Assembly (NCBI GenBank): GCA_018817405.1
Contig: JAHITZ010000044.1
Span: forward strand, 1-35,647
Length of the DNA: 35,647 nt
Source: Nanobdellota archaeon
Lineage (GTDB): Archaea; Nanobdellota; Nanobdellia; Pacearchaeales; GW2011-AR1
Direction: 5' to 3'
Position numbers and translations under genes: made by a program. The notes beneath the pieces were generated by a model. That model saw only the letters and a list, made by a program, of their open reading frames with translations, searched no databases and was not told the origin of the DNA. Shown here one piece after another: positions 1 to 35,647 of this stretch; within the stretch, counting starts at the first letter, position 1, and every line of letters begins with the position of its first letter.

Positions 1-2547
1 ATCTTCAGGCGAATCACAGCTTGGGTCTTCTGGATAATCTGTATAAAGGTCATTGTCGTTGTCAATGCCATCTTGACACTCAAAAGGATATCTGTAACCA
101 GGCATTTTCAAACAAACAAAACCAGCTTCCTGATCATCTCCGTACAATCCTTCAACAATCTCGCATTCACTATTCATCTTTCGCGTGCCACAATGATCAT
201 ACTCAACATCTCCGCATTCGGGGCTTGAAAAATGAAATCCTGTGTCGTGCCAGTTTTTGTGTCCGCTACTGAAAGGGTCTGCAACCCTAACAAAGCCGGC
301 TGCATCATCAGACCTTAAATCCAGCTGCCAGCAAAACTGGGACAACTCATAAGAGTAAGGTAACCAAGCATTTTCATCCTCACAATAGTTCAACGTATCG
401 TCATAATTCAGATGATTGTTATAACCACTATAAACACATCTACTATCGTCAGGATAATTTTCAGTATAAACTTCAAATCCCTCAGGACAATAAGCAATCA
501 TGTCTTCATAAGGGTCATTATAACTAGAACATTCTGGGTCCTTAGGGAACCAAGTTTCATCTATCCAACACCCAAAGAGATCGCAAGTCCCATCCCCATC
601 GTTGTCAATTCCATCCTCACACGCACGTTCTTCATCATTATCATCCCAACTATCGCACATCGAGTCTTCTTGATCAATCAAACCATTAAAGTTATTATCG
701 ATCCCATCATTACATTCTGAATCTCCATTGTTTTCTTCATTATAATCATAGACGCTAGAACAACCAAAATCATCCGGGTAATCTACATAACCGTCATTAT
801 CGTTATCGATACCATCATCACAACGCGGAGTATAACATTCAATTGTATTAGGATCATCATCATCACAATCTTTTTCTTCTTCGCACCACGCAGGACAAGT
901 GCCTGGCTTTGTCTCAGAAATTCCCCAATTACAATAACCATCACCATCATTATCGGCGCAGGCAATTTGACGAAGGACTTCATCGCTAAAAACTGGATTA
1001 AGTAAAGCATGTGTCCATCCAATGTCTGTAATATCTGTTTTTATTCTTCCATAACCATTTTCCCCCCACCACTCACCCCAACTATTCTTAAATATCCAAA
1101 CTGTCTCTTCATCTAAAAAATCTTTATCATAACCAATTAAATTCATAGCATGCCCCCAACTGTAAATCCCACCACTTACCCCCCCGTTATTAGTTATCAT
1201 GCCTTTCAAAGTTTCTTCATTTGAATCATCAAATCTATCTCTACCAGTTATACTAATTAATTCTACCGGATTATTACATCTTTGAGTACAGGGCACTCCA
1301 CCATCAGGATCAGTTGCTTGATAAGGAAAACAGTTCTCCTCAACTATACCATTATTTATAACATAATCTAATGCGATGCGGGGCCAATATCCATTACAAG
1401 TATCTCCATCAGGCATGCAAGACACTAACTCTTGCTCAGACAAATCCAAATCAATATGTTGATTAAAATACAAATTAACTAAAAGTTCTGTTGCTCCTGC
1501 TGAAGCAAATGCCCAGCAACTTCCGCACCCTCGTTGGTCCTTCACCGGCGTCACCCAATTTTCTCCATGTACTTCTCTCCAATCCCAGTAAGGTGGAAGA
1601 TTAGAAGGACTCATATGTACTCTCTCATCTTCTTCTACCTTTACTTCTGTTTTTTTCTCTGAAGGAATTTCAAAAATTCCTCCTTTGTAATATTCAAATC
1701 CAAATGTGTTAGGTAATTCGCCATTGTTAAATAATTCTCCGTTTTCGCTTACCCCTCCAAACAATTTCTTTTTCTCAACATAACTCAACCCAGAAACACT
1801 TGTCTCGTCAGCAATCCATTTAAATCCTTTTTCAGAAATTACATCGTTCCATCTTTCAACTTTAATTCCTTCCTGGCTAAACTTATAATCTTCTCTTGAT
1901 AATAAACGCGAAGCATCTGGAGAATCTTCTCTCAATGCGTAAACTCCATCAAGCTTGAGATAACCATCTTTAATTTCAATAATTAAATATTTTATTACTA
2001 CCCCAGTCGGGAGATGGCATGTTTCCCATTCACAAAAATTTTCTACATCAAAAATATCATCAAGACCAAGAAAGTCACTTGCAAAAATAAGATGAACATT
2101 ATTATCTTCACCCTCTGCTAAAACTCTTGCATAACCTCCTTTAGAAAAAATTTCTCCGTTTCCAGAAACAGAAACACCAGCCACAGGATAATCATAATCA
2201 ACTTGAATCTTAATGCTTTCTTCAAAAGTTCCGTCAAAAATAGAGTCTACTTCAATACTCGAAGGCAAAGAAAAATATAAAACATCTTCTTCATCAAACA
2301 ATTGCTCATTTAAAGAATCTAGAATTTCACCCCTTTGGGTTGTTTCGCCCTCTAAAATCTCTTCGCCTCCACTAATCACCTTCTTAGTGTCAATCATCCC
2401 AGGAGAAAACAAAACCTCTTCATCAGAAACCAAATAACTCTTTACCTCACCAAGAAAAGAATCTTCCTCAACATCACTAAAAACCAATACAACAGAAAAA
2501 ACCAACAACAATACTACTAAAAAAACCAGCAGCCACTTTTTTTCCAT
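1..2547 (-). CDS. Papain-family (C1A) secreted cysteine protease with acidic Asp/Asn repeats, 3' end missing
   Basis: The reading frame is open from an ATG at 2547 to the left edge of the window, 849 codons without a stop, so the protein is incomplete. Residues 1-22 are a hydrophobic signal or anchor (MEKKWLLVFLVVLLL). After a beta-rich pro-region of roughly 300 residues comes a papain domain. It has DQRGCGSCWAFA with catalytic Cys344, YSWGHAMNLIGYD with His466 and FKNSWGEWWGENGYG with Asn488, so the triad is complete. From about residue 520 onward there are repeated Cys-bearing acidic units of the type DGIDNDNDGYVDYPDD, which resemble thrombospondin-3/MopE-like calcium-binding repeats. This suggests an exported, calcium-stabilised protease. 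A TTTATTAAT element about 28 nt before the ATG overlaps the stop of the upstream lipoprotein gene and could be its own promoter. The family call is firm; the substrate is unknown. Confidence 0.9.
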   Translation of the reverse strand, partial: MEKKWLLVFLVVLLLVFSVVLVFSDVEEDSFLGEVKSYLVSDEEVLFSPGMIDTKKVISGGEEILEGETTQRGEILDSLNEQLFDEEDVLYFSLPSSIEVDSIFDGTFEESIKIQVDYDYPVAGVSVSGNGEIFSKGGYARVLAEGEDNNVHLIFASDFLGLDDIFDVENFCEWETCHLPTGVVIKYLIIEIKDGYLKLDGVYALREDSPDASRLLSREDYKFSQEGIKVERWNDVISEKGFKWIADETSVSGLSYVEKKKLFGGVSENGELFNNGELPNTFGFEYYKGGIFEIPSEKKTEVKVEEDERVHMSPSNLPPYWDWREVHGENWVTPVKDQRGCGSCWAFASAGATELLVNLYFNQHIDLDLSEQELVSCMPDGDTCNGYWPRIALDYVINNGIVEENCFPYQATDPDGGVPCTQRCNNPVELISITGRDRFDDSNEETLKGMITNNGGVSGGIYSWGHAMNLIGYDKDFLDEETVWIFKNSWGEWWGENGYGRIKTDITDIGWTHALLNPVFSDEVLRQIACADNDGDGYCNWGISETKPGTCPAWCEEEKDCDDDDPNTIECYTPRCDDGIDNDNDGYVDYPDDFGCSSVYDYNEENNGDSECNDGIDNNFNGLIDQEDSMCDSWDDNDEERACEDGIDNDGDGTCDLFGCWIDETWFPKDPECSSYNDPYEDMIAYCPEGFEVYTENYPDDSRCVYSGYNNHLNYDDTLNYCEDENAWLPYSYELSQFCWQLDLRSDDAAGFVRVADPFSSGHKNWHDTGFHFSSPECGDVEYDHCGTRKMNSECEIVEGLYGDDQEAGFVCLKMPGYRYPFECQDGIDNDNDLYTDYPEDPSCDSPED

Positions 2548-2576
2548 CTCTCTCAATACAAATCAAGATTAATAAA

Positions 2577-3830
2577 TCATTCTGTTTTTTCTAAATCCAT
2601 AGCATGCACCCACAACCCTCCAACACAATCATTCACATCAACGGGAACAGAAAAATGAATAGCAGAAATATCCCCTTCTTCATTTTGAACGCCATCAAGT
2701 ATTCTAATTATATCACCACAATACTCAGAACTAGGAATATAATAAACCGTAAACCTATTTTCAGAACCTCTAATAATTCCTTTTCCAGAAAGACTAAAGT
2801 CAGGCATTCCAACATAATTCTCAGATGTTTGATTTCTTATTTCAATCGTTCCCTCCATACCAGTAAATCCTCTTGGCGGATAAATCTGAAATGGGTCTGA
2901 CCTAATATAAAGACCTTCAACAATCGGAGGATTCGAACCTGTTTCAAGATTTAAACTATAATCTCTAGGAGGTATCAGCCCTTGATCAGTAGGTATAACC
3001 CCTCTAAGATCTTGAAGACCATCACCATTCAAAGCATTTCTAACAATCCCAACAACTCTAGAAACTTCTTCATCCGCCAAAATCTCTTCAGGTGTATTCA
3101 ATCCAGCAATTCCTGTAACACTCTCAACTTCTTCATTTCCAGTACCACCCCCGCCCCCCAACTCCGGAAGCAAATACCTTACAGGTGTAAGAGTCACTTC
3201 GTCAGCAGAATCAAAAACTACGCAATTACTATCGTAATCTCCTACTGGGCTTGACAAAGAAATTGCAGAAAGACTTCCTGATTTTTCTTTCTGTCCACTT
3301 AAGATATTAACAAAATCTACTATGCAACCCCCTCCAAGATTTTGTTCAGTCAAATAATAAAGTGTAAATTTATTATCTCTACCCCGCATAATAACATTTC
3401 CGTTCAAGCCTATATCACTTCGAACTCCGCCCTGGATATCATTTTCCAGATAAACTACATCAACACAGTTATCTAATGTTTGAGAGTGGACTCTTAATAA
3501 GGACGGTTCAATTAGACCACTTTCGAGAATACCGTGTCCCTCTACTATATATGTTTCTTCTATATTCGGCGGGCTAGTTCCTCGTTCAAGATTCAAATCA
3601 TATCCCTTTAATTCTACCGAATCAATTAATCTCGCAACATTTTCATTCGCCAAAATCTCTTCAGGTGTATTCAATCCAGCAATTCCTGTAACACTCTCAA
3701 CTTCTTCATTTCCAGTACCACCCCCGCCCCCCAATCCCGGAGGCAAATTCTCACGAGGACATCCTCCTAACAATAACACTAAACCTCCAACTACCGCCTT
3801 CTTTACAAATTTATTTTTTCTTAAACCCAT
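2577..3830 (-). CDS. Predicted lipoprotein of two tandem homologous domains
   Basis: I do not recognise a named family. The frame is open from 3845, but a TTTAAA element lies 27 nt before the second Met (3830), which favours that start for a leaderless mRNA; the protein is then 417 residues. A basic start, a hydrophobic stretch and VLLLGGCPRE form a lipobox-like signal. The rest is two copies of a domain of about 190 residues, each beginning with a Gly-rich hinge and GIAGLNTPEEILA. Shared features are YDLNLERG versus YSLNLETG, RGRDNKFTLYYL versus RGSENRFTVYYI, and a Cys-containing end. Both domains look beta-rich, so cell-surface display is likely. It sits 29 bp upstream of the papain-type protease gene on the same strand. 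The two may work together outside the cell, but nothing in the sequence proves it. Confidence 0.8.
   Translation of the reverse strand: MGLRKNKFVKKAVVGGLVLLLGGCPRENLPPGLGGGGGTGNEEVESVTGIAGLNTPEEILANENVARLIDSVELKGYDLNLERGTSPPNIEETYIVEGHGILESGLIEPSLLRVHSQTLDNCVDVVYLENDIQGGVRSDIGLNGNVIMRGRDNKFTLYYLTEQNLGGGCIVDFVNILSGQKEKSGSLSAISLSSPVGDYDSNCVVFDSADEVTLTPVRYLLPELGGGGGTGNEEVESVTGIAGLNTPEEILADEEVSRVVGIVRNALNGDGLQDLRGVIPTDQGLIPPRDYSLNLETGSNPPIVEGLYIRSDPFQIYPPRGFTGMEGTIEIRNQTSENYVGMPDFSLSGKGIIRGSENRFTVYYIPSSEYCGDIIRILDGVQNEEGDISAIHFSVPVDVNDCVGGLWVHAMDLEKTE
3076..3161. repeat. 86-bp direct repeat, copy A (inside lipoprotein gene)
   Basis: This stretch is identical over 86 bases to 3649-3734. It encodes the Gly-rich hinge and the GIAGLNTPEEILA segment at the start of the second domain. 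The flanking domains have diverged strongly, so this block is either under strong constraint or was recently homogenised by gene conversion. Confidence 0.9.
3649..3734. repeat. 86-bp direct repeat, copy B (inside lipoprotein gene)
   Basis: This is the second copy of the 86-bp block at 3076-3161, encoding the start of the first domain right after the lipobox. Recombination between the copies would remove one whole domain in frame (573 bp, divisible by three). Confidence 0.9.
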
Positions 3831-3853
3831 AAAAAACAAGAACATATGCCTCT

Positions 3854-3859
3854 TTTAAA
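3854..3859 (-). promoter_or_regulatory. TATA-like element of the lipoprotein gene
   Basis: TTTAAA on the minus strand centred about 27 nt before the ATG at 3830. The same spacing recurs for most genes here, supporting leaderless transcription and the shorter start. Confidence 0.5.
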
Positions 3860-3984
3860 TCTTTCTAAAACCTGGTCCAATAGAAATATTACTGGTTAAT
3901 AGTATTAAGAACTCATCTCAATTATCTGGATAATAGCTTTAACCTCGCATTTATTATAATGGGTTACCTATAGTTTTAACTATC

Positions 3985-6900
3985 TCAAAACCACTTCCCC
4001 AACGCTTCCTGCTTTTCTTTTTCTCTACCAAATATCGATTCAATATACATCTGCGTCAGCTCCAGGCTTTCTAACAAATATTTCGAAGCGCCAAACTCAT
4101 GAGCCAAATCTAAAGCAGGCTGCATGTACTTGACAATTGAGCCCTCTGAAATGGTAAATATAATCTTCCCACCACACTTCGTACACTTCCCAACTAACGG
4201 TGGCCTCCTAAATTTCTCATTGCAACCAACACATCTAAAACCCTGCATCGAAAACTTCCTCAAATTACCCCTCGTGTCCCTAATAAAGTGCCTCTCAATC
4301 ACAAGCCTGGCAACATCCTGCGTGTCAACAGCCCTAATCTTCTTGCACAAGTCCATCTGCTCCTTGACCTTCTCATGCATCGTCGGCAAAATCTTATAAG
4401 AAGAATTTATCACCCCTGCATTAAAATCAGAACAGCTGTGCGTAAACCGAATGCGCGAAAAAGTATCATCTCCATTCTTCAACCTTTCTTTAACATTATC
4501 AACCTTCACCTCAGACGAGTGCTTCCCTTGCTCGGCCATTTCATACAACTCTAAGGGATATTTACCTAAAATAAAATCCAAAATCTGATCATCAACTTCT
4601 CCAGCCCTGATGTGTATGTTTAGAACTAAAGGAGAATCCTGCGTCCCCCCGCGATGAGCTGGCAAAAATTTCCTAGAAAAATTCAAAAGCAGATCCATAA
4701 GCAACATCGCTGCAGCCTCATCCCCGTCACAATCTCTCCTCATAGCAGCATGCATATACGGAGAAGCAAGCAATGCCTGAATCTTAGAATACCCAATAAT
4801 CCTACCAACACTAGCAGTGCAAATATGTGGCGCAATGCAAACAACAAGATGTCCAATCATGTCTTCCTTTTTCTGCACATTATAAAACCTTTCCAAACCA
4901 TAAATTTTTTCAAGCTCTTCATCAACAAACTTTCCAATATTAAAAAAAACATTATCTGCCTTTTCGTCCAAAGTCTCTGGGCAGGCAGGCAAAATAACAT
5001 CATGCGGAAACAGCTCCAAAATCTGATCATTATTTTCTAATTTCTTCCCAGAGGTGTCTTTCTCATAACCCATTTCTTTCAACTTCTCTACAGGGGTCCC
5101 AATCTCTTTAGGTTTAAAATGCGTAAGGGACATTTCAGTCATATCATACCTTATCGTTCCATCTTTATTGACTTGCAAATTGTGTTTTGCCCTCAACAAC
5201 CCCTTTGCCAAAAATTCGGTGCTGTGGTCTGCATTGCTCGTCCCCCTAACTCCCTTCACAAGCGGGATTTCATCAGCACTTACCCCTGCAATTTTCTTAG
5301 CATGGTCAAAGTAATGCCTAATATCAATCCTCCTCTCACTAAAACCCCTCCCCTCCTCCTCCGAGCGTTTACAAAATTCCCCACATGACTCGCATTTTGG
5401 ATAAAGAGTCTCTCTTTCACATTTCCCACAATAAAAATTAGGAAATTGTCCTCTGACCACCCCTGCATCCAATGCCGCCTGAAAACTTCTTAACCTCCCT
5501 CCTTCCTCCCCAACAGGAAACAAAACATGCGGACTCCCAGTCAACTTCCTCAACTTCGCCTTTTCAGGCCGCCCCATCCTCGCCCCAATAAACGTCCCAG
5601 CCTTATCCTTAATTTTAAACCTGCACAAAGAGTTAATAATCTCCAAAACATCCTCACCACCAAGGCTTTTTATCTTTTTCATGAGGTCCTCTGTCTGAAT
5701 TTCAAAAGACTCCTTATCTAACCTTAAAATGTTAAAACCTAAATTAAACAACAAAGCATTTCTGTTCTTTTCCTCAACAACAATATTCTCCAATGTCACA
5801 ATATGCTCACAACCAATCAGCTCCAACGCCCTTTTCCCTTTCACAAACCTTTCTTTATCATTCTTAGTCCAAGGCAACACCAACTTCCCATCTGGTAATT
5901 CCCCATGCCCGACCCAGTCAAACAAGGCAAAAAAATCATTCTTACTAATTTGTGTCCAGTAAAAAATATAAGAAGGATGCAGTGGAATTTTATATTTCTC
6001 GGAAAATTTAACAGCTTCTTCAAAATCAATACAAAAATCATCTTCTGTCTTCCCGCCAGCCTTCTCCAATTCAAGCCCCCACCACTCTTCAACATACCCT
6101 GACTTCAACAATTCAAAATTCCGATTTATAACATCTCCCAATGGAAACAAAAGGTCCCCAAGATAAATTATCTCTTCCACATCCCTATAAAGTTTCTTAG
6201 CTTCTTCAAAATCACTAAGTTTCTTAACAGTTCCATCTTTAAGCTTAACAATTGGTCCATCAATGCTATCACAAACAGTTACAGCACACCCCTTCGTAGG
6301 CTTCTCTATCTTCAATTGCGTTCCAGAAGAAATAAAACTATTTGAAATGGCCATTGTTGCTGGATGCACTAGTGTGGCTGAAAAACCACCTGTTCTGCTC
6401 CGCCCATACCTAAATCTAAACCCCCCGCTTCGAGAAGGATGACTAAAAACAGGCCTCCCTGCAACAAGGTCTTTAATATACGTAGGAGAAGTATCAGAAC
6501 TCCCTTTCTCTCGCTTTTTATGAAGTTCGAGATATCCATCAAGGTAATCCCACCCTGTTGCCTTAAACCCTTTTTCTTTCACACCCTTCAACAACCTCAA
6601 ACCCTTCTGTGCCTTCTGTGCCAACCCCTCTGAAAAAATCAAACACATCCCACCCCGAATAAAATTAGTCTCGACTCTATCCAAATCCTTATAATTAGAA
6701 ACCTCCCTGTTCTCTGTCGGGTCTCCAGAAATTTGTATCGGCAAGTTCTTCGCAAGAAAAACAATTTCCTCCTCCGTAGGCAAATACTGTAAATTCGTAA
6801 CACGCTCATGATAATCGTAATTCTCAGTAACATATCTCCTAACCTCTTGTTCGTCAGGATCATACTTCGCAAATCCAAAAGTTTCCCTCAGGTAATCTAT

Positions 6901-7392
6901 CAGCATCAACACAACACATCCTGCGGTCGTACCAGCGCTCCTTATCGGACCTGAAAAATAAGCAATAAGGTGATCTTCCCCTTTCCTTGTTTTCCCTATT
7001 TTTAAGGTTGTAAACCCTTCTATCGGGCTTGACACAACCCCTAAAGTAATATACGCAAAACCAACCCTTATCCCTGCATCCATCGCTTGCAACAAACTTT
7101 CAAACTTGCAGAACTTCTCCCTAGCAATTTCCTCTGCAATCTTAAAAGAAACTGCTGTATTTAACTGCCCATGCTCTTTTTCCAATTCCAAAATCCTATT
7201 GATAATTTTTTTATCTCCAAGTTGTGGATAAACAACAGAGATCAAACCAACTGCCTTTTCTGCAAGAGAAGTAGCAACAGGCGTTTCCACTTTTGAAACA
7301 GGATCAAGCCCCTTTGCCCTAGCTCGCTCTGCAACCTCATAAGCCTTCTTTACTCCCTTGTATATTACCTTAAAATGTTGGTTGACGCTCAT
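3985..7392 (-). CDS. polC: DNA polymerase II (family D) large subunit DP2
   Basis: This is the catalytic subunit of the archaeal replicative polymerase PolD, 1135 residues, ending in TGA. The double-psi beta-barrel active-site signature MRRDCDGDEAA is at about 884-895, with the metal-binding acids D887, D889 and D891. Two zinc ribbons are visible: CGKCERETLYPKCESCGEFC near 655-677, and CVGC paired with CTKC at about 1054-1073. The C-terminus, QEALGKWF (1128-1135), fits a PIP box (QxxLxxWF) for docking on the PCNA clamp. No intein interrupts the gene, unlike some Pyrococcus orthologues. The start overlaps the DP1 stop by four bases (ATGA), so the two subunits are probably translationally coupled and made in equal amounts. 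Confidence 0.97.
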   Translation of the reverse strand: MSVNQHFKVIYKGVKKAYEVAERARAKGLDPVSKVETPVATSLAEKAVGLISVVYPQLGDKKIINRILELEKEHGQLNTAVSFKIAEEIAREKFCKFESLLQAMDAGIRVGFAYITLGVVSSPIEGFTTLKIGKTRKGEDHLIAYFSGPIRSAGTTAGCVVLMLIDYLRETFGFAKYDPDEQEVRRYVTENYDYHERVTNLQYLPTEEEIVFLAKNLPIQISGDPTENREVSNYKDLDRVETNFIRGGMCLIFSEGLAQKAQKGLRLLKGVKEKGFKATGWDYLDGYLELHKKREKGSSDTSPTYIKDLVAGRPVFSHPSRSGGFRFRYGRSRTGGFSATLVHPATMAISNSFISSGTQLKIEKPTKGCAVTVCDSIDGPIVKLKDGTVKKLSDFEEAKKLYRDVEEIIYLGDLLFPLGDVINRNFELLKSGYVEEWWGLELEKAGGKTEDDFCIDFEEAVKFSEKYKIPLHPSYIFYWTQISKNDFFALFDWVGHGELPDGKLVLPWTKNDKERFVKGKRALELIGCEHIVTLENIVVEEKNRNALLFNLGFNILRLDKESFEIQTEDLMKKIKSLGGEDVLEIINSLCRFKIKDKAGTFIGARMGRPEKAKLRKLTGSPHVLFPVGEEGGRLRSFQAALDAGVVRGQFPNFYCGKCERETLYPKCESCGEFCKRSEEEGRGFSERRIDIRHYFDHAKKIAGVSADEIPLVKGVRGTSNADHSTEFLAKGLLRAKHNLQVNKDGTIRYDMTEMSLTHFKPKEIGTPVEKLKEMGYEKDTSGKKLENNDQILELFPHDVILPACPETLDEKADNVFFNIGKFVDEELEKIYGLERFYNVQKKEDMIGHLVVCIAPHICTASVGRIIGYSKIQALLASPYMHAAMRRDCDGDEAAAMLLMDLLLNFSRKFLPAHRGGTQDSPLVLNIHIRAGEVDDQILDFILGKYPLELYEMAEQGKHSSEVKVDNVKERLKNGDDTFSRIRFTHSCSDFNAGVINSSYKILPTMHEKVKEQMDLCKKIRAVDTQDVARLVIERHFIRDTRGNLRKFSMQGFRCVGCNEKFRRPPLVGKCTKCGGKIIFTISEGSIVKYMQPALDLAHEFGASKYLLESLELTQMYIESIFGREKEKQEALGKWF

Positions 7393-8999
7393 CCTCTGCC
7401 TCCATTATTCCCCCTCCATGTTCCAATCTCGTCCACCTCTGTATCATCGCGAAAATCAAAAACTTTCAGCTCCCTTGTCTTCAAATTCAAAACAGGCACC
7501 TTACAAGGATCAGGAACATGCCCTACTTTTTCCTCAAAAGGCGTCTGTGCTTGCCAGCAACTACCAGTTATAATCAAAACCCTATTATAAGAACCAACAT
7601 CAAGGTGATGCACCTCTCCCGTACACAAAACATCGGGAACCTCTGAAATAACCAATGGATCATGCTCTGCATTTGGAACATAAACAATAGAAGGAGAAAC
7701 GCCATACATTGGAGCAAGATGCCTTCTCTTTAGCATTTGCTCAACAGCCTTCGCAGGACAGCGATACGCCTTCATCATCCTCAAAGATTTAACCTCATTA
7801 ATCAGAGCGTTCATAGAAGCACCATGATACATCAAAACTTTAAACTCCTTCTCACCCTCCAATAACTTAACCATTGTTGGATTAGTAACCAAAACCAGGT
7901 TCTCAATTTCATAAAGCTGGGGCGCATATTTCTTGTTGATTATCGGCTGCGGTTCTGCAACCCTCGTCGCGTCGTGCTGTCCAGGACACATAAAAATTGT
8001 AATGTGTTTAGGAATCCTCTTCAAATAAGAAGCAACCAACCCATATTGCTCCTCCATCGTCTTCAAATTTAACTCTGCTTCTTGCCCAGGAAAAATTCCA
8101 ACACCATCAACACTATCCCCAACAAAAAAAAGATATTTTATTTTCTTAGCTACTTCGCTATCACCATTAATCCATTCTAAAAAACGATTAAAACTCTTTG
8201 CCAAATGTCTGCCGCTTCCACAGTGAGTATCAGAAATAAAAGCAACATTAATATCACTTTCAAACCTCATTTTTTCATAAATAAAAGAGTCTGGGTAAAA
8301 GATATCATACACAAACAAAATGTCTCTATTTCCCGAGGCTTTTATCCCGACAACATCATCCAGTTGTAATTCTTCTGCTTTTTGAAAAATTTCCTCGCGG
8401 TCAAATTTCACCAAAGCCTTTATCTCCCCAGTTAAATCTTCAAAAGTTATAATTAAATTCTTATTTTTAGTAATTCTTTTTTCTGTTACAATGGCTATTA
8501 TGCCCACGTTTGTCCTATCAGAAGAAATTTTATTAATCGAAACTAAATTTCTCTGTAGTTCTGGCCTTTGCATTAAAATCCTCTGTAGCTGCTGGTACCT
8601 TGCTCTAAAATGCTTGGTAAAATCCCTAACTTCTAACTTCTTGTCTGGTGCGGTATCAGAATAAATGATTTTATAATGGTGTTTTTCAAGATTTTTCAAA
8701 CTAATTTCCTCAATAACTTCTTTCTCCCTTCTTACTTCCAAACTCAGACCCAAATTAACAAAAACCTTCTCTACAACACTTTTATCTTCTCCAGGAAGTT
8801 GGTTAACAAATTGCTTGACATAACCCACATTTTTATTCAAAACACTTCTTGTTAAAAGTTTTTGTCCAGAAACCTTTTCTAATTGCTCTAAAAAATCCCT
8901 CGCTACCCTTGCATTATTAAAACCACTTATTAAATCATAAATCTCTTTTTCAAGCAAAAGACCTTTTTCACGAATTGTGTTTAACACTCCTTTATCCAC
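7389..8999 (-). CDS. polB: DNA polymerase II (family D) small subunit DP1, 3'-5' exonuclease
   Basis: This 536-residue protein is the proofreading subunit of PolD. An N-terminal region of about 130 residues precedes an OB-fold (about 160-235) and a calcineurin-like phosphoesterase domain. Its metal motifs are FISDTHCGSGRH (near 250), VGDSVDG (near 294), CPGQHDATR (near 340), MYHGASMN (near 388) and CTGEVHHLD (near 463). The usual GNHD motif reads GQHD, as is common in DP1. The start is GTG, overlapping the Cdc6 TAG by one base; the ATGA overlap at its end leads into DP2. With no gap on either side, it is the middle gene of a cdc6-DP1-DP2 operon. An intact set of metal ligands suggests active proofreading. 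Confidence 0.96.
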   Translation of the reverse strand: MDKGVLNTIREKGLLLEKEIYDLISGFNNARVARDFLEQLEKVSGQKLLTRSVLNKNVGYVKQFVNQLPGEDKSVVEKVFVNLGLSLEVRREKEVIEEISLKNLEKHHYKIIYSDTAPDKKLEVRDFTKHFRARYQQLQRILMQRPELQRNLVSINKISSDRTNVGIIAIVTEKRITKNKNLIITFEDLTGEIKALVKFDREEIFQKAEELQLDDVVGIKASGNRDILFVYDIFYPDSFIYEKMRFESDINVAFISDTHCGSGRHLAKSFNRFLEWINGDSEVAKKIKYLFFVGDSVDGVGIFPGQEAELNLKTMEEQYGLVASYLKRIPKHITIFMCPGQHDATRVAEPQPIINKKYAPQLYEIENLVLVTNPTMVKLLEGEKEFKVLMYHGASMNALINEVKSLRMMKAYRCPAKAVEQMLKRRHLAPMYGVSPSIVYVPNAEHDPLVISEVPDVLCTGEVHHLDVGSYNRVLIITGSCWQAQTPFEEKVGHVPDPCKVPVLNLKTRELKVFDFRDDTEVDEIGTWRGNNGGRG

Positions 9000-10234
9000 T
9001 ATATACCAAGGGCTTTCTTCAGAATCTCACCAGCCTTCTCTTTTATATTTGGAGAAAGCATGAGTTTTATTTCTCTGGTCCTGCCCTGCCTCCCTTTGCT
9101 TATGACTCTCGCGTTGATGATCCCCAGCATATCAAATTCTCCGATTATGTCCCCCACCCGTCTTTGGGTTAGAATTTCGTTCTTTGTTTCTTCGCAAATC
9201 TCTTGATATTTGTTGTATACATCGCCTGTAAAAATTCTATCATCAACCATTTCCCTGCTTTTTTTCCTTCTTGTTTCTCTTCTTTCAGTTAACCTCATAA
9301 CTGCCTGCAGCACAATCTGGAACTGTGTCGGCTCGCTTTCAATTATATCCAGCATCTTATCTCTTTCAATTTTTTGGTTTGCAGTATCAATATGGTTTAC
9401 TGTGACTTTTTTGCTTCCCTCTCTCACGGCAACTTCTCCTGCAACCCTTAATAAATCCAAAGCACGCCTGGCATCACCATGCTCACGGGCTGCATAGGCA
9501 GCACATTTTGCTATTACTCCTTCTTCTAAAACACCTTTACTGAAAGCTTCCTTAGATCTTTCAGTCAAAATGTCCCTTAACTGCAAGGCGTTGTACGGTG
9601 GAAAAACAATTTCCTCTTCTCCAAGTGAACTCCTTACTCTAGGGTCAAGATGGTCCATAAAGGTTAAACTGTTGCTTATTCCAATTATACTAATCTGTGC
9701 ATTTTTTAATTCTGAATTGATTCTCGTCAAAGTGTAAATAAAACCATCTGAAATTTTCTTAACTGCCTGATCTATTTCATCCAAAACCAAAACAACAACT
9801 TGTTTTTTGCTATCAATCATGTCAATGAATCTCGAATAAACAGTATCTGTGGGCAACCCTGTAGCAGGCACACTTCCCCCCAACAAACTTATCAGCTCTG
9901 CAATTATCCTATACTCTGTATCAGAAACTTTTTTTGACTTGCAATTTATATACAAAAATTTTAAATTTGTTTTTTCAGATGCCTTTGTTTTTGCTTCTAG
10001 TTTGTCACCAACGTATTTTGCACTAAGGGTTTTACCGCTCCCTGTTTTTCCAAACAAAAAAAGATTGCTTGCTCTTTCCCCTGTTAGCGTCGGCCCCAAT
10101 ATTGAAGCAATGTTTTCAACCTGATCGCCTCGATGCAAAATCGTTTCAGGAGAATAATTAGATTGTAAAACAGACTTATTCTTGAATAAACTACTAGAAA
10201 CATAAGAATCAAAAATCTTATCAAGTTTATCCAT
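8999..10234 (-). CDS. cdc6: Orc1/Cdc6 replication initiator
   Basis: This AAA+ initiator of 411 residues binds origin DNA and helps load the MCM helicase. Visible are Walker A GKTGSGKT (62-69), Walker B VVLVLDEIDQ (D152, E153), sensor 1 IIGISNSLTF, a lid region with EHGDARRALDLLR, and a C-terminal winged helix (about 305-411) that would contact the origin dyads. The ATG at 10234 faces the AT-rich gap containing ORB-like sequences, the normal arrangement for an archaeal cdc6 next to its origin. Two possible TATA elements lie about 28 and 40 nt upstream, so autoregulation by binding of the initiator over its own promoter is plausible. It is the first gene of the operon with both PolD subunits. 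Confidence 0.96.
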   Translation of the reverse strand: MDKLDKIFDSYVSSSLFKNKSVLQSNYSPETILHRGDQVENIASILGPTLTGERASNLFLFGKTGSGKTLSAKYVGDKLEAKTKASEKTNLKFLYINCKSKKVSDTEYRIIAELISLLGGSVPATGLPTDTVYSRFIDMIDSKKQVVVLVLDEIDQAVKKISDGFIYTLTRINSELKNAQISIIGISNSLTFMDHLDPRVRSSLGEEEIVFPPYNALQLRDILTERSKEAFSKGVLEEGVIAKCAAYAAREHGDARRALDLLRVAGEVAVREGSKKVTVNHIDTANQKIERDKMLDIIESEPTQFQIVLQAVMRLTERRETRRKKSREMVDDRIFTGDVYNKYQEICEETKNEILTQRRVGDIIGEFDMLGIINARVISKGRQGRTREIKLMLSPNIKEKAGEILKKALGI

Positions 10235-10299
10235 CCTCTTTTACCCCTGTTTTACATTAAACATTGGACCTTATAAATTTACCTGTTTCAAAACCCACA

Positions 10300-10320
10300 T
10301 TTCCATTGGAAATTCGTTTA
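10300..10320 (+). promoter_or_regulatory. ORB-like dyad near cdc6
   Basis: TTCCATTGGAAA followed by TTCGTTTA. It differs from the textbook ORB core TTCCAGTGGAAA by one base at the dyad centre. A degenerate inverted partner is at 10379-10390. It is the likely binding site of the adjacent Orc1/Cdc6. Confidence 0.55.
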
Positions 10321-10575
10321 ATTCCGAAGACAAAATCCAATTCACGAACCAAATTGCTTTTTCCCAGTGACACCTTGATTTCTAATGGAATTTGAAATTG
10401 GTCTTCTTCCCTTAATTAATACATCAAAACACCGAGAATTCCTTACAATACAATTCTTGGCTGCACTCAAGAATCAAAGATTCTTGACGACCCGAAACAC
10501 ACCCCGGACTTTAGTTCAAGGGTTTTTGACAAAAACAATCACAAAAAACTAAACAAAGAATTATAAAAATACGAA

Positions 10576-10590
10576 TAAAACGAACAAATA
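10576..10590 (+). repeat. 15-bp origin repeat, copy 1
   Basis: TAAAACGAACAAATA is repeated exactly at 10645-10659. An inverted ACGTTCGTTTA lies between them at 10619-10629. Spaced, mixed-orientation copies suggest protein binding sites in the origin. Confidence 0.6.
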
Positions 10591-10644
10591 ATGTTTTGTA
10601 TAAACAATGTGTCAAGTAACGTTCGTTTAATTAAATAAATAATA

Positions 10645-10659
10645 TAAAACGAACAAATA
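10645..10659 (+). repeat. 15-bp origin repeat, copy 2
   Basis: This copy is identical to 10576-10590 and lies directly before the A/T-only tract. Confidence 0.6.
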
Positions 10660-10691
10660 CTAAATTAAATAACCAAAAGGATATATTTTAT

Positions 10692-10727
10692 AATAAAATG
10701 AATAAAATGAATAAAATGAATAAAATG
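10692..10727 (+). repeat. Four tandem 9-bp AT-rich repeats (AATAAAATG)
   Basis: Four perfect copies of AATAAAATG are followed by a partial fifth. Iterons of this composition are typical of duplex-unwinding elements. No coding potential is seen. Confidence 0.7.
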
Positions 10728-11140
10728 AATAAATACTACAACAAATAACAATTATAATGTATAATACATAAATTTAAAAAAGAAAATAAAAACAAACACC
10801 TAACCTTTACTATTTAAACATTTCCCAAAACCCTTCAATCTTTCTCAAATTCTCCAGATGAAATCAAGGTGTCACAGATAAAACCAATCTGTCACAGATA
10901 AAGCTAATATATTTCAAATAAAACCCAAATGCCATAAATCAAACAAAATATTTCATATGTGCTTTGAACATTAAACAGCACACCTTTCACCCAAAGGGTT
11001 ACTTTATAATATAACAAATGATACACCCTTTCAAAACAAATCAATAAATTTTAATAAAATTAAAAACCCATAAACCCTAATAAATGTTTTAATTTAACCT
11101 ATCTTTCCCACCACCAAATAACAACCTTACCACAAAAAGA

Positions 11141-11150
11141 TTTATATAAT
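11141..11150 (+). promoter_or_regulatory. TATA box of the PRC-barrel gene
   Basis: TTTATATAAT starts 29 nt before the ATG at 11170, a clean example of the leaderless promoter spacing seen across the window. Confidence 0.6.
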
Positions 11151-11169
11151 CCCTACTTTTAACTAACAC

Positions 11170-11430
11170 ATGACTTTAGACAAAAAACCTATAAAAGATA
11201 TTCTTAATAAATTGGTTGTAACAAAAGAAGGCAAGCGCCTTGGCCTTGTAAAAGATGTCACATTTGAAACAAACACAGGAGAACTGATTCAAATACTTTT
11301 GAAAGATGCAACAACATACACAAAAAACTTGAACCTAGAATCAGCAACAGGCAAAGAAGTTCTGATTCCCTACAATTCAATAATCGCAATCGGTGATTTT
11401 ATCGTTGTTTCTGAAGAAGATTTGATGTAA
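11170..11430 (+). CDS. Single PRC-barrel domain protein
   Basis: This 86-residue protein is essentially one PRC-barrel: KEGKRLGLVKDVTFETNTGE, then a strand-rich middle and KEVLIPYNSIIAIGDFIVVS. Stand-alone archaeal PRC-barrel proteins include the CdpB family, which links membrane anchors to FtsZ in cell division; others are linked to RNA metabolism. No membrane segment or extra domain is present, so it would act in the cytoplasm through protein-protein contacts. It is the first gene to the right of the presumed origin and is transcribed away from it from a clear leaderless promoter. The fold is a confident call; a division role is only a suggestion. Confidence 0.85.
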   Translation: MTLDKKPIKDILNKLVVTKEGKRLGLVKDVTFETNTGELIQILLKDATTYTKNLNLESATGKEVLIPYNSIIAIGDFIVVSEEDLM

Positions 11431-11534
11431 CATCTTATTAACTCATTTTTATCACAACGGTGAACTTGCCCAATTCCTTACCTTCAGTACACAACAATAA
11501 CAATATTTAAAAACAATCTATCTCAATAACAACC

Positions 11535-11960
11535 ATGCAATTAATAGGATTTAACCTTTCAAAAATATCAGCAGAAAAGTTCAATAAACAAATAAAAAAA
11601 GGCAATCAAAACATAAATTTTGAATTTACAGAACTTGAAAAAGAAAAAATTAGTTTGCTTAAAAATGGTGAAGCATTAAAAATATATTTCACACACACCC
11701 TTTCTGTTGAAGATGAAGAAAAAAAAGAAGAAAAACAAAGCGAAATAATTTTCCAAGGCAACATAATTCTCACAGTAACAAAAGAAGAATTAAAACCTCT
11801 GATGAAATCCTGGAAAAAGAAACAAATCCCAAACCCTTTAAGGGTTTTTCTTTCTAATGTAATCTTGCAAAAATGCACACCACAAACAGTCGGGCTTCAA
11901 CATGAATTAAACATTCCCTCACATGTGCCTTTACCTAGGGTGAATATTGGAAAAGATTAA
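11535..11960 (+). CDS. Conserved-looking hypothetical protein, possibly SecB-like
   Basis: I do not recognise a secure family for this 141-residue cytoplasmic protein. It has alternating strands (INFEFTELEKEKISL, then IIFQGNIILTVTKEEL), a charged loop, a helix around NPLRVFLSNVILQKC and a proline-rich tail, SHVPLPRVNIG. An N-terminal sheet followed by a helix and a PxPLP tail is loosely reminiscent of SecB-type export chaperones, but this is a weak guess. ATTTAAA begins about 30 nt before the ATG, giving it its own leaderless promoter. It lies 104 bp downstream of the PRC-barrel gene on the same strand. Confidence 0.7.
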   Translation: MQLIGFNLSKISAEKFNKQIKKGNQNINFEFTELEKEKISLLKNGEALKIYFTHTLSVEDEEKKEEKQSEIIFQGNIILTVTKEELKPLMKSWKKKQIPNPLRVFLSNVILQKCTPQTVGLQHELNIPSHVPLPRVNIGKD

Positions 11961-12060
11961 TAATTTAATTTAAACCCCCACCTGTTTAACTTAATTTTAA
12001 GAAGATGCACACCAAAAGCGGTTTTTTAGAAAACTAAATAAACCTATATTTCACACACCA

Positions 12061-12467
12061 ATGCCAAAACTCAACCCCTAAAAATAAAAATAATAGCTAA
12101 TGCAATAAAATGACCAGCAATATGCTCGGGAGCCTTTGCCATTTTAACCGGAACAGGCAACGCACTGGGACGATCAGGCTCACCGCTAAAAGAAATAGTT
12201 GATTTGTTTAAAGAATGTTTTTTCGATTCACTATCTGCAGTGGTATTAATAAATACCCTTTATGCCAAAACAGTCACAGCTTTAATGAATACACAGCGCC
12301 CGAAACTATATTCTAATCTTTTATGCGGAGCCGTTCAAATAGGCATATATTTTTTCTTAAATTCCAGAGGCACAGAAAACCCTTTAAATGCAGTGGTACC
12401 AAGTGCTATTTTAGGTTTTACTTTAACAAATGTTCAAAATAGGGGGAGAACAAACGAAATTAATTAA
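12061..12467 (+). pseudogene. Decayed small membrane-protein gene
   Basis: From 12114 to the TAA at 12467 one frame is open and encodes a plausible membrane protein: LTGTGNALGRSGSPLKEIVD, then hydrophobic segments SLSAVVLINTLY, LLCGAVQIGIYFFL and VVPSAILGF. That frame has no good start. Upstream, the ATG at 12061 has a TAAATAAA element at about -28. It reads MPKLNP and then stops unless the frame shifts near 12078; the continuation (LKIKIIANAIK) meets a TGA at 12111-12113 just before the open part. One frameshift plus one nonsense codon would restore a protein of about 135 residues. It could instead be a shorter protein starting at TTG 12204. It converges with the phosphoesterase gene, with a 4-base overlap of the ends. 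Confidence 0.5.
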
Positions 12468-13162
12468 TCTAATCCACCCAACTTCCCAAAATCCAAAACT
12501 TCCAGCCCCTCCCCAACAACCTTAACATCAAAACTCTCAAGCTTCAAATCCCATCCAAAACACATCTTACTCCTGCGAGGATCTGTTCCCACACTCCCAG
12601 AAAAAAAACTAGGCACAACAACAACATTTGTCCCTTTAAACTTCCCAACTAAAAAACATTTGTACATCTCCTCTTTAACTCCATCACAAATCTTCACAGC
12701 AGGATGCCCATGCCCAACAACCAATGTCTTCACATCCCCCTCCCAAACTTCCTTGAAATCCCTGTCCCCATGCAAAAAACAATACCCTTTCCAAATAAAA
12801 AAATCCTTAACACCTAGCCCATCACGTTTCAACAATGGCTCAATAATCTTGTCATGATTCCCCCGAACAATAATTATTTCCCTACTTTTTTCCTTCAAAA
12901 AATCAAACAACCCCAACACCTCGTTCCACTCCTGCCGCACAATCCTTCCAAACTCGTGCTTCACATCCCCAATCAAAACCACCTTATCAACCAACCCAAC
13001 ATTCTCAAAAACCTGCCCGAGCTCCCCCAACATTTCACCAAATAAAATTATAGGAACCCCCAACGACTCCTCATACCCCAAATGCAAATCACCCACAACT
13101 AAAACTTTCTCTCCATCTTTCTCAATCAGCAAACACTTACCAACATATTTCAAATTTTCCAT
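12464..13162 (-). CDS. Calcineurin-like metallophosphoesterase (COG1407-like)
   Basis: This phosphoesterase of about 232 residues has a complete metal-site set: VVGDLHLGYE, LIGDVKHEFG, IVRGNHDK, FLHGDRD and VVGHGHPAV. The DLHLGYE motif and overall length fit the archaeal ICC-like group COG1407, whose members are often encoded near Lhr-type helicases; an Lhr gene lies 4.4 kb away on the same strand. The substrate may be a nucleic acid or nucleotide, but this is not shown. A TTG further upstream (13177) extends the frame. I prefer the ATG at 13162 because TTTAATTAA lies 20-27 nt before it. A Cys-rich or membrane segment is absent, so it is cytoplasmic. Confidence 0.85.
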   Translation of the reverse strand: MENLKYVGKCLLIEKDGEKVLVVGDLHLGYEESLGVPIILFGEMLGELGQVFENVGLVDKVVLIGDVKHEFGRIVRQEWNEVLGLFDFLKEKSREIIIVRGNHDKIIEPLLKRDGLGVKDFFIWKGYCFLHGDRDFKEVWEGDVKTLVVGHGHPAVKICDGVKEEMYKCFLVGKFKGTNVVVVPSFFSGSVGTDPRRSKMCFGWDLKLESFDVKVVGEGLEVLDFGKLGGLD

Positions 13163-13367
13163 CGCACAAACAAACAATCATTTAATTAAACCTTTCGCCC
13201 ACAACAATTGTCCAAACACCTGTCCAAACAGCCAATTGTTCCCATTCAAGTTAATACTTTGACTTGGTGCTTCAGCAGAATAGAAATCAGAGAGATTCCA
13301 TCTTAAACCCTAACACAATACCCTGCCTGCTTGCTCTAAAAGTTAGTGAGGGTTAGGAATCTGCTCT

Positions 13368-14336
13368 TTATTCAAACAAACTGCTCAAGCTCTCTCCGAC
13401 CATTGTCCTATAAACAGCCTCTCCAAACAAATCAATCAAAGAAATAACCTCAAAGTTTCCACTTCCCCGACCAATCAAACTATCGCTTGTCATTATCTTA
13501 TCAAAAACCTCAAACTTTCCAAGGCCCTCTGTAAACAATCCATGCGTTCCATAAGCAAAAACTTTCTCAGCACCACCCTCCTTCAAACCCTGTCCAGTCT
13601 TAACAAGCGTTCCCCCAGTGTCAATAATATCATCCACAACCAAACAATTTTTCCCGTTGACATCACCCATTATCTTGGTCTCTTCTACCTGATTTACTCT
13701 TTCTCTCCGCTTATAACAAATAGCCATATCTGCATTAATTCCCTCTTTAGCCAATCTTTTTTGAAATTGTCTAGCCCTTCCACCACCTCCCGCATCTGGG
13801 GAAACCACAACCAAATTAGTCAACAAATACGGGTGATTCTTTTTCAAATAATGCACCACAACCGGAGAGCTATAAAGGTTATCAAAAGGGATGTTAAAAT
13901 ATTCTTGTATCTGCGGCGCATGCAAATCAATTGTCAAACCCCTATCAGCATAAATAGAAATCACATCAGCAACCGCCTTCGCATTAACACCCGCCCTTGA
14001 CTCATCCTTTCTGTCTTGCCTCGCAAACCTAAAATATGGAAAAACAACATTAATCTCGCTAGGAGAAGAGCCCCTCATCGCCTCCAAAACAAACAACAAA
14101 TCAGTAACCCACTGCGCAGCCCCCTTATTGGGATCGTGCACATAAAAACACCTCTTCCTTCTGATATTATGAGAAATCCTCAGCTTGTATTCGCCATCCC
14201 TAAAATTAGTCCTCCCGATATTTGCAAAACCAATCGAAAACTCCCGCCCATCTTTGTCACAAACATACTTATACAGCCCTTTAGCAAAATCATAACCCTT
14301 TTCACCAGGGTCAGCAATAATCACACTGCTTTCCAT
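13368..14336 (-). CDS. prs: Ribose-phosphate pyrophosphokinase (PRPP synthase)
   Basis: It makes phosphoribosyl pyrophosphate from ribose 5-phosphate and ATP, feeding nucleotide, histidine and tryptophan synthesis. At 322 residues it has normal length. The ATP-binding flexible loop FRFARQDRKDE is at about 103-112, the metal-binding loop TIDLHAPQ near 135-142, the ribose-phosphate region VVSPDAGGGGRA near 177-188, and the PRPP signature CLVVDDIIDTGGT at 231-243. The N-terminus has the NFRDGEYKLRI segment of the family. A TTTTATA element about 28 nt before the ATG gives a leaderless promoter. For a reduced DPANN genome, keeping Prs suggests at least partial nucleotide synthesis or salvage through PRPP. 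Confidence 0.95.
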   Translation of the reverse strand: MESSVIIADPGEKGYDFAKGLYKYVCDKDGREFSIGFANIGRTNFRDGEYKLRISHNIRRKRCFYVHDPNKGAAQWVTDLLFVLEAMRGSSPSEINVVFPYFRFARQDRKDESRAGVNAKAVADVISIYADRGLTIDLHAPQIQEYFNIPFDNLYSSPVVVHYLKKNHPYLLTNLVVVSPDAGGGGRARQFQKRLAKEGINADMAICYKRRERVNQVEETKIMGDVNGKNCLVVDDIIDTGGTLVKTGQGLKEGGAEKVFAYGTHGLFTEGLGKFEVFDKIMTSDSLIGRGSGNFEVISLIDLFGEAVYRTMVGESLSSLFE

Positions 14337-14394
14337 GACCTAAAACGCAAACAAGGGTATAAAAAGAAATATCTTTTAGAAAATAAACATCCCA

Positions 14395-14655
14395 CTATCC
14401 AAAACACTTAGGCCAAATAATCTCACACAAAATATCGCTCGTGTAAGGACAATCACCTTTCTCAACACCTTGGCTATCACAAACAGGAGGACTTAGCTGT
14501 ATTCCTTGAATACCAGAATCAGCGCCAGAAAAAGGACTGATATAATAAATATTTCCCAACCCTCCAGAAAAAACCCAAATATACCCAACACCTGCCAAAG
14601 CAACAATTGCCGAAACAGTAATGACAAGCCCAAGAAATTCATCTCTGTGATTCAT
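14395..14655 (-). CDS. Small membrane-anchored hypothetical protein
   Basis: This 86-residue protein has one N-terminal membrane segment (FLGLVITVSAIVALAGVGYI). An outside-facing tail carries four Cys (VCDSQG, GDCPYT, ILCEI, PKCFG) that could form two disulfides. No family is recognised. A TTG one codon upstream exists, but TATAAATTTG lies 27 nt before the ATG at 14655, deciding the start. It ends with TAG, 58 bp before prs. The Cys-rich exported tail resembles other small surface proteins in this window. Confidence 0.65.
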   Translation of the reverse strand: MNHRDEFLGLVITVSAIVALAGVGYIWVFSGGLGNIYYISPFSGADSGIQGIQLSPPVCDSQGVEKGDCPYTSDILCEIIWPKCFG

Positions 14656-14827
14656 CAACTATCAAACAATTACAAATTTATAATTCTTTCCATTTTAAGA
14701 CCAACCAACATCAAACCAAAAAAATCATCCAACCACTAAACACACTACTAAAACACCCAAACTAATAATACTCTGAGAATAAAATTCATCCATGTTTTAC
14801 AAAGGTTATTTTAGTTTATAATGTTTT

Positions 14828-15154
14828 CTAAAACGGGAGTTTCTTGTGATAATGATACCTATGAACCCCAAGTCCATCTTTTTCATAAACCATAATGCCA
14901 AAATAACTCTTTCCATCTCTATATCCAGAATCTCTTGAGATCCCATAAATCCTCCCCCTTAATTTCAATCCAAAAATTTTTCCAATCGGATGTCTTTTCA
15001 AACAAATCCTCGGCACACTCCCCTCCATGCTCTCTGGCAAAACCCTATCTTGAACACTCCCATTCAAACAAATCCCCGCCAGTCCAACAACTCCTGCAGC
15101 AACTATCCCTGCCGTCAGCAATCTCTTTCTCCACAAATGTTTCTTTTCTTCCAT
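14828..15154 (-). CDS. Small exported or membrane-anchored hypothetical protein
   Basis: This protein has 108 residues. A basic start (MEEKKHLWRKRLL) and a hydrophobic segment (AGIVAAGVVGLAGICLNGS) are followed by a soluble region with KIFGLKLRGRIYG and SYFGIMVYEKDG, ending in a His/Tyr-rich tail (GVHRYHYHKKLPF). The LAGIC could be a lipobox. No family is recognised. TTTAAA sits 27 nt before the ATG, so it has its own promoter although it follows the 15200-15925 gene by 45 bp. The gap from its end to the next gene (14656-14827) holds no gene that I can see. Confidence 0.65.
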   Translation of the reverse strand: MEEKKHLWRKRLLTAGIVAAGVVGLAGICLNGSVQDRVLPESMEGSVPRICLKRHPIGKIFGLKLRGRIYGISRDSGYRDGKSYFGIMVYEKDGLGVHRYHYHKKLPF

Positions 15155-15199
15155 TCAACTCAAACAAAAATTAGCTTTAAAAAACCTTCTCTTCCAAAA

Positions 15200-15925
15200 T
15201 CAAATAGTGTCTATACAAAGAGAACAATCACAATAACTATGCCTAACATCTGTGTCAGTTCTTTCACTAACATAATACCAAGTATCCCCATGTAATGGAA
15301 ATTCAGGATCTTCTTCAAGGCCACTAAAATCCAAATACATTATTAGTTTTTCAGTATGTACTTTTTCAACTATTACATCACAGTTATTTTCTTGTTCTAC
15401 ATAAGTTTGAGATGAAACAAAGGTCAATGATGGCCCCGCCTCTTCTGCCACCACACCCCCATAAAGTCTTATTTCCACGTTTTCTTCTATAAGTGGTTCG
15501 GGGGGTGTCGGTGTGTCAAATCGCTCAACACAAAATTCGTCAAGATACCCAAGCCCATCACGAGGGATAGTTGTGGTTTTAGTGGCATAAATATACCAAA
15601 TCCTATACATTGGATCCCCCATATGAAGTCCGTCATCATCCAAAGGCTCCCAAGTCTCCACCTTTTTGTAATCTTTAGACTTAAAATAAACTGGAAATGT
15701 TGTTAAATCTTGCCCTTCAGGACAAGGATACTCAAACTCGCTATCATCATCTCCTTTCTCCCCAATCCCAGGAACCACGCCCTCAACACCCTCGCCAGGA
15801 ACAACCCCTCCACCAGTCAAATCCTTTTCAAACTTCGGCCCCAAAGCAGTCTCATCAACAAAATAAAACCACCCAACAATCGCTAGAACAATTACAACAA
15901 TCACCCACAACACTCTTTTATCCAT
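15200..15925 (-). CDS. Secreted or membrane-anchored acidic protein of unknown function
   Basis: This 241-residue protein has an N-terminal anchor (VLWVIVVIVLAIVGWFYFV), then a low-complexity Gly/Val/Pro linker (GGGVVPGEGVEGVVPG) and an acidic, aromatic-rich beta-looking domain. The domain contains several Cys, including the C-terminal pair in SYCDCSLCIDTI. No family is recognised. The frame is open from a TTG at 15940, but the ATG at 15925 leaves 5 bp after the stop of the preceding gene and is the better start. It appears to be the last gene of the operon beginning at 16733, so it may be controlled by the HTH_10 operator upstream. Confidence 0.7.
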   Translation of the reverse strand: MDKRVLWVIVVIVLAIVGWFYFVDETALGPKFEKDLTGGGVVPGEGVEGVVPGIGEKGDDDSEFEYPCPEGQDLTTFPVYFKSKDYKKVETWEPLDDDGLHMGDPMYRIWYIYATKTTTIPRDGLGYLDEFCVERFDTPTPPEPLIEENVEIRLYGGVVAEEAGPSLTFVSSQTYVEQENNCDVIVEKVHTEKLIMYLDFSGLEEDPEFPLHGDTWYYVSERTDTDVRHSYCDCSLCIDTI

Positions 15926-15930
15926 CTCAA

Positions 15931-16131
15931 TTAACCGCAATTAGGCTTTATATATTTTTTCATATACTTTGGCAGCTCCTCAACGCCAGTACTCAAAGCT
16001 CTTCGCGCCTCTTCTGTCAATGTCAATTCAACAACCCTAATAGCCGCCCCAGGCTCACTAACAACAATCCTTTTCTCTACTAACCTACTGGGCAGTTCGT
16101 AATCGCCTGTCCCATAATCTTTAGCACCCAT
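15931..16131 (-). CDS. Small hypothetical protein
   Basis: This 66-residue soluble protein is of unknown family, with a strand-rich middle (KRIVVSEPGAAIRVVELTLT) and a basic C-terminus (YMKKYIKPNCG). It has an ATG start and TAA stop and lies 24 bp after the preceding small gene and 5 bp before the next, which supports membership of one operon. No membrane segment or motif is visible. Confidence 0.6.
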   Translation of the reverse strand: MGAKDYGTGDYELPSRLVEKRIVVSEPGAAIRVVELTLTEEARRALSTGVEELPKYMKKYIKPNCG

Positions 16132-16155
16132 CTTCTTCCCACAGCAACCAACTAT

Positions 16156-16305
16156 TTATTTCTTCCCCTTCACAGCACCATCATAACCATCTTTCGTCAA
16201 CCCATACCCCGGACATCTCTCAACATCCTCTTCTGACGGAAATATGAATCGCCTTTTTATAGCAAATTCCTCCGTAAAGGCAGGAGTTACAAAAGACTTT
16301 ATCAC
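16156..16305 (-). CDS. Very small hypothetical protein with GTG start
   Basis: I place the start at a GTG whose last two bases begin the upstream gene's stop (GTGA overlap at 16302-16305), a classic translational-coupling junction. That gives 49 residues: MIKSFVTPAFTEEF, then FPSEEDVERC and a basic Lys-rich end. The frame is open further upstream to a TTG at 16353, which would overlap the preceding gene by 52 bases and is less likely. No family is recognised. It may be a fragment of a longer ancestral protein. Confidence 0.5.
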   Translation of the reverse strand: MIKSFVTPAFTEEFAIKRRFIFPSEEDVERCPGYGLTKDGYDGAVKGKK

Positions 16306-16733
16306 TCTAACTCGCTCTTGTTCACTTTTAACCGAGCATTGTTCTCCAGCCAATCTACAAAGTTAAGGACTTCCCCAAGAATATCGTCATACCTGACTAG
16401 AGCACTATACAACTCACAAGAATCCAAATTTTTCGTTCTATTTTCTTTGGTAGAATAATCAAAGAATAGATTAGGGCATTTTGGTTCCCCAAAGCAAGCA
16501 AAGTATTCTTCCCTTGCTTGTTTTCGCAACTCAGAATCCATTGCACACGCCAACACAATTTCATAGCCTTGTTGGGTGCGTTCAGACGCATGCACCAAAC
16601 TTTTCAAAAGTAACTTTTCTCCGCTTGGACCCCAAGATAACAGCGGACCAGCCTTTCCAGTAGTTCTAATTTCTACCCCTCGCAAGGCTTCTCTCATCGC
16701 CTCATCTTCTCCTGTTTGTTTTTCCCTTGCCAT
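16302..16733 (-). CDS. Hypothetical protein, first gene of a small HTH_10-linked operon
   Basis: This 143-residue soluble protein is mainly helical (SERTQQGYEIVLACAMDSEL, then REEYFACFGEPKCPN) and charged, with no recognised family or membrane segment. An ATG start is used. A TATAAATATTAAATA stretch at about 16776-16792 is the probable promoter, leaving a short leader of about 20 nt. A 14-bp inverted repeat at 16793-16806 abuts that TATA box on its upstream side. It is followed by three more small genes in close order (GTGA overlap, 24 bp, 5 bp), likely one transcript reaching 15200. Confidence 0.6.
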   Translation of the reverse strand: MAREKQTGEDEAMREALRGVEIRTTGKAGPLLSWGPSGEKLLLKSLVHASERTQQGYEIVLACAMDSELRKQAREEYFACFGEPKCPNLFFDYSTKENRTKNLDSCELYSALVRYDDILGEVLNFVDWLENNARLKVNKSELE

Positions 16734-16792
16734 TTTCTTTGTAACTTGATTTACTTAACAGTGGTAACAAATAACCCTATTTAATATTTATA

Positions 16793-16806
16793 GCGATATT
16801 AATCGC
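16793..16806. promoter_or_regulatory. 14-bp inverted repeat, candidate operator upstream of the 16733 operon
   Basis: GCGATATTAATCGC has 5-bp arms (GCGAT/ATCGC) around ATTA, and it directly abuts the presumed TATA box of the 16733 gene. It matches the repeat at 17477-17490 in all but its two outermost bases, which change together (G/C to A/T) so the dyad is kept. It is the likely binding site for the HTH_10 protein encoded between the two copies. Confidence 0.55.
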
Positions 16807-16819
16807 GTCTTACAAAGAA

Positions 16820-17470
16820 CTAAAGATCCTTATACACCCGAGGCATAATCTTCTCCTCTGCCTTCCTCAAATGAACCTGAAACGTCGCAAAAGAAATCCC
16901 CATTATCTTAGCCAATTTCTCAATCGTGACATTCCTCGGAACATTATGATATCTATTATTAATCGCAATCTCCAAAACCCTTTTCTGTTTCTCAGTCAAA
17001 TTCGGCAGCATCCTCGTAAAGGAAATATTATTCACCTTCTCTTCCTTGAAAGAGAGCAACTCAGCTCCCAAATATCTCTCAGCCATCTCCAGAACTTTCT
17101 CCAAAGCCTTCCTCTCAAAACTCGCAAAATGCCAGAAATGCTTTTTTTCTTTATAATTCACCAACATCGGCATCAGCTGAATAATCTTTGGATTCCAGAA
17201 AGCCCCGGCATACAAAGGCTGCTTCATAACCATCAGCGCAAAATCATTACTAATCTCAAATTTCACAAGCCAGGGCTGTTTCTTCAAATCCCTAACAAAC
17301 GCCTTCTTATTCTTCTCCTCCCCAAACAAAAACCCAGAACCAGTCACATTAAGCCACTTTCCCTCCCGGTACGTAGAAAGCACATATCCTGCCAAAGAAA
17401 TCTCATGCTTAACCGCAAGACTCCCCAAAAATTGATTCTTGCTCTCAACCTTCAATCTCAACACCCACAT
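16820..17470 (-). CDS. HTH_10 (bacterio-opsin activator type) transcription regulator
   Basis: This 216-residue protein is a DNA-binding regulator. Residues about 1-145 form an N-terminal sensing-type domain of mixed strands (MWVLRLKVESKNQFLG, then ALMVMKQPLYAGAF). The C-terminal 60 residues are an HTH_10 domain: LTEKQKRVLEIAINNRYHNV, PRNVTIEKLAKIMGISFATF and QVHLRKAEEKIM. The ligand is unknown. A TATA element (AATATAAAC) ends about 22 nt before the ATG at 17470, and a 14-bp inverted repeat lies between it and the start, where a bound dimer would block transcription. A second copy sits past the gene's 3' end in front of the next operon. It ends with TAG. Confidence 0.85.
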   Translation of the reverse strand: MWVLRLKVESKNQFLGSLAVKHEISLAGYVLSTYREGKWLNVTGSGFLFGEEKNKKAFVRDLKKQPWLVKFEISNDFALMVMKQPLYAGAFWNPKIIQLMPMLVNYKEKKHFWHFASFERKALEKVLEMAERYLGAELLSFKEEKVNNISFTRMLPNLTEKQKRVLEIAINNRYHNVPRNVTIEKLAKIMGISFATFQVHLRKAEEKIMPRVYKDL

Positions 17471-17476
17471 ACATGT

Positions 17477-17490
17477 ACGATATTAATCGT
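17477..17490. promoter_or_regulatory. 14-bp inverted repeat, candidate autoregulatory operator of the HTH_10 gene
   Basis: ACGATATTAATCGT lies between the TATA element (about 17492-17499) and the start codon at 17470, covering the expected transcription start. It shares the CGATATTAATCG core exactly with 16793-16806. The position suggests autorepression. Confidence 0.6.
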
Positions 17491-17567
17491 GTTTATATTA
17501 TTTACCCTTTCTACCCAATCACCTTCAAATGCAACTCATTCTTCGCTTCATCTCCCGCCCAAGCCCC

Positions 17568-20159
17568 TCACCACCCTTTACTTTTAATCACCCCAAGATG
17601 AAGTTCATGCATCCGCCTCAAAAACTTAGCCCTGTCCTCCATCTTTATCAAATCAACCCTCCCTCTAACAATCAAACCCAACCCAAAAGGCGAAACAATC
17701 GGAATCCTAACAACCTTAAACTTAACCTTCCCATTACCAATCCACTTCAAAACCATCTCAGCGTTTTTAACATCCATCAAATCCTCCATAACCTCCCGCC
17801 TTGCCTCGCGCAAAATAGGAAACTCAGAACTAATCTTCCTCACAGCATTATATAAAAACTCCGAATGCACTTGCTGTTTCCCAGCACTCTTCGTCCTGCC
17901 CTTGTAACTCCTCAAAATCATCAAGCTCCGCCCCGCGCAATGCCTAAACCGCCTTTTCAAAACATCTGTCTTTTCCAACGCCTCCTTCAAAATCCCAATC
18001 AAATCTTTCGCTTTAACAAACTCCAAAATCTTCTTTTCATCTAACTTCTCAGCTGCAATATAAAACCCATTATCCCCAATCCCAAGTTCAATATCTCTCA
18101 TCCTTAACCGCGCCGCAGCATAACCATATGCCCGAGATAAGGCATCATTAACCCTCCGCCCATACATCGTATGAAACAACATATACTCCTTCTCCTCCTT
18201 AAACTTTTCAACAACAATCGTCTCAGACGTCGGAATCTCTGAAAAACCATCTTGTTCCTTAAAATAATTATAAATTTCAACCGCAACCTCCTTCCGACAA
18301 TAAATATATTCCTGAATAAACTCAATACACTCTTTCTTCTTCCCAATCCTTTCCTTCACAAGCTTCCTAAACTTTCCAACATCTAACGCAACATCAAACG
18401 ACAAAGGCAGCATCTCGCTAAACCACGAGGGAATAGTCGGATTCTTAGAAATATTAGCCCTAACAAACGCCTTCATTCCCCTAGAATACAAATATTGATA
18501 CTTAGACCCCCCCAACACAAATACATCTCCCCTCTTTATCCTCTCAAGAAAACTCTCATCAACCATCCCAACAGCCTGCCCCCTCATGTCCGCAGGAGAC
18601 GTCACAGTCACAGTAATATGCGACTCAGAAGGAATCGTCCCGACATTTGTCATATAAAACACCCGAGCCAACTTTCCCTTCTTACCAATCTTCTTCTCGA
18701 CAGGATCAAACCAAATCTTAGCATAAACATGCCGATGCTCCAACGCATAATCCCCAGCAAGATAACTAACAACCGAAAAAAAGTCATCCTTTGTCAAATC
18801 CTTATAACAATAGCTCTTCCTAATCACAGCCAACATCTCATCCACATCCCAAATCCTCGTAATCGCCATCCCGTAAATCTGCTGCGCTAACACATCCAGC
18901 GCATTCTTCGGAATCCGCGCCTCATCAATCCTCTTTTCAATCATTTCTTTCATCAAAACCCCGCACTCAACAAGGTCATCCCTCCCCAAAACAATAAATT
19001 TCCCCTTAGGATTAGCATGTAATTTATGTCCCGCCCGACCAATCCTTTGTAAAGCTCTTGCCACACCTTTCGGCGAAGTCAACAAAACCACAAAATCAAT
19101 ACTGCCAATATCAATCCCCAGCTCCAAAGATGTAGAACTAACAACACATTTCAATTCCCCCTTTCTCAGCCTCTCCTCAATCTCAAACCTTTTATCCTTA
19201 CCCATGGAACTATGGTGCGCCCCAACAAATCCTTCATATCTGCCAGGAAACTTGTCTTGAAGATGATGCACAACCCGCTCAGTAGCAGCCCTCGTGTTCG
19301 TAAAAATCAAAGTCGTCCGATACCCACTAATTATCTCGTCCAATTGGTCATACAACGCATCAAACCCCTCCCGAGTCTCAGTGTCCAAAATCTCCTTCCC
19401 AGGAAAATCAAGATCAATCTCTATTTCCTTGACCAATTTAACATCAGCAATCCCACAATCTCTGTCATTACCAACCAAAAACTTAGCAATTTCCTCTAAC
19501 GGCGAAATAGTTGCCGAAAGACCAATTCTAACCGGGTCAAAAACACACATTTCAGAAAGCCTTTCCAGAGTCAAGCTTAAGTAAACACCTCGCTTATTAG
19601 TCAAAGCATGAATCTCATCAACAATCAAGAATTCAAGCTTCTGTATATTCTCAACAAATTTCTGCGTAGTCAGCACAATAGCCAAGGTCTCAGGAGTCGT
19701 AACAAAAACATGCGGCGTCTTCCTAGCCATCTTTGCCCTTTCCGAAGCAGTCGTATCCCCAGTCCTAAGACCAACGCGAATATCTTGCATCTTCAACCCT
19801 TTCTTCTTAACCAAGTCGGTAATTTCTTCTAAAGGGGCGATAAGGTTCACTGCCACATCATTAGAAAGTGCCTTAAGCGGAGAGTTGTAAACAGCATACA
19901 TTTTTTCTTCCAGTTCATTTTTAAGAGCTAAACTAACCAAATAATTAATTATGCCCAAGAATGCTGTTAGGGTTTTAGTCCCACCAGTCGGAGCAGACAC
20001 AAGAATATTTTTCCTGTCAGATATATTTTTAACACCGTACAATTGTGTTTTAGATAATTTTTCAAATTTATTAAAAAACCAATCACTAACAACTGGGTGA
20101 AGTATTTCTTTAACTTCCTTTTCGGTATTTGGTTTGATAAATTCTATTTTTCCTTCCAT
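17568..20159 (-). CDS. lhr: Lhr-type superfamily 2 helicase
   Basis: This 863-residue ATP-dependent 3'-5' helicase belongs to the Lhr group, linked to DNA repair and replication restart in archaea. RecA-like domain 1 has Walker A SAPTGGTKT (55-63), DEIH box (181-184) and SAT motif (215-217). RecA-like domain 2 has FTNTRAATERVVHHL, SSTSLELGIDIG and motif VI QRIGRAGH (371-378). The rest forms the winged-helix and Lhr-core C-terminal domains (about 400-863), including the PAD-like stretch TSPADMRGQAVG. Length and domain order fit an archaeal Lhr-core protein without extension. A COG1407-like phosphoesterase is encoded nearby, a pairing known in other genomes. TTTAATTACA about 35 nt upstream may be the promoter. 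Confidence 0.95.
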   Translation of the reverse strand: MEGKIEFIKPNTEKEVKEILHPVVSDWFFNKFEKLSKTQLYGVKNISDRKNILVSAPTGGTKTLTAFLGIINYLVSLALKNELEEKMYAVYNSPLKALSNDVAVNLIAPLEEITDLVKKKGLKMQDIRVGLRTGDTTASERAKMARKTPHVFVTTPETLAIVLTTQKFVENIQKLEFLIVDEIHALTNKRGVYLSLTLERLSEMCVFDPVRIGLSATISPLEEIAKFLVGNDRDCGIADVKLVKEIEIDLDFPGKEILDTETREGFDALYDQLDEIISGYRTTLIFTNTRAATERVVHHLQDKFPGRYEGFVGAHHSSMGKDKRFEIEERLRKGELKCVVSSTSLELGIDIGSIDFVVLLTSPKGVARALQRIGRAGHKLHANPKGKFIVLGRDDLVECGVLMKEMIEKRIDEARIPKNALDVLAQQIYGMAITRIWDVDEMLAVIRKSYCYKDLTKDDFFSVVSYLAGDYALEHRHVYAKIWFDPVEKKIGKKGKLARVFYMTNVGTIPSESHITVTVTSPADMRGQAVGMVDESFLERIKRGDVFVLGGSKYQYLYSRGMKAFVRANISKNPTIPSWFSEMLPLSFDVALDVGKFRKLVKERIGKKKECIEFIQEYIYCRKEVAVEIYNYFKEQDGFSEIPTSETIVVEKFKEEKEYMLFHTMYGRRVNDALSRAYGYAAARLRMRDIELGIGDNGFYIAAEKLDEKKILEFVKAKDLIGILKEALEKTDVLKRRFRHCAGRSLMILRSYKGRTKSAGKQQVHSEFLYNAVRKISSEFPILREARREVMEDLMDVKNAEMVLKWIGNGKVKFKVVRIPIVSPFGLGLIVRGRVDLIKMEDRAKFLRRMHELHLGVIKSKGW

Positions 20160-20300
20160 TTTCGTTATTTCTTATGTTAACCATTGTAATTAAAAAAATG
20201 TATCGCTGTAAGCCACATCAGAAAACCAATTATTTAAGTTTTTTGCAAGGTCATTCTAAAGAACAACAAAAAATAAGTATCTCCTCCCCTATTCAATAAA

Positions 20301-20405
20301 ATGAGCATCTTAGATGAAATAAGAGAAAAACTCAAAGGCAACTACCTAACAGATCCCGACTCTGCACCAGAGCTAGCTAACCGCCCCACAAATTCGAGGA
20401 GATAG
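20301..20405 (+). CDS. Possible 34-residue small protein
   Basis: An ATG with an A/T-rich AAATAAGTA stretch about 25 nt upstream opens a 34-codon frame, MSILDEIREKLKGNYLTDPD, ending in TAG. The composition is protein-like, but the short length and lack of context make this uncertain. It may be the 5' remnant of a longer gene. The bases from 20406 to 20589 hold nothing I can identify beyond the next promoter. Confidence 0.3.
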   Translation: MSILDEIREKLKGNYLTDPDSAPELANRPTNSRR

Positions 20406-20589
20406 AACCCAGACTCTTACAGCCCGAATAACACCCTTGTTTTCACGTAAGCATACGGTTTCTCGATGGAAAAATCCCCCAAACACACCCATTACCTCGC
20501 TTCCAGAGCACTAGATAGACTACCAACACTAGATTCAAGTCTCTAACACAAACCGAATAACTTTTAACCCCCTTCTTCCTAATAAAAGC

Positions 20590-20865
20590 ATGCCACCAAT
20601 CTCCCAAACAAAAAAAGACAAAATCTCAGAGCAGATTTTACATCATTTATTCTCAGTCTCACCTCAACCAAAGTTTACAGCAGAAATAGCTCGCGAAATA
20701 GCTCGCGACGAAGAATTCACAAAAGCCCTCCTCAACGAACTCAAAATAAAAAACCTGATAGTCAAAGTCGCTAAGAATAGTATTGGGAGGGAGTACGTCA
20801 GACGACGAAGATGGAGATTATCAAACACAGCCTTTGAAGCATACTCTAAACACCAAACACAATAA
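20590..20865 (+). CDS. Small winged-helix DNA-binding protein
   Basis: This 91-residue protein reads like one winged-helix domain: helix 1 SEQILHHLFSV, helix 2 FTAEIAREIARDEE, a recognition-type helix FTKALLNELKIKNLI, then a basic wing KVAKNSIGREYVRRRRWRLS. The basic wing suggests nucleic-acid binding. A CTTTTAA element about 28 nt before the ATG indicates its own leaderless promoter. It lies divergent from lhr with about 430 bp between. No partner is obvious, and the target is unknown. Confidence 0.65.
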   Translation: MPPISQTKKDKISEQILHHLFSVSPQPKFTAEIAREIARDEEFTKALLNELKIKNLIVKVAKNSIGREYVRRRRWRLSNTAFEAYSKHQTQ

Positions 20866-20869
20866 TGTT

Positions 20870-21040
20870 TATCTCTTCTTTATCGTTTATCTTCTAATAA
20901 TTCCTCCAATTACTTATACAATAGAAGAAGTAAACCTTTCCAAGCAAGAGATTACATATATCTCAGCCAGAGCAGCTAGAGAAATCACCTTCAGAGGAGG
21001 TCGCCAATTTGCTGAATGTTTCAGAGACGAAGTGAACTGA
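20870..21040 (+). other. Open frame without a good start, possible broken membrane-protein gene
   Basis: After the winged-helix gene, a frame encodes a membrane-like stretch (VYLFFIVYLLIIPPITYTI) and then a hydrophilic part (RGGRQFAECFRDEVN), ending in TGA. No ATG, GTG or TTG starts it after the upstream gene. The ATG at 20866 is one frame away and stops after 10 codons, so a one-base frameshift in the hydrophobic part may have broken it. Confidence 0.3.
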
Positions 21041-21047
21041 TATTTAC

Positions 21048-21182
21048 ATGAACAACAAGAAAGACAAAAAACAAATGCTCTACACAGAACAATCTTACAA
21101 CCAACAAGACACCCATGGAGAGCCACCCTTAGAACCATACATCTATATTAGCCTCTTCCCCACAACAATATTTATATTCTAA
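21048..21182 (+). CDS. Possible 44-residue small protein
   Basis: An ATG-to-TAA frame of 44 codons with a Lys/Gln-rich start (MNNKKDKKQMLYTEQSYNQQ) and a hydrophobic end (YIYISLFPTTIFIF). The end overlaps the TATA region of the next gene, and no clear promoter or ribosome site precedes it. Kept only as a possibility. Confidence 0.25.
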   Translation: MNNKKDKKQMLYTEQSYNQQDTHGEPPLEPYIYISLFPTTIFIF

Positions 21183-21199
21183 TTCTTTTCTAGATTATA

Positions 21200-21859
21200 A
21201 TGAATAAAGAAAAAATAAAACAAGCATTCCAAAAAGTTAAACAAGATAATTTAGATCTTCAGTCGCAAATTTCAATGTTAACAAGAGAAATCCAAGAGAT
21301 TAAACGAACTCTAACACAGACAGAAAACCAGACAGACAGACACATAATCCAGACAGACAGACACATAATCCAGACAGTTCCACAAGAAGAAGGGGGGTCA
21401 AAACCCCAAAATTCAACCATTTCCACACGAAATAAAGGGGTCCAGACAGACAGACAGACAAACCGACACACACACAGACAGACAGAAAAGTTCGCACTAG
21501 AAAACCCTGTCCAAGATCCCATAACAAAGATAGGAAAAGTATCAGAAGTAATTAGTTCTCTTGACGCTCTTAAAAAAGATTTAAGAAAACAATTTAAACA
21601 ACTGACCCAACAGGAAATGCTTGTTTATTCGACAACATACCAGCTTACAAACGAAGCAATCGATGTTGATTACTCTCTTCTTTCTGAAAAGACCGGTCTT
21701 TCAGAAAGCTCTATTAGAGACTATATCCGAAAGATTATAAAGAAAAACATCCCCCTCGAGAAAACCAAGGAAAACAACAAGCGCATTGTGCTCACAATTC
21801 CTCCAGAATTTAAGAGAATAGCCTCTCTCGATACGATCACAGCCCTACGAAATCTCTAG
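21200..21859 (+). CDS. Coiled-coil plus helix-turn-helix protein with QTD-repeat linker
   Basis: This 219-residue protein has three parts. Residues 1-40 form a coiled coil (KVKQDNLDLQSQISMLTREI). Residues about 41-105 are a low-complexity linker encoded by CAGA microsatellites (QTDRHII twice, then QTDRQTNRHTHRQT). Residues about 125-219 form a winged-helix/HTH domain (LTQQEMLVYSTTYQLTNEAI, then LLSEKTGLSESSIRDYIRKI). It is a paralogue of the convergent gene at 22206-22820, which has the same architecture and a shorter QT linker. TATTTATATT about 28 nt upstream gives a leaderless start. A DNA-binding role via the HTH and oligomerisation by the coiled coil are inferred. It ends with TAG. Confidence 0.7.
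   Translation: MNKEKIKQAFQKVKQDNLDLQSQISMLTREIQEIKRTLTQTENQTDRHIIQTDRHIIQTVPQEEGGSKPQNSTISTRNKGVQTDRQTNRHTHRQTEKFALENPVQDPITKIGKVSEVISSLDALKKDLRKQFKQLTQQEMLVYSTTYQLTNEAIDVDYSLLSEKTGLSESSIRDYIRKIIKKNIPLEKTKENNKRIVLTIPPEFKRIASLDTITALRNL
21329..21460 (+). repeat. CAGA microsatellite and 21-bp tandem repeat inside a gene
   Basis: Two perfect 21-bp units (21329-21349 and 21350-21370) are followed by a partial third, and a second CAGA run lies at 21443-21460. The 21-bp unit keeps frame. The 4-bp unit does not, so slippage in the CAGA runs would switch the HTH domain in or out of frame. Confidence 0.75.
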
Positions 21860-22205
21860 TTGACTTTTTCTGTTAACCGAATAACTACACAATATCATCC
21901 AGATTTGGGTCTTTCAATCCCCATATTCCTGAATAACATGGAAAACTTCGTTTAAAACACTCTCCTTTTCACATGAAAACACAAAATCACAACATAAACC
22001 CTCATTTTTACTTACTCTATTGATTTAGTCCGTTTTTCAACACATCCTACTACATATTTTTGAGCATTTTTTAACTGATTCAACACACAATAACTCTCAC
22101 TTTTGCATTTTTTGCAGCACAAAACCCAACAACAAACAATTAACACGAACTTTTCTATATACTAACTCACTTCTTGTTTTATAACACAAGTTACATAACC
22201 AAATA
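21860..22205. other. Intergenic gap between convergent genes
   Basis: There is no gene here. T-rich runs just after 21859 (GACTTTTTCTG) are likely termination signals for the plus-strand gene. The motif AACTTCGTTTAAAA occurs at 21944-21957, with a related inverted copy at 22145-22155. Confidence 0.5.
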
Positions 22206-22820
22206 TCATCTTTTTAAACTCTTTCCACCAACCCTCACTTTAGCATATTTCTGCATTTTTGCTTTCACATCCTCCAAGATAAATACTCTTTTTTTCCCAT
22301 TTTTCTCTGAAATCTCTTGTATTAATCCTTCGTTTTTTTGTCTTATTGAATTTACCTGGCCTCTGATTGTAGATCTCTCTTTTCCTAAAAGCAGAGCCAA
22401 GTCCTCATAACTTAATTTCATATCACTATTCAATAAAGTAAAAACCAACAACCTTTCATTGCTTGAAAGACCTTTAAAAATTCCGTAAATATTATCTGTT
22501 TGGACAGCTGTTTGGACAGCCTTTTGGACACATTCAACAGGTGTTTGTTTATTCAAAACAGGCAATTTTTTAAACACCTGTTTGTTTTTTTCCTCTTCAG
22601 ATACAATATCTAGTCCTTCTCTCAACGCCCCAACCTCATCTTTTAACGACGACATTTCTTGTTTCAAGGAAAAAACTAAATCAAACAGCTGTTTACTGCC
22701 AGCATCGAAGTGTTTAATCCATTTACCAACAGAGTCCATATCGTTTTTGACAGAAGAAAAACCCACTTTAGTTTTTTCTTCTAATTCTTCAACCCTTTTT
22801 TTAGAAAACCACCAAAACAT
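22206..22820 (-). CDS. Coiled-coil plus helix-turn-helix protein, paralogue of the 21200 gene
   Basis: This protein has 204 residues from the ATG at 22820, chosen because TTTAAAT lies about 28 nt upstream; a GTG at 22835 is also in frame. A short aromatic N-terminus (MFWWFSKKRVEELEEKTKVG) leads into a long coiled coil (LFDLVFSLKQEMSSLKDEVG). A linker with VQKAVQTAVQTD follows, then a winged-helix domain (LSSNERLLVFTLLNSD, YEDLALLLGKERSTIRGQV). Order and motif spacing match the convergent neighbour, so the pair arose by duplication. The N-terminal aromatic patch may touch the membrane. The function is unknown; a DNA-binding or structural role is inferred. Confidence 0.7.
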   Translation of the reverse strand: MFWWFSKKRVEELEEKTKVGFSSVKNDMDSVGKWIKHFDAGSKQLFDLVFSLKQEMSSLKDEVGALREGLDIVSEEEKNKQVFKKLPVLNKQTPVECVQKAVQTAVQTDNIYGIFKGLSSNERLLVFTLLNSDMKLSYEDLALLLGKERSTIRGQVNSIRQKNEGLIQEISEKNGKKRVFILEDVKAKMQKYAKVRVGGKSLKR

Positions 22821-22835
22821 AATAAAAACAAACAC

Positions 22836-23302
22836 CCAGACTATTTAAATTTTACCTTCTAAAGCTAAAAAAAGCGAGTTGTCCAAAAAACAAAGCAATC
22901 CTGTTTAAAACAAGAAACTAAAAAACAAAATACAAAAACACCAAGAAACACAATACAAACAGCTGTTTAAACATAAAAAACACCTCTTACAGACGATAAA
23001 AAAACACATTTCAAAAATAAAGTTTAAACGAACTTCAAACACCAAACAATTCTTTAAACATCCACTTGTTTCAAAGACAAACACTCCGAGCATCCAAAAG
23101 TCCAGACAAACCTCACCCCCTTCAAAGACCTTGGTCTTTGACATGGCAATAGAGAACAAAACGTTCTCGAGGTTTCAAGGTGAGGTAAGCGACAAGGACT
23201 TTTTGATATACCTCCACAAAAAATAAAGAAAAACTTACCCCCAGGGTCAAAAAAAACCCACTGACGGCAAAACAAAAACCGACGACGAGTAAAAAAAGAA
23301 AC
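22836..23302. other. Intergenic region rich in inverted repeats
   Basis: There is no convincing gene in these 467 bases. TCAAAGACC-TT-GGTCTTTGA forms a perfect 9-bp dyad at 23122-23141, and GAGAAC with GTTCTC pairs at about 23153-23169. AGTTTAAACGAACTTCAAAC at 23021-23040 is an inverted copy of the GAAGTTCGTTTAA motif found in several other gaps. It precedes the promoter of the 49-residue membrane protein. It could encode a structured RNA or hold terminators. Confidence 0.5.
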
Positions 23303-23311
23303 ATATATAAA
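23303..23311 (+). promoter_or_regulatory. TATA box of the 49-residue membrane-protein gene
   Basis: ATATATAAA, with transcription expected to start near 23330. This leaves a leader of about 40 nt containing a Shine-Dalgarno site, unlike the leaderless neighbours. Confidence 0.55.
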
Positions 23312-23352
23312 GCCGGCAAACCTAATCAGAATAATACTTAAAGAAGAGGTGA

Positions 23353-23360
23353 AAGGAGGT
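23353..23360 (+). promoter_or_regulatory. Strong Shine-Dalgarno site
   Basis: AAGGAGGT ends 9 nt before the ATG at 23370. It is one of only two strong ribosome binding sites seen in front of genes in this window and implies high translation. Confidence 0.7.
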
Positions 23361-23369
23361 AATAGAAAA

Positions 23370-23519
23370 ATGCATAAAATTTCTCCATGGTTATTTTTGG
23401 TAATAGCAATTATGTGGTTATTGCCTTTAGTATCTTTTGATACAGGCACATGGGGTTCGTGGATATCAGTAATCGCCCTTGCAATTATTGGAATCCTAGA
23501 ACTAATGGGTAATAAGTAA
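23370..23519 (+). CDS. 49-residue two-helix membrane protein
   Basis: This tiny protein has two membrane segments: ISPWLFLVIAIMWLLPLVSF, then after a short polar turn (DTGTWGSW) a second helix ISVIALAIIGILELM and a short basic end. No family name is known to me, but a TATA box, an ideal Shine-Dalgarno sequence and clean composition make it a real and probably well-expressed gene. T-rich runs at about 23532-23575 likely end its transcript. Two further small membrane-protein genes follow on the same strand, suggesting a membrane-remodelling or envelope cluster, though this is only inferred. Confidence 0.75.
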   Translation: MHKISPWLFLVIAIMWLLPLVSFDTGTWGSWISVIALAIIGILELMGNK

Positions 23520-23720
23520 CCTCAAAATCCTTTATTTTTTATTTTTCATTAATTTTTTAAACACTGTTTCCTTTATTTTTCAGTGAAATTCCTTAAAACA
23601 AAGAGGTCATTCAAAAAAGAGTTTCACGAAAAATCAACCCACAATCAAGACATCCTTGGTTTTACACCAATAGATTTTCATATCACTTCACCGCCTACCA
23701 CGAAAAAATAAAATCCAAAA

Positions 23721-24077
23721 ATGCCAAAAGAAAAAACCCTCACAAAACAAGACCAAAAACACATAGAAAAACACATTGACAATCAGCTGTCCAAACAAGT
23801 TCTTACAAAAGCAGAATTCCTTTCACACCAATTCAAACAACACATTTCAACAGCCATAATCGCAGCATTTTCTTTTCTAATCGCCCTTACTTGGAAAGAT
23901 CTAGTTGTTCACGCAGTTGAATCTCTCATAAAAGAAGACACCCTTACGAAAACCCCCTACTTGTCAGACCTCATTTCAGCAGGAGTCATAACCCTCGTCG
24001 CAATAATTGGAATCCTTCTGGTAACAACCTGGGCAAGAAAACCCCACATAATCCAGTCTGAAACTCAAACAAGTTGA
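23721..24077 (+). CDS. DUF5654-like small membrane protein
   Basis: This 118-residue protein begins with a polar, Lys/Gln-rich helix (TKQDQKHIEKHIDNQLSKQV). Two membrane segments follow, around STAIIAAFSFLIALTWKDLV and LISAGVITLVAIIGILLVTT, then a short polar tail. The ALTWKD pattern after the first segment matches the neighbouring protein (ALAWNG) and fits my recollection of the DUF5654 family of DPANN archaea. No biochemical role is known. It ends in TGA, 17 bp before its paralogue, so the two are probably co-transcribed. No leaderless TATA of the usual kind is obvious; AAAAATAAAATCC lies close to the ATG. Confidence 0.75.
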   Translation: MPKEKTLTKQDQKHIEKHIDNQLSKQVLTKAEFLSHQFKQHISTAIIAAFSFLIALTWKDLVVHAVESLIKEDTLTKTPYLSDLISAGVITLVAIIGILLVTTWARKPHIIQSETQTS

Positions 24078-24094
24078 AAGGAGGCCCAACAAAA

Positions 24095-24334
24095 ATGAAA
24101 AAAGATGTCATTGAAAAACTCGCAGCCTTGATAACTATAGCATTCGGCTTAATCGCAGCCCTTGCCTGGAACGGCGCAATAAGAGCATTGTTCGACAAGT
24201 ACTACACAGCAGGCGAAGGCATCGGAGGATTATTCATCTACGCAATTGTCGTGACAATAATAGCAGTCTTCGCAACAATCTGGATCGGTAAAGTCGCACA
24301 AAGAGCAAAAGGCCCAGAAAAAAAGAAAAAATAA
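24095..24334 (+). CDS. DUF5654-like small membrane protein, second copy
   Basis: This protein has 79 residues: an amphipathic start (MKKDVIEKLAAL), a membrane segment (ITIAFGLIAALAWNGAIRAL), a short loop (FDKYYTAGEGIGG), a second segment (LFIYAIVVTIIAVFATIWIG) and a Lys-rich end. It resembles the upstream gene in segment order and the AL(T/A)W motif. The frame extends to a TTG at 24074, but GAAAGGAGG at about 24076-24084, 10 nt before the ATG at 24095, marks the true start. A clear Shine-Dalgarno is expected for a downstream gene of a transcript whose first gene lacks one. Confidence 0.75.
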   Translation: MKKDVIEKLAALITIAFGLIAALAWNGAIRALFDKYYTAGEGIGGLFIYAIVVTIIAVFATIWIGKVAQRAKGPEKKKK

Positions 24335-24410
24335 ATCATCTTTTCCACAATTTTCTCATTTCTTTTAGCTCTATTTTTCTAGCAAAAATAAAAACTTTCT
24401 GCATAAAGGA

Positions 24411-24426
24411 GAAGTTCGTTTAAACC
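24411..24426 (+). repeat. Intergenic GAAGTTCGTTTAA motif
   Basis: This is the best copy of a motif recurring in the gaps of this region: 21944-21957, 23021-23040 (inverted), 24871-24884 (AACTTCGCTTTA), 25264-25280 and 26394-26410. It is similar to the TTCGTTTA iterations in the presumed origin. Confidence 0.45.
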
Positions 24427-24485
24427 AAGGATTTTTGACCCTAAGACGCCACAAAAGATCATCTTTTTCACATCTTTCTCGCAAG

Positions 24486-24537
24486 AAAAATAGCCACAAT
24501 AAAAGCGGAGGGCCGAAGGCCCGACGCGCTCGGCATC
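24486..24537 (+). repeat. 52-bp GC-rich dispersed repeat, copy 1
   Basis: This copy matches 25575-25626 in 51 of 52 bases. It contains GGGCC-GAA-GGCCC, a perfect hairpin, followed by CGACGCGCTCGGCATC. It stands out from the AT-rich surroundings. Its end lies 35 bp before the next gene's ATG, as does that of copy 2 (35 bp). Confidence 0.85.
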
Positions 24538-24572
24538 ACAAATCATAAAAACCAGGACCTCTTCAAAAATCC

Positions 24573-24797
24573 ATGAGAAAACGAGACCTCGCTTCAGGGT
24601 TGGTGGTAGGGGCCCTAGCACTCGCAAATCTCGCGGAAATGTGCGTTGAAGCAATTTATTTGGCCAATCCAGAACCATTTCATCAGCAGGCTTCAGAGGC
24701 GATTGAATCGCGACTCTACAGAGAAACTTCCCAACAATCAGGGCCAAGACTGTATTATTCAGTAGAAACTAGGGAAGCATCTTCTGAAACGCCCTAG
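24573..24797 (+). CDS. Small exported hypothetical protein
   Basis: This 74-residue protein has an N-terminal signal or anchor (LASGLVVGALALANLAEMCV) and a polar Ser/Glu-rich tail (QASEAIESRLYRETSQQSGP). No family is recognised. A weak CATAAAAACC element lies about 28 nt before the ATG. The 52-bp GC-rich repeat lies just upstream. It ends with TAG and is followed by an imperfect hairpin (24812-24861) containing TTCGCA and TGCGAA arms. Confidence 0.5.
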   Translation: MRKRDLASGLVVGALALANLAEMCVEAIYLANPEPFHQQASEAIESRLYRETSQQSGPRLYYSVETREASSETP

Positions 24798-24919
24798 AAA
24801 CACCATCTTTGTAGCTGTTTTCATGGTTCGCATAACTGTGCTTGTGCGAAGTTTCTAGCTATTTTTAAGTAAAACTTCGCTTTAGTAAAATTTAAAAGAG
24901 CAAAAAGATGATCCTTTCC

Positions 24920-25237
24920 ATGAAGATTATTTCAGAAGATCTACGAGCTAGGGGAGTTGCTTTGGAAGATGCTTTTGGCGGCGAAGTTTGTAATGAAGCA
25001 AGAGCTCTGCGAAATCTTGCAGATATTAGATTGGTTGATGGCAGGAGAAAAAGAGCAGCTAGAAATTATTTAAGACAAATTGCAAATCAGTCTGTAATAC
25101 ATTCAGTTGACACCGCAACAACAATCAAAGAGAATTACACACTTGCATACACGCGTGATCAAACATATTTCTTTTTCAGACATAATACAGCAATTGGAGA
25201 ATTTCCTCACTCAATTTCTCCAGCTCAAACCTTCTAG
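24920..25237 (+). CDS. Small hypothetical protein
   Basis: This protein has 105 residues from the ATG at 24920, chosen because TTTAAAA begins 29 nt upstream; an ATG four codons earlier (24908) would sit too close to that TATA box. It is helical and Arg/Ala-rich (EDLRARGVALEDAFGGEVCN, DGRRKRAARNYLRQIA) with a more strand-like end (YTLAYTRDQTYFFFRHN). No membrane segment or known motif is seen. It stops at TAG. It is one of a run of isolated short genes with their own promoters and similar intergenic motifs. Confidence 0.55.
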   Translation: MKIISEDLRARGVALEDAFGGEVCNEARALRNLADIRLVDGRRKRAARNYLRQIANQSVIHSVDTATTIKENYTLAYTRDQTYFFFRHNTAIGEFPHSISPAQTF

Positions 25238-25355
25238 CGTTTATTAAATATTTTAGCATAGAGGAAATGTTCGGTTAATTCCTAGAAAACTGTCTCAAAG
25301 GGATTATCTTTTTCAGCCCACAAATGATTTTATATCCATAAAAACTGAGGGGAAA

Positions 25356-25574
25356 ATGGCAACAAGAAGAATTGGCCTAGGAAAAGTGTCGTTAAGATGT
25401 GATTACGTGTCAAGGAGAGACGGAGACTATTTGGTTCCGCAGAATCGGGACGGCACACCAAGTTCTTCACAAGGTCTTCTAATTATTAAGGCATCTACAA
25501 TGAGCAACCCTGTTTGGCAAGTCGAAGTGCCAGATGCAGACGAACCAGAAGGTGCTGGGCCTTGCATAATCTAA
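25356..25574 (+). CDS. Small hypothetical protein
   Basis: This 72-residue soluble protein is probably beta-rich (GLGKVSLRCDYVSRRDGDYL, QGLLIIKASTMSNPVWQVEV) and ends with an acidic, Gly/Pro-containing tail. No family is recognised. TTTATATCC sits 28 nt before the ATG, giving a leaderless promoter. The second copy of the 52-bp GC-rich repeat begins directly after the TAA stop. Confidence 0.55.
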   Translation: MATRRIGLGKVSLRCDYVSRRDGDYLVPQNRDGTPSSSQGLLIIKASTMSNPVWQVEVPDADEPEGAGPCII

Positions 25575-25626
25575 AAAAATAGCCACAATAAAAGCGGAGG
25601 ACCGAAGGCCCGACGCGCTCGGCATC
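25575..25626 (+). repeat. 52-bp GC-rich dispersed repeat, copy 2
   Basis: Its single mismatch to copy 1 (G to A) falls in the hairpin stem. On the minus strand this change keeps a G-U pair; on the plus strand it would leave an A-C mismatch. This hints that the minus-strand RNA is the structured one. Confidence 0.85.
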
Positions 25627-25661
25627 GAAAGATATTTAATTAAAAGGATTTTTTATAAGAT

Positions 25662-26351
25662 ATGGACCCAAAAATAGATCAAAATTTTCAAAGCGATCTT
25701 CTATCTAGATTTATTGTTGAGTTTGGCCTATTGAAAGATTTTAAGAGGGATCCAGCAAAGGCCCATAGGAAATTAATAAAGTTATTGAAGAAAAAAGATT
25801 TTCAAATCAAAATGGTAGTGTATAGAGATGTTAAGAAGGAGATACTTTTTGTTAAGGAATTAATAAAAAATAAACGGTTCGGTAAAAGTGAGTATTTTTG
25901 GGAAATGATTTTGATATACTTAGTTTCAGGCATTGAAAGGGTCGTAAATGTAAAGCTATCTGCTGAGCTGGGAATCAGAGGCATTGATTTAAAGGTGATT
26001 AATGAAATTATTCTCAGAAAACTATCTGTTGAAGATAAATTAACTTAGTTTTCAGAGCTATTGGCTTGCAAAAATATAATGTCTGAATTGTTTAGTTGGC
26101 CAAAGATGAAGCGTTTTATCAGGCTCAGGGACACAGCAATCCATGCCAAACCTCAGATAGCAAAAGAAACCCAAGAAACCCAAGAAATAAACTCAGTTAA
26201 GATTAAGGAATTAATAAAAATAATTGAAGATATTCTCAATCTTCTAGAAAAAGATAAATTATCTAGTAAAGAAATGAAATCAAAGAAGCAAAACTTTGCT
26301 GAAGCAAAAAAACTTACAAAAAAGTACATTTCTAACTTAGATAAAAGTTAA
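25662..26351 (+). pseudogene. HEPN-like gene interrupted by one in-frame TAG
   Basis: The first part (128 residues to TAG at 26046-26048) is helical: FWEMILIYLVSGIERVVNVK, then IILRKLSVEDKLT. Without any change of frame it continues as FSELLACKNIMSELF and FIRLRDTAIHAKP to a TAA at 26351. RDTAIH fits the Rx4H signature of HEPN nucleases, and the long helix before it matches the HEPN four-helix layout. The catalytic part therefore lies after the TAG, so the gene is either broken or needs readthrough. The downstream part could restart at the ATG at 26079. TTTAATT lies 27 nt before the first ATG. No nucleotidyltransferase partner gene is adjacent. The HEPN assignment is from motif and helix pattern only. 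Confidence 0.55.
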
Positions 26352-26425
26352 AACTTCGCATAAGATACCTTAACCGCCCTTAAAAATTAAGGTGAGAAGT
26401 TCGCTTTAATCGAGTAACAAATACA

Positions 26426-26743
26426 TTAAGAGGCTACGGAATCCCAAACATGCTGAGCATTTTGCCTGTCAAGTCTTTGATGATATTCCTGCCCTGCAGC
26501 CGTTGGCGTGTAGGTGCCACTTGGTAATCTTTCGAGATGCCCTCTATCAACAAGGCCTCTTAAAAAAGTTCTAGCATCTGTTGATGTGGGCCAACTTCTT
26601 TGCCTCCATCTTCTTCGAACCCAACTCCTGGTGTCAGCAGGATCTTTAAGTTGCATTCTAGTACGATGTGCTGTTAAGAATTGCTCTGCTGTTCTAAGCC
26701 CATGCTGCAAACAGCCATACGCTCCTAATTCTCTAAATTTCAT
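26426..26743 (-). CDS. Small winged-helix-like protein
   Basis: This protein has 105 residues from the ATG at 26743, chosen because CTTTAAAAGG lies 28 nt upstream; a TTG seven codons earlier is less likely. The C-terminal half has a winged-helix look: TSTDARTFLRGLVDRGHLER, LPSGTYTPTAAGQEYHQRL. The N-terminal half is Arg-rich (WVRRRWRQRSW), so nucleic-acid binding is plausible. The codon and residue use (Arg, Gly, Trp) is unlike the Lys-rich neighbours, which may mean acquisition from elsewhere. It converges with the HEPN-like gene across a 74-bp gap containing nested inverted repeats (CCTTAA/TTAAGG). Confidence 0.55.
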   Translation of the reverse strand: MKFRELGAYGCLQHGLRTAEQFLTAHRTRMQLKDPADTRSWVRRRWRQRSWPTSTDARTFLRGLVDRGHLERLPSGTYTPTAAGQEYHQRLDRQNAQHVWDSVAS

Positions 26744-26793
26744 AGAATTACTCGAAATCAAACCCTTTTAAAGTTTTCGCCTGTTATTTCTAG

Positions 26794-27456
26794 CTAAAGA
26801 TACTCAATATCTGCACTTTCCTTAAGACTATTAACAAAGTCACTAAACTCTTGTTGCTGTTTTTGTTGTGCCAAAGCAAGTTTCAATTGCCCAGCTATGT
26901 TTTCATAAGGCATAACAACCGCTCCTGTGAATAAAACATCTTTTTTAGCATCATAATAAGCTCTTGCTTCTTCATCGCTAACTTCAATATCTGAAGTCAC
27001 GTCTTTTATAACGCGTTCAATAATGACCAAATCTTTATAATTTTCAAGAGATTTTTCATAACTTTCCCCTTTAGAAGTAATATCTCCCTTTACTTTTTCT
27101 AGAGTTAGGCCTTGCTTTGCAATAACTTGTTCTAAATGTTGTTCAGCTTCTTCATCAGTTACAGAAATACCTCTGCGTTGTGCTTCCTGTAAAACAAGGA
27201 CATCAGAAACCGCCCTTTCAAGCGCAGCATCTTCACCCACTTGTTTTTTAGTTTGTGCTTCGAGCATTGCCTTTACCTGTTGGACATCGCCCTGAAGGAA
27301 ATATTCATCATTAACAACAACCACAACATCTTCGATAATCTCTTTTTGCTTTTCAACACCCTAAAAACCAAAGAAAAGAACAAAAGCAAAAACAACTACG
27401 ACAAAAAACCCGACAGCAACATTCTCTCTATTTTTGATAGATTTCTTCTTTTTCAT
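26794..27456 (-). pseudogene. SurA-N-like chaperone gene interrupted by one in-frame TAG
   Basis: From an ATG at 27456 the frame encodes a basic start and a membrane anchor (ENVAVGFFVVVVFAFVLFFG), then meets TAG at 27361-27363. The same frame continues as GVEKQKEIIEDVVVVVNDEY and a 180-residue helical domain of SurA N-terminal type (VLVLQEAQRRGISVTDEEAE, YEKSLENYKDLVIIERVIKD). It ends with a second TAG after ADIEYL. Such proteins are membrane-anchored, outward-facing chaperones; no parvulin isomerase domain is present. The TAG sits at codon 32, exactly at the end of the anchor, so without readthrough only the anchor is made, unless translation restarts internally. Confidence 0.65.
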
Positions 27457-27787
27457 AACAAGAGTTCAACGAGAAATATTCTATCTAATTGTTTGTGCTT
27501 TGTCAAACATTTTATTTCTTCAAAATCTTAACAATGAGTTTGATTACAAACACAAAAAAAGCTAAAACAAACGTGACAATAACCTTTTCATTACATTAAC
27601 GGAAAGGATACATCGGTTTTGAAACCGGGTGAGGAATTGTGTCCTCAAAATTTAGTTGATAATTAATGAATCTAAGACACCAAAAATTCCCAATAATTAA
27701 TGAATCTTTTCTTTGTGGATTTTGTGTGTCTGTTAACATTTTTGTTTTAGTTCCTGATACCTCGCCATTTAGGAGTGGTTGTTCATT
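27457..27787. other. Gene-free stretch with palindromes and a 15-bp direct repeat
   Basis: No reading frame looks real here. CGGTTT-TG-AAACCG (27614-27627) and GAGGA/TCCTC (27631-27646) are adjacent dyads. ATAATTAATGAATCT occurs at 27659-27673 and again at 27693-27707. It may hold a small RNA or the terminator of the YbjQ operon, which ends at 27788. Confidence 0.5.
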
Positions 27788-28111
27788 TCACCCCAACTTC
27801 ACAGCAGTCCCGTAAGCTAAAATCTCTGCCGCACCGCCGACAACCATTGAAGTCATGAATCTCATCCCAATTACAGCATCTGCGCCAAGTCCAATTGCTT
27901 CATTTACCATCCGATTGTACGACTCCTCTCTCGCTTGAACCAACAAATTAGTGTAAGACTTTATCTCACCCCCAACAATATTTTTAAAACCCGCAGCAAT
28001 ATCTCTCCCGATGTTCTTAGCCCGAACAGTGTTGCCCTTAACAACTCCCAAGATTTTCACAACTTTTTTCCCAGGAATTGTTTCAACAGTTGTAACAAGC
28101 AAATTGTCCAT
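27788..28111 (-). CDS. YbjQ/UPF0145 family protein
   Basis: This 107-residue cytoplasmic protein matches the YbjQ/UPF0145 fold, often described as a putative heavy-metal-binding domain. It has VTTVETIPGKKVVKILGVVK, then GNTVRAKNIGRDIAAGFKNI, and the conserved AIGLGADAVIGMRFMTS followed by ILAYGTAVKL. Length is typical (about 105 residues). Members assemble as pentamers; the physiological role is unknown. It follows a small membrane-protein gene by 24 bp on the same strand, so it may be tethered at the membrane through that partner, an inference from order only. Confidence 0.9.
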   Translation of the reverse strand: MDNLLVTTVETIPGKKVVKILGVVKGNTVRAKNIGRDIAAGFKNIVGGEIKSYTNLLVQAREESYNRMVNEAIGLGADAVIGMRFMTSMVVGGAAEILAYGTAVKLG

Positions 28112-28135
28112 TTTAATTACTACTTTCCCCTCTTT

Positions 28136-28336
28136 TTATTTCTTTGCTTTTTGTTTTATAGGCTCAACAAATTCTTGCTGTTTTAGTGTTGCCAATATGA
28201 CAATTCCAATAAGCAAGAGAACAAAACCATAAATAAGCAAGAATTTCACAGAAAAAAAAGCAACTACAATTAAAACCAAACCCACAATCATCAAAATAGT
28301 CCCAGAGGCAACAGCAAAACCATCAATTTTTTCCAT
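28136..28336 (-). CDS. Small two-helix membrane protein
   Basis: This 66-residue protein has two membrane segments (ASGTILMIVGLVLIVVAFFS and FLLIYGFVLLLIGIVILATL) and a charged C-terminus (PIKQKAKK) facing the cytoplasm. No named family is recognised. It lies just upstream of the YbjQ-family gene, with which it probably forms an operon. The 28337-28525 gap before it contains no gene. Confidence 0.65.
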   Translation of the reverse strand: MEKIDGFAVASGTILMIVGLVLIVVAFFSVKFLLIYGFVLLLIGIVILATLKQQEFVEPIKQKAKK

Positions 28337-28525
28337 TTCAAATAAACAAACAACAGACTAATAAATCTATCTTTTTAGTTAATTCAACGTAAATCAAACA
28401 GCGCGATACAACCACAAAAACTACCGCGCAAAAGAAGAGATTTGCTTAGCAAGGGCAGTCCTTCCAAATATTATCTACTTGTTTATTGCAAACAACCACA
28501 CAAAAATACTCTACCCACTAAAGAT

Positions 28526-30538
28526 TTAATAAAACTTGCCCTTGATTTTTTTCTTTTTTCCTTTGTTCTTTCCTAACACAAACCAAAGAACAACCACCAC
28601 AATTACAATTATCACTATAACCACCATCCAAACCCTTGCGTTACTAGAAGAAAGTTGTGGTCCAGTTTCTTCCTCTGCTAGTTGCGCTACTTCCTCACCT
28701 TCTTGTTCTGTCTCTGGTTCTGGTTGTGCCCCAGTCACAGCTTCATATATTGATTTAATTGTTATGTCTGCTTTGTTGTTTGTGATAGAATTAAGTGTAA
28801 CAACAAGGTCATAGAAACCATCATCTGTAACCTCAAACTTTTTGCTTTCTCCAATCTTAAGCGTAGCTTCTTGGGGGGTGCTTGTAACTTCAACAGTAGC
28901 ACTATCAGCACCCAAACTAGTAATTCCAACATAATGGGTCTCTGCCCTTTCTCCTGTCCCTCCAGACACACTTAACTTAACTCTATGTTGTTTAGCCAAT
29001 GTTCTAGTTACACCTTCTTCTTTGTTACTTAAAACTTCATCAGCTTCATTATACGTCGCACTCCATGTTGTTCCTCCGCCACCACTACCTCCTCCGCCAC
29101 CACTACTTCCGCCACCACAGGCCTCAGTAGAATATGCAGTGCTCGCGCTGCTCCCAGTATTTCCAGCATTATCTGTACAACTTACAATAAAGTTATAAGA
29201 TGTACCGCACGATAAACCTGTAACAGTAAGTGTCTGGGTCCCGCTATTAGGAGTCATACCCGTTACTGTTACAAACTCAGCACTAAATCCATCAACACCA
29301 CAAGCGCTAGCTACGCGACTTCCGCCCTCTGTAATGGCAGAAGTCATAACTATTTGAGTCTGAGTAGAACTACTAGATCTTGCCAAGGTTAAAGCTGGAT
29401 CAGTAGTATCCAACACAAGTGCCCTAGTAGCAGTGGTAATTCTGGCGTTGGTATAATCAGTAACAGTTAGATTATATGTATAATTAGATTCAGTCAAAGA
29501 AGTCCAATTCATCCAAGTTCTATACAAGTAAGTCTTATTAAAAACTGTTTCATTAAGTTTGGCTGTTTGATTATGCAATGTAAATGTTATATTAACAGCA
29601 CTGCTATTTTGTGTAAAACTCATATTAGCATAAATCCAATCTCTAGAAAAGTTAGTTCCATCATTTTCACTTGAAGTTCCATAAGAAAGCACAGGCAGGG
29701 TGTTATTAACAATAATTGTAACAGAACTCGTAATATTCAAATTGTTATAAGTATCATTTGCCCAAACAGTAATGTTATGAACACCATCTGTGAGCTCTCC
29801 AGTATCAAAGGTAATATACCAGTCATTCCCAATATTAGTCGCCGCTATTGTGAAATTCTGATGAACTCCACCAGTACCCACCCCGGTGGCGTTAGTTATA
29901 TTAAAGTGGACAGCACTCATAGCACCATTGTCTGTAATAGTTGCATTTAGAGTAATGGTCCCAGAAACATTTGACCAAGGACTAGGCACATTAATTGTTG
30001 TAAGATTAGGAGTAGTTGTGTCGTTAACCACAACAGAGATATTTGCCCATCGTGTTCCTGTACCATTATAAGTTGTCTCGACAGTAATATTATACCAGCC
30101 AGGGTGCTGAACAGTCGCATTAAACCAGAAGTTCTTTAGCGTTCCAGCAGCAGACCCATTGAAAAGCATACTCGAGGCATTTTCCCAAACTAAACTTATA
30201 TTGCCTGTACTTGTAAATGTATAATTGCCAACACCCAAACTTGTACCATTGTGAAACAAAGACCCAGGCCTAAAAACAAAACCAGTTGGCAAAGTGATAT
30301 TAACTTTTGTTATATTTGATTCGTAGGTATTATCGGAATTATTAATTGTTATATTATATGTGTATCCGATGTCTTCTAAGACTGGCCCATATAAAGAAGT
30401 ATTATATCCATCAGAAGTTACTACATGGGCTGCAAAACCAAACGAGATATAAAACACAACGGCTAATAATCCCAACACAATAAAACTTTTCAATGCCAAT
30501 TTTGCTTGCTTATTCATTGTCACACTCTTTTTATACAT
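28526..30538 (-). CDS. Large surface (S-layer-like) glycoprotein with C-terminal membrane anchor
   Basis: This protein has 670 residues. A signal peptide (FIVLGLLAVVFYISFGFAAH) is followed by about 360 residues packed with N-glycosylation sequons (NIT, NYT, NGT, NDT), in beta-sandwich repeats typical of archaeal surface proteins. A fibronectin-III-like module (about 390-475, ending in CTDNAGNTGSS) precedes a Gly/Ser hinge. A second beta domain with KIGESKKFEVTDDGFYDLVV follows, then an acidic Glu/Gln stalk, one membrane helix (VWMVVIVIIVIVVVVLWFVL) and a Lys-rich cytoplasmic end. It would be anchored in the membrane and face outward, perhaps in the S-layer or in host contact. Starts at 30538 and 30517 each have a TATA about 28 nt upstream. 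Confidence 0.85.
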   Translation of the reverse strand: MYKKSVTMNKQAKLALKSFIVLGLLAVVFYISFGFAAHVVTSDGYNTSLYGPVLEDIGYTYNITINNSDNTYESNITKVNITLPTGFVFRPGSLFHNGTSLGVGNYTFTSTGNISLVWENASSMLFNGSAAGTLKNFWFNATVQHPGWYNITVETTYNGTGTRWANISVVVNDTTTPNLTTINVPSPWSNVSGTITLNATITDNGAMSAVHFNITNATGVGTGGVHQNFTIAATNIGNDWYITFDTGELTDGVHNITVWANDTYNNLNITSSVTIIVNNTLPVLSYGTSSENDGTNFSRDWIYANMSFTQNSSAVNITFTLHNQTAKLNETVFNKTYLYRTWMNWTSLTESNYTYNLTVTDYTNARITTATRALVLDTTDPALTLARSSSSTQTQIVMTSAITEGGSRVASACGVDGFSAEFVTVTGMTPNSGTQTLTVTGLSCGTSYNFIVSCTDNAGNTGSSASTAYSTEACGGGSSGGGGGSGGGGTTWSATYNEADEVLSNKEEGVTRTLAKQHRVKLSVSGGTGERAETHYVGITSLGADSATVEVTSTPQEATLKIGESKKFEVTDDGFYDLVVTLNSITNNKADITIKSIYEAVTGAQPEPETEQEGEEVAQLAEEETGPQLSSSNARVWMVVIVIIVIVVVVLWFVLGKNKGKKKKIKGKFY

Positions 30539-30558
30539 ATATAAATTAGAAGAAAGTC

Positions 30559-30569
30559 TTTATAAATCT
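30559..30569. promoter_or_regulatory. Palindromic TATA box shared by tRNA-Thr and the surface-protein gene
   Basis: The TTTATAAA core reads the same on both strands. It lies 22-31 nt before the tRNA start (30590) and a similar distance before the ATG of the divergent surface-protein gene (30538), so one TATA box may serve both directions. Confidence 0.5.
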
Positions 30570-30589
30570 TTCTTCACCTATTCTTTAGA

Positions 30590-30714
30590 GCCTCTATAGC
30601 TCAGTTGGCTAGAGCGCCACTCTCGTAGATTTAAAATTACAAGTTTGAAGATTCTGAAATAGCGTCGACAATCGAGATAAGTGGAGGTCCCGGGTTCAAG
30701 TCCCGGTAGGGGCT
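30590..30714 (+). tRNA. tRNA-Thr (anticodon CGU) with a 51-nt intron
   Basis: The acceptor arms GCCTCTA and TAGGGGC pair, with U73 as discriminator as is usual for archaeal tRNA-Thr. The D arm is GCTC/GAGC, the anticodon stem is CCACT/AGTGG and the T arm is CCGGG-TTCAAGT-CCCGG. The anticodon CGT is at 30624-30626. An intron at 30628-30678 lies after position 37. Its ends form a bulge-helix-bulge (exon CTCG with intron CGAG, and 3-nt bulges TAG and ATA) for the archaeal splicing endonuclease. The mature tRNA is 74 nt; CCA is not encoded. It decodes ACG and sits just before argS. Confidence 0.92.
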
Positions 30715-30752
30715 TTACATAAATTTATTAATCATCTTAACAATTCTTTATC

Positions 30753-32435
30753 ATGAAGAAAGATGTTATAAAAACAATTAAAAAATATATGGGGCTAACG
30801 ACAAACGAAATAGAAAACTTAATTGAAATTCCTCCTTCTCCAGAATTAGGAGATTTTGCATTTCCTTGTTTTGCCGTCGGTAAAAAACTAAAGAAAAATC
30901 CTGCAGAAATTGCGCAAGACATAACTAAAAAAATAAAGTCAAAAGAATTTGAAAAAGTAGAAGCTAAAGGACCATATGTTAATTTTTTTGTTGATAAAAC
31001 AAAGTTAGCAAAAAAAACCCTTGAAACAATAAAAATGCAAAAAGAAAAATATGGTTCTAAAAAACTAGGAAACGAAAAGATAATGGTTGAATTCTCTCAA
31101 CCAAACACACATAAAGCATTCCACGTCGGTCACATTAGAGGAACTTCTTTAGGAGAAAGCATATCAAGAATTTTAGAATTTACAGGAAATAAAGTTATTA
31201 GGGCAAACTACTCTGGAGACACTGGAATGCACATTGCAAAATGGCTCTGGTCTTACCAAAAGTTTCACGCAAAAGAAAAATTAAAAGAAGAAGAATCCTG
31301 GATTGCTTCAATCTATGTGGAAGCCATTAAAAAACTTGAGCAAACCCCAGAATCCCAAGAAGAAGTAGAAGAAATAAATAGAAAATTAGAATCAGGAGAA
31401 GAGAAGAAACTAAATTATCTTTGGAAGAAAACAAGACAATCGTCAATCAATGCTTGGAAAAAAATTTACAATGAGCTAAACACGAAATTCAGCATCCAAT
31501 ATTTTGAATCAGAATTAGAAAAACCAGCTAAAGCCTTTGTGAAATCTCTCGTGAAAAAAAAGATTGCAAAGATCTCGGAAGGGGCGACGATAATTAATTT
31601 TGAAGACCAGAATCAAGCAAACCTTGGAGTTTTTCTTTTACTAAGAAAAGATGGCACCGTACTTTACGGAGGAAAAGACCTGGGTTTAGCAGAAAAAAAA
31701 TTTAAAGAATTCAAACTCAATAAGTCCTATTATATAATAGGACGAGAACAAGAGCTCTACATCCATCAAGTTTTCAAGACTCTTGAGTTAGCAAAATCAA
31801 AAGCTGCCGGAAAAAGTTTCTATATTCCTCTGTCAGAAGTGAGACTTCCAACCGGAAAAATGTCCTCACGAACCGGCGACAATGTTCTTTATTCAAATTT
31901 TAAAAAAGAATTAATCGATTATGCTAAAGAAGAGATAAAAAAGAGGCACAAGATAAACACGAAAGAATTAGAAAAAAGGTCTTTACTAATTGCCATAGCC
32001 TCGATGAAATATGCAATGCTTAGGCAAGACTTAAACAAAACAATTGTCTTTAACAAAAAAGAGTCCATCAGTTTCGAAGGTAACACAGGCCCGTACCTAT
32101 TATATACTTATGCGCGGGCTAAAAGCATCTTAAGAAAAGCAAAATACAAACAGAAGAAGTTTAAAATTAAAGACTTAAACGATTCAGAGAAATCTCTTGT
32201 TTTACAATTAACTAAATTCCCAGAAATTATAGAAAAAGCTTACAAAACTCTCTCTCCAAGTCTGATTGCAAACTACGCTCACCAATTAGCTCAGACATTT
32301 AATGAGTTTTATCATAAAAACAAAGTAATTGGTTCTAAAGAAGAATCATTTAGACTTGTGCTTGTAGATGCATCTTCCCAAGTGCTCAAAAACGCCCTGT
32401 ACCTTTTGGGCATAGAAACTTTAGAGAGAATGTGA
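30753..32435 (+). CDS. argS: Arginyl-tRNA synthetase
   Basis: This 560-residue class I synthetase charges tRNA-Arg with arginine. The N-terminal tRNA-binding domain (about 1-100) includes the PSPELGDFAFPCFAVGKKLK region. The catalytic core has the HIGH motif as HVGH (124-127, in PNTHKAFHVGHIRG), followed by YSGDTGMHIAKW, and the KMSK motif appears as KMSSRTGD (about 369-376). The C-terminal anticodon-binding helix bundle ends with ALYLLGIETLERM, the usual ArgS ending. Its length is on the short side for ArgS but all domains are present. AATTTATTAAT lies about 30 nt before the ATG. The tRNA-Thr gene lies 38 bp upstream and may be transcribed separately. Confidence 0.96.
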   Translation: MKKDVIKTIKKYMGLTTNEIENLIEIPPSPELGDFAFPCFAVGKKLKKNPAEIAQDITKKIKSKEFEKVEAKGPYVNFFVDKTKLAKKTLETIKMQKEKYGSKKLGNEKIMVEFSQPNTHKAFHVGHIRGTSLGESISRILEFTGNKVIRANYSGDTGMHIAKWLWSYQKFHAKEKLKEEESWIASIYVEAIKKLEQTPESQEEVEEINRKLESGEEKKLNYLWKKTRQSSINAWKKIYNELNTKFSIQYFESELEKPAKAFVKSLVKKKIAKISEGATIINFEDQNQANLGVFLLLRKDGTVLYGGKDLGLAEKKFKEFKLNKSYYIIGREQELYIHQVFKTLELAKSKAAGKSFYIPLSEVRLPTGKMSSRTGDNVLYSNFKKELIDYAKEEIKKRHKINTKELEKRSLLIAIASMKYAMLRQDLNKTIVFNKKESISFEGNTGPYLLYTYARAKSILRKAKYKQKKFKIKDLNDSEKSLVLQLTKFPEIIEKAYKTLSPSLIANYAHQLAQTFNEFYHKNKVIGSKEESFRLVLVDASSQVLKNALYLLGIETLERM

Positions 32436-32481
32436 ACTTATAACTAAATATTTAAAAAGATAAAATTTATTGATTAATCTC

Positions 32482-32640
32482 ATGAATATAATAAGCATAT
32501 TGCTGGCGAATAGTTTTTTTCTTTTGATAGTCCTATTAGTTTTAATTGCAGTATCCTTTAGAAACGGCCACCCAAAAAAACGAAGCAAGTCCAAGGTAAA
32601 AGACGACTTGAAGAAAATCAAAGAACAGATTTATAATTAG
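32482..32640 (+). CDS. 52-residue single-pass membrane protein
   Basis: An N-terminal membrane helix (ISILLANSFFLLIVLLVLIA) is followed by a strongly basic cytoplasmic tail (NGHPKKRSKSKVKDDLKKIK). TATTTAAAAAG lies about 33 nt before the ATG. No family is recognised, but the layout is common for tiny archaeal membrane proteins. It follows argS by 46 bp and ends with TAG. Confidence 0.55.
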   Translation: MNIISILLANSFFLLIVLLVLIAVSFRNGHPKKRSKSKVKDDLKKIKEQIYN

Positions 32641-32765
32641 CTTCTATTTATTAAACATTTAGTACATTGTAACCTAAACGTCAGTTCCAAAAATTTTCTA
32701 GTATTTTACTAAGTAGTAAAAAATTGTTAGGAAAATCTTATATAGTATTATTCAGTTATTCTAAC

Positions 32766-33389
32766 ATGAAAAAAGGACAATCTAAGAGCATTATAATTCT
32801 TCTTCTTTTAGCTATTATTGTAGTTTTGGTTGTTATTGCATTTAAACCATCCATAACTGGAAATGTGATTAGTGAAGGAAGTGCGAAAAAAGGAGGGATT
32901 GTACTTGTATCACCTTTTTGGGATATTGATTTTGGTAGAGGAATTGATTGTCTAAATGCAAAAGAAGAAGGGAAAAGCTTAGGTAGAATCGGAATTACTT
33001 ATTCTCTTAAAGACCTTTCAGGTTCTGATTATTATTCTTGCAAGTAGATTGTAGATGGAGAGCAAGTTGGATTTGAGCCAATGTTGTTCGATGGAATGCA
33101 AAGAGATTTTTTCCCTTCTCAAGAATTTGATATTTATAAAAATCACAATGTAGAGATTTGTTGCTCTGTTGACTATGGAGAGGGCAAAGAATCACAAGAA
33201 TTTTGCAAGGAAGGTTTACGGGGAGGTTATTGTGGTGGAAACGAATGCCAGTATTTTGTTAAGGATGAAGTAATTTCAATATATTCTTGCCAAACCAAAA
33301 TGGACTTTATTAAACATGTTTCTGTTCTTACTAGTGACTTTGAAGTTAACTCTAATGATGTAAGTGTGATTGGGTGTTTTAATTCTTAA
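32766..33389 (+). pseudogene. Secreted Cys-rich protein gene interrupted by one in-frame TAG
   Basis: The ATG at 32766 is preceded by CTTATATAG at about -29, which favours it over an upstream start at 32724. The protein starts with a membrane anchor (SIIILLLLAIIVVLVVIAF) and SITGNVI, a pattern I associate with exported DPANN proteins. It then has a domain ending in SDYYSCK before a TAG at 33045-33047. The same frame continues as IVDGEQVGFEPMLFDGMQRD and a Cys-rich part (VEICCSVDYGEG, GGYCGGNECQYF) to TAA. About 93 and 113 codons flank the TAG. The Cys on both sides suggest one disulfide-bonded domain. No family is recognised. The 3' end overlaps the convergent winged-helix gene by 11 bases. 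Confidence 0.65.
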
Positions 33390-33618
33390 TCTTAAACTTT
33401 TTTCTTTTACTGCAAAATAATTTCTTCCCTTCTTTTTCGCATTTAATATATCCCTGCCTTCTTAATTTTAGTATTCTTCTTTTTGCAGTATTCGGATGGA
33501 TATTAAGATATTCTGCGACTTCTGAAGGCGTCACCTTTTTATTTAATCTATTGAAAACTCGTGCAACCGCTTCTGTGTATGGGTCAATCTTCCTTTTTTC
33601 TTTAAAAAATTTAGTCAT
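33379..33618 (-). CDS. Small winged-helix/HTH DNA-binding protein
   Basis: This 79-residue protein has a clear helix-turn-helix: VTPSEVAEYLNIHPNTAKRR, followed by ILKLRRQGYIKCEKEGKKLF as the wing. It is basic throughout, as expected for DNA binding. Its ATG overlaps the AbrB-like gene's TGA (ATGA), so the two are translationally coupled. The pair AbrB-type plus winged helix could be a two-part repressor or an antitoxin-like module, but no toxin is seen. Confidence 0.75.
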   Translation of the reverse strand: MTKFFKEKRKIDPYTEAVARVFNRLNKKVTPSEVAEYLNIHPNTAKRRILKLRRQGYIKCEKEGKKLFCSKRKKFKIKN

Positions 33619-33830
33619 ATTACGCCCTTCTTGAGTTTAATAGAATATTTATTTTTTTCTTTTAATGGGACATCTATAATAACTACATCTCCTTTTTTAA
33701 TGTTCAGTTCCCTTACAATCTCTTTAGGTATTTGTATGAAAAATTGTCCGACTTGTCTATCTTTGGGTTTGCTACATTGAACCTTGATTTCTTTATGTAT
33801 ATGCTCGATAAATTCCTCTTCTTTTTCCAT
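33615..33830 (-). CDS. AbrB/SpoVT-like (swapped-hairpin) transcription regulator
   Basis: This 71-residue protein has the core FFIQIPKEIVRELNIKKGDV followed by VIIDVPLKEKNKYSIKLKKG, typical of AbrB/MazE swapped-hairpin DNA-binding domains that act as dimers. The N-terminus is acidic and helical (MEKEEEFIEHIHKEIKVQCS). TTTAAATAT lies 28 nt before the ATG. Three TATTAC motifs, one inside the palindrome GTAATATTAC, occupy the divergent promoter region and are candidate operators. It may control itself and the divergent transposase gene. Confidence 0.8.
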   Translation of the reverse strand: MEKEEEFIEHIHKEIKVQCSKPKDRQVGQFFIQIPKEIVRELNIKKGDVVIIDVPLKEKNKYSIKLKKGVI

Positions 33831-33837
33831 AGTTTAT

Positions 33838-33936
33838 AGTAGTATTACATATATTTAAATCTATCTGTTTCTAATATTACGTTATTTCACTAATAGAAAG
33901 GTTTAAATAGTAGTGTATCTATGTAATATTACAATA
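33838..33936. promoter_or_regulatory. Divergent promoter region with repeated TATTAC motifs
   Basis: It contains TATTAC near 33843, 33873 and 33930, the last within the perfect palindrome GTAATATTAC (about 33926-33935). A minus-strand TATA serves the AbrB-like gene, and GGTTTAAATAG near 33900 is a possible plus-strand TATA for the transposase side. The motifs may bind the AbrB-like dimer. Confidence 0.4.
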
Positions 33937-33949
33937 TTTCATATAAGAA

Positions 33950-34940
33950 ATAAATAATCGGCAGGAGTGCCGTCGTCAAACTAAACACTCCCACCAAAAT
34001 GACAAGTGAAACAGGATATAAAAAACCAGCGATTGAATGTCTTTATATGTAAGGCAAGTAATTATACAAAACAAGGTTATAGAAAAACAGAAAACAGAGG
34101 GAAGATTCAGAAATACTACTGTAAGAATTGTAGAAAATATTTCACGAATGATGATGGTTTCTACAGGATGAGAAACAACCCACAGAAAATAACTTGTGGC
34201 ATTGACTTATTTTATAGGGGCGTTTCAACTAGGAAAGTCCAAGAGCATTTTCAAACATTCTATCCACATAATTCAAGTCACATGAGCATTTACAGATGGG
34301 TTGTTAAATTCTCTAAGAAGATTAGTAAGTTTACAGATAATCTTAAACTTCAAGTCGGTTCTGAAGTTCAGATTGATGAGATAGAATACAAGAGAAGATT
34401 ACACCATCAAAAAGGAATGAAGGGCGTGGAAGATAATTATTTTATAGATAGCATAGACCCTAAAACAAAATTCATGACAGCTACCAATTTCTCAAATCAA
34501 AGAGAGATTAAGGATTTACAAGTGGTTGCCACAAAGATAAAGGAGAGAACAGGAGAGCAAGTTGAAAAAGTTACAACCGATGGTTTACGTGGCTACCCTA
34601 AAGCGATTAAGAAGGCGTGGGGATACAATAACAAGTTAGGGAGGCATAACGTCTGTCATAAGCAAGTTATCACAAGTAAAGAGGATACGTTTAATTATCC
34701 TATTGAGAGATTGCACAATAACGTAAGGGCAAGAACAAAAACAATGAGGGGCTTTCATGGTAGTTTAGAAAGTGCAAAAGCGATACTGAAAGGTTGGGAG
34801 ATTTACTATAATTTCATTACCAAACATCAAACTATAAAATGTTCTCCTTATGAGTTAGCTTGTACTGATTTGAAGTTGGAAGGAAATAATAAGTGGGTTG
34901 AGTTGATTGGGTTAAGTAGTAGAAAAAACTAAAAGATGTA
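33950..34940 (+). mobile_element. Insertion sequence with DDE transposase (ends not resolved)
   Basis: The element is defined by its transposase. At the left, nested hairpins (CGGCA-GGAG-TGCCG at 33959-33972 and GGAGTG/CACTCC at 33964-33991) lie just before the gene. I could not identify matching terminal inverted repeats or a target-site duplication, so the limits are approximate. Confidence 0.45.
33999..34932 (+). pseudogene. DDE transposase (IS6/IS240-like fold) with a one-base frameshift near its start
   Basis: The main frame encodes a zinc-ribbon half (KIQKYYCKNCRKYFTNDDGF) and a DDE catalytic domain: EVQIDEIEY (first D), EKVTTDGLRGYPKAI (second D) and NYPIERLHNNVRARTKTMRG (E), ending TIKCSPYELA. 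The layout fits IS6/IS240-type or related MULE-like transposases. The ATG at 33999 reads MTSETGYKKPAIECLYM and stops. Ignoring one base near 34047 joins it to CKASNYTKQGYRKT, restoring a CxxC (CLYC) that pairs with the later CKNC to form the zinc ribbon. So either a frameshift mutation or programmed frameshifting is present. A GTG at 34006 would give a protein lacking half the ribbon. Confidence 0.75.
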
Positions 34941-34943
34941 AAC

Positions 34944-35231
34944 TTAACTATTTTCTTTTTCATTTAATTTTATCTTTAATATCTCATTCTCATTCTCGAT
35001 TTCTTCAATAGCATCTTCTAATACATTAAAATCTTCTTTATTTTCATTCCTTACACATTTTTTAGAAAAGATATTTCCAATTTGATATATGACTGGCAAT
35101 AAGATTGTCAAAATAGTTAAAACTAAAACTTGGGTTCTTGGAAAAGCAAAACTTGTTATTAAGCCGAGTATAGTAGATAAAGAGGCAATAATAATAGCGA
35201 TAACATCTACCCTATTATCTTCGCTTAACAT
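34944..35231 (-). CDS. Small membrane protein with C-terminal coiled coil
   Basis: This 95-residue protein has two membrane segments (VIAIIIASLSTILGLITSFA and VLVLTILTILLPVIYQIGNI) and an acidic coiled coil (LEDAIEEIENENEILKIKLN). No named family is recognised. Its ATG lies 1 bp after the stop of the preceding gene, a clear operon pair. It ends just after the transposase gene, on the other strand. Confidence 0.65.
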   Translation of the reverse strand: MLSEDNRVDVIAIIIASLSTILGLITSFAFPRTQVLVLTILTILLPVIYQIGNIFSKKCVRNENKEDFNVLEDAIEEIENENEILKIKLNEKENS

Positions 35232-35232
35232 T

Positions 35233-35478
35233 TTAGTTCCTGTTTCTCAATCTTTTTAACGCATTCTTTGCCTTGACATAAGAATCACTCCGAGAGCATT
35301 TGCAAACAATAGTTCCTTTTTTCCCAGCAGAAGTATTTCTTTCTCTAACCTCAACACACTCACCCTTTATTCTCTTTCTAATAGCCATTTTACCCTCTTT
35401 TATATTTTTATTGAGGTTTTCACTATTTTTAACCTTTTCTTTTGCTTTTTCACCGCCGTTCAATTTTTTTGTTTCCAT
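35233..35478 (-). CDS. Small basic hypothetical protein
   Basis: This protein has 81 residues from ATG 35478: a Lys-rich lead (GGEKAKEKVKNSENLNKNIK), then a compact basic part, MAIRKRIKGECVEVRE, with GTIVCKCSRSDSYVKAKNAL at the end. The second part may be the functional domain. A GAGGGT stretch just before the internal ATG (MAIRKR) could allow an alternative start of 51 residues. Three Cys (ECVEV, CKC) might bind a metal. No family is recognised. It is the first gene of a two-gene operon with the membrane protein that follows. Confidence 0.55.
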   Translation of the reverse strand: METKKLNGGEKAKEKVKNSENLNKNIKEGKMAIRKRIKGECVEVRERNTSAGKKGTIVCKCSRSDSYVKAKNALKRLRNRN

Positions 35479-35485
35479 AGCTGAC

Positions 35486-35505
35486 GTTTACGTTACAATG
35501 TAAAC
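35486..35505. promoter_or_regulatory. Inverted repeat upstream of the 35478 gene
   Basis: GTTTAC and GTAAAC arms (6 bp) flank an 8-bp spacer, 8 bp before the ATG. It may be an operator or part of the neighbouring IS end. Confidence 0.35.
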
Positions 35506-35510
35506 ATTTT

Positions 35511-35568
35511 GTCTTATCCAGAAATAAGGTTACCTCGACAAATAAGATAAGGCCTGCTGTGAAGCAGG
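35511..35568 (+). repeat. Probable IS end and hairpin before the second transposase
   Basis: CTTATC (35513-35518) and GATAAG (35546-35551) form an inverted pair, followed by the hairpin CCTGCT-GTGA-AGCAGG at 35553-35568, directly before the transposase ATG. The layout suits the left end of an insertion sequence; the right end is outside the window. Confidence 0.4.
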
Positions 35569-35573
35569 TTCTT

Positions 35574-35647
35574 ATGAAGAAACTGAATAAGAAGAAAATA
35601 AAATGGATTACTAGAGAAGTTGAAAGGAGGGAGCAAGGAGTTTGGAC
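35574..35647 (+). CDS. Start of an IS481-like transposase (truncated by window edge)
   Basis: The ATG at 35574 opens MKKLNKKKIKWITREVERRE, which runs off the right edge after about 24 codons. A basic KLNxKKIKWI(I/T)RE start is what I associate with helix-turn-helix leaders of archaeal IS481-type integrases/transposases. The IS-like inverted repeats just upstream support this. The catalytic domain is not in view, so the family call is tentative. Confidence 0.5.
   Translation, partial: MKKLNKKKIKWITREVERREQGVW

Follow-up and report, generated by a model that had tools for sequence, protein, structure and literature searches.

Three genes lying within 7.7 kb of one archaeal contig are each interrupted by a single in-frame TAG, which raises the question of whether these codons are decoded by a suppressor tRNA, are read through in a context-dependent manner, or mark genes that have recently been broken by nonsense mutation. 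The window analysed (35,647 nucleotides) is contig C7 of a 1.07 Mb, 66-contig, 82%-complete genome whose gene content (DP1/DP2 polymerase, Cdc6, ArgS) is archaeal and whose size fits the DPANN type, to which it is inferred to belong.

The interrupted genes

The single TAG and the continuation of the same frame beyond it, described by the first-pass annotation, were confirmed for all three genes in the sequence and in translation: with the TAG translated as a residue, each frame was open on both sides. The HEPN-like ORF (25662..26351, plus strand, 229 codons) carried its TAG at 26046-26048, after 128 codons; the ORF for a SurA_N-domain protein, membrane-anchored or secreted (26794..27459, minus strand), at 27361-27363; and the ORF for a secreted, Cys-rich protein whose N-terminus has a hydrophobic segment (32724..33389, plus strand) at 33045-33047, after 107 codons. 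In a scan of the window with a codon-usage model trained on the long ORFs of this genome, coding signal flanked all three TAGs on both sides, with a weak margin for the 3' half of the HEPN-like gene. The same scan passed three further stops, all on the minus strand: a TAA at 28138 and a TGA at 27790, which were ordinary gene boundaries on inspection, and a TAA at 16158, flanked by a coding-like stretch on each side (68 and 74 codons), which is possibly another broken gene.

The SurA label held, as the minus-strand gene matched SurA_N in Pfam (2.2e-10) and had homologues in two species of the same genus (G001 and G003; 30-32% identity). The SurA_N_3 match covered residues 10-112 and ran across the TAG, which is near residue 33, just past the hydrophobic N-terminal segment. 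When these sister orthologues were aligned, both were uninterrupted and had sense codons at the site, the internal TAG not being conserved. The gene's own terminator (26794-26796) was also a TAG, placed exactly at the C-terminus of the sister homologues; TAG therefore terminates normally the same gene that it interrupts. For the Cys-rich gene, a weak homologue (22-24% identity) aligned across the TAG. The stop was thus premature with respect to intact homologues in the SurA-like gene and, through this weak homologue, in the Cys-rich gene.

The HEPN label fared less well: the gene matched no HEPN family and no Pfam or NCBIfam model, the sole basis for the name being an RxxxxH motif (RDTAIH) in its 3' part, and no relative was found in 55 related genomes or in collections of genome contigs, viral contigs and plasmids. 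PHROGs and PADLOC searches gave weak matches only. Between the HEPN-like and SurA-like genes there is a short ORF on the minus strand (26426-26761) whose weak match is AbiEi-antitoxin-like, and a transposase with an IS6/IS240-like DDE domain (34006-34932) is located close to the Cys-rich gene.

The three interrupted genes look like accessory genes, and nearby core genes, such as ArgS (30753-32435), were uninterrupted. The downstream halves of the three genes showed no visible degradation, and no flanking nucleotide context common to the three TAG sites was seen by eye.

Stop codons interrupting genes elsewhere in the genome and in a sister species

Interruptions were sought by comparing stretches of this genome that add up to about 876 kb (the sampling took in about 82% of the assembly) with its own paralogues and with sequence from two sister species (about 1.28 Mb), and by a de novo coding scan of its first 685 kb. 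Most of the first tblastn stop counts came from antisense shadow ORFs and pre-start sequence; they were refiltered and the remainder judged by eye, with antisense shadows, pre-start cases and gene-end cases removed by hand. Among the discarded candidates were a TAG in a non-genic repeat (L130:2086) and three TAGs that were gene-end, shadow or pre-start cases (L066:817, L158:7041 and L171:3872).

In the curated set, nine genes of the sampled part of this genome were interrupted by a single stop outside the window, three by TAA, four by TGA and two by TAG. The TAA cases were a gene with one NYN domain across the stop (C24:713), intact in many relatives (up to 76% identity), an AsnC-like wHTH gene (C9:30877) and a second, fragmented NYN copy (C6:37310-37767). 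The TGA cases were an AsnC-type HTH gene (C9:59001), a membrane protein (C10:1834), a gene with GmrSD_N followed by HNH (C23:17520) and a secreted protein (C30:11511), the last two recognised from coding signal and domain order, with no homologue aligned across the stop. The TAG cases were located at C15:2096 and, in a lamin-tail-like surface protein, at C1:993. The sister species G003 added two TAA and two TAG interruptions, and no orthologous stop common to different species was found.

Two of these families were broken more than once. The C15 gene (L131:1949-2761) and its G003 counterpart (L191; G003 C8:8055-8849) are copies of a conserved gene, otherwise 63% identical, that carry one TAG each at different sites; more distant homologues were open or had a TAA. 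NYN-domain (PIN-like RNase) genes were multi-copy (L067:312-851 on C24, the C6 copy above and G003 C12:61316-61840) and stops at differing sites had broken them more than once, with intact copies in many relatives.

The emphasis placed on TAG by the first-pass annotation was not supported outside the window, where TAA and TGA interrupted genes as often as TAG did and no suppressor tRNA accompanied them. With the codon usage of this genome, random nonsense substitutions would be expected to give about 0.44 TAA, 0.31 TAG (29-33%) and 0.25 TGA, and the proportions outside the window were roughly these, as in nonsense pseudogenes. Three TAGs out of three would arise by mutation alone with P ~0.03, which is weak evidence, the pattern having been picked after the fact. 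Fisher's test of the three seed genes against the unfiltered de novo candidate list (P ~0.01) is crude and should not be relied on, as that list includes ordinary gene boundaries. The curated tally for the two genomes was 7 TAG, 5 TAA and 4 TGA with the window included, and 4, 5 and 4 respectively without the three seed cases; a TAG excess is not clear.

Nonsense decay, consensus artefact and readthrough

The three TAGs very probably represent recent nonsense decay in weakly constrained accessory genes, or a broken strain allele that entered the metagenome consensus; of the three options first raised for them, decay was the only one supported. Ordinary gene decay, with no new genetic code, is indicated because TAA- and TGA-broken genes occur in the same genome and no TAG-decoding machinery was found. 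A recent nonsense mutation would have created a premature TAG in each weakly constrained accessory gene of this DPANN-type archaeon, or a strain allele already broken may have been taken into the consensus. Translation would then stop at the TAG, presumably giving truncated products in the cell, and re-initiation may be possible at downstream GTG or TTG codons. As the downstream halves are not visibly degraded, either the mutations must have happened recently or the breaks must be polymorphic. The oddity that counts against decay is that all three breaks within the 7.7 kb are TAG.

The cases described here resemble prokaryotic nonsense pseudogenes: single in-frame stops, be they TAA, TGA or TAG, fall in secreted, defence-like and regulatory genes of poor conservation that have intact homologues in relatives; nothing substantial set them apart, the local run of three TAGs being the sole oddity.

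An assembly or sequencing artefact, with a TAG in the consensus and a sense codon in most cells, is unlikely. Strain variation and a short-read consensus can yield isolated stops in a fragmented and incomplete assembly such as this one, but isolated substitution errors would not usually place three stops within 8 kb, and interruptions were found genome-wide and in sister genomes.

The TAGs of the C15 gene and the TAAs of the NYN genes, at different sites in this genome and in G003, are the basis for a speculative reading, to which we give little credence, that single, revertible stops repeatedly inactivate fast-evolving accessory genes in this genus, and that slight leaky readthrough may maintain a supply of full-length product, which would make of the stops a slow on/off switch.

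That leaky or context-dependent readthrough yields some full-length product from the three genes is highly improbable. The frames are kept on both sides of the stops, and it has been proposed (PMC7918605) that many bacterial genes carrying in-frame stops undergo readthrough; in that same work, however, most detected events were judged short-lived and likely deleterious. The genes studied here resemble those putative events in that one in-frame stop is flanked by retained coding sequence, but differ in that no orthologous stop was found to be common to different species. The lack of a context shared by the three sites, the sense codons of the SurA-like sisters and the fact that every stop type was affected all argue against the context-dependent readthrough considered by the first-pass annotation.

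TAG termination and the search for TAG-decoding machinery

Decoding of TAG by a suppressor or pyrrolysine tRNA, as in the archaeal pyrrolysine code, is already refuted on the sampled sequence and is given almost no weight, the arguments in its favour (three of three breaks are TAG, and ARAGORN called a tRNA-Pyl(cta) on contig C11) being outweighed by the evidence that follows.

TAG is a working stop codon in this genome. It ended 81 of the 455 ORFs that encode 150 aa or more, and it did so at the right places: among conserved genes, the alignment ended with the sister homologue (no more than 15 aa from the end of the sister protein) for 46/55 genes terminated by TAG, vs. 143/162 for TAA and 84/94 for TGA. 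The aRF1 was intact (NIKS in TASNIKS, YxCxxxF as YRCDQEF, and GGQ), so that a release-factor variant, one of the possibilities to be checked, was not supported; neither depletion of TAG as a terminator nor an altered release factor was seen. The earlier view that a general reassignment of TAG was unlikely was thus borne out by the TAG-ended ORFs, the conserved C-termini and the normal aRF1.

Thirty-three tRNAs were found in the genome (Rfam), none with a CUA anticodon in the sampled sequence. With introns allowed, ARAGORN called a tRNA-Pyl(cta) on C11 and a tRNA-Stop(tta) on C54, and no other CUA or UUA anticodon was detected. Both calls were rejected: the first is an intron-bearing tRNA-Lys(CUU) and the second an intron-bearing tRNA-Lys(UUU), each with its intron at the canonical position 37/38 and a near-identical, intron-free sister counterpart (tRNA-Lys(ctt) and tRNA-Lys(ttt) respectively). 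Once re-spliced, tRNA-Lys(CUU) differed from the sister tRNA-Lys(ctt) by a single internal base of the mature body. In both archaeal tRNA-Lys genes (L032:1500-1623 and L031:1500-1599) the intron had been misplaced by one base by ARAGORN. A tRNA-Thr(CGU) with a 51-base intron (30589-30715) escaped the default tRNA search of the window.

PylS was over the cut-off in none of 56 genomes (this one and 55 relatives); in this genome PylS_Cterm matches were far below the cut-off and PylS_Nterm was absent. Among 14 control genomes one exceeded the PylS_Cterm cut-off, and a PylS_Nterm match was obtained only in Methanosarcina acetivorans. The PylS candidates on C24, C45 and C56 were class II synthetases that cross-match: by sequence, those on C45 and C56 are HisRS and LysRS respectively, and on C24 the PF01409 match was PheRS-like and the TIGR02367 match below the cut-off. 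The amber suppressor option was therefore left with neither a CUA tRNA nor a PylS, and the evidence that there is no suppressor tRNA is strong, if not absolute, given a genome completeness of 82% and an analysis that took in about 82% of the assembly. This genome has the TAG codon and its domain of life in common with archaeal pyrrolysine decoding, whereas the lack of PylS and tRNA(CUA) and the normal termination at TAG set this genome apart.

A false lead for an amber-decoding code in DPANN archaea is thereby removed. A trap also came to light: when introns are allowed, ARAGORN places the splice site of archaeal tRNA-Lys genes one base off and calls them "tRNA-Pyl(cta)" and "tRNA-Stop(tta)", false suppressor tRNAs that a naive search for recoded archaea would collect.
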